A program made the translations under genes and the position numbers. DNA of 64,000 bases from Porticoccaceae bacterium. Lineage in GTDB: Bacteria; Pseudomonadota; Gammaproteobacteria; Pseudomonadales; Porticoccaceae. The stretch lies in contig JAQWGK010000050.1 of NCBI GenBank assembly GCA_029238255.1, positions 186,001 through 250,000 on the forward strand, written 5' to 3'. Under the pieces are notes generated by a model, which searched no databases, was not told the DNA's origin, and was given only the letters and a program-made list of their open reading frames with translations. Positions within the stretch are counted from its first letter, which is position 1. The number at the start of each line of letters is the position of its first letter. Below are positions 1-64,000 of the stretch, piece after piece.

Positions 1-419
1 TCGAAGGTATCTTCCGCGGCGAGACGATTAATACACCCTCAATGCTCTGTGTTGCTGACTATCTGGATGCACTGGATTGGGTGCGTTCGATTGGTGGATT
101 GCCCGCAGCGATTGCCAAATCAGAAGGCAATCTTGAAGTTCTAAAAAGTTTTGTCGCCACCCGTGACTGGGCGCACTTTTTGGCAGAGGTTCCCGAGCAG
201 ATTTCCAATACCAGTGTCTGCCTGACCCTCGATCTCGACGCAGATCAAGTTAAGCAAATTGTTAAGCTGTTGAACGCTGAAGGGGTTGCCTACGATATTG
301 GCGCCTACCGCGACGCTCCGGCTGGACTGCGAATCTGGTGTGGTGCCACTGTTGAAGAATCTGATCTTGAAGCACTGCTGCCATGGCTCGATTGGGCTTA
401 TGAGCAGGTGTCTCAGTAA
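1..419 (+). CDS. serC: Phosphoserine aminotransferase, C-terminal part
   Basis: This is the 3' end of a gene that begins before the window; the frame is open from base 3. It encodes the last ~138 residues of a PLP-dependent phosphoserine aminotransferase, which makes 3-phosphoserine from 3-phosphohydroxypyruvate and glutamate in serine synthesis. The stretch around NTPSMLCVADYLDAL and a following SIGG resembles the alphaproteobacterial/Methanosarcina-type SerC rather than the E. coli type. The first visible ATG (base 42) lies inside this conserved block and is not the true start. serA follows 92 bp downstream on the same strand, which fits a serC-serA unit. The catalytic lysine region is outside the window. 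Family assignment is from recalled motifs, not a search. Confidence 0.85.
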   Translation, partial: EGIFRGETINTPSMLCVADYLDALDWVRSIGGLPAAIAKSEGNLEVLKSFVATRDWAHFLAEVPEQISNTSVCLTLDLDADQVKQIVKLLNAEGVAYDIGAYRDAPAGLRIWCGATVEESDLEALLPWLDWAYEQVSQ

Positions 420-511
420 GTAGCGCTGCGGCTATAAAAGCGCCGCTGCTAATAAACAACCAAAAATTTAATTGATAGAAACCAAGAACATAAAGCGAGA
501 AGAAAACAGCT

Positions 512-1681
512 ATGTATAAAATTCGTACCTACAACGCAATCTCATCAAAAGGTCTAGAGCGCTTCCCGGCAGACAGCTATCAGGTATCCAGCGAGTGCGC
601 TGACCCCGTTGGCGTTTTGCTGCGCAGCCAGAAGTTGCACAGTGAAGTTCTACCTGAATCCGTAGTTGCTGTTGCCCGTGCCGGTGCTGGTACCAACAAT
701 ATTCCCACTGCCGATTACACCGAGCAGGGTATTGTTGTATTTAACACCCCTGGCGCCAACGCCAACGCGGTAAAAGAACTTATCGTTGCATCACTGTTGA
801 TGGGTTCGCGAGATATCTATGGCGGCATGAACTATGTTCAGGGCCTCACCGAGATCACTGACTCCGGAGAGATGGGGCAGCTTTTGGAAAAAGAGAAAAA
901 GCGTTTTGCCGGTGGCGAAGTACAGGGCAAAACTCTGGGTGTGATTGGTCTGGGTGCGATTGGCTCAATGATCGCCAATCTGGCCCTTGAGCTGGGTATG
1001 GATGTTGTGGGTTACGACCCGGCAATCTCTGTCGAAGCCGCTTGGCAGCTGTCGAGCAATGTTGAACGTATGGACAGCATTGAAGCTCTATTGGGCCGCT
1101 CTGACTTTATTACTCTGCACGTACCTGCAATTGCTGCCACCAAGCACCTGATTAACAGCAAGACCCTCTCTATTATGAAGAGCGGCGCAAAGATTCTTAA
1201 CTTTGCCCGCGAAGAGATTGTCAGCTCAGCCGACGTGGTTGAAGCACTGGATAAGGGCGTAATCAGCGGTTATATCACTGATTTCCCTGCCCCTGAATTA
1301 CTCGGCCGCAAAGATGTACTGCTGATGCCACATATTGGCGCCAGCACTGCAGAAGCGGAGGAGAACTGTGCGGTTATGGCCGCCAACCAGCTGATGGATT
1401 TCCTTGAGAACGGAAATATCCTCAACTCGGTTAACTACCCCCAGATCAAAATGGCCCGCAATGGCGGCACGCGCATTACCTTCACTAACAAGAATGTGCC
1501 TAAAGTTCTGGGTAATGTTCTGTCGATACTGGCGGATAGCAACTTGAATGTTGTCGATATGGTAAACAAGAGCCGCGATGAAATTGCCTACAATATTATT
1601 GATATCGAAGGTGACTTCAACGACAGCCTGCAGGCAAAGATTGCCGAGGTTGAGGGTGTTGTTCAGGTTCGCATTATCTAA
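512..1681 (+). CDS. serA: D-3-phosphoglycerate dehydrogenase
   Basis: A 389-residue NAD-dependent 2-hydroxyacid dehydrogenase that oxidises 3-phosphoglycerate to 3-phosphohydroxypyruvate, the first step of serine synthesis in the cytoplasm. Visible are the substrate-domain segment VARAGAGTNNI (about residue 55), the nucleotide-binding glycine motif LGVIGLGAIGS (about residue 145), the catalytic-region NFAREEIV, and the histidine segment MPHIGASTAEAEENC (about residue 275). A C-terminal ACT-like domain of about 75 residues (from about 315) suggests allosteric control, in other family members by serine. It lies directly after serC, and a strong intrinsic terminator follows the stop, so the two probably form one transcription unit. 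At about 390 residues it is the short SerA form, lacking the intervening ASB domain of long versions. Confidence 0.93.
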   Translation: MYKIRTYNAISSKGLERFPADSYQVSSECADPVGVLLRSQKLHSEVLPESVVAVARAGAGTNNIPTADYTEQGIVVFNTPGANANAVKELIVASLLMGSRDIYGGMNYVQGLTEITDSGEMGQLLEKEKKRFAGGEVQGKTLGVIGLGAIGSMIANLALELGMDVVGYDPAISVEAAWQLSSNVERMDSIEALLGRSDFITLHVPAIAATKHLINSKTLSIMKSGAKILNFAREEIVSSADVVEALDKGVISGYITDFPAPELLGRKDVLLMPHIGASTAEAEENCAVMAANQLMDFLENGNILNSVNYPQIKMARNGGTRITFTNKNVPKVLGNVLSILADSNLNVVDMVNKSRDEIAYNIIDIEGDFNDSLQAKIAEVEGVVQVRII

Positions 1682-1699
1682 TTCGGTAATGCTGAACTG

Positions 1700-1726
1700 A
1701 AAAAAGCGCCTTCGGGCGCTTTTTTT
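1700..1726 (+). terminator. Intrinsic terminator after serA
   Basis: AGCGCC and GGCGCT arms pair around a TTCG tetraloop, with an A-run before and a seven-T run after. It begins 18 bp after the serA stop and precedes the convergent regulator gene. Confidence 0.9.
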
Positions 1727-1728
1727 AT

Positions 1729-1761
1729 GGGCTAGATTTACGGGCTAGATTTACGGGCTAG
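1729..1761. repeat. Short tandem repeat, 13-bp unit
   Basis: GGGCTAGATTTAC occurs twice in tandem followed by a partial third copy (GGGCTAG). The partial copy supplies the TAG stop codon of the convergent regulator gene. It looks like local slippage duplication between the serA terminator and that gene; no function is evident. Confidence 0.75.
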
Positions 1762-2753
1762 GTTTTCTCGGCAGAGAACAACTTCGCACGCACTGTGCGC
1801 CGGTATTCCTTTGGGCTATTGCCAGACCATTGCTTAAACCGCGATGAAAACCAGCTGGCATCTTTATAGCCACTGTAGTTGGCAATCTCCAAAATCGACA
1901 GATCGGTATTTTTAAGAAGATCACAGGCAAAGGTCATACGCACCTCAGTCAGATAATCCCCCGGCGTCTTACCCACCGCAGCCATAAAGCGCCGGTTAAA
2001 GGTGCGCGTTGTCATCCCAAACTGTAAGGCAAGATCGGGCACTGAAAGCTGTTTGCTGTGATTATCCTGAACCCACATCTGCGCCTGCACAATGGTCTCA
2101 TCACTGTGCCGATTAACCTGCTGATCGCTAAGGCTGATCGGGTCGGCAAGATTGCGAATTTCATGAAAGAAATTACGTTGCGCCTGTCGAGCAATAACCC
2201 GCCCAAAGATACGTTCCACCTGATGCATAATCAGCTCGGCCATGGCATTAATACTGGCCGCACAGTAGATATTGCCGGCCTGAGTGGTGAAGTGCTGACG
2301 GGCTAACTTAATCTTTGGATAGGCCCGCTGAAGCTGATCAAAATAATGCCAGTGGGTGGTCGCCGGCTTATCATCCAAAAGCCCCGCCTCAGCTAAAAAG
2401 CAGACACCGGTACCGACCGCAGTAAAGTTACAGTTATATTGATGCTGCTCCTGCAGCCAGGGAATGTAGGCCCCGTGTTTTAGCACCGCAGGTCTTGGAT
2501 TGCGCCATAGAGCCGGAATATGAATCAGGTCGCTGACAAAATCTTCTTCAATGGAATGGGTTGGGTTCAGTTCGAACCCGGAGGAGGTTTGCACGGGCAA
2601 GCCATCGGCGCTGACACGGCGAATAATCAGCTCGCTCTGCTGCTGTTTTGTTGCCCGCGCCATGGACTCTGCAAACTGAAATATCTCCGCCGCCAGCGTG
2701 CTACTGGAAACGAGCATATTGTCACAGAGTAAAAGAGTGAGGTTAAATGCCAT
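1758..2753 (-). CDS. GlxA-type AraC family transcriptional regulator
   Basis: A 331-residue regulator with an N-terminal DJ-1/PfpI-like domain (about residues 1-190) and a C-terminal AraC-type double helix-turn-helix (about 225-325, with segments such as GMTTRTFNRRFMAAVGKTPGDY and a final FKQWSGNSPKEYRR). In this family the N-terminal domain usually senses a small molecule and the C-terminal domain activates transcription. The usual nucleophile position in the AVCTG-type motif reads AVGTG here, so amidase activity is unlikely and a ligand-sensing role more probable. It is divergent from fabY, with 124 bp between start codons, so fabY is one possible target, but nothing in the sequence proves it. 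No clear ribosome binding site precedes the ATG. Confidence 0.85.
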   Translation of the reverse strand: MAFNLTLLLCDNMLVSSSTLAAEIFQFAESMARATKQQQSELIIRRVSADGLPVQTSSGFELNPTHSIEEDFVSDLIHIPALWRNPRPAVLKHGAYIPWLQEQHQYNCNFTAVGTGVCFLAEAGLLDDKPATTHWHYFDQLQRAYPKIKLARQHFTTQAGNIYCAASINAMAELIMHQVERIFGRVIARQAQRNFFHEIRNLADPISLSDQQVNRHSDETIVQAQMWVQDNHSKQLSVPDLALQFGMTTRTFNRRFMAAVGKTPGDYLTEVRMTFACDLLKNTDLSILEIANYSGYKDASWFSSRFKQWSGNSPKEYRRTVRAKLFSAEKT

Positions 2754-2877
2754 AATGGTGCAAATGTATCATATTGCGGCCAAATAACTATAGTAAGTGG
2801 CTTAATAATAAAAGAGAGGTGGGTTATTCAGCCCTAAACTACAGTCATACCAATTAAAACCACGCAGGGAACAAACT

Positions 2878-4824
2878 ATGGCTAATGCATTGCCAGTTAT
2901 TGTGGGATTCGGAGGCTATAGCGCCGCCGGACGCAGCTCTTCTCATCAGGCATTTCGCCGCATGATTCTCGAATCACTGCCAACGCCAGAGCAGCAGAGC
3001 ACGGTTGTAAGCCTTGCCTGTTTAATGGCTCAGGTAACCGTGGAGGGAGAGAGCTACCGTGATCTGCAAGGCAATCTGCTCAGTGCCGCTGAGGTGGATA
3101 AGCAGTTTAGACCTGAGGTTATTAATGGCACCCTGATTCGTCGGGTTGAATCCTTCGATCCGGCCCATGTTCCGGGCAATAAAAAGATTTCCTTTGAAAG
3201 CGATCAGAATCAGCCGATGGTCTTTTCAATGTTAAAGCGCGATATGCCTCGCTCAATACCTGAAGATTGGCAGGTACGCGATCTGGATAATGGCAGTGTT
3301 GAAATAACCGCCTCAAGTGCCAGTGAATATTTAGTTGAATCCCATTATGAGTTGGCGGCAAAAGCGGCGGGTCAGTTACCGAGCGGTTTTAGCCCCGGCG
3401 ATCACTACAATGCGCGCTTCCATCCCCGGGGTTTGCAGATGGCCATACTGGGTGCCAGTGATGCCGTACATTCCATGGGAATTGAGTGGGATAAGGTATT
3501 AGATTCAATATCTCCCGACGAAGTGGGTGTTTACTCTTCAAGTGCTCTAAGCCAGATGAATGAAGAGGGTTTTGGCGGTCTATTGCAGGCCCGCCTGAAA
3601 GGCAGTCGCACCACCGCCAAGCAGGTACCACTGGGTCTTAACTCAATGCCGGCAGACTTTATCAATGCCTATGTGCTCGGCAGTGTTGGTCACACCGAAG
3701 CTATTACTGGTGCCTGTGCCAGTTTCCTCTATGTGCTTCAGGCCGCGGTGCGGGATATTCGCAATGGCCGCCGTCGAGTAGCGATTTTAGGTAATGCGGA
3801 AGCCGGTGTTACACCGGAAATTATGGAAGGGTTTTCCAATATGAATGCCCTTGGCAGTGAGGAAAATCTTTGCAAGCTGGATGGCACAGATACGGCGGAT
3901 CTGCGCCGTGCCAGCCGACCCTTTGGCTACAACTGTGGATTTACCCTCTCTGAATCCTGTCAGTATTTGGTGCTGATGGATGATGCTCTGGCAGTTGAGT
4001 TGGGTGCAGATATTCACGGTGCGGTTCCCGATGTATTTATCAATGCCGATGGCGTGAAAAAATCCATTTCCGCCCCCGGTGTTGGCAACTATATTTCCAT
4101 GTCAAAAGCAGTGGCAACGGCAATCAGTATTGTCGGTGAAGACAGCGTTAAAAAGCACAGCTTTGTCCATGCCCACGGTTCCAGTACTCCGGCCAACCGC
4201 ACGACAGAATCTGAACTGATCGATAGAGTGGCCAGCGCCTTCGATATTTATGATTGGCCGGTAACGGCGATCAAATCCTATGTTGGCCATTCACTGGCCA
4301 CCGCCAGTGGTGATCAGCTGGTAACCGCACTGGGAACCTTTAAGTACGACATGATTCCGGGCATTAAAACCATTACCGAAATTGCGCCGGATGTGCATCA
4401 GGAGCGCGCTCGCTTCCCGCTATGTGATATGGATGTCAGTGACACCAAGATGGATGTCGCCTTTATTAACTCAAAAGGCTTTGGCGGCAACAATGCGACG
4501 GCTTTAGTGCTTTCACCCAACAAGGTAGAAAGCATGCTGGCGACTCGTTATGCGGATCAGTTCGATGACTATCTAACCAAGCGTGAAGGCACTCGCAGCG
4601 CGGCGGCTGAGTATGCCCAGCGTGCCGACAATGCCCAATTGGATGTAATCTATCGCTTTGGTGAAGCGCTAATTGATGATGCGGATCTAACGATTTCCAG
4701 TGACGGCATCAATATTCCAGGCTTTGCTCAAGAGATTGTTTTTGACAAGGAAAACCCCTGGTCGGATATGGCATCAATTGATAATGCAGTAAAGGACAAG
4801 CCACAAACAACTGAGGTTGATTAA
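2878..4824 (+). CDS. fabY: Beta-ketoacyl-ACP synthase, FabY type
   Basis: A 648-residue condensing enzyme, much longer than FabB/FabF (about 410) but close in size to the Pseudomonas FabY class, which initiates fatty acid synthesis by condensing acetyl-CoA with malonyl-ACP in place of FabH. The Cys-His-His triad is visible: Cys280 in ITGACASF, His433 in HAHGSSTPANRTTE and His471 in YVGHSLATASGDQ. A C-terminal FGGNNA glycine-rich segment follows. The start is an ATG preceded by AGGGAA. The gene ends tail-to-tail with rsmE, overlapping by four bases, and no separate terminator is visible. No fabD, fabG or acpP lies nearby, so its place in fatty acid synthesis rests on family membership. Confidence 0.85.
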   Translation: MANALPVIVGFGGYSAAGRSSSHQAFRRMILESLPTPEQQSTVVSLACLMAQVTVEGESYRDLQGNLLSAAEVDKQFRPEVINGTLIRRVESFDPAHVPGNKKISFESDQNQPMVFSMLKRDMPRSIPEDWQVRDLDNGSVEITASSASEYLVESHYELAAKAAGQLPSGFSPGDHYNARFHPRGLQMAILGASDAVHSMGIEWDKVLDSISPDEVGVYSSSALSQMNEEGFGGLLQARLKGSRTTAKQVPLGLNSMPADFINAYVLGSVGHTEAITGACASFLYVLQAAVRDIRNGRRRVAILGNAEAGVTPEIMEGFSNMNALGSEENLCKLDGTDTADLRRASRPFGYNCGFTLSESCQYLVLMDDALAVELGADIHGAVPDVFINADGVKKSISAPGVGNYISMSKAVATAISIVGEDSVKKHSFVHAHGSSTPANRTTESELIDRVASAFDIYDWPVTAIKSYVGHSLATASGDQLVTALGTFKYDMIPGIKTITEIAPDVHQERARFPLCDMDVSDTKMDVAFINSKGFGGNNATALVLSPNKVESMLATRYADQFDDYLTKREGTRSAAAEYAQRADNAQLDVIYRFGEALIDDADLTISSDGINIPGFAQEIVFDKENPWSDMASIDNAVKDKPQTTEVD

Positions 4825-5573
4825 CCCATATCCCCCCAGAGTGATTGCATAATACTGATGGCCGCCAGTGGCGCGGTCTCAGTGCGCAGAACACGAGGCC
4901 CCAGTGCCAGCGGTTGAAAACCCTTTTCAATTGCCGCTTCAATTTCTCGCTCACCAAGTCCGCCTTCCGGGCCCACTAACAGACAAATATCCTTCACTGC
5001 CTGATGTTCACTCAGGCGTTTCTCGGTGCGGTGATGCAGTACCAGTTTTAAGCTCTGATCATTATCTGCCGTAGGAAGGGTATCGGATTGATGCAGCCAT
5101 TGATCAAGCGGGGTTGGATTGTTGATGGTTGGAACCAAATTGCGCTGACACTGCTCACAGGCGCTGATAGAAACCTGCTGCCAGTGACGAAGTTTCTTCG
5201 CCAACCTTTCACCGTTGAGTTTGACCTCGGTGCGCTCGGTAAACAGGGGGGTGATTTCCGTAACGCCCAGTTCGGTGGCTTTTTGCACAATCAGATCCAT
5301 GCGCTCGCCGCGGGAGACCCCTATAGCCAGATGCACTTTCAGCCCCGACTCGCGATCGATATCGCGGTGCTTAAGAACCTTCACCGAGACCTTATTTTTG
5401 CCGACCTCGGTTAACTCTCCAGAGTACTCACCGCCCTGACCATTAAACAGAGTGATTTCCTGCCCAACTTTCATGCGCAGGGCAGAGCACAGGTGACGCG
5501 CTGCACTGCCGTCGAGATCTACGCAGCTATCACAGCACAGGCTCAGGTCAGTGAATATTCGTGGAATACGCAT
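4821..5573 (-). CDS. rsmE: 16S rRNA (uracil(1498)-N3)-methyltransferase
   Basis: A 250-residue SPOUT-class methyltransferase that makes m3U1498 in 16S rRNA using S-adenosylmethionine. The C-terminal knot is clear: LLVGPEGGLGEREIEAA followed by LGPRVLRTETAPLAAI, the SAM-binding trefoil-knot signature of RsmE. The N-terminal PUA-like domain includes the usual HLCSALRMKVGQEITLFNG start. It lies 9 bp downstream of metF on the same strand and is probably co-transcribed with the methyl-cycle genes, fitting a SAM consumer. Its end overlaps the fabY stop by four bases. Confidence 0.94.
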   Translation of the reverse strand: MRIPRIFTDLSLCCDSCVDLDGSAARHLCSALRMKVGQEITLFNGQGGEYSGELTEVGKNKVSVKVLKHRDIDRESGLKVHLAIGVSRGERMDLIVQKATELGVTEITPLFTERTEVKLNGERLAKKLRHWQQVSISACEQCQRNLVPTINNPTPLDQWLHQSDTLPTADNDQSLKLVLHHRTEKRLSEHQAVKDICLLVGPEGGLGEREIEAAIEKGFQPLALGPRVLRTETAPLAAISIMQSLWGDMG

Positions 5574-5582
5574 GGCACTAAA

Positions 5583-6431
5583 TTAGCGGGCTTCCGGAAA
5601 GCCGAGATTGCGACAGAGAGCATCGCTAACTTGCCATTGATTCATGGTGTAAAAATGCAGCCCCGGCGCGCCGCCATCGAGCAATTTCTGACTGAGCTCA
5701 GTGATAATATCAATGCCATAGCTAGTCAGGTCTGCGATATTTTCACTGCGCTCTTTAAGCTGCCAGCGCAACCAGCGGGGAATTTCAGCGCCACAGCTTT
5801 CAGAGAAACGCAGCAGATTGCTGTAGTTAGTCAGCGGCATAATGCCTGGAATAATCGGCTCGCCAATGCCCGCTTTGGTGCATTCATCGACAAACTTAAA
5901 GTACGCATCCGCGCTGTAAAAATACTGCGTGATTGCACGATTGGCACCGGCTTTAAATTTTTCACCCAACCAGTAGATATCCTGACTGTAGCTCTCAGCT
6001 TCCGGATGAATCTCCGGATAGGCCGCGACATTGATATTAAAGTGATCGCCAGTGTGCTCGCGAATAAAAGCCACCAACTGATTGGCGTGAACCAACTGTG
6101 CGGCACCGCCCATACCAGAGGGCAGGTCGCCGCGCAGAGCGACTAGATCACTAACACCGGATGCCTTGTAGTCATTGAGTAGAGCCAGCACCTCATCTTC
6201 AGCGCTGCCGCCAAAGGAGATATGAGGTGCTACGGAAAAACCGTCGGCCTGAATCGCGGCAACCTGATCCATGGTAGTGGCGCGAGTTGAACCGCCGGCA
6301 CCATAGGTTACCGAGAAAAATTCCGGATTAAATTTCCCAAGCTCCTGGCGGGTGACCGCCAGTTTGCTTTTCCCCTGATCGGTCTTGGGTGGGAAAAACT
6401 CAAAGCTGAGGTGGGGTACATCATTGTTCAT
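5583..6431 (-). CDS. metF: 5,10-methylenetetrahydrofolate reductase
   Basis: A 282-residue flavoprotein that reduces methylene-THF to methyl-THF, the methyl donor for homocysteine remethylation. The N-terminal SFEFFPPK segment (with the conserved catalytic Glu), the SVTYGAGGSTR motif, and the LRGDLP and YPEIHPEA motifs are all present and in order. Length matches bacterial MetF. GGAAG sits nine bases before the ATG. It follows ahcY by 40 bp and precedes rsmE by 9 bp on the same strand, within a methyl-cycle cluster regenerating methionine from homocysteine. No methionine synthase gene is in the window. Confidence 0.95.
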   Translation of the reverse strand: MNNDVPHLSFEFFPPKTDQGKSKLAVTRQELGKFNPEFFSVTYGAGGSTRATTMDQVAAIQADGFSVAPHISFGGSAEDEVLALLNDYKASGVSDLVALRGDLPSGMGGAAQLVHANQLVAFIREHTGDHFNINVAAYPEIHPEAESYSQDIYWLGEKFKAGANRAITQYFYSADAYFKFVDECTKAGIGEPIIPGIMPLTNYSNLLRFSESCGAEIPRWLRWQLKERSENIADLTSYGIDIITELSQKLLDGGAPGLHFYTMNQWQVSDALCRNLGFPEAR

Positions 6432-6471
6432 TACAAATGCTTCCTTTTAGCCAAGCTGTGATTTGTACAGC

Positions 6472-7860
6472 TTAGTACTTGTAGCTTTCGCCTTTAAATG
6501 GGCCTTCAACTGGCACCTTAATATAGTCAGCCTGGGCCTGACTCAGGGTGGTGATCACACCGCCAAAACCACCGACCATATGGCGGGCAACTTCTTCATC
6601 CAGATGCTTGGGAAGAACTTCAACACGCAGCAGATCAGCTTTAGTGGCTTCGTCCTGAGCGGCGTACTGACGCTGGTACAGATCGATCTGTGCCAGAACC
6701 TGATTGGCAAAAGAGCCATCCATAATACGGCTTGGGTGGCCAGTGGCATTACCCAGATTCACCAGACGACCCTCGGCTAACAGTAGCAGATGATCGTTGT
6801 TGGCGCGGTCGCGGTAAACTTTGTGAACCTGAGGTTTAATCTCATCCCACTCCCAGTTACTGCGCATATAGGCGGTATCGATTTCATTGTCGAAGTGACC
6901 GATATTACAAACCACACAGCCACTCTTAAGGGCTGCGAGAATATCTGAATCACAGACATTGTAGTTACCCGTGCTAGTTACCAGCATATCGGTATTAGCC
7001 AGCAGATCGGTGTTCACACCTTTGGCTGGGTCGCCTTCATTGTAAGTTGAAACCACTTCAAAGCCGTCGAGACAGGCCTGCATGGCGCAGATTGGATCTA
7101 CTTCAGTAACCTTAACAATCATGCCTTCCTGACGCAGTGACTGAGCAGAGCCTTTGCCCACATCGCCGTAGCCAACCACAATCGCTTTCTTGCCTGACAG
7201 CAGGTGATCGGTGGCGCGCTTAACCGCATCATTCAGGCTGTGACGACAGCCGTATTTGTTATCGCACTTAGACTTGGTAACCGAATCGTTAACATTGATC
7301 GCCGGTACTTTTAGTTCGCCGTTTTCAAGCATTTCGTAAAGACGGTGAACGCCGGTAGTGGTCTCTTCGGTGACTCCGTGAACTGCATCCAGAACCTGCG
7401 GATATTTGGTGTGCAGTAGGGCGGTTAGATCGCCGCCGTCATCGAGAATCATATTGGCATTCCAGGGCACACCACCTTTTAGAACCTGCTGTTCCAGACA
7501 CCACTCATACTCTTCTTCAGTCTCGCCTTTCCAGGCGAAAACCGGTGTGCCATTGGCAGCGATTGCCGCGGCAGCGTGATCCTGAGTCGAGAAAATATTG
7601 CACGATGTCCAGCGCACTTCAGCGCCCAGCGCTTCGAGTGTTTCAATCAGTACTGCAGTCTGAATAGTCATATGGATGCAGCCGAGAATGCGCGCGCCAG
7701 CCAGAGGCTGTTCTGCACGGTATTTTTCGCGCAGCGCCATCAACGCCGGCATTTCAGATTCAGCAATAGAGATCTCTTTTTTGCCCCATTCGGCGAGAGA
7801 GATATCGGCAACTTTATAGTCAGCCTGTTCAGCATTAATTGGGTGTATTGATGCGTTCAT
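6472..7860 (-). CDS. ahcY: Adenosylhomocysteinase
   Basis: A 462-residue NAD-dependent enzyme that hydrolyses S-adenosylhomocysteine to homocysteine and adenosine, removing the inhibitory by-product of methylation. Visible motifs are [27 protein letters not shown], the Rossmann motif [14 protein letters not shown], and the C-terminal KVPVEGPFK and SYKY end. I chose the ATG at 7860 because AGG lies nine bases upstream; an in-frame ATG at 7881 would add seven residues but has no ribosome binding site. It sits between metK and metF on the minus strand and is probably under the same ArsR-type regulator. The 245-bp gap to metK contains an inverted repeat. Confidence 0.95.
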
Positions 7861-7959
7861 AATTGTTTGCCTATTAAACATTAATTAATTTTAAATTTGT
7901 CATCCACAGCATGTCTTACTCTCGCTCTGGGTATTTCTTTCCTGTTATTTATATCTCTT

Positions 7960-8028
7960 GTCATCCTGAGCGAAGCCGAAGGACCTCTGCCCATCTGCCT
8001 GAGACCCTTCGACTTCGCTCAGTGTGAC
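7960..8028. repeat. REP-like inverted repeat between metK and ahcY
   Basis: Two 28-base arms (7960-7987 and 8001-8028), matching at 23 of 28 positions when one is reverse-complemented, flank a 13-base loop. Each arm carries the core CTGAGCGAAG followed by a CGAAGG segment. Similar GAGCGAAG...CGAAGG palindromes are scattered between genes in many bacteria as REP- or MITE-like units. Here it lies inside a same-strand gene pair, where the RNA hairpin could attenuate or protect the transcript. It has no T-run typical of a terminator. Confidence 0.75.
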
Positions 8029-8105
8029 TGACCTTGGTGGAGTTATACCCACCCGCGGCCAATACAGTTCACATATTTAAAGTGCTTTTTAGAGCGCCTT
8101 ACTTT

Positions 8106-9260
8106 TTAGAGCGCTTTGCTAAGGTCAGCCACCTTGTCAGTTTTTTCCCAGGTGAAATTTTCTTCCTCACGACCAAAATGTCCATAGGCCGCGGTGTCTT
8201 GATAAATAGGGCGGCGCAGGTCGAGCATTTCAATCAGGCCTCTGGGGCGCAGATCAAAGTTATCGCGAACCAGAGCAATAATTTCGGCATCGGATAATTT
8301 GCCAGTGCCAAAGGTATTGATACTGATAGAGGTAGGCTCGGAAACACCAATCGCATAGGAGATCTGAATCTCACAGCGATCAGCCAGCCCAGCAGCGACA
8401 ATATTTTTTGCCACATAACGACCCGCATAAGCCGCCGAGCGATCCACCTTGGTGGGATCCTTGCCAGAGAATGCGCCGCCACCGTGGTGCGCCATACCGC
8501 CGTAGGTATCGACAATAATCTTGCGTCCGGTTAGCCCGCAGTCACCCATGGGGCCGCCAATAATAAACTGGCCGGTCGGGTTGATATGGTATTGGGTGCC
8601 ACTGTGCAGCCAAGCTTCAGGCAGCACTGGGCGAATAATTTCTTCAAGCACCGCTTCCTGTAAATCTGGCAGGGCAATATTGGGTGCGTGCTGGGTTGAG
8701 AGTACAACCGCATCAATAGCTACCGGAACACCCTCTTCATATCGCAGTGTTACCTGACTTTTTGCGTCCGGACGCAACCAGGGCAGTACGCCATTTTTAC
8801 GCAGCTGCGCTTGACGCTCGACCAGTCGGTGAGCGTAGTAAATGGGCGCCGGCATCAATACATCGGTCTCGTTGCTGGCGTAGCCAAACATCAAACCCTG
8901 ATCGCCCGCACCTATATCTTTATCTTCTGCCGCATCGACACCCTGAGCAATATCCCCCGACTGCTTGCCGATCGCATTGAGCACTGCACAGGAGTTGCCG
9001 TCGAAGCCAACCTCTGAACTGTCGTAACCAATATTGGTAATAACATCACGAACAATCTGTTCGAGATCCACATAGGTATCTGTGCGCACCTCACCGGCAA
9101 TAATGGTCATGCCGGTTTTAACCATAGTCTCAACCGCAACGCGGGAGTGGGGGTCATCTTTAATGATGGCATCCAATACGGCGTCAGAAATCTGGTCGGC
9201 CATTTTATCTGGATGGCCCTCGGAGACTGATTCCGAGGTAAAAATATTGTAATTAGACAT
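8106..9260 (-). CDS. metK: S-adenosylmethionine synthetase
   Basis: A 384-residue enzyme making S-adenosylmethionine from methionine and ATP. The signature segments are all present: [18 protein letters not shown] at the N-terminus, [12 protein letters not shown] (the ATP-loop hexapeptide region, about residue 115) and [19 protein letters not shown] (about residue 255). Length equals E. coli MetK. GGGAACGTTT precedes the ATG. It lies 36 bp downstream of the ArsR/methyltransferase regulator gene and is probably co-transcribed with it, followed after 245 bp by ahcY. Confidence 0.97.
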
Positions 9261-9296
9261 AAACGTTCCCGATGTAATTTGTCTTTAAAGTTGCTG

Positions 9297-10301
9297 TTAG
9301 TTGTTAAGTGCTGGCGACTTAATAAATTGCCGCAGCTGAATTCGAAAGCCATTGCGCTGAGCCAGATAAAGGCTGTTGCCCTCTTCAAGGCCGGCAGCGG
9401 CGGCCCAGCGAGTTAATTCCTGAGGCTCGAAGCCGAGCCATAAATCGCCACAGGCTTTCTTGACCCAATCCTGATCGTGGGCGCAGAGATCAGTGATCAG
9501 CAGCACCCCTCTATCACTTAAAAGCTCCGCGCAGTCGCTGATAATATCCCCCGGTGTCGGGTTGTGGTGCAGCACCATATTCAGAGAAACGCAGTTACTG
9601 CGGAGCCCTTCGATGCGCGCCAAATCCGTATCACCCAATTTGAAATCGATATTTTTTAGCCCCTGAGAGGTGGCCCGTCCGCGACACTGCTCAAGCATCT
9701 CTTCCGAGTTATCCAGAGCGGTTACCTGCTTAAAACAGGCCGATAATTTGCCGAGAAACTGTCCGTAACCGGGACCGATCTCTAGGGCTGAATCCCTGCT
9801 GCCGATACTGCTTTCAAGAAAGCTCTCAACGCTATCGCCGTAGTCCGACCAGCTGGCAATCAAATCCTGATTCTCTTCAAAGCGCTGGGCATTCTGATTA
9901 AAGAAAGCCACCGAAGCCGCAGAGCGCTCCTGATTGATTGACTCCAGTCGACCGCGCAGCGCCGGATCCAAGGCCGCCTCATCGATGGTCTGAAACAGCA
10001 CCTGCTGCAGCGGCTGCAAATCGGTATCGGGGTGGCTCTCGTTGCGGCGATAAAAGATCGTCGTGCCTTCGCGTCTGGTGGCAACCAATCCGGCATTAGC
10101 GAGAATTTTTAGGTGATGACTCATTGCCGACTGACGAATATCAAACACTTGGCAGAGCTCAAGAACCCCGTAGGCATTTTGTTGCAGCACCTTTAAAACC
10201 TGCATACGCAGTGGATCTCCGGCCGCTTTACACAGGGCAGTGATAGCGCTGGTATCGGTCGCAGATCTGGGCTGGCTGTCAAAATGGCTGAGATTTTTCA
10301 T
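9297..10301 (-). CDS. sahR: SahR-like ArsR regulator fused to a methyltransferase domain
   Basis: A 334-residue protein with an N-terminal ArsR-type winged helix (about residues 15-95; FDIRQSAMSHHLKILANAGLVATRREGTTIF region) and a C-terminal class I SAM-dependent methyltransferase fold (about 135-330; motif I ALEIGPGYGQFLGKL, then VTALDNSEEML). This architecture beside metK and ahcY is that of SahR, an SAH-responsive repressor of the SAM cycle in proteobacteria. By that model SAH binds the C-terminal domain and relieves repression of metK, ahcY and metF. I use the ATG at 10301; an in-frame GTG at 10319 is also possible, and neither has a clear ribosome binding site. A long palindrome lies 27 bp upstream. 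The effector is inferred from family and context. Confidence 0.82.
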   Translation of the reverse strand: MKNLSHFDSQPRSATDTSAITALCKAAGDPLRMQVLKVLQQNAYGVLELCQVFDIRQSAMSHHLKILANAGLVATRREGTTIFYRRNESHPDTDLQPLQQVLFQTIDEAALDPALRGRLESINQERSAASVAFFNQNAQRFEENQDLIASWSDYGDSVESFLESSIGSRDSALEIGPGYGQFLGKLSACFKQVTALDNSEEMLEQCRGRATSQGLKNIDFKLGDTDLARIEGLRSNCVSLNMVLHHNPTPGDIISDCAELLSDRGVLLITDLCAHDQDWVKKACGDLWLGFEPQELTRWAAAAGLEEGNSLYLAQRNGFRIQLRQFIKSPALNN

Positions 10302-10328
10302 GGTGCGGGACTTTAGCACAGCAACTTT

Positions 10329-10354
10329 TATATATCAAAATATTTTTATATATA
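10329..10354. promoter_or_regulatory. 26-bp near-perfect AT palindrome, candidate SahR operator
   Basis: Twelve of thirteen base pairs match about the dyad; the one mismatch is C10336 against T10347. It lies between the divergent sahR and tkt genes, 27 bp upstream of the sahR ATG. The arm ATATATCAAAAT is almost pure A/T, overlapping TATAAA-like minus-10 sequence on the minus strand, so a repressor bound here would block sahR-metK transcription. ArsR-family dimers bind such dyads. Assignment to SahR is from position only. Confidence 0.6.
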
Positions 10355-10494
10355 GGAAGAGGTGATTCACAGTTGTGGCTGCAGCAAAATTCTCTGCTGA
10401 AAAGAGGCGGTGAATAGTGAATTTAAGTTTACTGACAGGGCCGTCTAAGAGACAATGCGCGCTTACAATTTCCCCTATCAGGAGTGATGATTCC

Positions 10495-12489
10495 ATGGCC
10501 TCACGTAGAGACCTTGCCAACGCAGTTCGCGCCCTCAGTATGGATGCAGTTCAACAGGCTAATAGTGGCCATCCCGGAGCCCCAATGGGCATGGCAGATA
10601 TTGCCGAAGTACTCTGGAATGACTACCTCAGCCACAATCCAGCTGACCCCACTTGGGTAAACCGGGATCGCTTTGTGCTTTCCAACGGTCACGGCTCTAT
10701 GTTGCTCTACTCTCTATTGCACCTGACAGGCTATGACCTGCCAATTGAAGAGATTAAAAACTTCCGTCAATTGCACTCCAAAACCCCTGGCCATCCGGAA
10801 TACGGTTATGCGCCCGGTGTAGAAACTACCACTGGCCCACTGGGTCAGGGCATCAGTAACGCGGTTGGTATGGCACTGGCTGAGAAAGTACTCGGTGCCC
10901 AGTTCAACCGCCCAGGTCACGATCTGGTCGATCACAGCACTTACACATTCCTCGGTGATGGCTGCTTGATGGAAGGTATCTCCCATGAGGTTTGCTCACT
11001 GGCCGGAACCTTAAAGCTTAATAAGCTAGTTGCTTTCTACGACGACAACGGCATCTCAATTGATGGTGAAGTTGAAGGCTGGTTTAGCGATGACACTCCG
11101 GCGCGTTTTGAATCCTACGGCTGGCAGGTTATCCCCAATGTCGATGGTCATGACAGCGACGCAATTAAAGCCGCGATCGAACAGGCTCATGCTGAGACGG
11201 GCAAGCCAACTCTGATCTGCTGCAAAACTATTATTGGTTTTGGTTCACCGAACAAGCAGGGCAAAGAAGACTGTCACGGCGCCGCACTGGGCACTGATGA
11301 AGTTGCCCTTACCCGCGAAGCGCTCGGCTGGACTCACGGACCTTTTGAAATCCCCGAAGATCATTACGCCGGCTGGAGTGGCGTTGAAAAGGGTGCCGCT
11401 GCACAGACTGCATGGGCCAACCAACTTGAAGAGTACCGCGCAGAATACCCGGAGCTGGCCGCAGAATTTGAGCGCCGCACCAGAGGCGATCTGCCGGAAG
11501 ACTTCGGCGCTAAAGCCGATGCCTATATTGCAGAATGCCAGAGCAAGATGGAAAAAGTGGCTTCTCGTAAAGCCTCTCAGAACTGTCTTAACGCCTACGG
11601 CCCAGAGTTGCCGGAACTGCTTGGCGGCTCTGCTGACTTGGCGGGTTCAAACCTGACAATCTGGTCTGGTTCTAAAGATATCAGTGGCGACAATGCCGAC
11701 GGTAACTACATCTATTACGGTGTCCGTGAATTTGGTATGAGCGCGATTATGAATGGCATCGCCCTCCACGGCGGCTTCGTAAACTACGGTGCAACCTTCC
11801 TAATGTTTATGGAATACGCCCGCAACGCCGTGCGTATGTCAGCACTGATGGGTCTGCAGAGCATCTTTGTCTACACCCACGATTCAATCGGTCTCGGTGA
11901 AGATGGCCCGACTCACCAGCCAGTGGAACAGCTCAGCGCACTGCGCTCCACGCCAAACCTCAACACCTGGCGTCCCTGTGACACCGTAGAGTCTGCGGTT
12001 TGCTGGAAGAGTGCGATCGAACGTAGCGACGGTCCAAGTGCACTGGTCTTCAGTCGTCAGGGTCTGGCACCAATGCCGCGCACTAACGAACAGGTTGCCG
12101 CTATTGCCCGCGGTGGTTATATCCTCAAAGATTGCGCCGCGCCGCAGGCCATTTTGATCGCCACCGGTTCTGAAGTTGAGTTAGCGGTAGCCGCTGCCGA
12201 CGATCTGGCCGCTAAAGGTATTCAGGTACGCGTAGTCTCCATGCCCTGTGCCGAGATCTTCTCCGCTCAGGATGCCGACTACCGCGATGCCGTATTGCCA
12301 CCAACAATTCGCGCACGAGTGGCGGTTGAAGCACTGCACGCTGACTACTGGTACAAGTTTGTCGGCCTCGACGGTCGCGTTGTGGGCATGACCAGCTTCG
12401 GCGAATCCGCTCCTGGCAATGTACTGATGGAAGAGTTTGGTTTCACCGTTGAAAACGTGGTCTCCAATGTTATGGAAAGCATCGGCTAA
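10495..12489 (+). CDS. tkt: Transketolase
   Basis: A 664-residue thiamine-diphosphate enzyme moving two-carbon ketol units between sugar phosphates in the pentose phosphate pathway. Visible motifs are [18 protein letters not shown] near the N-terminus, the ThDP/metal motif [12 protein letters not shown] (about residue 155), and [14 protein letters not shown] (about residue 470). The ATG at 10495 has AGGAG ten bases upstream and gives the standard N-terminus [10 protein letters not shown]; an upstream in-frame ATG at 10417 is not used. The stop overlaps the epd start (TAATG), and epd-pgk-fba follow, so a central-carbon operon is likely. Confidence 0.97.
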
Positions 12490-13520
12490 TGATTCGCGTA
12501 GCCATTAATGGCTATGGCCGAATTGGCCGTTCAGTATTGCGTGCTCTGTATGAATCAGATGCGCGCAGTGCTGTAACAGTAGTTGCTATCAACGAGCTGG
12601 CCGATTGCAAAACCATCGGCCATCTAACCCGCTATGACTCCACCCATGGACGCTTTCCCGGCACTGTTGAAGTCGCTGAGGATCAGCTCTGTATCAATGG
12701 CGACCGCATTACCATTCTGCACAGCGAACAAATCGATCAGCTGCCCTGGGGCGAGCTGGATATAGATGTTGTTCTGGAATGTAGTGGTGCCTTCACCGAT
12801 CGCGCTACCGCACAGCAACATATAGATAGAGGGGCTAAACGGGTACTGTTTTCTCAGCCCGCCGAGTCCAATGTTGATGCCACTATTGTCTACGGTATCA
12901 ACCAGCAGGTACTCACCGGCGAAGAAACCATTATCTCCAGCGCCTCCTGCTCCACAAACTGTGTCGTACCAGTAATCAAAGTGCTCCATGATCGCTTTGG
13001 TGTCGACGGGGGTGTTATTACCACCATTCACTCGGCCATGAACGACCAACCGGTAATCGACGCCTATCACCACACAGACCTGCGCAAAACCCGCGCCGCT
13101 ATGCAGTCAATTATTCCGGTAGATACAGGTTTGGCACTGGGCATTGACCGTTTGCTGCCGGAACTGACCGGGCGCTTTCAGGCTCAGGCGATGCGCGTGC
13201 CAACAGTCAATGTATCGGCGATTGATCTATCGGTAATGCTCGATAAACAAGTAGATACGGCGGATGTTAATGCCGCTTTACTGGAAGCCTCGGAAGGATT
13301 TTTAGACGGCGTGCTCGGTTACACCGAAGAGCCACTGGCCTCCTGTGACTTTAACCACGACCCGCGCAGCGGCATTGTCGACGCTAGCCAGACTCGTGTC
13401 AGCCAGCAGAAATTAGTAAAAGTGCTAATCTGGTTTGATAACGAATGGGGCTATGCCAACCGTATGCTCGACACCCTTTTGCACTGGTGTTCAACTGAAC
13501 GCTTTAGCACCACCAAATAA
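12489..13520 (+). CDS. epd: Erythrose-4-phosphate dehydrogenase
   Basis: A 343-residue member of the GapA/Epd family. N-terminal [10 protein letters not shown] is the NAD-binding motif, and Cys154 in SASCSTNC is the catalytic thiol. Features closer to E. coli Epd than to GapA include VVAINELAD, the [17 protein letters not shown] segment and SQSIIPVDT-like text. Epd oxidises erythrose-4-phosphate to 4-phosphoerythronate, the first step of the DXP-dependent pyridoxal phosphate pathway. It overlaps the tkt stop by one base and sits before pgk, the usual Epd position. Whether it also acts on glyceraldehyde-3-phosphate cannot be judged from sequence. Confidence 0.87.
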
Positions 13521-13536
13521 ATATTTAAGGATCAAA

Positions 13537-14694
13537 ATGACCGTCAAATTAATGACCGAGCTAGATCTAGCCGGCAAACGAGTACTAATCCGCGAAGACC
13601 TCAATGTGCCAATTAAAGATGGCCGCGTGACCAGCGATGCAAGAATTAGAGCCGCACTACCGAGTATTCAGCACGCCTTAAACGCCGGGGCAAAAGTCAT
13701 ACTGATGTCGCATCTGGGACGACCCACGGAAGGCGAGTATAGCCTCGACTACAGTATGGGCCCAGTGGCCAAGCACCTCAGTGAATTGCTCGGGCAGAGC
13801 GTTCGTCTCGAGCAGAGCTGGACCAATGGCATTGAGCTTGCCGCCGGTGAAGTGGTTATTCTGGAAAATGTACGCTTTAACCCGGGCGAGAAAAAGAACG
13901 ACGACACCCTCGCCAAAGCCTACGCCAACCTCTGTGATATCTTTGTGATGGATGCCTTTGGCACCGCCCACCGCGCCCAGGCCTCAACCCATGGCGTGGC
14001 AAAGTTTGCCCCAGTTGCCTGTGCCGGCCCATTATTAGCCAAAGAGTTAGATGCCCTCTCTAAAGCGCTGGCTGCGCCGACGCCACCCGTAGCAGCGATT
14101 GTTGGCGGCTCAAAAGTCTCGACCAAACTAATGGTTCTGGAAGCGTTGTCCGATAAAGTCGACCAGTTAATTGTCGGCGGCGGTATTGCCAACACCTTCC
14201 TCGCTGCTGCCGGCAAGCCAGTGGGTAAATCACTCTGTGAATTTGACTTGATTCCGGCTGCTCAGGAACTGATGAAGAAAGTGAATATTCCACTGCCCAC
14301 TGATGTCGTAGTTGGCAAAGAATTTTCTGAAACCGCTGAAGCCACCATCAAGTCGGTGGACGATGTCGCCGAAGACGATATGATCTTTGATATAGGCCCC
14401 GACTCAGCCGCCAACCTAGCCGAGATGCTGACAAAAATGGGCACCATCATTTGGAACGGCCCGGTCGGTGTTTTTGAGTTTGATCAATTTGGTCAGGGCA
14501 CAAAAGCCTTGGCCTTAGCTATTGCAGAAAGTGCCGGTTTCTCAATTGCCGGCGGTGGAGATACCCTTGCCGCTGTGGATAAATATGAAATCACTGAACA
14601 AGTGTCCTATATTTCAACAGGGGGCGGCGCGTTTCTGGAATATGTAGAAGGCAAAGAATTACCCGCTGTGGCTATGCTTGAACAGCGCGCTTGA
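13537..14694 (+). CDS. pgk: Phosphoglycerate kinase
   Basis: A 385-residue glycolytic/gluconeogenic kinase interconverting 1,3-bisphosphoglycerate and 3-phosphoglycerate. The N-terminal [16 protein letters not shown] segment, HLGRP (about residue 60), the hinge region GGSKVSTKL, and the nucleotide-end motifs GGGDTLAAV and STGGGAFLE are all present. The ATG at 13537 has AAGG six bases upstream; a longer in-frame extension would overlap epd and is rejected. It follows epd by 16 bp and precedes fba by 178 bp. Confidence 0.97.
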
Positions 14695-14872
14695 TTTCCA
14701 GCTTTTAATAACAGGCATTTTAAAAAAATACCTATAACAAGAGTGAATAGTAAGAATATAAAACAGCGGGGAGAAAATCGTTAGCAGTAGAGCTAGATTA
14801 CATAGGAGGCTAAATAAGAAGCCAGATTGTAAAAACTACTGTTAAAAAATTTAGTACTAAAGGAATAGTCAT

Positions 14873-15961
14873 ATGGCATTAATCTCTCTCCGGCAGATGC
14901 TGGATCACGCCGCCGAACACGGTTACGGCGTGCCAGCATTTAACGTCAACAATCTCGAACAGATGCGCGCCATTATGATGGCCGCCGATCAAACTGACAG
15001 CCCGGTTATAGTTCAGGCATCAGCAGGTGCTCGAAAATACGCCGGCGCACCCTTTCTCCGTCATCTTATTCAGGCCGCCATTGAAGAGTGGCCACATATT
15101 CCTGTGTGCATGCATCAGGATCACGGCACCAGCCCCGCCGTTTGTCAGCGCTCCATTCAATTGGGCTTTAGCTCAGTAATGATGGACGGCTCGCTGGAAG
15201 AAGATGGCAAAACCCCCTCAAGTTATGAATATAACGTCGATGTCACCAGACGCAGTGTCGAGATGGCCCATGCCTGCGGTGTCTCTGTCGAAGGCGAGCT
15301 CGGCTGTCTCGGCTCGCTGGAAACCGGTGAGGCCGGAGAGGAAGACGGGCAGGGCGCAGAGGGAATATTAACCCAAGAGCAAATGCTCACCAACCCCGAA
15401 GAGGCCGCCGACTTTGTCGCCAAAACCGGCGTCGACGCACTGGCAATCGCCTGTGGTACCAGTCATGGTGCCTACAAATTTAGCCGCCCACCGACCGGTG
15501 ATATATTGGCTATCGATCGCATCAAAGAAATCAATCGCCAGATACCAGACACCCACCTAGTGATGCATGGATCGTCTTCAGTGCCTCAGGATTGGCTAGC
15601 CGTTATCAATCAACACGGCGGTGAGATTCCCGAGACCTATGGTGTACCGGTCGAGCAAATCTGCGAAGGTATTAAATATGGCGTGCGTAAAATTAATATC
15701 GACACCGATCTGCGTCTAGCGTCAACGGGTGCAGTCCGTCGCTTCCTAAAAGAAAACCCCAGCGCCTTTGATCCCCGTGCCTACCTTAAAGAGACCACCA
15801 AAGCGATGCAGGATATCGCCGTTGCCCGCTACGAAGCCTTTGGTACCGCAGGTAATGCAGGGAAGATAAAACCGATCAGTTTAGAGGCGATGACCGAGCG
15901 CTATTCCCGCGGTGAACTGGACCCAAAAGTTAATTGGCTTAGGGAATTGGTTGGTGAGTAA
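14873..15961 (+). CDS. fba: Class II fructose-bisphosphate aldolase
   Basis: A 362-residue zinc-dependent aldolase that interconverts fructose-1,6-bisphosphate with glyceraldehyde-3-phosphate and dihydroxyacetone phosphate. It resembles the Calvin-cycle/CbbA subtype. Metal and substrate motifs visible are [10 protein letters not shown] (about residues 78-87), [15 protein letters not shown] (about 139), [13 protein letters not shown] (about 193), [10 protein letters not shown] (about 227) and [11 protein letters not shown] (about 271). AAAGGA sits nine bases before the ATG. It ends the tkt-epd-pgk-fba cluster; the next gene overlaps its stop by eight bases. Confidence 0.95.
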
Positions 15962-16313
15962 CCACGAAAAAATTAATTATCTGGAATTGCCAGCGAAAGA
16001 TTTTTCAAAAACAAAAACGTTTTTTAGCAAAGTATTTGATTGGACTTTTGAAGACTATGGTTCCGAGTACACCGCGTTTTCAAATGCCGGTCTGGAGGGA
16101 GGATTTTTTAAATCTGATCAGTGCACTTCCACAAAAAATGGAAGTGCATTGATTGTTTTTTACAGTGAAACCTTAGAAAAAACCCAGACAAAAATCGAAC
16201 GGGCGGGAGGAGAAATTATAAAACCGATTTTTTCATTTCCCGGTGGCCGGCGATTTCATTTTAGTGATCCCAACAATAATGAATTTGCCGTTTGGTCGGA
16301 TAAAAATGCCTAA
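15954..16313 (+). CDS. VOC (glyoxalase/dioxygenase-like) family protein
   Basis: A 119-residue single-domain vicinal-oxygen-chelate protein. The opening [24 protein letters not shown], a central GGFF segment and the ending [16 protein letters not shown] are typical of small glyoxalase/bleomycin-resistance-like proteins; the final Glu lies where VOC enzymes often hold metal. I chose the GTG at 15954, overlapping the fba stop by eight bases, because AGGGA lies upstream and the protein then begins at the usual first strand; a longer version from 15912 would be translated inside fba. Substrate unknown. The gene looks richer in A/T than fba. Confidence 0.8.
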
Positions 16314-16370
16314 AAGAAATCAAATTACATTTTTCAATTATGGAAGATTAAAATTTAAAAAGGGATAAAA

Positions 16371-16790
16371 ATGAAAACTGGCCATGCAAACGGCAGCTGT
16401 CTATGTGGGGAAGTAGAGTTTCAAATAAAAGGTAATATGGGTATTTTTCAATACTGTCATTGCTCCCGTTGTCGCAAGGTTACCGGCAGCGCCCATGCCT
16501 CAAATCTGTTTGTGACTCCGGAACAATTTGGTTGGCTTAGGGGTCAGTTATCCGTGGTTAATTTTTTACCCGAAGAGACCAAATATTTTGCCACTGCTTT
16601 TTGTAAAACATGTGGTTCTTCACTGCCCTGGCGGTCGAAGGGCAGCGAAGTGGTTATTGTGCCAGCCGGAACTCTAGATTCCAGCCCCGGAATTAAGCCG
16701 AGTCAGAATATATTCTGTGACTCAAAAGCAGATTGGTACAGAGCGCCAAACGAGCTCCCTGAATACGCAGAGCTTCCGGTCAGGAGCTAA
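16371..16790 (+). CDS. GFA family (glutathione-dependent formaldehyde-activating-like) protein
   Basis: A 139-residue zinc protein of the CENP-V/GFA fold. The cysteine ligands are visible: CLCGEVEF (residues 10-17), CHCSRCRKVTGS (about 33-44) and FCKTCGSSLPW (about 83-93). In the founding enzyme this fold promotes condensation of formaldehyde with glutathione, but most small homologues, including this one, have no assigned substrate. AAAGGG precedes the ATG. It follows the VOC protein on the same strand after 57 bp. Confidence 0.85.
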   Translation: MKTGHANGSCLCGEVEFQIKGNMGIFQYCHCSRCRKVTGSAHASNLFVTPEQFGWLRGQLSVVNFLPEETKYFATAFCKTCGSSLPWRSKGSEVVIVPAGTLDSSPGIKPSQNIFCDSKADWYRAPNELPEYAELPVRS

Positions 16791-16903
16791 TCACAGACAG
16801 TCTGGCTTTTTGCGGTTAGTTGGCCCATTATTCTGCTAGTTATTTTATCTAATACGCTGCAATAGGCGTATAACCGTTGATAAACCTCTATTGGCAAACT
16901 GCT

Positions 16904-17455
16904 ATGCATATCCCGCTAAAACCCCTTAAAAAGTACCCTTTTTGGTTACAGCCATTCTTCTGGAATCAAAAGCGCAAGTATGGCGCAGTCCTTGATCCCG
17001 GCTTACTCTGGGGGCGAGTCCCAAAGCTGTTTGCTGCGGTAGCGATTCTCTATGGCGTTCTCGATCGCAGGAGCTCTCCCCTTGATCCAGTATTGCGATC
17101 ATTGGTCACAGTGCGGGTTTCGCAGATTAACTGGTGTCATTTCTGCGTTGATATTAATTCCGCCACCCTGGCAAAACGCGCGGGTTCGATGGATAAAGTT
17201 GAGCAGTTGGCCGACTGGCAGCAGCGGGATATTTTCACTGAGAAAGAGCGTCTGGCGCTTGAGTATGCCGAAGCGCTTACCTATTCCGATCAGCAGGTCA
17301 CTGCTGATTTAATGCAGCGCTTAAAAGTTATCTTTGATGATGATATTATCGTCGAACTAACCGGTCTTATTGCCTTTCAGAATCTATCCAGCAAGTTCAA
17401 CAGCGCCCTTGATGTTCCAGCTCAGGGATTCTGTACTCGTCCCGAAAGCCAATAG
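16904..17455 (+). CDS. Carboxymuconolactone decarboxylase / AhpD-like family protein
   Basis: A 183-residue all-helical protein of the CMD/AhpD superfamily. The motif WCHFCVDINSA (about residue 80) carries the Cys-x-x-Cys pair of AhpD-like peroxidase-related proteins, and LALEYAEALTY further on is a usual CMD helix. The two cysteines suggest a redox role; the substrate is unknown. I give the ATG at 16904; a TTG at 16877 with AGG ten bases upstream would add nine residues and is possible. ppnP follows 41 bp downstream on the same strand. Confidence 0.8.
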   Translation: MHIPLKPLKKYPFWLQPFFWNQKRKYGAVLDPGLLWGRVPKLFAAVAILYGVLDRRSSPLDPVLRSLVTVRVSQINWCHFCVDINSATLAKRAGSMDKVEQLADWQQRDIFTEKERLALEYAEALTYSDQQVTADLMQRLKVIFDDDIIVELTGLIAFQNLSSKFNSALDVPAQGFCTRPESQ

Positions 17456-17496
17456 CCCGCAAAATTATCATCCACAATTAAAAGGTTATCCCTTAG

Positions 17497-17811
17497 ATGT
17501 CAGAATTTACCAATGTTACCGTCAGCAAAGAAGCCAATGTTTATTTCGATGGCCAAGTGACCAGCCGCACCATTATATTTGCCGATGGCACCCGAAAAAC
17601 GCTTGGCGTAATGCTGCCTGGAGACTATGAGTTTGGCACCGAAGTTAAAGAGTTGATGGAAATTACCTCTGGGGAATTGGATGTTTTGTTGCCCGACTCT
17701 AGCGAGTGGCAGGCGTTTACCGGTGATATGGCTTTCGAAGTGCCAGCCAATGCCAAATTTGGTGTCAAGGTGCGTCAGGTTACCAACTATGTCTGCTCAT
17801 ACTTCGCCTGA
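17497..17811 (+). CDS. ppnP: Pyrimidine/purine nucleoside phosphorylase
   Basis: A 104-residue cupin-fold protein of the PpnP (YaiE, UPF0345) family, which splits several nucleosides by phosphorolysis into the base and ribose-1-phosphate. The family pattern is clear: [17 protein letters not shown] at the start, then [10 protein letters not shown], a central [13 protein letters not shown] strand and the [11 protein letters not shown] and CSYF end. Length is that of the family (about 94-104). It lies 16 bp before the YkgJ-type gene on the same strand. Confidence 0.9.
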
Positions 17812-17827
17812 TTTTCGGTTCTAGTCA

Positions 17828-18121
17828 ATGAGCATCCCGGTAACCTATCTACCGGAATCCGAGATCAGCTGCTCTAGCTGTCAGGCCTGCTGCTGCAAGC
17901 TTGAGGTGATGCTGATCACTGATACCGGGGTTCCCAAAGAGTATATAAAAACCGATCGCTGGGGCGCTGAAACCATGAAGCGCCTCGACGACGGCTGGTG
18001 CTCGGCTCTCGACCGCGGCACCCTGATGTGCACGATTTATGAGAACCGTCCATGGATCTGTCGGGAATTCGAAATGGGTTCTGCGGAGTGCAAGACTGAA
18101 CGCCTAACAGAAGTGCAGTAG
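17828..18121 (+). CDS. YkgJ family cysteine-cluster protein
   Basis: A 97-residue protein with a dense N-terminal cysteine cluster, CSSCQACCCKLEV (about residues 15-27), and further cysteines in WCSALD, MCTIYENRPWICREFEMGSAEC. This spacing matches the YkgJ/Fe-S cluster-like family (CxxCxxCC plus downstream Cys), presumed to bind zinc or an iron-sulfur cluster. The function of the family is not established. It follows ppnP by 16 bp and may be co-transcribed with it. Confidence 0.83.
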   Translation: MSIPVTYLPESEISCSSCQACCCKLEVMLITDTGVPKEYIKTDRWGAETMKRLDDGWCSALDRGTLMCTIYENRPWICREFEMGSAECKTERLTEVQ

Positions 18122-18210
18122 AAGTATATATCCAACTTCCTGTAGTGATTTTTGGGCGTTTTGCATCTATCTTTAAGGTTCATCATTACTTTTTTGTGCC
18201 CCCCACCTCT

Positions 18211-19398
18211 ATGCATAATCCTGGCGTCAGCTCCACCATTAAAACCTTTATGAAACACGAATCTGCAGGCGGCATATTGCTGATAATTGCAGCGCTGTTG
18301 GCGATGTTCTGCGCCAATTCATTTCTCTCTGAGTACTACGAACTACTGTTATCAACGCCGGTAGAGTTTCGCGTCGGTGCGCTGGAGATCGCCAAGCCTC
18401 TGCTGCTGTGGATCAACGATGGGTTGATGGCTATTTTCTTCTTTTTAGTGGGCCTCGAACTAAAGAGAGAGTTGGTAGAGGGCGAGCTGGCCGATAAACG
18501 CAATATTATCCTGCCCGGGATTGGTGCTGTAGGCGGCATGGCCGTTCCGGCACTGGTTTATCTCTATTTTAACCATGGTTCCAGCGCGGCGGATGGCTGG
18601 GCTATACCGGCGGCCACAGATATCGCTTTTGCCTTAGGCGTGCTCTCACTGCTCGGCTCAAGGGTGCCGGTTGCGATCAAGATATTCCTAACTTCTCTAG
18701 CGATTTTTGATGATGTGGGCGCGATTATCATTATTGCGATTTTCTATACCGCAAAAATATCCCCAACCGCCCTGATTATCGTCGCCTGCTGTATTCCGGT
18801 TCTGGCAATTATGAACCGCCGCAATATCACCGCCAATAGCCCCTATATATTGATCGGACTGATTATGTGGGTCGCGACGCTGAAGTCTGGCGTGCACGCC
18901 ACCTTGTCCGGTGTGATTATGGCGATGTTTATTCCCATGCGATCAAAAAAAGACCCCAGTTTTTCACCCCTTAGAACACTGGAAAATGACTTGCATGCAG
19001 TGGTCGCTTTTCTGGTGCTACCGGTCTTTGCCTTTGCCAATGCCGGTATTAATTTTACCGGCGTTGGCGTAGATCAGTTATTTCACAGTGTTTCAATCGG
19101 TATAGCCCTGGGCTTATTTGTCGGTAAACAGGTCGGTATCTTCGGGTTTTGTTGGTTGGTGGTTAAGCTAAAGCTGGTAAGACTGCCCAATGATATGAAC
19201 TGGGGAAGCCTCTACGGCACCGCCGCGCTCTGTGGCATAGGCTTTACGATGAGCCTGTTTATCGGTTCACTGGCCTTTGAGGGAAATGGTCAGAGTATGC
19301 TCTTTGACGAGCGCCTGGGGATTGTTATCGGCTCACTGGTCTCTGGTATCTTTGGTTATTTAATTCTGTTTAAGGCACTGCCAAAGGCACGCAAATAG
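18211..19398 (+). CDS. nhaA: Na+/H+ antiporter NhaA
   Basis: A 395-residue inner-membrane antiporter exporting Na+ in exchange for H+. It has about twelve hydrophobic segments. Key family motifs are MAIFFFLVGLELKRE, PAATDIAFALG (the Asp equivalent to E. coli D133) and AIFDDVGAI (Asp167 and Asp168, equivalent to the ion-binding D163/D164), followed by HATLSG and GFTMSLFI. I chose the ATG at 18211, giving the usual length; an in-frame GTG at 18145 would add 22 residues with no membrane meaning. Neither has a strong ribosome binding site. The antiporter fits a salt-exposed organism. Confidence 0.95.
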   Translation: MHNPGVSSTIKTFMKHESAGGILLIIAALLAMFCANSFLSEYYELLLSTPVEFRVGALEIAKPLLLWINDGLMAIFFFLVGLELKRELVEGELADKRNIILPGIGAVGGMAVPALVYLYFNHGSSAADGWAIPAATDIAFALGVLSLLGSRVPVAIKIFLTSLAIFDDVGAIIIIAIFYTAKISPTALIIVACCIPVLAIMNRRNITANSPYILIGLIMWVATLKSGVHATLSGVIMAMFIPMRSKKDPSFSPLRTLENDLHAVVAFLVLPVFAFANAGINFTGVGVDQLFHSVSIGIALGLFVGKQVGIFGFCWLVVKLKLVRLPNDMNWGSLYGTAALCGIGFTMSLFIGSLAFEGNGQSMLFDERLGIVIGSLVSGIFGYLILFKALPKARK

Positions 19399-19432
19399 CC
19401 GCTAGTCGGGCCAATGCCTGTATACTTCCGCC

Positions 19433-19783
19433 ATGAGCCAAGAACAGCCCAATAACCCATTGCATGGGATCACTCTGGAACAGGTCGTCACCCGACTTGA
19501 GCGGCGCTATGGCTGGGCTTATCTGGCCGCTAATATCAATATCAACTGCTTTAAAAGCAACCCGTCGGTGAAATCCAGTCTTAAATTTTTACGCAGAACA
19601 CTCTGGGCTCGCGAGAAAGTCGAAGCGTTGTATATCGCCGCCTTTAGAGATGAGAAGCCGGTTAAACCAGCGTCTGTAAATCAAGTGCCGGTCAAAAAAG
19701 CATCTGTAAAAGAAGCCCCAGCAGCAGAAGCTTCGCAAAAATCCAATCCATGGACCTCAGGCCAACTGAAAAATTCACAATAG
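19433..19783 (+). CDS. VF530 (DUF2132) family protein
   Basis: A 116-residue protein whose first 75 residues match the VF530/DUF2132 fold: NPLHGITLEQVVTRLERRYG, then ININCFKSNPSVKSSLKFLR and WAREKVEALY. The family is a small helical domain described as DNA-binding-like, with no known role. The last 40 residues are a Lys/Ala/Pro-rich tail with near-repeats (PVKPASVNQ, PVKKASVKE), probably disordered. The stop is followed by a 315-bp stretch without a recognised gene. Confidence 0.82.
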   Translation: MSQEQPNNPLHGITLEQVVTRLERRYGWAYLAANININCFKSNPSVKSSLKFLRRTLWAREKVEALYIAAFRDEKPVKPASVNQVPVKKASVKEAPAAEASQKSNPWTSGQLKNSQ

Positions 19784-20098
19784 CCTAATCGGGTTATGCA
19801 GTGCTCCCTAAGCTAGTCTATTAGTTTTCTCTAGAATTTATTTTAATAATCCGTATATTTATAAAAGGATGACCTGTTTATGGATAAACAGATTATTCGC
19901 GGTACTTTTTAAAGATTTTAGAAATTTAAGAAAAAAATTACTCTCTTTTTGAATTTTCATGCTGAGTGATTTTGCTTATCCAACGGAAGTAATAAGAGAC
20001 ACCGGAAGTTTTGCGCGCAATACCGGCGCAAGAATTCATGGATAAGCCTCACCGTGAATTCAGAAGTACCTTCAATGAGGCACAAAAAGGATTTTAAT
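19784..20098. other. A/T-rich gene-free stretch with a nested inverted repeat
   Basis: No convincing gene is seen here. Bases 19974-20047 hold a 9-bp perfect inverted repeat (GCTTATCCA, and its complement at 20039-20047) enclosing a second one (TTGCGC at 20011-20016 with GCGCAA at 20026-20031), so the segment could fold into a long structured element. A further pair of GAATTCA/TGAATTC arms lies at about 20032-20062. The avidin-like gene begins at 20099 with AAAGGA upstream. It may be a leader, a small mobile remnant or an unrecognised RNA. Confidence 0.5.
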
Positions 20099-20557
20099 AT
20101 GTACTCAAGAAATAAAATTGGTTTGTTTGCGAGCTTTATATTCACTTTATTTTTAAGTTTTAACAGCTATGCAGATTCATCAACTTCTATCCCGTTTCCT
20201 TCAGTCTGGGAAAATCAAAGTGGCTCAACCCTTCAGATTGACAGTATAGGTAGCGATGGATTAATTACCGGCTCCTATATAAATCGAGCTTCGGGCTACA
20301 GCTGTCAAAATATTTCCTACCCGGTAACCGGCTGGGCCTATGGTACTGCGCTTACCTTTAATACGCTCTGGGAGAGCGTTTCCGAATCCTGTAATTCAAT
20401 TACAGCCTGGGCGGGATTCTTATCTCAGGGGCAGATCAGTACCCTATGGAATCTGACCATTAATGGTTCTACAAGCACCTCACAGATTATTCAGGGTAGC
20501 GACACCTTTAAACAAATTCAGGCGGTTACCAATAAATCACTATTGTTGAAAAAGTAA
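20099..20557 (+). CDS. Secreted avidin family protein, rhizavidin-like
   Basis: A 152-residue precursor with a signal peptide (residues 1-25, predicted cut after SYA) and one avidin beta-barrel. Residues at biotin-binding positions of streptavidin are kept: Asn39 and Ser43 in WENQSGS, Tyr60 in GSY, Trp91, Ser100 and Thr102 in NSITAW, Trp117 in STLW, Asp135 in SDTF. Asn62 replaces the Ser of streptavidin, and Cys69 and Cys98 sit where rhizavidin-type dimeric avidins have their disulfide; INRASGYSCQN and the NKSLL tail also recall rhizavidin. So it is predicted to bind biotin tightly in the periplasm or outside the cell, probably as a dimer. AAAGGA lies upstream of the ATG. A stem-loop follows the stop. 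Biotin binding is inferred. Confidence 0.88.
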   Translation: MYSRNKIGLFASFIFTLFLSFNSYADSSTSIPFPSVWENQSGSTLQIDSIGSDGLITGSYINRASGYSCQNISYPVTGWAYGTALTFNTLWESVSESCNSITAWAGFLSQGQISTLWNLTINGSTSTSQIIQGSDTFKQIQAVTNKSLLLKK

Positions 20558-20565
20558 AATAACAG

Positions 20566-20591
20566 GTGGGAGTGTTAACCGACACTCCCAC
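20566..20591 (+). terminator. Stem-loop after the avidin gene
   Basis: A perfect 10-bp stem (GTGGGAGTGT with ACACTCCCAC) and a six-base loop begin 8 bp after the stop. There is no T-run after it, so it may terminate weakly or only protect the transcript end. Confidence 0.6.
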
Positions 20592-20661
20592 TTACTCAGA
20601 ATAATCATAAAAATTAATCAGCCGGACTTTGGGGGGAATCCAAACTACGGAGAAAAAGAAA

Positions 20662-21522
20662 ATGGATTTAATGGATTCGAAAAATGTAAATAACAGAATA
20701 AAAAAACGCAGTATTGCCATCGCGGTTATCGCCCATCTCTATCTGGCAGTTTTCACTTTAGGCGTTTCTTTAATACTACTTTTAATTATTGGTTTTATAA
20801 CTTCTACTCTGCTTGAAAAAGATATTAACGAAGCCAGATCAAGTGCCAATAGTTTTAATAAAAATTTTCCGTTTCGATATTTTGGTCAAGTGTTTGGAAG
20901 TTTTCAGCATGTTTTTCATCCCTCTTTTAGTATCGAAAAAGATATTTATACGGCGATAGAAAATGAGTTGAGAGCGAAGACACCAGTCACTTCTCTGGAC
21001 GCGATTACCATTACGGATAAAGACAAAGACCTTAATAAAAGCGAGAAAAGAAACTTTATTAAAGGGGACTCTTCGCCGACTGCGAGGGGCACGGCAATAA
21101 CACTGCTTTTGAATCAATCCAATTTCGGTTCTATGCGCTCTATTGAGTGGCGAGTGTTAGTCGGTGGCTATGTGGATAAAAATGCCAAATTTAATTTGAT
21201 TGCTTACTCATTATTTACATTTTTCTTTTGGATCGCACCCTACCTAAGACGTGAAACAGATTTGATCAGTCGGGTTAGAACTATTTATCCGGGTTCTTAC
21301 AATGATATGGACGTATCCACTCAGGTGCGCTGTCTACACGAGGCTGTCTTTGACGCAATGATTGCAGAGTTGGAAAAAAATGGCATAGATACCAGCGATT
21401 TAAAAGTCCAAAAAATGCAGACCATGAATATCAATATTTCTGGCGGCAAGGTCAATATGGGCAATGTGGTTCAGGGGGCGATGAATAAGATTGGTGGTGC
21501 GGCAAAGGGGGTTAAGGCATGA
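20662..21522 (+). CDS. Unknown membrane protein with C-terminal ISGG motif
   Basis: A 286-residue protein I do not recognise. A basic N-terminus (NRIKKR) is followed by a long hydrophobic segment (about residues 17-50), a soluble region of about 125 residues, a second hydrophobic segment (FNLIAYSLFTFFFWIAPYL, about 178-196), and a C-terminal soluble part. Near the end is MNINISGGKVNMGNVVQG, closely like the start of the next protein. I use the ATG at 20662, preceded by GGAG nine bases away; a TTG at 20629 is less likely. The stop overlaps the next start (ATGA), implying translational coupling. Base composition is A/T-rich compared with flanking housekeeping genes. Function unknown; the pair may form a membrane-tethered complex. 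Confidence 0.7.
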   Translation: MDLMDSKNVNNRIKKRSIAIAVIAHLYLAVFTLGVSLILLLIIGFITSTLLEKDINEARSSANSFNKNFPFRYFGQVFGSFQHVFHPSFSIEKDIYTAIENELRAKTPVTSLDAITITDKDKDLNKSEKRNFIKGDSSPTARGTAITLLLNQSNFGSMRSIEWRVLVGGYVDKNAKFNLIAYSLFTFFFWIAPYLRRETDLISRVRTIYPGSYNDMDVSTQVRCLHEAVFDAMIAELEKNGIDTSDLKVQKMQTMNINISGGKVNMGNVVQGAMNKIGGAAKGVKA

Positions 21523-21851
21523 CCGGTTCTGATATGAAAATTAATGTCTCTGGAGGTAATGCCAGCTTTGGCAATATCAATCAGGGTGATCATGGGCAGT
21601 TGGAGTCGAGTCAGGTGATAAGTTTTGAGGCGGTGGATGTGGAGGCCTTTTATCAGTCGATTGCCAATATCGCCGCTTACAATAATATCGATTTTAATGA
21701 TTATCAGCAGCTTAGAGCACAGGTGGCGGATTTGGTTAAACACCCCGAACAACCGGGGTTTATGGAGACTGTGGAAGAACTGTATGACAAATACAGTTGG
21801 GCGTTAAAACCACTGGGGGCACTGTTTTCTACGGTTTGTGTTGGTAGTTGA
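21519..21851 (+). CDS. Small unknown protein with N-terminal ISGG-type motif
   Basis: A 110-residue protein with no family I recognise. It opens with MKINVSGGNASFGNINQG (residues 6-23), identical at 10 of 18 positions to the C-terminal motif of the upstream membrane protein. The rest is probably helical (VDVEAFYQSIANIAAYNNI and later VEELYDKYSWALKPLGALF). Glycine-rich repeats of this kind, with a GN or GD and a following Q/D-G, recur in proteins of STAND-type and other conflict systems, but no nuclease, NTPase or protease domain is visible here. The gene overlaps the upstream stop by four bases; AAGGGGG precedes it. Function unknown. Confidence 0.68.
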   Translation: MTGSDMKINVSGGNASFGNINQGDHGQLESSQVISFEAVDVEAFYQSIANIAAYNNIDFNDYQQLRAQVADLVKHPEQPGFMETVEELYDKYSWALKPLGALFSTVCVGS

Positions 21852-22003
21852 TCGAGCGTCTGGAAAAGATTGGGGCGGCCGAAACCGAGAAAGGTCTTCC
21901 GGGATTCACCGTAAACCCGGTCGCTACCGGCATCCTGCCTAACGCGACACCTTCCTCCGTTTCAGCCTTAAAGCCAACCTTCGGAGTTCTAAAAAAGCAC
22001 TGA
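21848..22003 (+). pseudogene. Protein-like open stretch, possible gene remnant
   Basis: In the frame starting at base 21848 there are 51 open codons, beginning with TTG and reading IERLEKIGAAETEKGLPGF, then TVNPVATGILPNATPSSVSA and a basic end. Its frame differs from that of the preceding gene, whose stop it overlaps, and a stop lies just before it. The composition looks coding, yet there is no start with a ribosome binding site. It could be the 3' end of a decayed gene, or an extension of the previous gene displaced by a frameshift. I do not recognise the family. Confidence 0.3.
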
Positions 22004-22132
22004 CTAAATTTGGAAAAGTAATCCATACTTTCAGTTGAAGGTCAGAGTGAGGTAATGCCTTGCCTTGCTCTGGGCGCCACGATTCAGAACAGAGATTCAT
22101 AAACTACAACAAGCACCACTAAGGACAGACCT

Positions 22133-22303
22133 ATGCCAACCGCCTACATCCTAGTAGTAATAAATATCATCAGTATTTTTATCTGTTACGATATCGCCAA
22201 AAAGCGCGGTGGCAATGCCCGCTTCTGGGGATGGATGGGACTGCTTTTTGGCCCTCTGGCAATACCGTTCGCACTATTTTGCAAACCAAAAAAACAGGAA
22301 TAG
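22133..22303 (+). CDS. Small (56-residue) membrane protein
   Basis: A short gene starting with ATG, with AAGGA seven bases upstream. The product has a hydrophobic helix at residues 4-19 (YILVVINIISIFICYD), a basic glycine-containing turn (AKKRGGNARF) and a second helix at about 31-50 (WGWMGLLFGPLAIPFALFC), ending KPKKQE. Two helices joined by a basic loop suggest a small inner-membrane hairpin; the loop pattern RGGNARFWGWMGLLFGP is common in small uncharacterised bacterial membrane proteins. The next gene starts three bases after the stop, so the two are probably coupled. Function unknown. Confidence 0.7.
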   Translation: MPTAYILVVINIISIFICYDIAKKRGGNARFWGWMGLLFGPLAIPFALFCKPKKQE

Positions 22304-22306
22304 ACA

Positions 22307-22705
22307 TTGACTGGTGAGACCGATCTTAAAACGCTTTTAACATCCCTGTCGCCACGTCTGGACAGTCAGGAATACGTCTTCTGTACCTTTAAAGATGGAC
22401 AGTATGGTGATTATGCCGCGCTTAAACCCATAGCTTCATTCCTCGAAGCCGAAGGTTTAACGCTGGTGCTTGAGAGAGATGTAGCCGATAAACAGTGCAT
22501 AAACTATCAGGGAGCTTTTAGACGCATCACCCTAAATGTGCACTCCAGCCTCGATGCAGTTGGACTAACCGCCGCCGTTTCCACCCTACTTGCGGAACAG
22601 GGCATCAGCGCCAATATGATCGCCGCCTACTTCCACGACCATATTTTTGTTAACGCCGACAATGCCCAGCGAGCATTGCAACTACTACAGTCAGATAACC
22701 TCTGA
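22307..22705 (+). CDS. ACT domain-containing protein
   Basis: A 132-residue protein of the small uncharacterised ACT-domain family (DUF2241-like). It starts TGETDLKTLL, a typical opening, followed by YVFCTF, then LDAVGLTAAVSTLLAEQGIS and ANMIAAYFHDHIFV, the beta-alpha-beta pattern of an ACT domain. These domains often bind amino acids; the ligand here is unknown. The start is TTG, three bases after the small membrane protein's stop, with AGGA seven bases upstream. The 3' end overlaps convergent cobA by 15 bp. Confidence 0.8.
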   Translation: MTGETDLKTLLTSLSPRLDSQEYVFCTFKDGQYGDYAALKPIASFLEAEGLTLVLERDVADKQCINYQGAFRRITLNVHSSLDAVGLTAAVSTLLAEQGISANMIAAYFHDHIFVNADNAQRALQLLQSDNL

Positions 22706-23548
22706 GATCAGCATCTCGTTGGGAAGCCCTGTGGTCAGGTCTGCCAACTTTTGAGCATAGCCATTGGCCTTTACCACATCACCCATTACTAATAGCGCCG
22801 GTGACGGCAGCGGATGCTGCTCAACTCGCGCGGCAATATCACTAATAGTCCCGACCAACACCTGTTGTTCATCGGCAGTGCCCTGAGCAATAACTGCAAA
22901 AGGCATATCGACCGAACAGCCGCGGGCGATAAGTTCTGTGGTGATTTCCGGAAGATTCGAAAGGCCCATATAGAACACCGCCGTACTGTCTTTTTGCAGC
23001 GCCAAATCCCAGTTGATATGCATTTTTCCATTCTGTCTGTGGCCGGTGATAAAGGTCACCGCATGGGCGTGATCACGGTGGGTTAGTGGAATCTGGGTTG
23101 CTGCAGCACAGCCGATAGCAGCGGTGATACCGGGCACAATATGACAGCTGATACCCTGCTCATTTAAATGTTCAACCTCTTCACCACCACGACCAAAAAT
23201 AAATGGATCGCCGCCCTTAAGGCGCACAACATTCTTTCCGCAGCGGGCGAGGATAGCCAGCAGTTCGCAGATCTGCTCTTGGGGCAGACTGTGTTGGTCT
23301 TTCTTTTTACCCACATAGATCAGATCGCAATTTGTCTGCGCATATTCAAGCAGCGCAGGATTTGCCAGGCGATCGTAAACAATCGCATCGGCCTTCTGTA
23401 ACAGGCGCATCGCTTTGACTGTAATAAGTTCTGGATCTCCCGGCCCCGCGCCAACCAGAAATACTTCCCCAGCGGTCTTTTGCTCAGTCTCTATTTGAGA
23501 GGCTTTGTTGGCTGCTGAGTTAGCGAATAAATTTAAAATATTAGTCAT
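22691..23548 (-). CDS. cobA: Uroporphyrinogen-III C-methyltransferase
   Basis: A 285-residue enzyme that methylates uroporphyrinogen III twice, using SAM, to precorrin-2 on the way to siroheme. Motifs are VFLVGAGPGDPELITVKA (about residue 29), VYDRLANPALL, VRLKGGDPFIFGRGGEE (about 110) and the VPGITAAIGCAAATQIPLTHRD segment. It lacks the CysG oxidase/ferrochelatase half, so that step must be encoded elsewhere. It lies 5 bp after nasA as the last gene of the nitrate operon; siroheme is the cofactor of NirB. GGA lies eight bases before the ATG. An N-terminal extension of about 25 residues precedes the fold. Confidence 0.95.
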   Translation of the reverse strand: MTNILNLFANSAANKASQIETEQKTAGEVFLVGAGPGDPELITVKAMRLLQKADAIVYDRLANPALLEYAQTNCDLIYVGKKKDQHSLPQEQICELLAILARCGKNVVRLKGGDPFIFGRGGEEVEHLNEQGISCHIVPGITAAIGCAAATQIPLTHRDHAHAVTFITGHRQNGKMHINWDLALQKDSTAVFYMGLSNLPEITTELIARGCSVDMPFAVIAQGTADEQQVLVGTISDIAARVEQHPLPSPALLVMGDVVKANGYAQKLADLTTGLPNEMLISEVI

Positions 23549-23553
23549 GGGTT

Positions 23554-26295
23554 TTATCCAATTGTACTGGTTGAGGGAGACAGAGAAATTTCTTCAAATA
23601 GCTCAGAGCTATTCGATGGAGCCTCAGCGCGCGCGATAAGACTATTGAGTTCGGGAATACAGGAGCCGCAGTTAGTACCGCAGTTCAACTGCTCGCCCAG
23701 AGCTTCGGCACTGTTAGCGCCAGCTTCAATGGCATCGACTATGCGCTGCTCACTGACTTTAAAGCAGGAGCAGATAAGCCTGCTGCTGTCCTGTTGCTGG
23801 CTGTTATTGGGCCCGGACAGCAGTGACCAGTAGGTGTCGATAGCACTGTTGTTAAGCAGGCTCTGCATCCAGGTTTTTGGCGGTAGCGCCGATTTTTCAC
23901 GATGACTAAAAATAGCGAGCTCCATACGGTTTTCGGTATAACAAATTAGGCGTTGATCGAGATTCGCCCTGTCGAAAAATTGGGCATAGGCTTTGGGGTC
24001 AGTGGATACATCACCATTAGCGGCAGTCATATAAGCTTGCCAGTCAAAGTCACTGTCCAGTGCCACCTGATAGATAAAGCCTAGGTTGTCCGGCAGAGGC
24101 GACACCACCCAGTTAATAAATTCTGAACAGTTAATCTTGTTGCGGCTGACCACCGTGGCCCAGCAGGGGGTCTCGACTTTTGCGAGGGTGGCGCGGCTGT
24201 ATTTAAATTCCGGCTGTCCGGAGACTGCATCGATAATTGGTGCGACCAGGGTGTCGACTCGCGCACTGCTAGCGAATTGATCGTTCCAGTGAATCGGCAC
24301 AAACAGCTGTTTTAATTGCATCCCCGGTTCGATTTGGGTGACAACTTTAATGCTGCCCTGCCGAGTAGTAATTTCAGCTAAGTCGCCGTCTTCAAGAGCA
24401 AAATCTTTTGCGGTTTGCGGGTGGATGGCAACGGTCGGTTGTTCAATATGGGTCAAAAGTTCAGAGGCGCGACCGGTGCGGGTCATGGTGTGCCACTGAT
24501 CGCGGATACGCCCGCTATTCAGAGTGAGGGGAAATTGATCTTCAGACTTGCGACGCATCGGCAGGCGGGCAGCAACGGCGACAAATTGAGCTCTGCCGCT
24601 GGGGGTTATAAATTGGCCGTCTTCAAACAGCCGCTCGGTGCCATTGGGCTTGGCGGCGGTAACCGGCCATTGCACAGGCTTGAGCTGATCGTATTCCGCG
24701 GCAGAGATTTCACTGAGGGCGCTGATATTAAATAGTCTTGTGCCGCCGTTTTTAAAACCACTAAGCCGGGCATGCTCAACAAAAATATCTCGCGCCGACG
24801 GGTAATCAAAGGCTGAATCAAAACCCATGGCCTGAGCGACCTGAGAAATTATCCACCAGTCTGATTTGGCTTCTGCGATAGGTGTCACCAGAGCGCGCTG
24901 TCGAGAGATACGTCGTTCAGAGTTGGTTACAGTGCCGCATTTTTCACCCCAGCCACTGGCGGGCAAGAGGATATTGGCGGTGGCCGTGGTATCGGTCTGG
25001 GCGATACAGTCGGAGACAATCACCGTGTCACACTGCTCAAGGGCAGTTTTGACAAGATTCGCATTGGGCATACTGACCACTGGGTTGGTGCCCATAATCC
25101 AGATCGCTTTAATTCTGCCATCGGCGACTGCATCAAACATATCCACGGCTTTAAACCCGGGTTGCTGACTAATACTGTCGCTGTTCCAAAATTCGCTGAC
25201 GGTGGCGAGATTTTCACTGCTGTAGTCCATATGAGCGGCGAGCATATTGGCCAGACCGCCCACTTCACGACCGCCCATAGCATTGGGCTGGCCGGTAATC
25301 GAGAACGGCCCTGCACCCACTTTGCCGATGCGGCCGGTGGCCAGATGGCAGTTGATAATCGCGTTGCATTTATCGGTGCCGGTGGCGGATTGGTTAACGC
25401 CCATGGAATAAAAAGTAATGGTCTTTTCGGTCTCGGCATACCACTGATAAAAGGTCGCCAGATCCTCCGGGTTGACCCCGATTTTCTCTTCGAGCTCGAC
25501 TTGGCTAATAGACATTGTCTCTGCTATCGCAGCGTCAAAACCCTGAGTATGTTGCTGTATATAATCTCTGTCGAGATTGTCAGTCTGTTTTAAATAATTC
25601 AGTAGGCCGCTGAAAACAAAGGCATCTGAACCGGGCGCAATTGCCAGATGCAGATCGGCGAGATCACAGGTGGCGGTTTCACGGGGATCGATTACCACAA
25701 CTCTCATGGCCGGATTTTTTTCTTTGGCCGCGGCGATACGGCGATACAGCACCGGATGGGTCCAGGCGGCATTGGAGCCGGTCATTACCAGCAGGTCACA
25801 CTGCTCCAAATCTTCGTAGTTGCAGGGCACGGCATCGGCGCCAAAGGCGCGCTTGTAACCGGCAACCGCGGATGACATGCAGAGTCGCGAGTTAGTGTCC
25901 ACATGACCGGTACCTATAAACCCTTTGGCCAGTTTATTGGCGACATAGTAGTCCTCGGTAAGCAGCTGCCCAGAGAGATAGAAAGCAATTGCGCCGGGAC
26001 CATGTTCTTCACGGATGGTATTTAGCTTGTCGGCCACGGTTTCTATGGCGGTTTCCCAGCTTACCGTCTGGCCGTCGATACTGGGCTGCAGAAGGCGGCC
26101 CTGACTGCCCATGGTCTTGTCGAGGGCAGCGCCCTTAACGCAGAGTTTGCCTAAATTGGCCGGGTGTTGCTGATCCCCGGAGACGGCAATAATCTGGTCA
26201 TTTTCAATTTTTGCACTGACGCCACAACCCACACCACAGTAGGGGCAGGTTGTTTTTATTGGGCGGTCAGTGAGCTGGTTGTCGCTGTGAGTCAT
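23554..26295 (-). CDS. nasA: Assimilatory nitrate reductase, catalytic subunit
   Basis: A 913-residue molybdopterin oxidoreductase reducing nitrate to nitrite in the cytoplasm. The N-terminal [4Fe-4S] cysteines are visible in TCPYCGVGCG and LCVKG; molybdenum-cofactor segments include DTNSRLCMSSAVAGYKRAFG (the Cys probably ligates Mo), VINQ-like MGVNQSATGTDKCNAI, and WGEKCGTVTNSERRISRQR. A C-terminal BFD-like [2Fe-2S] domain carries LICSCFKVSE and LNCGTNCGSCIPEL, as in Klebsiella NasA, probably receiving electrons from a partner. No separate NasB/NasC reductase is in the window. It follows nirD by 10 bp and precedes cobA by 5 bp in the operon. Confidence 0.95.
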   Translation of the reverse strand: MTHSDNQLTDRPIKTTCPYCGVGCGVSAKIENDQIIAVSGDQQHPANLGKLCVKGAALDKTMGSQGRLLQPSIDGQTVSWETAIETVADKLNTIREEHGPGAIAFYLSGQLLTEDYYVANKLAKGFIGTGHVDTNSRLCMSSAVAGYKRAFGADAVPCNYEDLEQCDLLVMTGSNAAWTHPVLYRRIAAAKEKNPAMRVVVIDPRETATCDLADLHLAIAPGSDAFVFSGLLNYLKQTDNLDRDYIQQHTQGFDAAIAETMSISQVELEEKIGVNPEDLATFYQWYAETEKTITFYSMGVNQSATGTDKCNAIINCHLATGRIGKVGAGPFSITGQPNAMGGREVGGLANMLAAHMDYSSENLATVSEFWNSDSISQQPGFKAVDMFDAVADGRIKAIWIMGTNPVVSMPNANLVKTALEQCDTVIVSDCIAQTDTTATANILLPASGWGEKCGTVTNSERRISRQRALVTPIAEAKSDWWIISQVAQAMGFDSAFDYPSARDIFVEHARLSGFKNGGTRLFNISALSEISAAEYDQLKPVQWPVTAAKPNGTERLFEDGQFITPSGRAQFVAVAARLPMRRKSEDQFPLTLNSGRIRDQWHTMTRTGRASELLTHIEQPTVAIHPQTAKDFALEDGDLAEITTRQGSIKVVTQIEPGMQLKQLFVPIHWNDQFASSARVDTLVAPIIDAVSGQPEFKYSRATLAKVETPCWATVVSRNKINCSEFINWVVSPLPDNLGFIYQVALDSDFDWQAYMTAANGDVSTDPKAYAQFFDRANLDQRLICYTENRMELAIFSHREKSALPPKTWMQSLLNNSAIDTYWSLLSGPNNSQQQDSSRLICSCFKVSEQRIVDAIEAGANSAEALGEQLNCGTNCGSCIPELNSLIARAEAPSNSSELFEEISLSPSTSTIG

Positions 26296-26305
26296 CGATG
26301 AAAAA

Positions 26306-26659
26306 TCACAGACTCAGCAGTACCTGGTCGGCGACCAGTGTTACCGAAAAAGCCGCCACTGATACCTGATCGTCTTCAAGACATTCGCCAGTCAGTAGAT
26401 CGAAGTGCTGCTTGTACAGCGGTGAGGCAACCACCAGGCGACCGTCGATATCGCCGACGATTCCGCGGGCGAGTACATTGGCTTTGCCAATCGGATCCCA
26501 GTTGCCTATGGCATAGACCTGCGGGGTTTCACTGGGCAGGTAAAACAGGGCGATCTGTTGGCCATCGACTTCGGCACAGATTCCGGAATTTGGAATCAGG
26601 TCAGACAGTCCGCAGAGAGTGATTGTTTGTGGTTCAAGTGCTTGTTGAGTATTGCTCAC
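26306..26659 (-). CDS. nirD: Nitrite reductase small subunit
   Basis: A 117-residue Rieske-fold small subunit of NAD(P)H nitrite reductase. The sequence has the strand pattern CGLSDLIPNSGICAEVDG, YAIGNWDPIGKANVLARGI and SPLYKQHFDLLTGECLED, but not the two Cys-x-His motifs of true Rieske proteins, as is usual for NirD. I use the GTG at 26659 because AGGAG lies eight bases upstream; a TTG at 26665 is too close to that site. It begins 11 bp after the nirB stop and precedes nasA. Confidence 0.93.
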   Translation of the reverse strand: MSNTQQALEPQTITLCGLSDLIPNSGICAEVDGQQIALFYLPSETPQVYAIGNWDPIGKANVLARGIVGDIDGRLVVASPLYKQHFDLLTGECLEDDQVSVAAFSVTLVADQVLLSL

Positions 26660-26670
26660 AGTCAATTCTC

Positions 26671-29196
26671 CTAGGCTGATTTAGCTAAAATTTGTTCGCG
26701 TTCTTCTTCGGTGGCGGGTCTTGGTTGGCCGCGCTCCTCGACAAAGATTATGTCGCGATCTTCCGCTTCAGAATTAACAAACTGGCGGAAGCGTTTAAGT
26801 TTTTCCGGATCTTCGACGGTGGTTTTCCACTCGCACTGGTAGGTGCCGACGACATTATTCATCTGCTCTTCAAGCTCAGCGGCAATACCCAGCGAGTCTT
26901 CGATAACGACTTGCTTTAAGTAATCGAGCCCGCCTTCAAGGTTGTCCATCCACACCGAGGTGCGCTGCAAGCGGTCGGCGGTGTTCACATAAAACATCAG
27001 GAAGCGATCGATATATTTAATCAGGGTCTCGTCATCGAGATCGGTGGCAAACAGATCCGCATGACGTGGTTTCATTCCGCCATTACCGCAGACAAACAGG
27101 TTCCAGCCATTCTCTGTGGCGATCACGCCAAAGTCTTTTGACTGGGCCTCTGCACATTCTCTGGTACAGCCGGAGACCGCGGATTTTAATTTGTGGGGAG
27201 AGCGCAGCCCTTTGTAGCGGTTCTCTACATACAGCGCCATAGCGACACTGTCCTGAACACCGTAGCGGCACCAGGTGCTGCCAACACAGGATTTCACCGT
27301 GCGCAGCGCCTTGCCGTAGGCGTGACCGGTTTCAAAACCGGCTTCGATCAACTCTTCCCAGATAGCCGGTAGGTGTTGCACGCGAGCACCAAATAGGTCG
27401 ACACGCTGGCCGCCGGTAATCTTGGTGTAGAGACTGTACTTTTTGGCGACCTGACCGAGGACAATTAATTTGTCGGGGGTGATTTCACCGCCGGGAATGC
27501 GCGGCACGACTGAGTAGGTGCCATTCTTTTGCATATTGGCGAGGAAGTTATCGTTGGTGTCCTGCAGGCCAACATGTTTTTCTTCGAGGATATAGTCATT
27601 CCACAGGGAGGCGAGAATCGAACCGGCGGTGGGCTTACAGATTTCGCAGCCGCGTCCTGTGCCGTGCTTTTCAAGCAGTTCCTCAAAGGTTTTAATCGAC
27701 CCGACTTTTATCAGGTGAAACATTTCCTGGCGGGTGAAGTTAAAGTGCTCACACATCGCCTTGTTCACTTCGAGGCCGCGGGCCGCCATTTCGTCGTCGA
27801 CAATATTTTTCAGCAGTGCCGCACAGCCACCACAGCCAGTGCTGGCTGCAGTTTCAGATTTAACATCTGCCAGGGAGCAGGCGCCGCCATCCATCGCCGC
27901 GACAATATCGCCTTTGCTGACATTGTGGCAGGAGCAGATAGTCGCTGTGGCGGGCAGTGCTGCCGCGCCAAGAGCGGGGGCATCGCCGGCATTGTAGGGC
28001 AGGATCAGGGTCTGTGGATCTGCCGGCAGATCAATGCCATTGAGGAAGTATTGCAGCAATGTGTCGTAGTCTGAACAGTCGCCAACCAATACTGCGCCGA
28101 GTAATTTTTTGCCATCAGCGCTGACAATTAAGCGCTTGTAGACATCAATGCGTTCATCGCTAAAGGTGTAGGCGACAGAGCCCTCTTCTTTGCCATGGGC
28201 ATCGCCAATAGAGCCAACATCAACACCGAGCAGTTTTAATTTGGTGCTCATATCTGCACCCTGGAATGCGACGCTGTCGTTGCCCAACTGGCTGACAGCG
28301 GCTTCGGCCATACGGTAACCCGGCGCCACCAGTCCAAAAATTCTACCGCCAAACAGAGCACATTCGCCGATCGCAAAAATATCTGAGTCGCTAGTTTTGC
28401 AGTGGTAGTCCACTTCGATACCGCCGCGTTCGCCAACAGTCAGGCCGCAGTCGCGAGCCAGCTGATCGTAGGGGCGAATACCGGCGGAGAACACAATCAT
28501 ATCGGTTTCCAGTGAGCCGCCATCGGCAAACTGCATCACCAGACGGGTGTCGCCATCGCTGTTTTCTTCGATAACCTGAGTGGCTTTACTGGTGTGAACC
28601 TGTACCCCGAGCGCTTCAATCTTGCGGCGCAGCATGGCGCTGCCACCATTGTCGAGCTGAACGCCCATCAGTCCCGGGGCAAATTCAACAACATGGGTTT
28701 CCAGACCGAGATTTTTCACTGCGTTGGCACATTCAAGGCCAAGCAGTCCGCCACCTACAACCACACCTACTTTGCGGTCTTTGGCCTGAGCTTGAATCAT
28801 GCCGAGATCGTCAATGGTGCGGTATACCAGACAGGGTTCCAGATCGTTGCCTTTTACTGGGGGTACAAAAGGATAGGAGCCTGTCGCCAGTACCAGTTTG
28901 TCATAGGCATACTGTTTGCCGCTTTCGGTGGTGACGGTTTTGTTTTCGCGATCAATACTCGCGACAAAGTCGCCAAAGTGCGCTTCAACGCCGAGCTCAA
29001 TGTAGCGGTCTCTGGTGGTGAGAGCGAGATCTTCTGGAGAGCGTCCAGAGAAGACTTCGGAGAGGTGAACCCGGTCATAGGCAGGACGAGTTTCGCCACC
29101 AATAACGGTAACCTGGGCCTCGACTTCTGAAGCAACCAGTTGTTCGACATAATGATGTCCCACCATGCCATTTCCGACAACAACGACTTTTAACAT
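26671..29196 (-). CDS. nirB: NADH-dependent nitrite reductase large subunit
   Basis: An 841-residue cytoplasmic enzyme reducing nitrite to ammonium with six electrons. In order: an FAD/NADH oxidoreductase domain (GNGMVGHHYVE at the N-terminus, GGGLLGLECANA about residue 150, AIGECA about 275), a BFD-like [2Fe-2S] domain (ICSCHNVSKGD to TGCGGCAALL, about 415-465), a second cysteine pair (GRGCEICKP), then the siroheme/[4Fe-4S] reductase domain with CVGSTWCRYG (about 640) and SGCTRECAEAQSKD (about 675). GGAAA precedes the ATG by nine bases. It lies between the importer genes and nirD in the nitrate operon. Confidence 0.96.
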   Translation of the reverse strand: MLKVVVVGNGMVGHHYVEQLVASEVEAQVTVIGGETRPAYDRVHLSEVFSGRSPEDLALTTRDRYIELGVEAHFGDFVASIDRENKTVTTESGKQYAYDKLVLATGSYPFVPPVKGNDLEPCLVYRTIDDLGMIQAQAKDRKVGVVVGGGLLGLECANAVKNLGLETHVVEFAPGLMGVQLDNGGSAMLRRKIEALGVQVHTSKATQVIEENSDGDTRLVMQFADGGSLETDMIVFSAGIRPYDQLARDCGLTVGERGGIEVDYHCKTSDSDIFAIGECALFGGRIFGLVAPGYRMAEAAVSQLGNDSVAFQGADMSTKLKLLGVDVGSIGDAHGKEEGSVAYTFSDERIDVYKRLIVSADGKKLLGAVLVGDCSDYDTLLQYFLNGIDLPADPQTLILPYNAGDAPALGAAALPATATICSCHNVSKGDIVAAMDGGACSLADVKSETAASTGCGGCAALLKNIVDDEMAARGLEVNKAMCEHFNFTRQEMFHLIKVGSIKTFEELLEKHGTGRGCEICKPTAGSILASLWNDYILEEKHVGLQDTNDNFLANMQKNGTYSVVPRIPGGEITPDKLIVLGQVAKKYSLYTKITGGQRVDLFGARVQHLPAIWEELIEAGFETGHAYGKALRTVKSCVGSTWCRYGVQDSVAMALYVENRYKGLRSPHKLKSAVSGCTRECAEAQSKDFGVIATENGWNLFVCGNGGMKPRHADLFATDLDDETLIKYIDRFLMFYVNTADRLQRTSVWMDNLEGGLDYLKQVVIEDSLGIAAELEEQMNNVVGTYQCEWKTTVEDPEKLKRFRQFVNSEAEDRDIIFVEERGQPRPATEEEREQILAKSA

Positions 29197-29244
29197 TGAT
29201 CTTTTTCCTTAATAAACATTTACTTTTATTGTTTTAATTCTCTT

Positions 29245-30108
29245 TTAAGCGGCTTCTGAAGCGCTGCCGCTATCTGATACCGACTGCGCTGTTACCGGCG
29301 CAGCGGGTTTAGGTTTTGATGCAGGGTTCTTTTGCTTTTCGTACAGGAAGCGCAAAACCTGCTGTCGATAGGCGTTAAACTCTGGGTCTTCGGCCAGCGA
29401 CAGACGATCGCGGGGGCGCGGTAAATTAATATCCAACACTTCGCCGATAGAGGCGGCCGGACCATTGGTCATCATCACAATGCGATCGGAGAGCAGAACC
29501 GCCTCGTCAACATCATGGGTAATCATGACCACGGTGTTGCCCAGTCGATTTTGAATTTCCATCAGTGAGTCTTGAAGGTGCGCACGGGTCAGTGCATCCA
29601 GAGCGCCAAAGGGTTCATCCATCAGCAGTACTTTCGGTTGCATGGCGAGACAGCGGGCGATACCGACGCGCTGTTTCATGCCGCCGGAGATTTCTCCCGG
29701 ACGCTTGTGCATGGCGTGATCCATATGAACCAGACTGAGGTTGTGCTCAATCCACTCGCGAATTTCCGCTTTGGTTTTGGTTTTTCTGAACACACATTTA
29801 ACCGCCAACTCAACATTCTGATAGACCGTGAGCCATGGCAGCAGCGCGTGATTTTGGAAAACCACAGCGCGGTCAGGGCCCGGCTCATCAACTTCCCGTC
29901 CCTCAAGAATGATGCCGCCTTCGGTGGCCTGGTAGAGACCGGCAATAATATTTAGCACGGTGGATTTACCACAGCCGGAGTGACCGATTAACGAGATAAA
30001 TTCTCCCTGTTGAATGGATAGATTCACATTCTGCAGTGCGCGAAAGGGTTCGCCTTCAGTGGGGAATTCAATTCCTACCTGACTAATTTCTAGGTAGTTC
30101 TTTTGCAT
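29245..30108 (-). CDS. nrtD: Nitrate ABC transporter ATP-binding protein
   Basis: A 287-residue ABC ATPase driving nitrate import with NrtB. Walker A GHSGCGKST (about residue 42), Q-loop QNHALLPWLTVYQN, signature SGGMKQRVGIARCLA and Walker B VLLMDEPFGALD are present, then the H-loop MITHDVDEAV. The last 25 residues are a low-complexity Lys/Pro/Ser/Ala tail. It belongs to the nitrate/sulfonate/taurine (NrtD/SsuB/TauB) group; the position between nrtB and nirB fixes the nitrate role. GGAAAT precedes the ATG. Confidence 0.93.
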   Translation of the reverse strand: MQKNYLEISQVGIEFPTEGEPFRALQNVNLSIQQGEFISLIGHSGCGKSTVLNIIAGLYQATEGGIILEGREVDEPGPDRAVVFQNHALLPWLTVYQNVELAVKCVFRKTKTKAEIREWIEHNLSLVHMDHAMHKRPGEISGGMKQRVGIARCLAMQPKVLLMDEPFGALDALTRAHLQDSLMEIQNRLGNTVVMITHDVDEAVLLSDRIVMMTNGPAASIGEVLDINLPRPRDRLSLAEDPEFNAYRQQVLRFLYEKQKNPASKPKPAAPVTAQSVSDSGSASEAA

Positions 30109-30161
30109 AATTATTTCCTTAAAACAGATTCTGGGTTGTTGCGCAGGTTATTGCACAAGGC

Positions 30162-31163
30162 CTAGCGGAAAATCGCCTGTTTGTCCCAGCTAACACGTTT
30201 TTGTAGAGCTAGCATTAGGCGATCCAAGATAAAACCGATAATGCCGATGGTGATGACGGCGACCATAATTCGGCCGAGGGAGCTGGATGAGCCATTTTGG
30301 AATTCATCCCAGATAAATTTTCCCAGTCCCGGGTTTTGGGCGAGCATTTCGGCGGCGATCAAAACCATCCATCCAGTCGCCAGAGAGAGGCGCAGACCGG
30401 TAAAGATAAGTGGAGTTGCTGAGGGGATAACAATGGTCTTGATATAGACCGGCCATGACAGTCGCAATACGCGGCTGACATCGATCAGATCGCGATCGAT
30501 ACTGGCGACACCGACAATGGTGTTGACCACAGTCGGCCACAGGCAGCAGAGCGCTACAGTAAAGGCCGAGGTCAAAAAGGCCTTTTCAAAGTAGGGGTCA
30601 TCGCTGACATAGAGTGCTGATACCACCATGGTAACCAGCGGCAGCCAAGCCAGCGGTGAGACCGGCTTGAATGTTTGAATAATGGGGTTTACGGCGCGAT
30701 AAACTCTTTCGCTAAGGCCGCAGACGATACCTAGAGGTATGGCCACCAGCGTCGCAATTAAAAAACCAAAGGCGACGGTATAGAGGCTGGTGAAAATTTG
30801 ATCGAAGTAGGTTGCCTTGCCGGTGTAAGGGCGGATCTTTACTTTGGCATCTGGGTTTTTGGCCAGTTTCTTGGCATTGCGTACTTCTTGACGAGCATAA
30901 AATGCATCGGCTTTGTCACGCTCGGCGTGATGTTCTTCGATTAATGTTTTTGACTGTGTCCAAACATCTCCCGGTCCCGGAAACTGACCCAGAGAGGTGA
31001 CAATATTGCTGGCGGTTACTTGCCAGAGAAACAGGAACATCACAATTCCGGTTAGCGGAAGCACCGCTGTTTTTACCATTTTTTCCAAACCGCTGATTAG
31101 GTTAGCTACTGTGATCAGAGACTGTAATTTTGCGATCTTGGATGTGATTGTTGCTGTACTCAT
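30162..31163 (-). CDS. nrtB: Nitrate ABC transporter permease
   Basis: A 333-residue inner-membrane permease of the nitrate importer. An N-terminal hydrophobic segment (AVLPLTGIVMFLFLWQVTA) is followed by a charged periplasm- or cytosol-facing insertion (about residues 75-110, rich in Lys/Arg/Glu), then the permease core with VSPLAWLPLVTMVV and the conserved loop SRVLRLSWPVYIKTIVIPSATPLI. I use the ATG at 31163, with AAGG eight bases upstream; the ATG at 31178 would add five residues. A strong hairpin separates it from nrtA, which may lower its expression relative to the binding protein. Confidence 0.93.
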   Translation of the reverse strand: MSTATITSKIAKLQSLITVANLISGLEKMVKTAVLPLTGIVMFLFLWQVTASNIVTSLGQFPGPGDVWTQSKTLIEEHHAERDKADAFYARQEVRNAKKLAKNPDAKVKIRPYTGKATYFDQIFTSLYTVAFGFLIATLVAIPLGIVCGLSERVYRAVNPIIQTFKPVSPLAWLPLVTMVVSALYVSDDPYFEKAFLTSAFTVALCCLWPTVVNTIVGVASIDRDLIDVSRVLRLSWPVYIKTIVIPSATPLIFTGLRLSLATGWMVLIAAEMLAQNPGLGKFIWDEFQNGSSSSLGRIMVAVITIGIIGFILDRLMLALQKRVSWDKQAIFR

Positions 31164-31219
31164 TTGCGTGGCCTTCATTTATGTCTTTATATTGCGGTCT
31201 TAATTAATTAGGTATTTGA

Positions 31220-31253
31220 AACAAGCGGCAGGCCAAAATGGCCTGCCGTTGTT
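31220..31253 (-). terminator. Intercistronic hairpin between nrtA and nrtB
   Basis: CGGCAGGCC pairs with GGCCTGCCG around a five-base loop, extended by a second short AACAA/TTGTT stem with one bulged base. No long T-run follows on the minus strand. Such hairpins after periplasmic binding-protein genes commonly stabilise the upstream message or partly terminate, giving more binding protein than permease. Confidence 0.65.
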
Positions 31254-31267
31254 TTAGTTACTGTTAT

Positions 31268-32656
31268 TTAGAGCACTTCGTCTTTGAGACCAATTGGGAA
31301 CTTTTTCAGGTACTCATTGGGCTTGGAACCGTCGTAGACGATTTCATCGATAAAGTGTTTCTGTGGTGAACGGAAGCCGCTCTCTTTAGCAAACTCGGGG
31401 AAGTCTGCGGCGCTCACTACACCTTCTTCGATCAGTTCCAGTGCCGCAGTCTTGTAAATATCCGGGCGGTAAACGCTGGCAGCAACATCGAAATACCACT
31501 GGTCAGATTTAGGCTCTGAAATTTGTCCCCAGCGGCGCATCTGAGTCAGGTACCAGACGGCATCTGAGTAGTAGGGGTAAGTTGCGAAGTAACGGAAGAA
31601 CACGTTGAAGTCGGGAACCGAACGCTTGTCACCTTTTTCGTACTCAAAGGTGCCAGTCATGCTGTTGGCAATAACATCGTAGTCGGAGCCAACGTAGTTG
31701 CTCTGGGAGAGAATCTTAACCGCGGCAGGACGGTTGGCATTGTCGTTCTCATCGAGCCATTTAGCGGCGCGAATCAATGCTTTAACCACTCGTGCTGTCG
31801 TATTTGGATACTTCTCGGTGAACTCTTTAGTCATGCCGAAAACTTTCTCAGGGTTGTTCTTCCAGATTTCGTAATCAGTGACTACAGGTACACCAATACC
31901 TTTAAACACAGCCTGCTGGTTCCAGGGCTCACCGACGCAGTAGCCGTAGATAGTGCCGGCTTCGAGGGTGGCTGGCATCTGTGGTGGCGGTGTTACAGAC
32001 AACAGGGCCTGTGCATCTAATGTGCCGCTGCTATCGCCTTTGTGCGGTGCGTAGAAACCCGGGTGAATATCGCCCGCAGCCAACCAGTAACGCAGTTCAT
32101 AGTTGTGGGTAGATACAGGGAATACCATACCCATTTTGAACGGCTTGCCTTCAGCGGTAAATTTGTCGACCACTGGCTTCATGTAGTCTGCTTTAATCGG
32201 GTGAACAGGCTTGCCATCTTCCATCGGCACATATTCTTTCATCTGTTTCCAGATATCGTTGGAGACAGTGATCGCGTTACCGTTCAGATCCATACTGAAT
32301 GGCGTAACAATATGAGCTTTGGTGCCGTAACCAATAGTGGCTGCCAAAGGCTGGCCGGCAAGCATATGTGCGCCGTCCAGTTTGCCGTCGATAACGCCGT
32401 CGAGAAGTACTTTCCAGTTGGCCTGTGCTTCGATGGTGACGTAAAGACCTTCGTCTTCGAAGTAGCCGTTTTCATAGGCGATGGCGATAGGTGCCATATC
32501 AGTCAGTTTAATAAAACCAAATCTGAGTTCGTCTTTTTCAGGTTCGCCCAGCTCTGCTATTGCGGAGGTGCCATTTAACATTAAGCCGACAACGGCTAAT
32601 GTTTTAAGCGTGCGAGAAAGCCCGCGTTTAAATTTATTTGGTGTTGCGGAGTGCAT
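31268..32656 (-). CDS. nrtA: Nitrate ABC transporter substrate-binding protein
   Basis: A 462-residue periplasmic nitrate-binding protein of the NrtA/CmpA family. An N-terminal export signal is visible (basic start NKFKRGLSR, hydrophobic [15 protein letters not shown], likely cut near residue 34). The mature part opens [29 protein letters not shown], followed by family segments [21 protein letters not shown] and [21 protein letters not shown] precedes the ATG. The gene has its own sigma-54-like promoter and a 5' leader with competing hairpins (see those entries), so it is probably the first gene of nrtABD-nirBD-nasA-cobA. Confidence 0.95.
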
Positions 32657-32685
32657 AAAAACTATACCTCAATATTTAAAATGAC

Positions 32686-32733
32686 AAAAAAAATGCCCGC
32701 CTAATATCCGTGGTAACGGAGGTAGGCGGGCAT
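32686..32733 (-). terminator. Leader terminator of the nrtA operon
   Basis: On the minus strand an 11-bp stem (ATGCCCGCCTA with TAGGCGGGCAT; arms 32723-32733 and 32693-32703) is followed by an eight-base T-run, all before the nrtA ATG and after the promoter. A complete intrinsic terminator inside a leader means transcription of the operon must be allowed through by antitermination. Confidence 0.88.
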
Positions 32734-32742
32734 CGTTACCCG
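32727..32742 (-). promoter_or_regulatory. ANTAR-type hexaloop hairpin in the nrtA leader
   Basis: The RNA CGGGU-AACGAU-GCCCG folds as a five-pair stem with a hexanucleotide loop having A at position 1 and G at position 4, the pattern recognised by ANTAR proteins. Its 3' arm is part of the terminator's 5' arm, so the two structures exclude each other. ANTAR targets normally have two such hairpins; upstream I see only a different long stem (GACCCCAUC with GAUGGGAGUC), so the first hexaloop is not clear here. Confidence 0.72.
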
Positions 32743-32793
32743 GTGACTCCCATCTGTGATGGGGTCTTGCATTGCAGTGCGTATAAGAGACTA

Positions 32794-32809
32794 TTCAATA
32801 ACTGTGCCA
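32794..32809 (-). promoter_or_regulatory. Sigma-54-like promoter of nrtA
   Basis: On the minus strand TGGCAC, five bases, then TTGAA matches the minus-24/minus-12 form TGGCAC-N5-TTGCA except for one base. It would start transcription near 32783, just before the hairpin leader. The porin gene has a matching element with TTGTA. Confidence 0.75.
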
Positions 32810-32946
32810 GTTATTTAAATTGTGTTGAAAATAGTTTTTTCAGGGGGAAATCGGGGTAAAAGGTGGCTGGAAGGGCAAAATTATAGCGCCGCGCAATCTT
32901 TGCAGAATGATTCTGTTGATCAGATCTGGCGGCCCAAGAAAGGCCG

Positions 32947-32961
32947 GCACCAAAGCAGTGC
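32947..32961. promoter_or_regulatory. Candidate NtrC enhancer site
   Basis: GCACC-AAAGC-AGTGC differs at one arm position from the NtrC-like dyad GCACC-N5-GGTGC. It lies about 140 bp upstream of the minus-24 element, a normal distance for a sigma-54 activator, and within the gap between nasS and nrtA. The gap 32657-32982 otherwise holds only the promoter and leader. Confidence 0.6.
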
Positions 32962-32982
32962 GTTTTTGTGGCGCATAATTTT

Positions 32983-34212
32983 TTATCTGTTCCGAGTTGG
33001 CGCGTCGGGGCTTACCATCAGGTCGCTGCCAAGCTCAATGTTGTCACTAAACATCCAGGGTTCGGCATGAATGCCCTCCGGTTTGGAGTCTTGGTCGGGG
33101 CAATTCAGCCCGGCCCGAGTGGCCGCTTCACGGTAGAGGTCGCTGCGGAAGCACTGCTGTGCCAGAGAGGCCAACTTGTCTGAATCAACCGGCTTACCGA
33201 GCAGCGGGGTAAACTGTTCAAGCATTAGTTCAGCCTGTGAGCGCCACGGGAAGCCGGCATGATAGCTGGAAAAGACATGGTAGTTGGAGCGACTCTGGGT
33301 AATCTTCGAGCGCTGCTGAACAAGCTCGCCGGTCAGTGGCGGACGCAGGTAGTCGGCGGGAAGATCCAGATATTCTGGTCGCGAGAGGACATCGACGGTG
33401 GTCTTGCGGTTGTCCATATCGGCGAGCCATTCACAGGCGGCCATCAGCGCCAGTCGCAGGCGCAAATGGGTCGCCGGATTTCGGCTGTGCCACGATTCCA
33501 GTACACCGAGAACTTTTTCCGGTGCGTTATTCCATATTTCAAATCCGGTGGTGGCCATAATACCCACGCCGTATTCCACCGCAATAGTGTTCCAGGGTGC
33601 GCCGACGCAAAAGCCATCGATAACGCCCTGGGCCAGACTGTCGACCATCTGCTCCGGCGGTAACACAATAATGCGCACCTCGGTATCCGGATCGATTCCG
33701 CCGGCGACCAGCCATTTTCTCAGTAGCAAGGTGTGGCTTGAGAAAGAGTGAACGGTGGCAAAGGTCAGTCTGGTATCCGGATCTTTATCTAATACTGCGC
33801 GCAGTGACTGCGCTGAGGTCAGTGCATTATTAGGGGCGTTTTCTGGGGTTTGATCAAGATTGGCGCTCTGATTCATTTTGCTCCACAGGGATGAGGAAAC
33901 CGTTACCCCATTACCGTTTAGCGAGAGTACTAGCCCGGTTATCATCGGTGCCCGAATACCGGCCGCGCCCATGGTGGTCAGCAGCGGCATAGGTGCCAGC
34001 ATCTGGCAGGCATCAAAGGTGCCGGCAATGGTTTTGTCGCGAATATTGGCCCAGGAGACTTCCCGGTGCAGGGTCACATTTAAGCCGAACTTTTCGTACA
34101 GCCCGAGATGCTGGGCAATAATCAGCGGTGCGCTGTCGGTCAGACGCATATAGCCGAGATTCAGATGGTCGAGCTCTGCGGTGGGTAAATTTTTGTTGAT
34201 TTGAAGATTCAT
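32983..34212 (-). CDS. nasS: Nitrate sensor NasS (NrtA-like, cytoplasmic)
   Basis: A 409-residue NrtA homologue without any signal peptide: LNLGYMRLTDSAPLIIAQHLGLYEKFGLNV begins close to the N-terminus. Other shared segments are TFDACQMLAPMPLLTT and DGFCVGAPWNTIAVEYG. In Azotobacter, Pseudomonas and Paracoccus such proteins (NasS) bind nitrate in the cytoplasm and release the ANTAR protein NasT when nitrate is present. It lies 8 bp after nasT on the same strand, and the nitrate operon follows after 326 bp. The substrate and partner are inferred from family and context. Confidence 0.9.
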   Translation of the reverse strand: MNLQINKNLPTAELDHLNLGYMRLTDSAPLIIAQHLGLYEKFGLNVTLHREVSWANIRDKTIAGTFDACQMLAPMPLLTTMGAAGIRAPMITGLVLSLNGNGVTVSSSLWSKMNQSANLDQTPENAPNNALTSAQSLRAVLDKDPDTRLTFATVHSFSSHTLLLRKWLVAGGIDPDTEVRIIVLPPEQMVDSLAQGVIDGFCVGAPWNTIAVEYGVGIMATTGFEIWNNAPEKVLGVLESWHSRNPATHLRLRLALMAACEWLADMDNRKTTVDVLSRPEYLDLPADYLRPPLTGELVQQRSKITQSRSNYHVFSSYHAGFPWRSQAELMLEQFTPLLGKPVDSDKLASLAQQCFRSDLYREAATRAGLNCPDQDSKPEGIHAEPWMFSDNIELGSDLMVSPDAPTRNR

Positions 34213-34220
34213 AACAGGCT

Positions 34221-34820
34221 CTAGGAATTTTTATTAAGTATTTGTACAACCGCTTTGGCCGCCTGAGGCAGGCTCTGGTTACTGTCCATAGAAAGGTTGC
34301 GCAGCACTTTGTGGGCGCTGTCTTCACTGATTCCCTGCTGATCCATCAACAGACGTTTGGCTTTGTCGATCACCGACAAACTCTCCAACTGTGTTCTGGT
34401 GGTATCCAACTTTTGGCGCAGTGACTGATAGGATTTAAATTGCGCCATGGCGACATCGATCACCGGTTTTACTTTTTCTGTATCTACGCCACCCATCATA
34501 TAGGCGGTGACCCCGGCATCGACGGCATCTTTAATAAAGTCAGGATCTTCCTCTTCCGAGAACATGACTACCGGAGTGGGGTTGTGATCATTGATCACCG
34601 ACAGGCTGTCGAGAACATCGCGGCCCGGTGACTGTAAATCAATCAGGATAATATCCGGCTTCAGCTGTTCGATCTGGAACAGTAAACCAGCAGCAGAGGG
34701 CAGAATTGAAATAACTTCAAAGCCGTCTTGAATAAGTTTTTCTTCAACGCGGGCAGAACGCTGGGGAAGGTCATCCACCAGCATTACACGAGCATGATTT
34801 GTCTCTACCACTGAGGTCAT
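34221..34820 (-). CDS. nasT: ANTAR-domain antiterminator NasT
   Basis: A 199-residue response-regulator-like protein. Residues about 10-130 form a receiver fold (RVMLVDDLPQRS, then DIILIDLQSPGRDVLDS with the phosphate-acceptor-position Asp). A coiled-coil linker (KSYQSLRQKLDTTRTQLESL) leads to a C-terminal ANTAR domain (VIDKAKRLLMDQQGISEDSAHKVLRNLSM, about 153-181), a three-helix RNA-binding unit. NasT binds hexaloop hairpins in nas leader RNA and blocks termination; NasS restrains it without nitrate. Both likely target leaders, before nrtA and before the porin gene, lie within 3.5 kb. Confidence 0.93.
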   Translation of the reverse strand: MTSVVETNHARVMLVDDLPQRSARVEEKLIQDGFEVISILPSAAGLLFQIEQLKPDIILIDLQSPGRDVLDSLSVINDHNPTPVVMFSEEEDPDFIKDAVDAGVTAYMMGGVDTEKVKPVIDVAMAQFKSYQSLRQKLDTTRTQLESLSVIDKAKRLLMDQQGISEDSAHKVLRNLSMDSNQSLPQAAKAVVQILNKNS

Positions 34821-34858
34821 AAATTTATCTGTTGTTAAAAAAGCTGAAAAATAAGAAA

Positions 34859-34883
34859 GGGGCGCGGATCATATCCACGCCCC
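34859..34883 (-). terminator. Terminator after the porin gene
   Basis: An 11-bp stem with one wobble pair, GGGGCGTGGAT with ATCCGCGCCCC as read on the minus strand, is followed by a T-rich tract. A second inverted repeat (AATCTTAT...ATAAGATT, 34884-34917) lies between it and the porin stop. It would separate porin and nasTS transcripts at least partly. Confidence 0.75.
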
Positions 34884-34918
34884 AATCTTATTACTACTAT
34901 CTTTGGGAGATAAGATTA

Positions 34919-36124
34919 TTAAAACTTCATATTCAACGTCAACCAGACTTTATCGGTATCAGTTGCATGGGTGTCTGCAGAGTAGCTAGCGTATTTAAGC
35001 TGTGCAGACAGGTTTTTATTGATTTTGTAGGTACCGACAATATCCAGTTCCGACCCAAGATCTGCACCGCCTTCGTCTGCGGAGAATTCATGGTAGAAAA
35101 CAACGACGGGGATACCGGAAATTTTACCGGCGACTTTTAAGTAAGTGTCTTCCAGTCCTGTTCCCGGGGTGCCAAGAAATTTATCAGCCCAACCCTGAAA
35201 CTTGTGTAGTGTCGCCAACGGAGTTTTAAAGCCAACGCCCTCGTCACCACCGAGTAGTTCATAACCCAGAGCAACAGTGACTCCACTGACCGGCATACTC
35301 AGTTCAGCCATCAGGTATTCGGTGTCGAATGAGGCTGGGTTGTCAGCATAGTCTGATTGCGAAGCGATACTGGCGGCCAATGTTGCTTTACCGAGTTTGC
35401 CCTTGTAGTCAACACCGTAGGTGCTGGTCGAGTTTGCCGCTGCATTGTCAAAGTCCAACAGGTAGGCATAACCAGTTACTGAGTGTCCTTTAGATGGTGA
35501 GAAAGAGGCTAACAGTGCATGTGAATCAGAACCCCATTGCTTGGCCTGAACGGCGCTGTCCACCGGTCCAAAGATACGATTGACGTTCCAGATATAGCTG
35601 TAGTCAATTTTCACAGAGTTGAGATCCGGCACACTGATAGTCAGTGCATCGTAAGTCTGTTCATTCTGTCTCCAGCCGACACCGCCGACAAAACGCTGAC
35701 CGGCGTGCAGAATACGCTGGCGGCCGACCTTGGCTTTATAGGAAGTGCCTGCATAGCCGACAAAAGCCTGATTGACATCTGTGCCCTTGGGATCGGCGAC
35801 GATCGGGTAGCCAGCCATACCATTGGTCGGCGTCTTGTAGCTTTCGTTACCAATAACGGTGACATTGTCGAACTCGAGTCCAGCGCTAAAGCCATTGTAG
35901 GCCGCTGATTTCCAGGTCAGGCGAGATTTCAGTGTAGAGGCACCGGCATCTTTGTCGATACCGTCCTGGTCAACCATTTCGTAACGGTAGCGGAAAGAGG
36001 TTGAAGCGCTGCCATCGGTGAACATCTGGCTAACACTGGTTGCATCTTCGGCAGAGGTTGCAACAAAAGGCTGCAGGCTGAGAAGCGCAGCTGCAGCGGT
36101 TGAGATGATGCGTGTGTGGTTCAT
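34919..36124 (-). CDS. Outer-membrane porin (alginate-export family) in the nitrate cluster
   Basis: A 401-residue beta-barrel protein with a signal peptide (residues 1-25, cut after ATSA). The body alternates polar and aromatic strands and ends in a phenylalanine (VWLTLNMKF), typical of outer-membrane barrels. Segments such as SFRYRYEMVDQDGI, LKSRLTWKSAAYNGFSAGLEFDNV and KVGRQRILHAGQRFVGGVGWRQN resemble the alginate-export porin family. It has the same promoter and leader design as nrtA and lies before nasT, so it probably lets nitrate or nitrite cross the outer membrane; this substrate is inference. AGGA precedes the ATG. Confidence 0.85.
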   Translation of the reverse strand: MNHTRIISTAAAALLSLQPFVATSAEDATSVSQMFTDGSASTSFRYRYEMVDQDGIDKDAGASTLKSRLTWKSAAYNGFSAGLEFDNVTVIGNESYKTPTNGMAGYPIVADPKGTDVNQAFVGYAGTSYKAKVGRQRILHAGQRFVGGVGWRQNEQTYDALTISVPDLNSVKIDYSYIWNVNRIFGPVDSAVQAKQWGSDSHALLASFSPSKGHSVTGYAYLLDFDNAAANSTSTYGVDYKGKLGKATLAASIASQSDYADNPASFDTEYLMAELSMPVSGVTVALGYELLGGDEGVGFKTPLATLHKFQGWADKFLGTPGTGLEDTYLKVAGKISGIPVVVFYHEFSADEGGADLGSELDIVGTYKINKNLSAQLKYASYSADTHATDTDKVWLTLNMKF

Positions 36125-36153
36125 AGTAAATCCTATTGTGAAAAACTAACGTC

Positions 36154-36205
36154 AAAAAAAAACAAAAAAAAGCCCGTGCGCAACCTTTCGATTGCGCACG
36201 GGCTT
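36154..36205 (-). terminator. Leader terminator of the porin gene
   Basis: On the minus strand a perfect 14-bp stem (AAGCCCGTGCGCAA with TTGCGCACGGGCTT) with an eight-base loop is followed by a long T-run, between the promoter and the porin ATG. It is the counterpart of the nrtA leader terminator but longer in stem. Confidence 0.9.
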
Positions 36206-36229
36206 CGTTACCCAGCAGACTGCAATGTC
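36199..36229 (-). promoter_or_regulatory. ANTAR-type hexaloop hairpins in the porin leader
   Basis: Two hairpins can be drawn: GAC-AUUGCA-GUC (36218-36229) and GGGU-AACGAA-GCCC (within 36199-36214, extended by a U-G pair). Both loops are hexanucleotides with A1 and G4. The second overlaps the 5' arm of the terminator, so it acts as an antiterminator structure. The first stem is only three pairs and begins almost at the predicted start of transcription, so it is the weaker call. Confidence 0.7.
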
Positions 36230-36240
36230 AAAAATCACAA

Positions 36241-36256
36241 TACAATATCCGTGCCA
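36241..36256 (-). promoter_or_regulatory. Sigma-54-like promoter of the porin gene
   Basis: TGGCAC, five bases, then TTGTA on the minus strand, one base away from the TGGCAC-N5-TTGCA form. It would start near 36230, just before the hairpin leader. Upstream, TGGTGC at 36320-36325 is a lone half-site of NtrC type; the other half is poor. Confidence 0.75.
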
Positions 36257-36391
36257 AGCCAATAAAATCAACGACTTAGCTAATTTTGAAGGCTGTAGAG
36301 CAAAGCTTTTGAGACAAGCTGGTGCGGGACTTTTTTATTTGGCTATATCTTGGGGCAGATTTTTGGCCCGCTTTTAATTGCAGGGAGACTG

Positions 36392-38497
36392 CTAAGCCTG
36401 CGCGTATTGCTCGCTGTGACCCAGCCAGCGGGAAATTAATGGTTCTACATTTTCGGGATGCTGTTGCAGAAGCGCCAGAGCGATGGTCTTTACCTCTGGC
36501 AGCATATGGGAATCTCTCTGCAGGTCGGCAATATGAAACTGCATATCGCCAGTTTGTCTGGTGCCCAGCACTTCCCCGGGGCCGCGTATCTCCAGATCCT
36601 TCTCGGCGATCTTAAACCCATCATTGGTCTCGCGCATAATTTTAAGCCGCGCTGCGCTGTTGCCTGATATAGGCGGTTGATAGAGTAAAACACAGTGGCT
36701 GCTCTCGCTGCCGCGCCCAACTCTGCCGCGCAGCTGATGGAGCTGCGAGAGACCGAGACGCTCGGAATTTTCGATAATCATCAGGCTCGCATTGGGTACA
36801 TCAACCCCCACTTCAATCACCGTCGTGGCGACCAGTAAGTTGATTTCGCCATCTTTAAAGGCCTGCATAATCTGAACCTTTTCTTTCGGCTTAAGGCGGC
36901 CGTGAATCAAACCTATAGATAGCTCCGAGAGCATTAATTGCAGCTCTTGAGCAGTTGCTTCGGCGGCCTGAGCTTCGAGCACATCCGACTCTTCAATTAG
37001 TGTGCACACCCAATAGGCCTGACGACCACTGCTGCAGGAGGCGCGTACCCGTTCAATAACATCGTTGCGCCGAAGGTTGTTGAGTACCACTGTTTCGACT
37101 GGCGTGCGGCCGGGTGGTAACTCGTCGATCACCGAGCAGTCGAGATCTGCATAGGCGCTCATGGCCAGTGTTCGCGGAATAGGGGTGGCAGTCATAATTA
37201 GCTGGTGGGGGGTGGAGCCGAGACTCAGGGGGTCGTCGCTGAGATTGGCGCCCTTCTTGCGCAGCGCCAAACGCTGATGCACACCGAAACGGTGCTGCTC
37301 ATCAATAATGGTTAAGCCGAGACTATGAAATTCAACACCTTCCTGAAACAGGGCGTGGGTGCCGATAATAATCTGTGCGCTGCCATCGGCAATAGCGCCG
37401 AGCTGTACTTCTCGCCCCTTGCCTTTGAGCTTTCCGGTCAGCCATGCAATGCGAATACCGAGCGGTTTTAGCCAGGTTTCGAAATTTACTCGGTGTTGTT
37501 CGGCGAGAATTTCAGTGGGCGCCATCAACGCTGCCTGCATACCATTGGCAATTGCCTGCACTGCGGCGAGGGCCGCGACCACGGTCTTGCCCGAGCCAAC
37601 ATCGCCCTGTACCAATCGCAGCATGGGTAGCGGCTGGCTGATATCAGCACTGATTTCTGCGGCGACTCGCTGCTGGGCGCCGGTCAATGAAAATGGCAGC
37701 TGCTCGAGGAAGCGCTTGCTGGCACCTTTATCGGGAGCCAGTGCCGGAGCTTCCTGCTGCTGAATCTTTTGTCGCAGCCGCAGCAGACTTAAATGATGGG
37801 CGATTAATTCTTCCGCAGCGAGCCGCTGCTGGGCTGGATGTTCCCCCTCTGCCAGCAGGTTTAGTGCGGTTCCCGGTGGCGGGTTGTGCAGCAGACGCAG
37901 GGCATCGACCAGCGAGTAGGACAATGTCTGATTGCCGAGATCGGCGGGCAGCCAGTCGGTTAGCTGATGGCTGTCCAGACGCTGCAGCGCCTGACCGCAG
38001 AGATCGCGAATACGCTGCTGAGTAACACCTTCGGTTGCCGGATAGATAGGGGTCAGGGTTTCTGCCAATGCCTGAGGCTTGGCTTGATTGAGATGCTGGT
38101 ATTCCGGATGGTACATTTCCAGACCGGCTTTGCCGCGCCGCACTTCACCGAAACAGCGCAGCTGGGTTCCCGCTTGCAGGCTCTGTTGCTGGGCCTGATT
38201 AAAGTGGAAGAAGCGCAGGGTGATAATGCCGCTGTGGTCCTGAATTCGACAGACCAGACTGCGACGGCGGCCATAGACCACATCAGAGGCTTTTATCTCC
38301 CCTTCAATTACCACTTCGGTGAGGGGTTGGATACCGCCAATCGGGGTAATTTTGGTGCGGTCTATATAGCGCAGTGGCAGGTGGAAAAGTAAATCCTGAA
38401 CGCTGTGTAAGCCGAGCTTCTGAAGTTTTAACGACAGCTGCGGGCCCACGCCGCGAAGTTTGTCGACACCGGTCTCGTGGAGAGCGCTTACCGCCAT
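36392..38497 (-). CDS. recG: ATP-dependent DNA helicase RecG
   Basis: A 701-residue helicase that reverses stalled replication forks and processes recombination intermediates. The N-terminal wedge/OB domain (LRGVGPQLSLKLQKLG opening; LPLRYIDRT) is followed by superfamily 2 motifs: Walker A LVQGDVGSGKTVVAA (about residue 300), DEQHRFG (about 400), MTATPIPRTLA (about 440), and motif VI QLRGRVGRG (about 595), with VLGTRQTGDMQF near the end. Length matches RecG. The gene is monocistronic by position, downstream of the porin region only on the other side of 136 bp. Confidence 0.96.
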   Translation of the reverse strand: MAVSALHETGVDKLRGVGPQLSLKLQKLGLHSVQDLLFHLPLRYIDRTKITPIGGIQPLTEVVIEGEIKASDVVYGRRRSLVCRIQDHSGIITLRFFHFNQAQQQSLQAGTQLRCFGEVRRGKAGLEMYHPEYQHLNQAKPQALAETLTPIYPATEGVTQQRIRDLCGQALQRLDSHQLTDWLPADLGNQTLSYSLVDALRLLHNPPPGTALNLLAEGEHPAQQRLAAEELIAHHLSLLRLRQKIQQQEAPALAPDKGASKRFLEQLPFSLTGAQQRVAAEISADISQPLPMLRLVQGDVGSGKTVVAALAAVQAIANGMQAALMAPTEILAEQHRVNFETWLKPLGIRIAWLTGKLKGKGREVQLGAIADGSAQIIIGTHALFQEGVEFHSLGLTIIDEQHRFGVHQRLALRKKGANLSDDPLSLGSTPHQLIMTATPIPRTLAMSAYADLDCSVIDELPPGRTPVETVVLNNLRRNDVIERVRASCSSGRQAYWVCTLIEESDVLEAQAAEATAQELQLMLSELSIGLIHGRLKPKEKVQIMQAFKDGEINLLVATTVIEVGVDVPNASLMIIENSERLGLSQLHQLRGRVGRGSESSHCVLLYQPPISGNSAARLKIMRETNDGFKIAEKDLEIRGPGEVLGTRQTGDMQFHIADLQRDSHMLPEVKTIALALLQQHPENVEPLISRWLGHSEQYAQA

Positions 38498-38754
38498 TAG
38501 TTAAGGGTGATCCGAGATAAATTACTGCCGTAAGTAGTCTGACAAAGGCTTACGCTCAGAGGTGGTATCAGTTTTTTAACTCCTAGACAGGCTATACTGC
38601 GCGCTGCTTGCCTTAATAAATAGCCTGCGGCAACCTTGCCGAAAATGTGCGGCTGGGCGAGTGGGGCTTCATAGCGAAGTTCGGTGAGTGTCATTGAAAC
38701 AGCCTCTGGACAGAGCGTAATAATAGCCAAATTAGATTAAATGGGAAACGTCGA

Positions 38755-39597
38755 TTGAAAATTTTATTAGCAGGCTGTGGTGATATTGGCTGTCGTACTG
38801 GGTTACAGCTCGCACCGCAGTTCGAATGTTTTGGGATGAAGCGCAATCCTCAAAATTTACCGGACTCTATTCGTCCTGTGACTGGCAGCCTTACCGATCT
38901 CGATCGTTTGCAGGAGGTTTTGGCTGAGGGGTTCGATGTGATTGTAGTGACCCTAACGCCGGGTGCATTTACTCCGGAAGCCTACCAAAAATCCTATGTG
39001 GATGGCGCGGCAACCCTCGCCACTGCCATTGATAAGTCGGAACATAAACCGCGTCTGGTTATCTGGGTTTCCAGTACCAGCGTGTATGGGGATAATCAGG
39101 GTGCCTGGGTCGATGAGCAGTCGGTGACGGAACCGCTATCATTTTCCGGAAAGTTATTATTGCAGGCAGAAGAGCATATTGGCGCACTGCCCTGCGCTTC
39201 AATTATTGTCAGATTTTCTGGTATCTATGGCCCCGGCCGCACCCGTATGCTGGGTCAGATATTGGCTGGCAAAGGCCGTCCGGCTGAGCCTCAACAGTGG
39301 AGTAACCGCATTCACAGTGATGACTGTGCCGGGGTTTTGGCCCATCTAATTCGCTGTTTTGAAAAGGGTGAGCAGCTCGATAGTCTATATGTGGCGACCG
39401 ATTGTGCGCCGGTGACTCAGCATGATCTGCGTATTTGGTTGGCACAGCAGTTGGAGGTTGAGTTGCAGGATGAGATTGTGAAGCAGAAGGCGATTCGCCG
39501 CTGTAGTAACCAGCGGCTTTTAGACAGTGGCTATCAGTTTACTTACCCGGGGTATAAAGAGGGTTATCAATCTTTGATTGATGCGCTGCCTGAATAA
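38755..39597 (+). CDS. NAD-dependent epimerase/short-chain dehydrogenase-like protein
   Basis: A 280-residue extended-SDR-like protein of the YeeZ type. The N-terminal LLAGCGDIGCRTGLQL segment is a Rossmann glycine motif of the GxGxxG kind, VSSTSVYG carries the active-site-region Ser/Tyr, and YGPGRTRMLGQI and RIHSDDCAGVL are typical of this subgroup. The substrate is unknown. The start is TTG with GGGA eight bases upstream; an ATG fourteen bases earlier is out of frame and stops at once. It converges on ridA with seven bases between stops. Confidence 0.82.
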   Translation: MKILLAGCGDIGCRTGLQLAPQFECFGMKRNPQNLPDSIRPVTGSLTDLDRLQEVLAEGFDVIVVTLTPGAFTPEAYQKSYVDGAATLATAIDKSEHKPRLVIWVSSTSVYGDNQGAWVDEQSVTEPLSFSGKLLLQAEEHIGALPCASIIVRFSGIYGPGRTRMLGQILAGKGRPAEPQQWSNRIHSDDCAGVLAHLIRCFEKGEQLDSLYVATDCAPVTQHDLRIWLAQQLEVELQDEIVKQKAIRRCSNQRLLDSGYQFTYPGYKEGYQSLIDALPE

Positions 39598-39603
39598 CTC
39601 TTC

Positions 39604-39987
39604 TTAAATAACTACGATCCCATCCATCTCTACCTGCGCGCCCTTGGGTAATTCTTTAACACCAATTGCTGCGCGAGCCGGGAATGGCTGCTGAAAATAT
39701 TCTGCCATAACCTCATTGACCGCAGTAAAGTTGCTTAGGTCGGTGAGGAAGATATTCAGTTTTACTATATTGCCAAGATCGCCGCCAGACGCTGCGCAGA
39801 CCGCGCTGAGATTATCAAAAACCTGACGAATATTAGCCTTGATATCACCGTCTATCAGTTCCATGGTCTGGGGATCGAGAGGGATCTGTCCAGACAGGTA
39901 AACAGTATTGTTGACCTTAACTGCCTGAGAGTAAGTGCCTATGGCAGCGGGGGCATTGTCAGTGTGAATTACGGCTTTATTGGTCAC
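39604..39987 (-). CDS. ridA: 2-iminobutanoate/2-iminopropanoate deaminase
   Basis: A 127-residue RidA (YjgF) family protein that hydrolyses reactive imine intermediates released by PLP enzymes. Family motifs visible are [26 protein letters not shown], and [26 protein letters not shown], containing the conserved Arg and Glu. I use the GTG at 39987 with GGAG six bases upstream, giving the usual length; a TTG at 39999 is less likely. It follows spoT by 21 bp at the end of gmk-rpoZ-spoT-ridA. Confidence 0.93.
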
Positions 39988-40008
39988 GGTAGTCTCCAAT
40001 GTTGGTCA

Positions 40009-42123
40009 TTAATTTTTAACGCGGTGGATACGGCGCACATGTTTTAAGCCGCGGGCGCGTCTGAGAATATCTGCCAGATGAATACGGTCGCGTACGGTCA
40101 GTACTACGTCGACAACACTGGTAAAGGCATCTTTTTCATCGACGCTAATATGTTCAATAGTGGCATCGGCTTCGGTCATTCGCGATGCGAGGGCGGCAAT
40201 AAAGCCGCGCTCCGGTGTGATCTCAACTTTGAGTTCAACCGGGAACTCACCGCGCACTGTACTCGACCAGGTCAGGGGCATACATTTTTCAGGATTGTTA
40301 CGTATTTCCACCAGATTGCGACAGGACTCGTGGTGGATAACCAACCCCTTACCCGGAGAGATATGACCGAAAATAGGATCGCCGGGTATCGGGTGACAGC
40401 AGCGGGCGTACTGCAGCAATAGGCCGTCAGAGGCATCGATAACCACTGGCAGAGTCGAGTTTTTGTTCTCTTCACTGACCTTGCGTTTTGAGGCTGGTAC
40501 CAACAGGTTGGCTACCGCAAAGGGTACTCGGTTACCGAGACCAATCTGCTGCAAAACATATTCAAAGGTAGAGGCGCCGGTCTCTTTAAGAAGGCCTTTG
40601 ATCTGAGACTTCTTAAGTTTATTGTAATTGGTTCCCAAGCGGCTGAGAGACTGGTCGAGCAGGCGTTTGCCGAGATCCACCGATTCATCATGCTGCTGGT
40701 GCTTGAGGAAGTGGCGAATCGCACTGCGCGCTTTGGCGCTGACCACAAAGTTTAACCAACTTGGATTTGGCTGCGCTTCTTCGGCGCTGATAATCTCAAC
40801 TTTCTGACCACTCTGCAGCTGTTCCGAGAGAGGTGTTAGCTGCCCGTCTACGCGGCAGGCAATACAGCTGTTGCCCAGTCCGGTGTGCACCGAGTAGGCG
40901 AAATCGATAGGCGTAGCGCCGGAGGGCAGTTCGACAATATTGCCCTTGGGGGTAAAGACATAGACTTCGTCGGGAAATAGATCTGCCTTTACATGCTCGA
41001 GGAATTCCAGTGAGTCGCCGGCCTGCAGTTGCATATCGAGCAGACCCTGAACCCATCGGGCGGCGCGGCGCTGATTGACGTCGGCGCTCTGGTGACCGGT
41101 TTTATATTCCCAGTGAGCGGCGATGCCGTAGCTGGCCATGGCCTCCATTTCGACGGTGCGGATCTGCACTTCGATAACCACCCCGTGCATCCCGACCAAT
41201 ACAGTGTGCAGAGACTGGTAGCCATTGGCTTTGGGAATGGCGATATAGTCTTTAAATTCGCCGGGCACTGGCTTGAAAAGGTTGTGCATCATGCCGAGGA
41301 TTCGGTAGCAGTCATCAACGCTGTTGACGATCAGGCGAAAGGCGAATACATCCATAATGTCACGGAACGAGCGATGTTTTTCGCGCATCTTGCGGTAGAT
41401 GCTCCAGAGATGCTTTTCGCGACTCTTTACGGTAGCTTCCACAGCTTCATTATCGAGACGTATTTCAATTGCTTGATGAATTTCAGTAACAATCTCTTTG
41501 CGATTCTTTTTCGCTGCTTTCATGGCCTCGCGCAAACGCCGGTGGCGCAGCGGATACATGGCGGCAAAGCCGAGGTCTTCGAGTTCAAGACGAATATCAT
41601 TGATACCCAGACGCTGGGCGATCGGTGCATAAATATCGAGGGTTTCGCGGGCAATACGTCGGCGTTTGGCCGGAGCTAAAACCCCGAGGGTGCGCATATT
41701 GTGCAGTCGGTCGGCGAGCTTCACCAGCACCACGCGAATATCTCGCGACATGGCCAGAGTCATTTTCTGGAAACTCTCTGCCTGCTGATGGGCTTTTGAT
41801 TCAAACTCAATTTCGGTGAGTTTGCTCACTCCGTCAACCAGATCGGCGACTGGGCGACCAAAGCGACGACTTATCTGGCCTTTGGTTACGCCAGTGTCTT
41901 CGATAACGTCGTGAAGCATGGCGGCCATCAGGCTTTCATGGTCCATACGCATATCAGCGAGGATATGGGCAACGGCTAAGGGGTGGGAAATATAGGCATC
42001 ACCACTCTGGCGCATCTGGCCTTCGTGGCATTTCTCGGCAAATCGGTAGGCGCGCTCTACGCGGCTGACTTCTTTAGCTTCGAGATAGAAAGAGAGTTTA
42101 TCTAACAGTAAGCGCAGCGCCAA
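40009..42123 (-). CDS. spoT: Bifunctional (p)ppGpp synthetase/hydrolase SpoT
   Basis: A 704-residue Rel/Spo family protein. In order: HD hydrolase domain (HPLAVAHILADM and MLHDVIEDTGVTK, about residues 45-80), synthetase domain (DIMDVFAFRLIV, FKDYIAIPKANGYQSLHT and VEVQIRT-like VIEVQIRTVEMEAMASYGIAAHWEYK, about 255-345), TGS domain (VYVFTPKGNIVELPSGATPIDFAYSVHTG, about 395), a zinc-finger-type CCHPIPGD segment (about 580) and a C-terminal ACT domain. The first base is a TTG start with GGGAGAG upstream. It follows rpoZ by 28 bp. Both activity domains look intact, as in SpoT. Confidence 0.95.
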   Translation of the reverse strand: MALRLLLDKLSFYLEAKEVSRVERAYRFAEKCHEGQMRQSGDAYISHPLAVAHILADMRMDHESLMAAMLHDVIEDTGVTKGQISRRFGRPVADLVDGVSKLTEIEFESKAHQQAESFQKMTLAMSRDIRVVLVKLADRLHNMRTLGVLAPAKRRRIARETLDIYAPIAQRLGINDIRLELEDLGFAAMYPLRHRRLREAMKAAKKNRKEIVTEIHQAIEIRLDNEAVEATVKSREKHLWSIYRKMREKHRSFRDIMDVFAFRLIVNSVDDCYRILGMMHNLFKPVPGEFKDYIAIPKANGYQSLHTVLVGMHGVVIEVQIRTVEMEAMASYGIAAHWEYKTGHQSADVNQRRAARWVQGLLDMQLQAGDSLEFLEHVKADLFPDEVYVFTPKGNIVELPSGATPIDFAYSVHTGLGNSCIACRVDGQLTPLSEQLQSGQKVEIISAEEAQPNPSWLNFVVSAKARSAIRHFLKHQQHDESVDLGKRLLDQSLSRLGTNYNKLKKSQIKGLLKETGASTFEYVLQQIGLGNRVPFAVANLLVPASKRKVSEENKNSTLPVVIDASDGLLLQYARCCHPIPGDPIFGHISPGKGLVIHHESCRNLVEIRNNPEKCMPLTWSSTVRGEFPVELKVEITPERGFIAALASRMTEADATIEHISVDEKDAFTSVVDVVLTVRDRIHLADILRRARGLKHVRRIHRVKN

Positions 42124-42151
42124 AAAACTCTCTCCCTGGTGTTATCGAGCC

Positions 42152-42481
42152 TTAGATGGACGGCTCTTGAGGAGGTTCTGATGCTTGTAACGCTTCAACA
42201 ATTGCCTCGGCGGCAGCGTCAGCAGCAGTGACTTCACCGCCTTCTTCAGCATCTGCATCGACAATCTCATAGTCCTGACGAACTTCATTGAGGATATCCG
42301 CAGTGACCAAACCTTCTTCAATTTCGCGCAGGGCGATAACCGTAGGCTTATCGTTTTCTTCCGGAACCAGTGCAGGACGATTTTCGGTAGCAATCTGACG
42401 GGCGCGCTTGGAGCCAACCATAACCAGTTCAAAACGATTATCAACGTGATCCAAACAATCTTCTACAGTAATTCGAGCCAT
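42152..42481 (-). CDS. rpoZ: RNA polymerase omega subunit
   Basis: A 109-residue small RNA polymerase subunit that helps assemble beta-prime. The family pattern is complete: [20 protein letters not shown], then SKRARQI and [13 protein letters not shown]. Length is slightly above E. coli RpoZ (91). The C-terminal 40 residues are acidic and alanine-rich. GGTGGA precedes the ATG. It lies between gmk and spoT, the usual arrangement. Confidence 0.96.
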
Positions 42482-42610
42482 TTTATATCCACCGGGGTAA
42501 AAAAATTTAATCTAAATTTGATCGATTAGTGCAACGAAATGTTGCTGAGTCGCCCAGTTTACCTAAAGCGAGGAGTTACGACAATAAAGTTGCGATAAAT
42601 AAGCTTTATG

Positions 42611-42633
42611 CCGCCGAAAAAGGTTTTCGGCGG
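42611..42633. terminator. Perfect hairpin between gmk and rpoZ
   Basis: CCGCCGAAAA pairs with TTTTCGGCGG (10 bp) around a three-base loop. It sits 51 bp after the gmk stop on the minus strand with no T-run after it, so it may partly terminate or protect the gmk message. The 202-bp gap shows no other gene. Confidence 0.6.
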
Positions 42634-42683
42634 CGGTTAGCTAAAGTCAGCGACAGTCGGTTAAATAGGGCTTCAAAAGCTGA

Positions 42684-43343
<660 letters not shown>

Positions 43344-43385
43344 TTAGCGGAAAAAATATGCCAGATGCCGCGCTTTTCGAATAGC

Positions 43386-44240
43386 TTATTTTTCCAGTTC
43401 CCGGGGATCAAAAATCTGATTTAAGACACCCGCAAGACGAATACCTGCCATTAGCAAGCGTTTCTCAATAATAGGTTTATTGCGATTGATATAGTCTTGG
43501 GTGATGGGGGTCGACTTTTTTTCTTTAAGCGTTGGCGGAGGCGTTTTCAGGCCAAATTCATAGACCTGCGGGCGCAGCATTTTGGACTCTGCGGCCCAGT
43601 CTAAAAAGCTATCTTGCTGCCAGAGCTTTATCTGCTTTTCGCTGGCCTGATCGAGTCGCGCCACATAGTCTTCGACGCTTAGTTTTGCCACGCCAAGCAA
43701 TCCACTGTCCCAGACCCAGTGGAGATTTCTGCGTTTGTTCTGCTTTAGCCATTTTACAGAGATGCTATTACCACCCCGATCAGCCTGTCGACCCACATGC
43801 AGTGGCTGATGAATATCGCCGACAAAATGGATAAAAAAGGATAGCGCTTGAATACGGGTTTCCTTGGGAAGTTCAGGGTTTTGCAGTTGCTGATAAAACT
43901 GATTCAGTGCGCTCAATAGATCGCCCTTTGGGCTGCGCTTTAGGGCTTCAAACTCAGGGCTATCGAAATGTTGATGGTCTGAGATATTTATATAGTGCCA
44001 GTATTTGGATTTCCTCCACTTTGGAATGCCACGAATTTTATCGGGCCACAGCGAAAGTTCGGATAGGTCGGCATCCTCAGTCATGACCTTAAGCGCCTGA
44101 GTGGTTTTGTCACTGAGATGATTTTCTGCAATTCTGCTGATAATGCGATGGCCATCCGCACCAAAGGCCAGGGCCTGATGGCTGAAAATTGCGAGACAGA
44201 TAATGCCGATGTAAGTGAGTGTGCACTTTCGATTTAGCAT
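43386..44240 (-). CDS. S1/P1 family nuclease, exported
   Basis: A 284-residue zinc nuclease with a signal peptide (residues 1-25, cut after ALA). The mature enzyme opens FGADGHRIISRIAENHLS; S1/P1 enzymes normally start with Trp, whose N-terminal amine binds zinc, and here a Phe takes that position. Other zinc-ligand motifs are KYWHYINISDHQH, SFFIHFVGDIHQPLHVGR and NLHWVWDSGLL. Such enzymes cut single-stranded DNA/RNA outside the cytoplasm, often to scavenge phosphate and nucleosides. It lies between gmk and yicC on the same strand, an unusual insertion in that gene order. Confidence 0.87.
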   Translation of the reverse strand: MLNRKCTLTYIGIICLAIFSHQALAFGADGHRIISRIAENHLSDKTTQALKVMTEDADLSELSLWPDKIRGIPKWRKSKYWHYINISDHQHFDSPEFEALKRSPKGDLLSALNQFYQQLQNPELPKETRIQALSFFIHFVGDIHQPLHVGRQADRGGNSISVKWLKQNKRRNLHWVWDSGLLGVAKLSVEDYVARLDQASEKQIKLWQQDSFLDWAAESKMLRPQVYEFGLKTPPPTLKEKKSTPITQDYINRNKPIIEKRLLMAGIRLAGVLNQIFDPRELEK

Positions 44241-44340
44241 ATTTAAATCAACTATTTATAAGTTTTAAAGAAGCCTTATTAATACAGGCTTCTTGTTTTA
44301 TAAACTCTTCCCCACGCAAGCGCTGTTTATGCCGAGGCGT

Positions 44341-45204
44341 TTATTCTATATTTTGGATCTGCTCGCGCATCTGTTCGATAAGGACTTTTAACTCCACCGA
44401 TGCCTGAGTGGTAACCCCAGCAATAGACTTGGAGCCCAGCGTGTTGGCTTCGCGGTTTAATTCCTGCATTAGAAAGTCCAGGCGTCGACCGATGGAATCT
44501 TTACTCGATAGCACTCGGCGTATTTCACTGATATGGGCTTCCAGACGATCCAGTTCTTCGTCCACATCGGTGCGGTTGGCAATAATCACCATTTCCTGTT
44601 CGAGGCGGTCATTGTCCAGCTGTTCTTTAAGGTCGCTAAGTTTTTGCTGCAGGCGCTGGCGTTGGTCATTGAGAATGGCGGGCAGGTTTTCGCGAACGAT
44701 CACAACCTGAGCTTCAATACCTACTAGGCGCTGCTCAACCATTTCAGCCAGCTTGTCGCCCTCGCGCTTACGACTTTCAAGCAGCTGCTCGACGGTGGTT
44801 GAGAAGGTTTCCTTGGCGGCTGCCAGCAGTGCGTCTGTATCTATATTCTGTTCTTTCAAGATGCCCGGCCAACGTAAAATCTCCAGCGGTGAAATAGCGG
44901 CGGGGTTTTTAAGTTCACCAGAAATTTCTTCGGCGATATCGATATAGCGTTTGGCCAGTTCCAGATCGGCTTCAACACTGGCATCGGTGTTATTAAAGGC
45001 CAGCTGCATGGAGCAGTCGATTTTGCCGCGGGTCAGTTTTTTCCGCGCCACTTCACGCAGGGGCATTTCAAGTTGACGCAAGGTATCGGGGAGTCGAAAG
45101 CCGGTTTCAAGAAAGCGGTGGTTTACCGAGCGCAGTTCGCAGGTTACTGAACCCCAGCTAAAATCGATGGTATTGCGGGCAAATGCCGTCATGCTGCGAG
45201 CCAT
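44341..45204 (-). CDS. yicC: YicC family endoribonuclease
   Basis: A 287-residue protein of the YicC family, recently characterised as an endoribonuclease in E. coli and linked there to small-RNA turnover. The N-terminal ARSMTAFARN and ELRSVNHRFLETGFRLPD motifs and the C-terminal GRRLDFLMQELNREANTLGSKS motif are diagnostic. I use the ATG at 45204, with GGAG upstream, rather than the longer version from 45255. It is divergent from rph, with 127 bp between them, the usual arrangement. Confidence 0.92.
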   Translation of the reverse strand: MARSMTAFARNTIDFSWGSVTCELRSVNHRFLETGFRLPDTLRQLEMPLREVARKKLTRGKIDCSMQLAFNNTDASVEADLELAKRYIDIAEEISGELKNPAAISPLEILRWPGILKEQNIDTDALLAAAKETFSTTVEQLLESRKREGDKLAEMVEQRLVGIEAQVVIVRENLPAILNDQRQRLQQKLSDLKEQLDNDRLEQEMVIIANRTDVDEELDRLEAHISEIRRVLSSKDSIGRRLDFLMQELNREANTLGSKSIAGVTTQASVELKVLIEQMREQIQNIE

Positions 45205-45331
45205 AATATCTCCAGTGTAAAATTTAAGATGCGCCATGGTAACAAAGGCGGTCATCAGGTTGGTAGATTTGCTACAATTCCACCGATTTTTTATTTCATG
45301 TGCATTTACTAATCCCTATTAGGAAAAAATT

Positions 45332-46051
45332 ATGTCTCGACCCAGTGGCCGCCGCCCCGAACAGCTTCGCCAAGTAAAAATTACCCGTGAGTTCACCTGC
45401 CATGCAGAGGGTTCTGTGCTGGTTGAATTTGGCAATACCAAGGTTATCTGTACCGCTAGTGTGGAGCCGGGTGTGCCGAGATTTTTGCGAGGTAAGGGTG
45501 AGGGTTGGGTGACGGCGGAATACGGTATGTTGCCGCGTTCGACCGGGAGTCGAATGGGCCGTGAAGCGGCGCGCGGAAAACAGAGTGGCCGCACTCAGGA
45601 AATTCAGCGTCTAATCGGCCGCTCCCTGCGAGCGGCGGTAGACCTGAAAAAGCTCGGTGAGCACACTATCAATATTGATTGTGATGTTATTCAGGCGGAT
45701 GGCGGCACACGCACGGCGTCTATTACTGGTGCCTGTGTTGCTCTGGTTGATGCTATTCGTCACCTGCAGCGCAAGAAGGCAATTGTCGAGGATCCATTGC
45801 TGACTATGATTGCCTCGGTGTCGGTGGGTGTTTACAAAGGTACGCCGGTATTGGATCTGGACTATCCAGAAGATTCAAATGCTGAAACCGATATGAATGT
45901 AGTGATGAATGCCGACGGCGGCTTTATTGAGGTTCAGGGTACTGCAGAGGCGGCGCCTTTCAGTGAAGAAGAGCTGAGTTCAATGCTTAAGCTTGCCAAG
46001 CAGGGCATTGCCGATCTGGTTCGTGTTCAACAAATGGCGCTGGCTCAATAA
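45332..46051 (+). CDS. rph: Ribonuclease PH
   Basis: A 239-residue phosphorolytic 3' exoribonuclease that trims tRNA precursors. The family opening [20 protein letters not shown], then [27 protein letters not shown] and [19 protein letters not shown] are present, with the catalytic Asp segment. Length equals the standard 238-239, unlike the frameshifted rph of some E. coli strains. AGGAAA precedes the ATG. It is followed by pyrE after 42 bp, in line with the usual rph-pyrE order. Confidence 0.97.
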
Positions 46052-46093
46052 CTATTTAGTAAAACAAGCAACCTAACTATAAAGATTAAAATT

Positions 46094-46744
46094 ATGACCA
46101 CTGAAAGCAATTACAAAACCCAGTTTATCGATAATGGCCTGCGCAGCGGCGCGCTAAAGTTTGGTGAGTTTACCCTTAAGTCCGGGCGTGTATCGCCGTA
46201 CTTCTTTAACGCCGGGCAGTTTTATACTGGCCGCGCACTGGCTGAGTTGGGACGCTGTTATGCGGCCGCGATTGTCGAGTCAGGTATTGAGTTCGATGTG
46301 CTGTTTGGACCTGCTTATAAGGGTATTACTCTGGCAGCGGCAACCTCTATTGCGCTGGCCGACCACTACAACCTCGATGTGCCATACTGCTTTAATAGAA
46401 AGGAAGCAAAAAACCACGGTGAGGGCGGCAATATGGTCGGTGCTCCGCTTGAGGGTCGAGTGTTAATTATCGACGATGTGATTACTGCGGGAACGGCAAT
46501 TCGTGAAGTGATGGAAATTGTCGATGCGGCCGGTGCTAAAGCAGCTGGTGTGGTGATTGGCTTGGATCGCAAGGAAAAGGGTAAGTCGGAGTTTTCAGCG
46601 ATTCAGGAAGTGGAGAAGCAGTTTTCTATTCCGGTGGTGGGGATTGTCGATATTGACGATATTCTCACTTATCTCAAGGCCAAGCCTGAGAGCGGTGAGC
46701 TGGTAAACGCTATTGAAAATTACAGGCAAGAGTACGGCGTATGA
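46094..46744 (+). CDS. pyrE: Orotate phosphoribosyltransferase
   Basis: A 216-residue pyrimidine enzyme that joins orotate and PRPP to make orotidine-5'-phosphate. The PRPP-binding motif [16 protein letters not shown] (about residue 120), the N-terminal [19 protein letters not shown] and [12 protein letters not shown] flexible loop are intact. Length matches the gammaproteobacterial enzyme. It follows rph and overlaps the next gene start by four bases (ATGA). Confidence 0.97.
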
Positions 46745-47304
46745 TTAAAACGGTATTGCTAATTGTATTGTCAGGCCCATGGATGGTGCTAAATGCAGCA
46801 GAGCTATACCGTTATTACAATCAGCAGGGGGTGTTAGTCACCACTGATACCCCGCCGGCGGATGCGGCGGCCAATGATTATGAAGTGGTCAATGAATCCG
46901 GTCGGGTTCTGCGCATTGTCTCCGCTTCAGATATTGATCAGGAAATTTCCAGCGATCAGAGCAAGCAGGATAATTATCTACTTAGCAGTTTTAGCAGTGT
47001 CGGCGACATTCAGTTATTGAAGCAGCGCAAGGTGCAGTTGCTGATGCGCGAGATTGAACAGTTGGAAAAAAATCTTACCGGGTTGGCCAGTCGCGAAAAC
47101 AAAATCTATGCTGATGCTTCGAATATTGAACTCAGTGGTGAGGTGGTGCCGGAGTCGGTGACTCAGCAGTTGCAAATACTGTTGGATGTAAAATCTGAAT
47201 TAACCCGAACACTGGCTCAGCGCCGCGATGAATACCAGACCCTTGAGGCTCGGTATGAGGCCTATAAAGCCAGATTTCGCGTACTAAAAAGGGATAGTAA
47301 CTAG
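46741..47304 (+). CDS. DUF4124 domain-containing exported protein
   Basis: A 187-residue protein with an N-terminal signal peptide ([18 protein letters not shown], about residues 2-19) followed by a DUF4124-type segment [20 protein letters not shown]. The remainder is predicted helical and coiled-coil-like ([20 protein letters not shown], and a second helix near the end). DUF4124 proteins are periplasmic and uncharacterised. It overlaps pyrE by four bases, so it is probably translationally coupled. Its last codons lie within the following terminator palindrome. Confidence 0.83.
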
Positions 47305-47318
47305 TTACTATCCCTTTT
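47287..47318. terminator. Perfect palindromic terminator after the DUF4124 gene
   Basis: A 32-bp perfect palindrome (AAAAGGGATAGTAACT and its complement) spans the stop codon and is followed by a T-rich stretch. It can serve the rph-pyrE unit on the plus strand and perhaps slmA on the minus strand, which ends at 47350. Confidence 0.85.
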
Positions 47319-47349
47319 CATTTTTTAGTCTTTCTACTTCTTAGCTGTA

Positions 47350-47936
47350 CTACTCAAACATTGCTGCCGTTAATAGCTGCCACTGCTCCTGCCAATCTTT
47401 GGTCGGCGGTGTTTTAAACTGGCTGCGAACAAATTGGCTGATCTTGCCGTCGGTGCTGCAGAGCATTAGGTTGGCAGCGGTTGAGACAGAGACCTGCAGT
47501 TTTAGGCCGTCGCGGACTTCGGCTTCACGCAAGATCTGTTTTAGCTGAGACTCCAGACGATCAAAGAACTGGGCGATACGGTCGTGCAGGCGGTCGGTTT
47601 CACCAGTGAGTGCATCGCCATTCAAAATACGTGTGATGCCGGGATTCTTTTCGGAAAAGGCGAGTACCAGACTGAGAATGCGGTAACACTGATTTACCGG
47701 ATTTGGCTCGTCACTAATAATACCGCGGACGCGGGCAAAGACCGTATCTTCAATAAAGTCGATCAGACCTTCATACATTCGAGTTTTGCTTGGGAAGTGT
47801 CGATAGAGCGCCGCTTCGGAAACCCCGAGCTCTGCTGCTAATGCAGCGGTTGTAATACGTCCACCACCTGATTTCTCAAGCATACGGGCGAGGGCCTGAA
47901 GGATTTCTTGGGCGCGTGTGCCGGGTTTTTTAGCCA

Positions 47937-47937
<1 letters not shown>
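47350..47937 (-). CDS. slmA: Nucleoid occlusion factor SlmA
   Basis: A 195-residue TetR-fold protein that binds DNA over the nucleoid and blocks FtsZ ring assembly there. The N-terminal helix-turn-helix (about residues 7-52) contains RAQEILQALARMLEKSGGGR, TTAALAAELGVSEAALYRHF and PSKTRMYEGLIDFIED, typical of SlmA. Length is that of the family (about 198). It overlaps the argB stop by one base, an association seen in many gammaproteobacteria. Confidence 0.92.
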
Positions 47938-51376
<3,439 letters not shown>

Positions 51377-51384
51377 CCGCTGGT

Positions 51385-52581
51385 TTAGCGCGCTATCTGC
51401 TTGGAAATAGCGTCGATAATATCTCTGGCCAGTTGAGTCTTGCTCCTTTTGCTAAATGCCTGACTGCTGTCAGCAGTGATCCACCAGGCTTCGTTATCGT
51501 CACTATTAAAACCAACGTCCGTTCGTGAAACATCGTTGGCAACAATTGCATCGAGCTTTTTGCGCGCTAGCTTATCTCGCGCATAGGTCTCAATATCCTG
51601 AGTTTCCGCAGCAAATCCAACCACAAAGAGATCACTGAATTTTTCGGCGACAGCGCTGACAATATCCGGATTTTTTTCTAGTTTGAGTTCAATGCTATCG
51701 GCGGATTTTTTAATTTTTTGCTCAGCTACATTCACTGGCCGGTAGTCGGCGACGGCAGCGCTGGCAATAAAGATATCGGCATCCCCGCAGGCGGCCAGTG
51801 CGGCTTTATGCATATCAGCGGCGCTGAGGGTTTCAATAACTGTACAGCGATCTGGTGCAGCAATTGCCACTGGGCCGGAGATAATAGTGACCTGCGCGCC
51901 GGCTTCGACAGCGGCGGCCGCGATGGAGTAACCCATTTTTCCTGAGCTGTGGTTGCTGATATAGCGAACCGGATCTATAGCCTCTCGGGTGGGGCCGGCA
52001 GTAATCACAACTTTCTTGCCACTCAGCTGCCCAGTCTCAAAACAGTTGGCGACCTGCTCGACTATGGTATCGGGCTGTTGCATACGCCCTTCGCCAATAT
52101 CACCGCAGGCTTGAATGCCGCTATCCGGTCCAAAAATCATCACCTGTCGTTGTTTCAGGCACTGCATATTGTCGCTAGTTGCCGGGTGCGACCACATACC
52201 CTGATTCATGGCTGGCGCGACGGCAACTGTTGCCGGAGTGGCTAGATAGATAGCATTGAGCAAGCTGTTGCCGCGACCGTGAACCATGCTGGCAATAAAG
52301 TCTGCGGTGGCCGGAGCAATAAGTAGCAGGTCTGCCCAGCGCGCCAGTTCAATATGGCCCATGCCTGCTTCGGCCTCTGGATCGAGAAGATCGGCATGTA
52401 CCGGATATCCAGAGAGAGCCTGCAATGTTAGTGGACGGATAAACTCTTCCGCAGAGGGGGTCATCACAACCTGCACCTCGGCACCACGATCTTGCAGGCG
52501 TCTGACAATCTCAGCGCTTTTATAGGCAGCGATCCCGCCGGTGATGCCAACAATTATGCGTTTGTTTGAAAGGGTGCTCAT
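51385..52581 (-). CDS. coaBC: Bifunctional phosphopantothenoylcysteine decarboxylase/phosphopantothenate-cysteine ligase
   Basis: A 398-residue coenzyme A enzyme. The N-terminal flavoprotein half (CoaC, decarboxylase) contains GITGGIAAYKSAEIVRRL, the active-site region APAMNQGMWSHPAT and ACGDIGEGRM. The C-terminal half (CoaB, ligase) contains ITAGPTREAIDPVRYISNHSSGKMG and the KIKK segment. I use the ATG at 52581 with GGA upstream; a GTG at 52596 is an alternative. It diverges from radC, with 80 bp between starts, and algC follows after eight bases. Confidence 0.95.
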   Translation of the reverse strand: MSTLSNKRIIVGITGGIAAYKSAEIVRRLQDRGAEVQVVMTPSAEEFIRPLTLQALSGYPVHADLLDPEAEAGMGHIELARWADLLLIAPATADFIASMVHGRGNSLLNAIYLATPATVAVAPAMNQGMWSHPATSDNMQCLKQRQVMIFGPDSGIQACGDIGEGRMQQPDTIVEQVANCFETGQLSGKKVVITAGPTREAIDPVRYISNHSSGKMGYSIAAAAVEAGAQVTIISGPVAIAAPDRCTVIETLSAADMHKAALAACGDADIFIASAAVADYRPVNVAEQKIKKSADSIELKLEKNPDIVSAVAEKFSDLFVVGFAAETQDIETYARDKLARKKLDAIVANDVSRTDVGFNSDDNEAWWITADSSQAFSKRSKTQLARDIIDAISKQIAR

Positions 52582-52661
52582 TAATCGTCCAGACACAGCA
52601 AATAAAGACTGTAAGATACCATTATGAGAGGGACATCTGTAGCAATAAATAAGGACTTACT

Positions 52662-53336
52662 ATGGCTATAACCCAATGGCCGGAGAACGAAAGGCCGCGA
52701 GAGAAGTTAATTCTTCGGGGGGCGTCGGCACTTTCTGATGCTGAATTGTTGGCGATATTTCTGCGTACCGGATTACCGGGTATCACGGCTATTGATCTGG
52801 CCCGCAGCCTGCTCACCGAGTTTGGTGGTTTGGGCGCGTTGCTGGGGGCGGATCATAAAGCGTTCTGTTCGGCCAAGGGGGTGGGTACGGCAAAGTTTGT
52901 TCAGCTCAAGGCATCGCTGGAATTAACCCGCCGTTATTTGCAGGAGCAGCTGGAAGATCAGCCGGTGTTTACCAGTCCGGAAAAGGTCAGTGATTATCTC
53001 TCTGTGCAGATGCGCGATTACAAGCGCGAAGTCTTTATGATGCTGCTGTTGGATAGCAAGCATCAGCTATTGGATACCTACGAGTTGTTTCAGGGCACAT
53101 TGAATGCGGCCAGTGTTCACCCCCGCGAGGTTGTTGCTCGGGCGCTGAGATTGAGTGCCGCTGCGGTGATTGTTGCGCACAATCATCCCTCGGGTCTCGC
53201 CGAGCCGAGTCAGGCGGATATTGATATAACAAGACGTTTAAAGTTGGCGTTGAACCTGGTGGATATTCGTTTGCTCGACCATTTTGTGATTGGTCGTGGA
53301 CAGGTTGTTTCTCTGGCTAAACGGGGAAAATTGTAG
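52662..53336 (+). CDS. radC: RadC family (JAB/MPN domain) protein
   Basis: A 224-residue conserved protein with an N-terminal helix-hairpin-helix region ([13 protein letters not shown] and [13 protein letters not shown]) and a C-terminal JAB/MPN+ metalloprotease-like domain from about residue 105. The metal motif [20 protein letters not shown] is complete. The name comes from an E. coli locus; the true role of RadC is unsettled, and no repair function should be assumed. AAGGAC precedes the ATG. It is divergent from coaBC. Confidence 0.93.
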
Positions 53337-53384
53337 GCTTATTGAATTTATATAAGTTAATGCTGTGGAATAAGCCAATTTCGT

Positions 53385-53413
53385 TTGATTCAGCATGGTC
53401 TTTCTGGTATAAA
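53385..53413 (+). promoter_or_regulatory. Sigma-70-type promoter of rpmB-rpmG
   Basis: TTGATT and TATAAA are separated by exactly 17 bases, a strong housekeeping promoter pattern. It lies about 110 bp upstream of rpmB; the leader downstream is G/C-rich and includes a short GCGGGAGGGTCCCGC inverted repeat. Confidence 0.7.
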
Positions 53414-53520
53414 TTGCGCCCCTTTGCGGGAGGGTCCCGCGACTGGGGTTAGATATCCAGAATTCACGTGTCGGGCGGATGCAAATCCGGTCAGCACAAT
53501 TGCAAGCAGAGGCAGTAGAA

Positions 53521-53757
53521 ATGTCCAGAGTATGTCAGGTCACAGGCAAGCGCCCAATGGCTGGAAACAATGTATCTCACGCGAAAAACAGAACACGTCG
53601 TCGCTTTGAGCCAAACCTTCACACCCACCGTTTTTGGGTTGAAGCTGAAAAACGTTTTGTTAAGCTTCGTGTATCTACTAAGGGTATGCGCATCATCGAC
53701 AAAAAAGGTATTGAACAAGTACTGTCCGAGCTTCTGGCTCGTGGCGAAAAAGTCTAA
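53521..53757 (+). CDS. rpmB: 50S ribosomal protein L28
   Basis: A 78-residue ribosomal protein. It starts [22 protein letters not shown] at the ATG at 53521, the standard L28 beginning, and continues with [21 protein letters not shown]. The last residue agrees with the usual length of 78. A longer reading from 53479 is not used. rpmG follows after 11 bp, the common rpmB-rpmG pair. Confidence 0.97.
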
Positions 53758-53768
53758 GGAGACCACTG

Positions 53769-53936
53769 ATGGCTAAGTCAGCGAGAGAAAAGATTCGTTT
53801 AGTGTCCAGTGCAGGTACCGGACATTTTTATACTACAGACAAGAACAAGCGCAATATGCCTGAGAAGATGGAGATCAAGAAGTACGATCCCACTATCCGC
53901 AAGCATGTGATCTACAAAGAAGCGAAAATTAAGTAA
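53769..53936 (+). CDS. rpmG: 50S ribosomal protein L33
   Basis: A 55-residue ribosomal protein: [40 protein letters not shown] and an end [14 protein letters not shown]. This is the L33 form without zinc-binding Cys pairs, so it is not the zinc-dependent paralogue. AAGGAG precedes the ATG by about 9 bases. It follows rpmB by 11 bp and ends just before a strong terminator. Confidence 0.96.
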
Positions 53937-53958
53937 TTTTTCTTCTTAGCTAGACGCG

Positions 53959-53990
53959 AAAAAATCCTGCCGGTTGGCGGGATTTTTTTT
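53959..53990 (+). terminator. Intrinsic terminator after rpmG
   Basis: AAAATCCTGCC pairs with GGCGGGATTTT around a GGTT loop (one T-G wobble), followed by a T-run of eight. It begins about 22 bp after the rpmG stop. Confidence 0.9.
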
Positions 53991-54036
53991 GCCTCAGATT
54001 TTGTCAGCGAGAAAGCGCATATAAAAAGCCAGGCAT

Positions 54037-54068
54037 AAAAAAACCCGATAATTTCTTATCGGGTTTTT
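54037..54068. terminator. Terminator of the cold-shock gene, probably bidirectional
   Basis: AAAAACCCGATAA pairs with TTATCGGGTTTTT around TTTC. It lies about 38 bp past the stop of the minus-strand cold-shock gene, and the A-run and T-run on both sides allow termination either way. Confidence 0.88.
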
Positions 54069-54105
54069 CGTAATTTACTGATTTGCCCTAGGGCATGATC
54101 AGAAA

Positions 54106-54315
54106 TTAGTCGGCAACTACGTTCTCAGCTTGAGCGCCTTTCTGACCTTGAGTAACTTCCATAGTTACTGCCTGGCCTTCTTTCAAAGATTTGAAACCAT
54201 CAGCTTGGATTGCGCTGTGGTGTACAAATACGTCACCGCCGCCTTCCTGCTCGATAAAACCAAAACCTTTACTGTCGTTGAACCACTTTACAGTGCCAGA
54301 AACTCTCTCCGACAT
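54106..54315 (-). CDS. Cold-shock protein (CspA family)
   Basis: A 69-residue single cold-shock domain. RNP1-like KGFGFIEQ (about residues 16-23) and RNP2-like VFVHHSAIQ are present, with [17 protein letters not shown] at the start. It binds single-stranded nucleic acid and likely acts as an RNA chaperone. GAGG lies six bases before the ATG at 54315; a GTG-type extension at 54327 is not favoured. A gene-free stretch of over 400 bp precedes it, room for a long cold-sensitive leader. Which csp paralogue this is cannot be told. Confidence 0.95.
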
Positions 54316-54748
54316 AACTAACCTCACTTATAAATAATGTATACCGTTTAAGGTGTTTAAAATATATCCAGCCTCGTAACGGGGCTAGCCTCACCTATGT
54401 ATAGTTCATCAATTATCGAAATAACAACAACCGTACAAAGGCATTACTGCATCAACTAAACAATAAAGTTTATTTTATGTTGAATTAGAATCGCGAAGTG
54501 TATGCGCTTTTTTATGGTTTGGCTAATTTTTGCGCGATTTTAGGGCAAATAAAACGATATTTTGTTTATTTTTCGATCAATTTTGCCGAAATAGAAGAAA
54601 TTTGATAGGGAATTCTGTATTTAGCCGATTTTTGCACCCGAATAGATCGGGCGTTATTACGTTTCGCTATGGTAGCATAAGCGTCATTAAGCAGGCTTTT
54701 TGCTCGAATTTTATTTTAAACTTGGCAGCTATATTTAACTGACTCTCT
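54316..54748. other. Gene-free region between the cold-shock and DUF4870-like genes
   Basis: No gene is seen in these 433 bp, which are divergent upstream sequence for both neighbours. Near the cold-shock side, a 7-pair hairpin (AGCCTCG with CGGGGCT, loop TAA, 54370-54386) lies within the probable cold-shock leader. The rest is A/T-rich, with one long T-rich tract (about 54507-54600) but no structure I can name. Confidence 0.55.
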
Positions 54749-55108
54749 ATGGATAACAATACAACCGACAAAGATTTTGACCAACCGTTAGAAGCCGATC
54801 AGAGAAATCTGGCACTGCTGGTTTATATATTGCAGGGTCTGGGTTTTGTCACCGGCGGACTGACCTGGATTGCGGCAATGATGGTCAACTATATAAAACT
54901 CGATTCGGTTCGCGACACCTGGTTGGAAAGTCACTTCCGCTGGCAGCTCAATACATTCTGGTATGGATTGCTGTGGTGGGTTGTTGGTCTGGTATTGTGG
55001 CTGCTATTACTCGGCTGGTTGGTTTGGGGGCTGCTGTCACTTTGGGCTCTCTATCGCGTTGTGAGAGGCGCACTTTTACTTAACGACAACAAGCCTATTC
55101 TTTTCTGA
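54749..55108 (+). CDS. DUF4870-like small membrane protein
   Basis: A 119-residue inner-membrane protein with three hydrophobic helices: ALLVYILQGLGFVTGGLTWIAAMM, then FWYGLLWWVVGLVLWLLLLG and WLVWGLLSLWALYRVVRG. Between the first and second is a conserved-looking WLESHFRWQLNTFW segment, where related proteins read LxSHYRxQIRTFW. The family is widespread and uncharacterised. The start is ATG. Confidence 0.78.
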   Translation: MDNNTTDKDFDQPLEADQRNLALLVYILQGLGFVTGGLTWIAAMMVNYIKLDSVRDTWLESHFRWQLNTFWYGLLWWVVGLVLWLLLLGWLVWGLLSLWALYRVVRGALLLNDNKPILF

Positions 55109-55168
55109 TTTTTACTTGCTTATATAAGCCGCTGACTGGATCGGAATTACCCGGCCATAGGGAAACGC

Positions 55169-55834
55169 ATGACTCATTATTCACATACTCTGGATGCGGT
55201 GCCGCAAACATTACCAGTTGGCAAAGTGGTCTGCGTGGGCAGAAATTATGCGGAACATGCCAGAGAGTTAAATAACCCTGTTCCCTCTGAACCAGTACTG
55301 TTTATCAAGCCGAGTACTGCACTGGTCAAACTTGAGCAGCCCCTTGAGATTCCGTCAAAGTTTGGAGCCTGTCATTTTGAAGCCGAGATGGCGGTGCTTA
55401 TTGGTGAGCGTTTGACCGGTTGCAATGAGCAGCAAGCGGCAACTGCTATTGCGGGTGTTGGCGTGGCACTAGATTTAACTCTGCGCGAGTTGCAGTCGAC
55501 ACTCAAGGAGAAAAGCCTGCCCTGGGAGAAGGCCAAGGGGTTTGATGGTGCCTGCCCCGTATCGGTATTTGTCGGTGTGCAGAATATTACGGATTTACAA
55601 AACCAGCAGATTCAGCTGCGTCAAAACGGTGAGTTGCAACAGGATGGCAACAGTGCGGATATGCTGACACCAGTACTGCCGTTGTTGGTATATATCAGTC
55701 AGTTTTTTACCCTCTCGCCCGGTGATATTGTTTTGACGGGAACCCCTGCGGGCGTTGGTCCATTGGCTGCGGGAGATAGTTTGGAAATTTCTCTGGGTAA
55801 TCTAATTAACGTTAAGACTGAAGTTGTAAGCTAA
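55169..55834 (+). CDS. Fumarylacetoacetate hydrolase family protein
   Basis: A 221-residue FAH-superfamily enzyme (YcgM-like). Motifs are VCVGRNYAEHARELNNPVP near residue 22, LFIKPSTALV, the metal motif HFEAEMAVLIG (about residue 68), DLTLRELQ and the final ILTGTP-type VLTGTPAGVGPLAAGD. Known relatives are acylpyruvate hydrolases and oxaloacetate decarboxylases that bind Mg2+ or Mn2+; the substrate here is unknown. Spacing to the DUF1653 gene is 30 bp. Confidence 0.88.
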   Translation: MTHYSHTLDAVPQTLPVGKVVCVGRNYAEHARELNNPVPSEPVLFIKPSTALVKLEQPLEIPSKFGACHFEAEMAVLIGERLTGCNEQQAATAIAGVGVALDLTLRELQSTLKEKSLPWEKAKGFDGACPVSVFVGVQNITDLQNQQIQLRQNGELQQDGNSADMLTPVLPLLVYISQFFTLSPGDIVLTGTPAGVGPLAAGDSLEISLGNLINVKTEVVS

Positions 55835-55864
55835 GGTCGAAAAAAGCTATTTAAAGAGACGGAT

Positions 55865-56083
55865 ATGGCATTGGAAAAAGGTATTTACAAACATTACAAA
55901 GGCAACCTTTACGAGGTGCTTGGGGTGGCTCAGCACAGTGAAACCCTGGAGCATTTGGTGGTCTACAAAACACTCTATGGTGATTTCAGTACCTGGGTTC
56001 GACCACTGGATATGTTTCAGGAAACTGTGGAGAGAGATGGCGAGCAGATTGCTCGTTTTGAGTTTGTGGAAGCAAGTGATTAA
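55865..56083 (+). CDS. DUF1653 domain-containing protein
   Basis: A 72-residue conserved protein of the DUF1653 family: GIYKHYKGNLYEVLGVAQHS, then LVVYKTLYGDFSTWVRPLDMF. This is a small beta-rich domain of unknown function, often near housekeeping genes. GAGACGG lies upstream of the ATG. arfB begins two bases after its stop, so the two are probably co-transcribed. Confidence 0.88.
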   Translation: MALEKGIYKHYKGNLYEVLGVAQHSETLEHLVVYKTLYGDFSTWVRPLDMFQETVERDGEQIARFEFVEASD

Positions 56084-56085
56084 TC

Positions 56086-56505
56086 ATGTTGTTTATTACC
56101 GCCGGAGTGGCAATTCCCGACAGCGAAATTGAGTTTACAGCGGTTCGCTCCCAGGGGCCGGGTGGGCAAAATGTCAATAAGGTTTCATCCGCTATTCATC
56201 TGCGCTTCGATATTAATCAATCTTCCCTGCCGGATGTTTTCAAACAGCGGTTGCTTAAAATCAGTGATCAGCGAATCTCCAAAGACGGCATCGTTGTTAT
56301 TAAGGCGCAGACCACACGCAGTCAGGAAAAAAATCGTGCCGAGGCGCTGGAGCGTTTACAGCAACTGCTGATGCAGGTCACCTACACACCTAAGGTTCGC
56401 CGTCCCACTCGCCCTACCAAAGGCTCGCAAAAGCGCCGTATGGATAAGAAAACTCGGCATGGAAAACAGAAAGCGCTGCGTTCAAAGATCTCACCGGACT
56501 CATAA
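56086..56505 (+). CDS. arfB: Alternative ribosome-rescue factor ArfB (YaeJ)
   Basis: A 139-residue peptidyl-tRNA hydrolase that rescues stalled ribosomes lacking a stop codon. The catalytic GGQ is in RSQGPGGQNVNKVSSA (about residues 21-36), and the C-terminus is a basic tail (RRPTRPTKGSQKRRMDKKTR) that, in ArfB, enters the empty mRNA channel. Length matches ArfB (about 140). It follows DUF1653 by two bases. Confidence 0.93.
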   Translation: MLFITAGVAIPDSEIEFTAVRSQGPGGQNVNKVSSAIHLRFDINQSSLPDVFKQRLLKISDQRISKDGIVVIKAQTTRSQEKNRAEALERLQQLLMQVTYTPKVRRPTRPTKGSQKRRMDKKTRHGKQKALRSKISPDS

Positions 56506-56568
56506 GGTCGCTAGGTATCCCGCTGTTGCGAGTGTAAACTGCGCCGATTGAAGTCAACGGTCAGCCCC

Positions 56569-57561
56569 ATGTCAGAATCTCAGAGTCACCCATTCGATAG
56601 CCTAAGTCCCGATCTATTAATAGATTCGGTTGAGAGTCTCGGCTTTGTCAGTGATGGTCGCTTTCTGGCACTCAACAGTTATGAAAACCGCGTCTATCAA
56701 ATTGGCATTGAAGACGAGACGCCGATGATCGCCAAGTTCTATCGCCCGGGCCGATGGTCTCGCGAGCAGATTCTTGAAGAGCATCAGTTTTGCTATGAGT
56801 TACTGGAGCAGGAGCTGCCAGTGGTGGTGCCCTGGAGAAATCCTCAGGGTGGCAGTCTTAACAGTTATGGCGATTTTACTTTTGCTCTCTATGAGCGCAA
56901 AGGTGGCCGTGCTCCGGAATTGGATAATCTCGACAATCTTTTTATTCTCGGTCGTTTGATGGGTCGCATCCACGGTATAGGTGCGACCAAGCCTTTCAAA
57001 TACCGTCCGCAGTTGGATGCTCAGGGCTTTGGCTGGGATTCTTACAAGCTGATCAGCGAGCAGTTTATTCCCGAAGGATTACGTCCAGCCTACGATAGTC
57101 TGGCGCTGGATATCCTAAAAAAGATCGAACAAATTCTTGAGGATTATGGCGATATAAAACGTATTCGGGTGCATGGTGACTGTCATTCGGGGAATATTCT
57201 GTGGCGCGATGACAATCCCCATTTTGTCGACTTTGACGATGCGCGAATGGCACCGGCAATACAGGACTTGTGGATGCTGTTGTCTGGGGATCGCCATGAA
57301 CAGACAATGCAGATGGCTGAGATTGTTGAGGGCTACAATGAGTTTTATGAGTTCGATGTTCGAGAGCTAAAGCTGATTGAAGTGATGCGTACGCTGCGGA
57401 TTATGCATCACAGTGCCTGGATCGCCAGACGCTGGTCCGACCCGGCTTTCCCTATGGCCTTTTCCTGGTTTAATTCGCCGCGCTACTGGAGCGAGCATAT
57501 TCTCGAGCTTCGGGAGCAGTTGGCGGCTCTCAATGAACCGCCGATAGAATTGATGGGCTAG
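56569..57561 (+). CDS. srkA: Stress response kinase A
   Basis: A 330-residue protein kinase of the SrkA (RdoA, YihE) family, with a choline-kinase-like fold. N-terminal ALNSYENRVYQIG, the phosphotransfer segment VHGDCHSGNILW (about residue 200) and FVDFDDA (about 217) hold the catalytic Asp and metal Asp. In E. coli it is linked to envelope stress and toxin-triggered death control. I use the ATG at 56569; a TTG at 56548 has no better ribosome binding site. It converges with the DUF481 gene, 19 bp between stops. Confidence 0.9.
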   Translation: MSESQSHPFDSLSPDLLIDSVESLGFVSDGRFLALNSYENRVYQIGIEDETPMIAKFYRPGRWSREQILEEHQFCYELLEQELPVVVPWRNPQGGSLNSYGDFTFALYERKGGRAPELDNLDNLFILGRLMGRIHGIGATKPFKYRPQLDAQGFGWDSYKLISEQFIPEGLRPAYDSLALDILKKIEQILEDYGDIKRIRVHGDCHSGNILWRDDNPHFVDFDDARMAPAIQDLWMLLSGDRHEQTMQMAEIVEGYNEFYEFDVRELKLIEVMRTLRIMHHSAWIARRWSDPAFPMAFSWFNSPRYWSEHILELREQLAALNEPPIELMG

Positions 57562-57580
57562 CAAGCATTACTAGTAAGTC

Positions 57581-58486
57581 TTACCAGCTGTAATTTACTC
57601 CCATGGTCAGTTGGCTGTCAGATTTCTCTTTGCCCACTGCCGGTTGATTGTCGTAGTCCCATTCCAGCTTTACTTCGGCAAATAGGTTTTTAACCACCGG
57701 AATTTTTATGCCCAGATCAGCACTGAGATCGGAATCATCAAAGTCGGTCAGGGCGATAAATACCTTATGGCTATGAAACAACTGAATATTGTTTATTAGC
57801 AGAGTACGGTAGTCAGCGGACCAACTCCAGGTCAGGCGGCGATCTGTGCTTTGATCTTCAAAATCTTCACTGAGCCACAGTAGACCGGTACTGGCTGACA
57901 GGGCGGTAGATTTAGATTCCCAGAACTGTCGACCTAAGGAGCTACCAATATAGTAGAAGTTGTCGATGGCGCGCTCTTCGTTGGCGCCAAATGAAACGCC
58001 ATTGCTCCAGAACCACTGATCCTGAAAAAACCAATCCAGCACATAGGTCACAGCATACTCACGATTTTTAGGGGAGTTATTAAGGCGGTGAGTTTCATAA
58101 TTAAGGCTTGAACCATGTCGGAAATCACCGTCGCGCCATTTTACGCCGCTGTCGAGATCCCAGTCTTCTCGCTCCTGATTGCCGCTGGCATAAGCACCGG
58201 TAAAGGATAGGCTGCCTTCATAAGTATTGCTAAAGATCTCCGCCGGCTCTTCGCCGAAGGACTCCCCGTTGATTGAAGCGATCTGTTCCTGAGCGATAGT
58301 CAGAGTACCAAAGCTGTCTGAACTCCAAATTACATGGGTATCAGTCTGCTGCTTGAGCTGACCCTTAATAATATCGCCATTGGTCAGCGTAATTTGATCT
58401 GCTGTGACTGAAGTTGCCAGTGTCAGAGATGCAAAAAAAGTTACCATCCAAATTAAACTTCGCTTCGTAAAACTTCCATATCGCAT
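57581..58486 (-). CDS. DUF481 family outer-membrane protein
   Basis: A 301-residue exported protein with a signal peptide (SLIWMVTFFASLTLATSVTA, about residues 10-29). A short N-terminal region (TLTNGDIIKGQLKQ) is followed by strand-rich sequence with many aromatic residues, ending in the barrel-like MGVNYSW, so it is probably an outer-membrane beta-barrel. This resembles the YdiY/DUF481 family, linked to salt or osmotic response in some species. GCCTCC-like reverse signals of an SD (GGAGGC) lie before the ATG. Confidence 0.83.
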   Translation of the reverse strand: MRYGSFTKRSLIWMVTFFASLTLATSVTADQITLTNGDIIKGQLKQQTDTHVIWSSDSFGTLTIAQEQIASINGESFGEEPAEIFSNTYEGSLSFTGAYASGNQEREDWDLDSGVKWRDGDFRHGSSLNYETHRLNNSPKNREYAVTYVLDWFFQDQWFWSNGVSFGANEERAIDNFYYIGSSLGRQFWESKSTALSASTGLLWLSEDFEDQSTDRRLTWSWSADYRTLLINNIQLFHSHKVFIALTDFDDSDLSADLGIKIPVVKNLFAEVKLEWDYDNQPAVGKEKSDSQLTMGVNYSW

Positions 58487-58685
58487 TGTTGCCTCCTGAG
58501 GGATAAAAGACGAAAGGTGATGATTGGTTGAAGCTGGCTATTTTACAGATTTCACCAAGATGATCATTACTCGTCGAAAATTACTTTATCTTTCTAGTGG
58601 TTAATCAGTAGAATGCCGTTCCATAGACATTGGCCAATTGCCGACCAACAATATTGACGTTACTAAAGAGTTTGAGGAGAAGAAA

Positions 58686-59072
58686 ATGAGCGAATTTCCG
58701 ACAGAGTTGAAATATGCCAGCAGTCACGAGTGGGCAAGACTGGAAAGTGATGGCAGCGTGGTTGTTGGAATTACAGATCACGCACAGGATGCTTTGGGCG
58801 ACGTTGTTTACATTGAGCTTCCAGAGATGGGTGCCAGTGTTGATGTTGGGTCTGAAGTTGCGGTTATTGAATCTGTTAAAGCGGCCTCTGATATTTATTC
58901 GCCAGTGACCGGTGAAGTGGTTGAGATCAATCCCGCTCTGGAAGATGAGCCGGAAACAGTGAATAGTTCACCCTACGCTGATGGTTGGTTATTCCGTGTA
59001 ATGCCAACAGATACCGGCAGTATGGATGACCTGATGGATGCTGATGGCTATGCGGCTTCTGTCGAAGAGTAA
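58686..59072 (+). CDS. gcvH: Glycine cleavage system H protein
   Basis: A 128-residue lipoyl carrier of the glycine cleavage system. The lipoylated lysine is in [14 protein letters not shown] (about residue 64), and [20 protein letters not shown] opens the domain. Its Lys carries lipoamide that shuttles the aminomethyl group between GcvP, GcvT and Lpd. GAGGAGAAG precedes the ATG at 58686; the in-frame upstream GTG/ATG region is not coding. No gcvT or gcvP is in the window and I see no glycine riboswitch upstream, so this copy may be regulated separately from the rest. Confidence 0.95.
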
Positions 59073-59108
59073 TCGTTTCTATTAGGCCTTTGAATTGGGC
59101 CTGAAAGT

Positions 59109-59139
59109 AAAAAGCCTCGATAGTTGTCGGGGCTTTTTT
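59109..59139 (+). terminator. Intrinsic terminator after gcvH
   Basis: AGCCTCGA pairs with TCGGGGCT (one wobble) around a six-base loop, with a T-run of six after. It lies 37 bp after the gcvH stop. Confidence 0.88.
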
Positions 59140-59177
59140 GTGCGCCATCGAATTATTTGTAGCTCTTATTAGCCGCT

Positions 59178-59837
59178 TTATTCGTCACGCAGCGAAATAA
59201 TCGGCCACTGTTTATCTTCAGCGGTTTCTCGCAACCTGTCGCAGGGATCAACTGCAATCGGGTTATCCACATCCAGAAGCAGCGGCAGATCATTGAAGGA
59301 GTCGCTGTAGAACCAGCTGCCCTCAAGGGTTTCAGATTGCTCTGCCAACCATGCCTTAAGCCGGGTGACTTTACCTTCCTGAAAGGTGGGGGTGCCGCTA
59401 ACTTTTCCGGTATAGGCGCCCGCTAAAATTTCTGGCTCAGACGCTAGTATTTCGGTAACACCCAGACTGTGACAGATAGGCTCCACAACAAAGCGGTTGG
59501 TTGCGGTGATAATTAACAGTCGGTCACCGGCCTCACGATGTTTTTTCAAGAGCGCCTGAGCTTTGGGTAATTGCATAGGTGCAATTACCTGCTGCATAAA
59601 TTTGGCGTGCAGTTCACGTAGCTCAGTTAGAGGTATTTCTGCCAGTGGCTGCAGAGAAAATTCCAAATAAGCGAAAATATCCAAGCTACCGGCAACGTAA
59701 TCAGCGTAGAATTGGTCGTTGGTTTTTTGGAACTGCTGCGCGTCGACGCGCTGTTCGGCAACGAGAAATTCACCCCAGCTGTGGTCGCTGTCGCCAGCTA
59801 TCAGGGTGTTGTCCAAGTCGAATATAGCGAGAGCCAT
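59178..59837 (-). CDS. HAD-superfamily phosphatase (HAD-IB, SerB-like)
   Basis: A 219-residue haloacid-dehalogenase-fold hydrolase. Motif I IFDLDNTLIAGDSD (residues 4-17), motif II IITATN (about 106-111), the Lys segment EGKVTRLKAW and motif IV YSDSFNDLPLL are present, giving a phosphoserine-phosphatase-like layout. The exact substrate is unknown; similar proteins next to rppH in Pseudomonas are often annotated as HAD-IB phosphatases. I use the ATG at 59837; a GTG at 59867 would add ten residues. It is divergent from rppH. Confidence 0.88.
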   Translation of the reverse strand: MALAIFDLDNTLIAGDSDHSWGEFLVAEQRVDAQQFQKTNDQFYADYVAGSLDIFAYLEFSLQPLAEIPLTELRELHAKFMQQVIAPMQLPKAQALLKKHREAGDRLLIITATNRFVVEPICHSLGVTEILASEPEILAGAYTGKVSGTPTFQEGKVTRLKAWLAEQSETLEGSWFYSDSFNDLPLLLDVDNPIAVDPCDRLRETAEDKQWPIISLRDE

Positions 59838-59962
59838 GGCATTTAGTCCGGTTGAGTTTCTGTGCACGGCAGGATAACCATGCAGCAGTTTTGTCTCAAG
59901 AGAAAATTGCCGCGACCCCGAGACTATGGAACAATAAGATTAAAATAAAAGGGTGATGTACT

Positions 59963-60457
59963 TTGGTTGATAAGGATGGTTTCCGCTCAAATGTCGCTAT
60001 TGTGATTGGTGATGGCAATGGCAGATTGTTTTGGGCAAAAAGACTCGGGCAGACGGCTTGGCAATTTCCTCAGGGCGGTATTGATCGCGGAGAAAGTGTT
60101 GAAGATGCCCTCTATCGAGAACTCTATGAAGAGGTCGGTCTTGAGTCTGGCGATGTCAGTGTTATTCAGCGTTCTAAAAAATGGCTGAGATACCATATCC
60201 CCCAGCAGATGCAGCGCAAGCACTCCAAGCCGCTTTGTATCGGTCAAAAACAGCGCTGGTTTTACTTACAGATGACCTGCGATCCGGACAAGGTTCGGTT
60301 TGATACCAGTGGAAGTCCAGAGTTTGATGATTGGCGGTGGGTCAATTACTGGTATCCAGTCAACTCGGTTATTTCCTTTAAGCGAACAGTCTATCGCAAC
60401 GCACTGCAGGAGTTCTCTGCGGCGAATGCCCGCCTGCAAGCTAAACAGGTGGGTTAA
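59963..60457 (+). CDS. rppH: RNA pyrophosphohydrolase
   Basis: A 164-residue Nudix enzyme that removes pyrophosphate from 5'-triphosphorylated RNA, starting its decay. The Nudix box is complete: GGIDRGESVEDALYRELYEE (about residues 38-57). Other RppH-type text is WQFPQGGI and the later DWRWVNYWYPVN. The start is TTG with AGGGTG eight bases upstream; the protein then begins VDKDGFRSNV like other RppH (usually MIDxDGFR). ptsP follows after two bases, so the two are co-transcribed. Confidence 0.95.
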   Translation: MVDKDGFRSNVAIVIGDGNGRLFWAKRLGQTAWQFPQGGIDRGESVEDALYRELYEEVGLESGDVSVIQRSKKWLRYHIPQQMQRKHSKPLCIGQKQRWFYLQMTCDPDKVRFDTSGSPEFDDWRWVNYWYPVNSVISFKRTVYRNALQEFSAANARLQAKQVG

Positions 60458-60459
60458 CT

Positions 60460-62745
60460 ATGTTAGCGTCACTGCGCAATATAGTTCAGGAGGTCAACAG
60501 TGCCCGAAATCTCGGGCAGGTTCTGAGTATTATCGTCAAGGAAGTGAGCACGGCCATGCAGGCTGGTGTTTGCTCGGTCTATCTATTTGATGAGTCTGAT
60601 CAGCGCTATGTGTTGATGGCCAGTAAAGGTCTGCGCGGTGAATCGATTGGCAAGGTGCGGCTGGCGATGCGCGAAGGTCTGGTCGGACTGGTTGCCGCCC
60701 GAGAAGAGCCGCTCAATCTTGAGAATGCCGATAAACATCCCAACTTCGCTTATTTTGAAGAGACCGGCGAAAGCCCTTTCCACTCGTTTCTCGGCGTGCC
60801 GATTATCCATCACCGCAAGGTATTGGGTGTTCTTGTTCTGCAGGAGGAAAGCCAGAGAAAATTTGGCGATGAGGAAGAGGCTTTTGTAGTCACTGTCTGC
60901 GCCCAGCTGTCGGGCGCCATCGCCCATGCGGAGGCCACCGGTGCTCTGCGTCAGCTGGCTTCGGCGGGGCGGGGCAAAAGTCGCGAGGCAGTGTTTCAGG
61001 GTCTTCCCAGTTCTCCGGGAGTGGGTATTGGTCGTGTGGTGCTGGTTTCCGACACTGCAGATCTGGCCGCTGTTCCCGAGCGATTTGTTAAAGATACCTC
61101 AGCCGAAATTGAGATTTTCCGCACCGCCCTTGAATCTGCCAAAGAGGATATGCGCAATCTGGGTGAGGGTTTGGAGAGCAAGCTCAGCTCGGAAGAGATG
61201 GCGCTGTTTGAAGTCTATATTCGCATGCTCGATGACCGCTCGCTGGGCGGTGAGGTCATCGCGGCGATTATTGCCGGGCAGGCGGCCCAGAGTGCCTGGA
61301 GCTCGGTAATTCTTAAGCACGTACGCACCTTCCAGAAAATGGATGATCCCTATTTGCGCGAGAGAGCTGCCGACGTTAATGATTTAGGTAAGCGTGTCTT
61401 AGGCTATCTGCAGCGCAATCAGAAAAAATCCCTGCCGCTGCCGCGACGAATTATTTTAGTTGGTGAAGATCTCTCGGCTTCGGCACTGGCCGATATCCCG
61501 GTCAGTCGTTTAGTGGGTATTGTCTCCGTTAAAGGGTCGAGCAACTCCCATATGGCGATTGTTGGGCGAGCACTGGGCGTGCCCACGGTAATGGGTGCGG
61601 TGGATCTGCCCTGGGCTGAGATGGAAGGCCACGAGTTAATTATTGATGGCTTTAGTGGCGATGTTATCAGCCGTGCCAGCCGCAGTATGCGCCGTGTCTA
61701 CCTCGAGCGTCAGCGCGAGGAAAAGCAGCTCGCTAAGGATCTTGAAAAGCTTCGCGATATTCCCTGTGTAACGCCGGATGGTGTTCCACTGTCGCTGTGG
61801 ATGAATACCGGTTTGCGTCAGGATATTGCCATAGCGCTCAAAAGTAGCGCTCAGGGGGTTGGTCTGTACCGTACGGAAATTCCCTTTCTGATGCGCTCCA
61901 GTTTCCCCACAGAAGATGAACAGACGGTTATCTATCGAGAGCAGCTGCAGGGCTTTGCGCCCCAGCCTGTGACCATGCGAACACTGGATATTGGCGGTGA
62001 CAAAGATCTGCCCTATTTTCCTATTGAAGAGGAAAACCCCTTTCTGGGATGGCGAGGTATTCGTATTTCTCTCGATCATCCAGAAATTTTTCTGGCCCAG
62101 ATTCGCGCGATGTTGCGCGCCAGTGAAGGGTTAAATAATTTGCGCATTATGCTGCCGATGATCAGCAGTGTGCCCGAATTGGATCGCGCCCTTGAGCTGA
62201 TTGATCGCGCCTACAATGAGCTGTTGGAGGAAGAGGGTTACAGTATTCAGCGACCACAGGTCGGCGCCATGATTGAGGTTCCGGCGGCGGTCTATCAGGT
62301 TAAGGAGTTGGGCCGCAAGGTAGATTTCCTCTCTGTGGGCACCAATGACCTGACCCAGTATTTGCTCGCAGTGGATCGCAATAACCCCCGCGTAGCCAAT
62401 CTCTATCACGCTCTGCATCCATCGGTATTGCGGGCGCTAAAAATAATCCATGAGCAGGCCACTGCAGTGAACTGCCAGATCAGTGTCTGTGGTGAGGTCG
62501 CTGGTGATCCCCTCGGAGCAGTGGTGCTGCTCGGGTTGGGTTATGAGAATTTGTCGATGAGTGCCAACAGCCTGTTAAAGGTTAAGTCGATGTTAAATCA
62601 GGTTTCGAAAAGTGAAGCACGTATTCTGGCCAAGCGTGCTCTGCGTATGTCAGATGCCAGTTCGGTATCGGTATTTCTGTCCGATGCTCTCAACCGCCCA
62701 GAGCTTTCAAAACTTTATCGTCCGGTGTTGGCGGATAAGTCCTAG
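60460..62745 (+). CDS. ptsP: Phosphoenolpyruvate-protein phosphotransferase EI-Ntr
   Basis: A 761-residue Enzyme I of the nitrogen phosphotransferase system. The N-terminal GAF domain (residues about 17-160; VSTAMQAGVCSVYLFDESD opening) is followed by the PEP-utilising enzyme: His364 in SNSHMAIVGRALGVP is the phosphorylated site, then LYRTEIPFLMR, GWRGIRISLD and FLSVGTNDLTQYLLAVDR at the PEP-binding end. The GAF domain senses 2-oxoglutarate or glutamine in related enzymes. It follows rppH by two bases, a common pair. ptsN and npr are not in the window. Confidence 0.96.
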   Translation: MLASLRNIVQEVNSARNLGQVLSIIVKEVSTAMQAGVCSVYLFDESDQRYVLMASKGLRGESIGKVRLAMREGLVGLVAAREEPLNLENADKHPNFAYFEETGESPFHSFLGVPIIHHRKVLGVLVLQEESQRKFGDEEEAFVVTVCAQLSGAIAHAEATGALRQLASAGRGKSREAVFQGLPSSPGVGIGRVVLVSDTADLAAVPERFVKDTSAEIEIFRTALESAKEDMRNLGEGLESKLSSEEMALFEVYIRMLDDRSLGGEVIAAIIAGQAAQSAWSSVILKHVRTFQKMDDPYLRERAADVNDLGKRVLGYLQRNQKKSLPLPRRIILVGEDLSASALADIPVSRLVGIVSVKGSSNSHMAIVGRALGVPTVMGAVDLPWAEMEGHELIIDGFSGDVISRASRSMRRVYLERQREEKQLAKDLEKLRDIPCVTPDGVPLSLWMNTGLRQDIAIALKSSAQGVGLYRTEIPFLMRSSFPTEDEQTVIYREQLQGFAPQPVTMRTLDIGGDKDLPYFPIEEENPFLGWRGIRISLDHPEIFLAQIRAMLRASEGLNNLRIMLPMISSVPELDRALELIDRAYNELLEEEGYSIQRPQVGAMIEVPAAVYQVKELGRKVDFLSVGTNDLTQYLLAVDRNNPRVANLYHALHPSVLRALKIIHEQATAVNCQISVCGEVAGDPLGAVVLLGLGYENLSMSANSLLKVKSMLNQVSKSEARILAKRALRMSDASSVSVFLSDALNRPELSKLYRPVLADKS

Positions 62746-62870
62746 CCCGCGAGTCTAGATTAGAATTTAGGCTTGAGTGCTAATTTATATTGATAATATT
62801 CGCTCGCCTGCGTAGCCGATAGATGCATAAAAAGCTATGATCTGCGCAGAATAAATTCTCGGGAATAGAG

Positions 62871-63719
62871 ATGTTAAATTATCCAGCTATCGATCCTGTC
62901 GCACTCTCCGTGGGACCTTTCAGTCTAGGCGATACTGTCCTTGGGCCTCTTCAGGTTCACTGGTATGGAATTATGTATCTGCTCGGCTTTGGCTTGGCCT
63001 GGATGCTGGCGGTGCGCAACAGTCAGCGGCCCTGGTCGCCAATCAAAAAAGCTCAGGTGGAAGACGTCATTGTCTACGGTGCCTGGGGGGTTATTCTCGG
63101 CGGTCGATTTGGCTATATGTTTTTCTACAGCGCCGATAAATGGCTCGCCGATCCCGGGATGATCCTGCGTATCTGGGAGGGCGGTATGTCTTTCCATGGT
63201 GGCCTGATCGGGGTTGCCATCGCTATGATGATTTTTTCGCGCAAGCATCATGTGTCTTTTTTAGGGCTGGCGGATTTTGTTGTTCCTCTGGTTCCCGGCG
63301 GTCTGTTCTTTGGTCGTCTCGGTAACTTTATCGGTCAGGAACTCTGGGGTCGCCCCACTGAGATGTCCTGGGGCATGATTTTTCCCGCCGATCCAGAACA
63401 GCTTGCCCGTCATCCGTCCCAACTTTACGAGGCCTTTTTAGAGGGGCTGGTATTGTTTTTTGTGATCAACTGGTTTGCCAGAAAGCCGCGACTGTTTGGC
63501 GAAATCTCCGGACTGTTTTTAATTCTCTATGGTCTGTTCCGGTTCGCGGTGGAATTTGTCCGCCAGCCGGACCCTCAGTTCACGGACCAATCCGCGCTGT
63601 TTGAATGGCTGGGTTGGATGACGCGTGGTCAAACTCTCTGCATCCCAATGATCCTCTTAGGGCTGTGGATGATGCGCAACAGTTTGAAATTACTTTTTAC
63701 TCGCAAGACTCTAGTTTAG
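62871..63719 (+). CDS. lgt: Phosphatidylglycerol-prolipoprotein diacylglyceryl transferase
   Basis: A 282-residue inner-membrane enzyme that adds diacylglycerol to the lipobox cysteine of prolipoproteins. It has about seven hydrophobic segments, HWYGIMYLLGF near the start, the loop WEGGMSFHGGLIG, and the signature GRLGNFIGQELWGRPTE (about residue 148). RFAVEFVRQPD and the C-terminal segment with GQTLCIPMIL follow. GGGAATAG precedes the ATG. thyA begins 28 bp after its stop, as in other gammaproteobacteria. Confidence 0.96.
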   Translation: MLNYPAIDPVALSVGPFSLGDTVLGPLQVHWYGIMYLLGFGLAWMLAVRNSQRPWSPIKKAQVEDVIVYGAWGVILGGRFGYMFFYSADKWLADPGMILRIWEGGMSFHGGLIGVAIAMMIFSRKHHVSFLGLADFVVPLVPGGLFFGRLGNFIGQELWGRPTEMSWGMIFPADPEQLARHPSQLYEAFLEGLVLFFVINWFARKPRLFGEISGLFLILYGLFRFAVEFVRQPDPQFTDQSALFEWLGWMTRGQTLCIPMILLGLWMMRNSLKLLFTRKTLV

Positions 63720-63747
63720 CCGCAGGGCATATAAGGGCTTTTAAATA

Positions 63748-64000
63748 ATGAAGCAGTATTTGGATTTAGTCAGACATATTCGCGATCACGGTGTAAAAAA
63801 AGAAGATCGCACCGGCACTGGTACCACCAGTATCTTTGGGTATCAGATGCGCTTTGACCTGAGCGAAGGATTTCCGCTGGTTACCACCAAGAAAGTCCAC
63901 CTCAAATCGATTATCCATGAGTTGCTGTGGTTTATTCGCGGTGATACCAATATCCGCTATCTGGTTGAAAATGGTGTTGGCATCTGGAATGACTGGCCCT
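63748..64000 (+). CDS. thyA: Thymidylate synthase, N-terminal part
   Basis: The first 84 codons of a thymidylate synthase gene cut by the window edge. It begins [20 protein letters not shown] and carries [18 protein letters not shown], then [22 protein letters not shown] and GVGIWNDWP, all typical of ThyA, which methylates dUMP using methylene-THF. The ATG comes after AGGGCTTTTAAATA, a weakly matching ribosome binding site. The active-site Cys is beyond the edge. Confidence 0.95.

Follow-up and report, generated by a model that had tools for sequence, protein, structure and literature searches.

The window, as we call the whole stretch of 64,000 nucleotides analysed here, carries on its forward strand an avidin gene with a candidate leader RNA before it, a VF530-type gene upstream and two unnamed genes downstream. 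The features are as follows.

19433-19783, + strand: VF530-type DNA-binding protein, upstream neighbour (Pfam PF09905, E 6e-33)
20032-20041, + strand: 5' arm of leader RNA helix P1 (covariation; model match 20029-20098, this sequence being in the seed)
20046-20051, + strand: 5' strand of leader RNA helix P2, GCCTCA, in the P1 loop (covariation)
20052-20061, + strand: 3' arm of P1 (covariation)
20076-20081, + strand: 3' strand of P2, TGAGGC (covariation), five bases before the Shine-Dalgarno sequence
20087-20091, + strand: Shine-Dalgarno sequence AAGGA (read from the sequence)
20099-20557, + strand: avidin gene, 152 aa (open frame; Pfam, PDB-sequence and Foldseek matches)
20099-20173, + strand: predicted signal peptide, residues 1-25 (by eye from the translation)
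20303-20305, + strand: codon of Cys69, the loop L3,4 half of a predicted bridge (alignment with wilavidin, shwanavidin and rhizavidin)
20390-20392, + strand: codon of Cys98, the loop L5,6 half of the predicted bridge (same alignment)
20519-20554, + strand: C-terminal tail past strand 8, residues 141-152, QAVTNKSLLLKK (KS(L/I) conservation)
20629-21522, + strand: unnamed protein with hydrophobic stretches, downstream neighbour (in-frame ATG at 20662)
21519-21851, + strand: unnamed 110-aa protein, downstream neighbour ((I/V)SGGxxxxGN motif in common with the preceding protein)

The ATG at 20099 is backed as the start by AAGGA at 20087-20091 and by the matching starts of relatives; the longer in-frame starts, GTG 20054 and ATG 20075, fall within the conserved leader RNA. 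A sigma-70 promoter scan around the avidin gene found none, with 2.9 expected in shuffles. Directly after the avidin stop lies a 10-pair hairpin (GTGGGAGTGT...ACACTCCCAC, 20566-20591), which is terminator-like on the minus strand only. Upstream, an NhaA-type antiporter gene (18145-19398) sits between a CxxCxxCC gene and the VF530 gene; genome G030 has it nearly whole and the part of G029 that was covered contains it too, G022 and G011 retain only its C-terminal end, and it was not found at the loci of several congeners.

Avidin family and biotin-contact residues

We found that the product of 20099-20557 matches the Pfam Avidin family (PF01382) with E 5.3e-12 and 46.6 bits relative to a cut-off of 24. 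Its best sequence matches among solved structures are wilavidin (7ouq, E 6.7e-46), shwanavidin (3szh, 6.3e-38) and rhizavidin (3ew1, 3.3e-25), far above streptavidin, and it is closest in sequence to the rhizavidin/shwanavidin group. These matches agree with the original prediction, which had called the protein a rhizavidin-like avidin. Its AlphaFold2 model (mean pLDDT 72.9) has eight strands, the eight-stranded barrel by which the avidin family is recognised; Foldseek with this model placed wilavidin at the top and shwanavidin next, and the best 50 matches listed are all avidins or streptavidin variants. Judged from its sequence and modelled fold, the window protein is an avidin of the shwanavidin/wilavidin group and ordinary within its family.

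Ten positions, which we take to be the biotin contacts (streptavidin numbering), namely N39, S43, Y60, N62, W91, S100, T102, W104, W117 and D135, are identical in wilavidin, shwanavidin and rhizavidin in pairwise alignments, and so are C69 and C98. The same 12 positions are invariant across a seven-row alignment of relatives, so the claims that the contact residues and both cysteines are kept hold. From the family and the kept residues, high-affinity biotin binding by the window avidin would be expected.

Judged by eye from the translation, the N-terminal residues resemble a Sec signal peptide that ends in a signal-peptidase-I type site, SYA before D26, in line with the clear signal peptide that had been described. 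The further word 'secreted' stands only as far as export: in a Gram-negative cell such a signal peptide would predict export to the periplasm, not release, and two congeners have a lipobox-like LSAC instead. The latter ends the signal peptides of the G021 and G419 avidins (L067, L066), and the remnants in G011 and G030 (L060, L058) have LSAC or LMAC, LMAC being that of G030. Anchoring of the avidin may thus differ between sister species, with lipobox-like sites in some and signal-peptidase-I type sites in others.

A Pfam search found one avidin in the window's own genome (2.2 Mb in 79 contigs, 98% complete). For the pair G023/G430 we obtained a dN/dS of 0.16 at a dS of 0.94, the sole informative unsaturated pair; the other pairs are saturated, and G419/G021 are nearly identical (1.1, uninformative). 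Coding changes in the avidin look constrained, as under purifying selection.

Comparison with known avidins

Wilavidin (PDB 7ouq, 7our, 7p8y; encoded in MAG SURF_13, L073) is the closest to the window avidin by both sequence and fold. Its Foldseek identity is 62-65% for six full-length chains, which hold ranks 1-6, and 68% for a short form; the two proteins have the same contacts and cysteines, and their alignment is gap-free over residues 33-148. Unlike the window gene, the wilavidin gene has no leader match. Shwanavidin (PDB 3szh) belongs to the same group, is likewise gammaproteobacterial and has the same cysteine positions, but has four additional residues in one loop and a Phe at the position of Tyr67 in the window avidin; the title of entry 3t2x names a low-affinity F43A mutant. 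A Shewanella gene (L075) differs from shwanavidin at 2 of 113 compared residues and has no leader match. Rhizavidin (PDB 3ew1, from Rhizobium etli p42d) is of the dimeric type and has the same cysteines and the same NKSLL tail; it is 43.7% identical to the window avidin over 74% of the query, and its gene is plasmid-borne, alphaproteobacterial and without a leader match (L131).

The occurrence of such an avidin in a gammaproteobacterium, which had been singled out, has precedents: shwanavidin comes from Shewanella denitrificans, as passages of PMC5398887 state, and a gammaproteobacterial MAG (L073) encodes 116 residues of wilavidin without a single difference. The two cysteines had also been read as the mark of a dimer, joined by a 'dimer disulfide'. 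According to the same passages of PMC5398887, the pair bridges loops L3,4 and L5,6 in dimeric-type avidins, its importance for biotin binding was demonstrated by mutagenesis of shwanavidin and rhizavidin, and the tetrameric bradavidin has a comparable bridge. Hence, the bridge is a feature of the binding site within one subunit and not a link between dimer partners, because it joins loops, contributes to biotin binding and is present in a tetramer. The Cys69 and Cys98 positions of the window avidin, with their predicted bridge, fit the dimeric type, a fit that is not exclusive to dimers.

The C-terminal tail is conserved as well, with KSL or KSI close to the C-terminus in 15/19 aligned avidin rows, rhizavidin included; in the window avidin, residues 144-152 have an AlphaFold2 confidence below 50. 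Wilavidin reportedly forms hexamers via its C-terminal tail, which reads KSKTL versus NKSLL in the window avidin. In hoefavidin the C-terminal peptide occupies the binding site (passages of PMC5398887). We set the conserved tail aside as proof of hexamers and keep it as a lead only.

Genomic context and inheritance

Of the 50 genomes of the genus, nine match the avidin profile, seven over nearly the full length and two (G011 and G030) in part, and the other 41 have no match. Some PF01382 match occurs in 26/390 genomes of the order, and in a class-wide sample of 369 genomes this avidin type was found only in the window's own genome (E up to 0.001). When one genome per species was scanned with a pattern, 17 loci came up, of which L077 is truncated; they range from Porticoccaceae to Thiodiazotropha, Methylobacter, Frateuria, Sulfuricellaceae and Shewanella. 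An earlier single-protein scan had yielded no such locus. No avidin above noise was seen in G236, G004, G029, G348, G193 and G026.

The VF530-type gene stands upstream of the avidin in 6/7 genus genomes with an intact avidin, the window's own included; in the seventh, G430 (L084), the contig ends upstream of the avidin, so that no VF530 gene is visible. Downstream of the intact genus avidins lies the unnamed protein or, in G002, a 56-aa gene. The two unnamed genes of the window, 20629-21522 and 21519-21851, overlap by four bases, and the (I/V)SGGxxxxGN(I/V) motif is found at the end of the first protein and the start of the second; Pfam, NCBIfam and PADLOC gave no match for either. The first of them occurs in 15/50 genus genomes, of which 6 carry an intact avidin. 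This protein and an intact avidin stand together in G000, G021, G022, G419 and G430 (5/15), and in G023 the downstream neighbour of the avidin is broken; the protein is further found with avidin remnants in G011 and G030 and in seven genomes with neither avidin nor remnant, and G002 has the avidin without it. We therefore rejected the avidin and this protein as a functional pair: by their distribution in the genus they are neighbours, not an obligate pair.

The seven genus avidins form one clade (support 97/97; 96% of 200 bootstrap trees). Within it, G021, G419 and G022 group together (100/99), which fits a clade of the fba+pgk species tree, built from 31 of the 50 genus genomes with G430 left out. 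There is one weak conflict: G000 groups with G023/G430 in the avidin tree (84/72), but in the species tree it is G002 that groups with G023 (84). At the avidin site, G011 retains a frame that has an internal deletion and in which Asp135 is changed, and G030 retains little beyond the signal peptide. G018 and G017, which group with the window genome (support 92), have a different frame of 123 aa exactly at the avidin's place (L055 6593-7108 and L056 8081-8594), cysteine-rich and with a hydrophobic end. Such a record at one genus locus fits vertical descent with several losses. A plasmid origin was rejected, as all plasmid matches are below 60% identity and 37/41 records are in Rhizobium. A phage origin was rejected as well, with no phage match and with two viral-contig stretches that fit a pattern and do not encode a relative; the search used a single-protein query and reaches close relatives only.

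A predicted pseudoknot in the avidin leader

Upstream of the avidin gene we found a structured leader RNA, which had been overlooked in the original prediction. In the window, P1 has 10 pairs, one of them G-U, and simple folding, free of pseudoknots, gives P1 with a z of -2.8. Among avidin leaders the P1 loop carries GCCTC, GCCCC or GCTTC, complementary to a segment shortly before the Shine-Dalgarno sequence. The loop lengths of the window pseudoknot, 4, 0 and 14, suit an H-type pseudoknot.

In an alignment of 16 sequences, 89.7% of cells pair versus 79.8% after shuffling, and the covariation score is 0.461 versus 0.259, with 0/500 shuffles as high; structures slid along the same sequences pair at only 29-44%. 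Seven pairs changed on both sides, a count that 62/500 shuffles reach and that is not exceptional. An alignment of 11 sequences gave similar figures (93.3% paired; covariation 0.418 versus 0.278 shuffled, 0/500; slid structures 25-49%). Both alignments are small and made up of related sequences, and shuffling of this kind is a lenient control for such data. Another 93% paired figure, with 0/2000 arm swaps as high, comes from 15 leaders aligned by hand; the arms were chosen by the author, which makes it the weakest of the three tests.

A strict pseudoknot finder that needs no alignment gave matches in 8/19 avidin leaders, relative to 46/3800 shuffles and 0/39 other gene starts of the window, under rules fixed after a looser first run. 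One of the eight, in UBA9220, lies elsewhere in the leader and is not counted as the leader element, and the finder missed eight leaders that show an imperfect form by eye. The looser first finder had placed pseudoknots elsewhere in G023, L068, L073 and L074, which are not counted either.

The direction of the element is indicated by its wobble pairs. We counted 30 G-U cells versus 6 mirror-image A-C cells (p 7e-5, treating non-independent cells as independent); the counts are 22 versus 6 in 13 lineages, and 10 versus 6 when each type is taken once per column pair. Hence, the excess of G-U over A-C points to an RNA read in the direction of the avidin gene and speaks against a DNA operator. In the 16-row alignment, every column that is invariant or nearly so belongs to a helix. 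The lack of unpaired columns among them argues against a ligand pocket of any elaborate kind, and control by a protein, by temperature or through a simple switch would be compatible with it. We conclude that the leader is very probably a functional structured RNA.

Distribution of the leader

The leader stands directly upstream of 14/18 intact group avidins inspected, from Porticoccaceae to Frateuria and Methylobacter; the 18 leave out the truncated L077, which is also without a leader match. The four others, L068, L073 (the wilavidin gene), L074 and L075 (Shewanella), gave no match with model R2. Hence, an avidin of this group does not need the leader.

Two models were used, R1 with 11 seeds, built without the distant members, and R2 with 16 sequences, G241 among them. 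Over 64 sources (619 kb), R1 found its seeds, their near-copies and, rightly placed, L071 (E 0.22) and L076 with its twin L030 (0.31), along with one chance match at window position 39520; it reached Sulfuricellaceae and L076 at E 0.2-0.3 only and missed Frateuria and Methylobacter. Over 390 order-level genomes, R1 gave four strong matches, of which three are at avidins and are all seeds. The fourth, in G241 (E 2.3e-7), is not a seed; its P1 pairs 9/9 with other letters and its P2 only 4/6. It lies (L135 1501-1722) directly before a 50-aa frame with a signal peptide and without avidin similarity, which may be a decayed avidin or a second gene type under the same leader. Two further R1 matches (E 0.04 and 0.07) look like chance.

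Over 35 chosen genomes, R2 matched 14/18 intact avidin loci, that of Frateuria (L070) weakly (E 0.04), and nearly all of its matches are its training sequences. It also matched two avidin remnants and G241; an extra match in G030 (E 0.002) is a decayed locus, apparently of a second strain in that MAG, and six more (E 0.6-0.96) are at chance level. The window's own whole genome has one leader match. Loci of other avidin kinds in the order gave no leader match better than E 3.6, and no leader copy was found before the host biotin cluster (L089). Thus, G241 excepted, the strong matches of the leader models sit at avidin loci or their remains.

Rfam release 15 gave 0 matches at gathering over the window and 2 over 11 loci, neither at the leader. 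Up to E 10, there are only four chance-level matches (E 2.2 to 9.1), far below their cut-offs. A SAM riboswitch (RF00162) at L070 11584-11700 is some 5 kb away from the avidin gene of Frateuria. The leader is apparently undescribed and new to the sources searched.

Biotin synthesis genes in the host and its genus

In the host, bioB, bioF, a bioH-bioC fusion and bioD form one cluster, and bioA lies elsewhere. The fusion is a single gene (L089 6364-7941) that joins a BioH-like esterase to a BioC methyltransferase; its BioC part scores over the curated cut-off and its BioH part below. Across the genus, bioB is over the cut-off in 33/50 genomes and bioF in 29/50, and 9 of the 30 better genomes are without bioB. 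In one side branch, ten sampled genomes have no avidin match and 9/10 are without bioB over the cut-off. Among avidin carriers, G419 (87% complete) shows no bioB.

We considered the avidin as a mark of biotin prototrophs and rejected it, since bioB is over the cut-off in 6/7 intact carriers versus 27/43 others (p 0.40, not significant). With remnants counted, the association (p 0.14) is not significant and is confounded by descent. Control of the window avidin by BirA was also rejected: in a fuzzy search of 15 avidin leaders and the host bioB with a consensus that we take to be the E. coli-type operator, none was found before the window avidin, and one 5-mismatch match fell before bioB and one before the Methylobacter avidin.

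Discussion

The reading that we prefer, with a probability of about 0.6, is an exported, biotin-holding avidin whose translation is set by a pseudoknotted leader. The avidin would be made with a Sec signal and exported to the periplasm or beyond, its C69-C98 bridge would be formed by oxidation outside the cytoplasm, and the protein would hold biotin there. In the leader, P1 would fold, its loop would pair with the segment just before the Shine-Dalgarno sequence to form P2, and the compact pseudoknot would limit ribosome entry until a signal or the unfolding of P2 opens the leader. Control of translation initiation is the simplest reading because the element sits where a fold can block the ribosome, P2 ending five bases before AAGGA. 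We infer in this way that the leader acts on avidin translation and represses it; its signal and the ecological role of the avidin are proposals likewise. For that role, we think it more probable that the avidin denies biotin to others, or retains it at the cell surface, than that the producer feeds on it, because the host has its own biotin genes and no bioB is seen in about a third of its congeners.

The leader could itself be a biotin riboswitch, in which biotin or a close relative stabilises the pseudoknot and shuts off avidin translation in a biotin-rich cytoplasm. A small H-type pseudoknot acting on translation is an established riboswitch design, represented by the SAM/SAH and SAM-V riboswitches. 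In both of these the pseudoknot strand is at the ribosome-binding site. An in-vitro-selected biotin aptamer is reportedly a pseudoknot too, and the near confinement of strong leader matches to avidin loci or their remains would suit such a switch. Unlike SAM/SAH and SAM-V, however, the avidin leader has no Rfam gathering match, stands in another gene context and has no conserved unpaired core; most aptamers have conserved unpaired bases, whereas the conserved columns here are all helical. Nor does a biotin sensor sit easily with a single match in the own genome and no copy before the host biotin cluster. We therefore think it improbable that the leader senses biotin or a relative, and we are slightly more doubtful that it is the first natural RNA biotin switch, one that would tie the translation of avidin to how much biotin the cell itself has. 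The phrase 'biotin riboswitch' is absent from the literature searched, and wider searches gave nothing on point among the matches listed. If the leader were such a switch, a biotin-making cell would arm itself with an exported avidin only when affordable, through a minimal pseudoknot that has so far turned up almost exclusively before proteobacterial avidin genes. That the P1 inverted repeat is instead a DNA operator for a dimeric regulator, with P2 due to chance or secondary, we regard as quite improbable: operators are often inverted repeats and the P1 arms are near-perfect palindromes in several species, but the half-sites vary between species yet stay complementary, the element ends right before the Shine-Dalgarno sequence, and the G-U bias is unexpected of a double-stranded operator.

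The avidin might serve its producer's own biotin uptake or storage rather than denial. Export to the cell envelope is compatible with scavenging, and the LSAC/LMAC lipobox-like motifs of G021, G419 and the decayed G011 and G030 would keep the protein on the cell. The host nonetheless has bioA, bioB, bioF, bioC/H and bioD, tightly held biotin would need a further release step, and the side branch of ten genomes in which nine are without bioB over the cut-off has no avidin match, although this is one lineage split; scavenging is thus possible but doubtful. Decay without function would account for the remnants in two congeners and for the 41/50 genus genomes without a match, but in the window the frame, contacts, signal peptide, tail and leader are all intact and the one unsaturated informative pair gives a low dN/dS, so that we hold a decaying gene to be very improbable.

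We know of no natural role established for bacterial avidins, and a survey of bacterial avidins (PMC8033661) describes neighbouring genes with a wide variety of functions. For the exported avidin under a pseudoknotted leader that we favour, the conserved leader would be a regulatory hook, since identifying the signal that opens it would show under which conditions the cell calls for avidin. The leader would add a compact RNA element that matches nothing in Rfam release 15, and it makes avidin regulation testable. The genus is a natural experiment, in that some of its species have biotin genes together with an avidin, others have the avidin decayed or replaced, and others again are without bioB.
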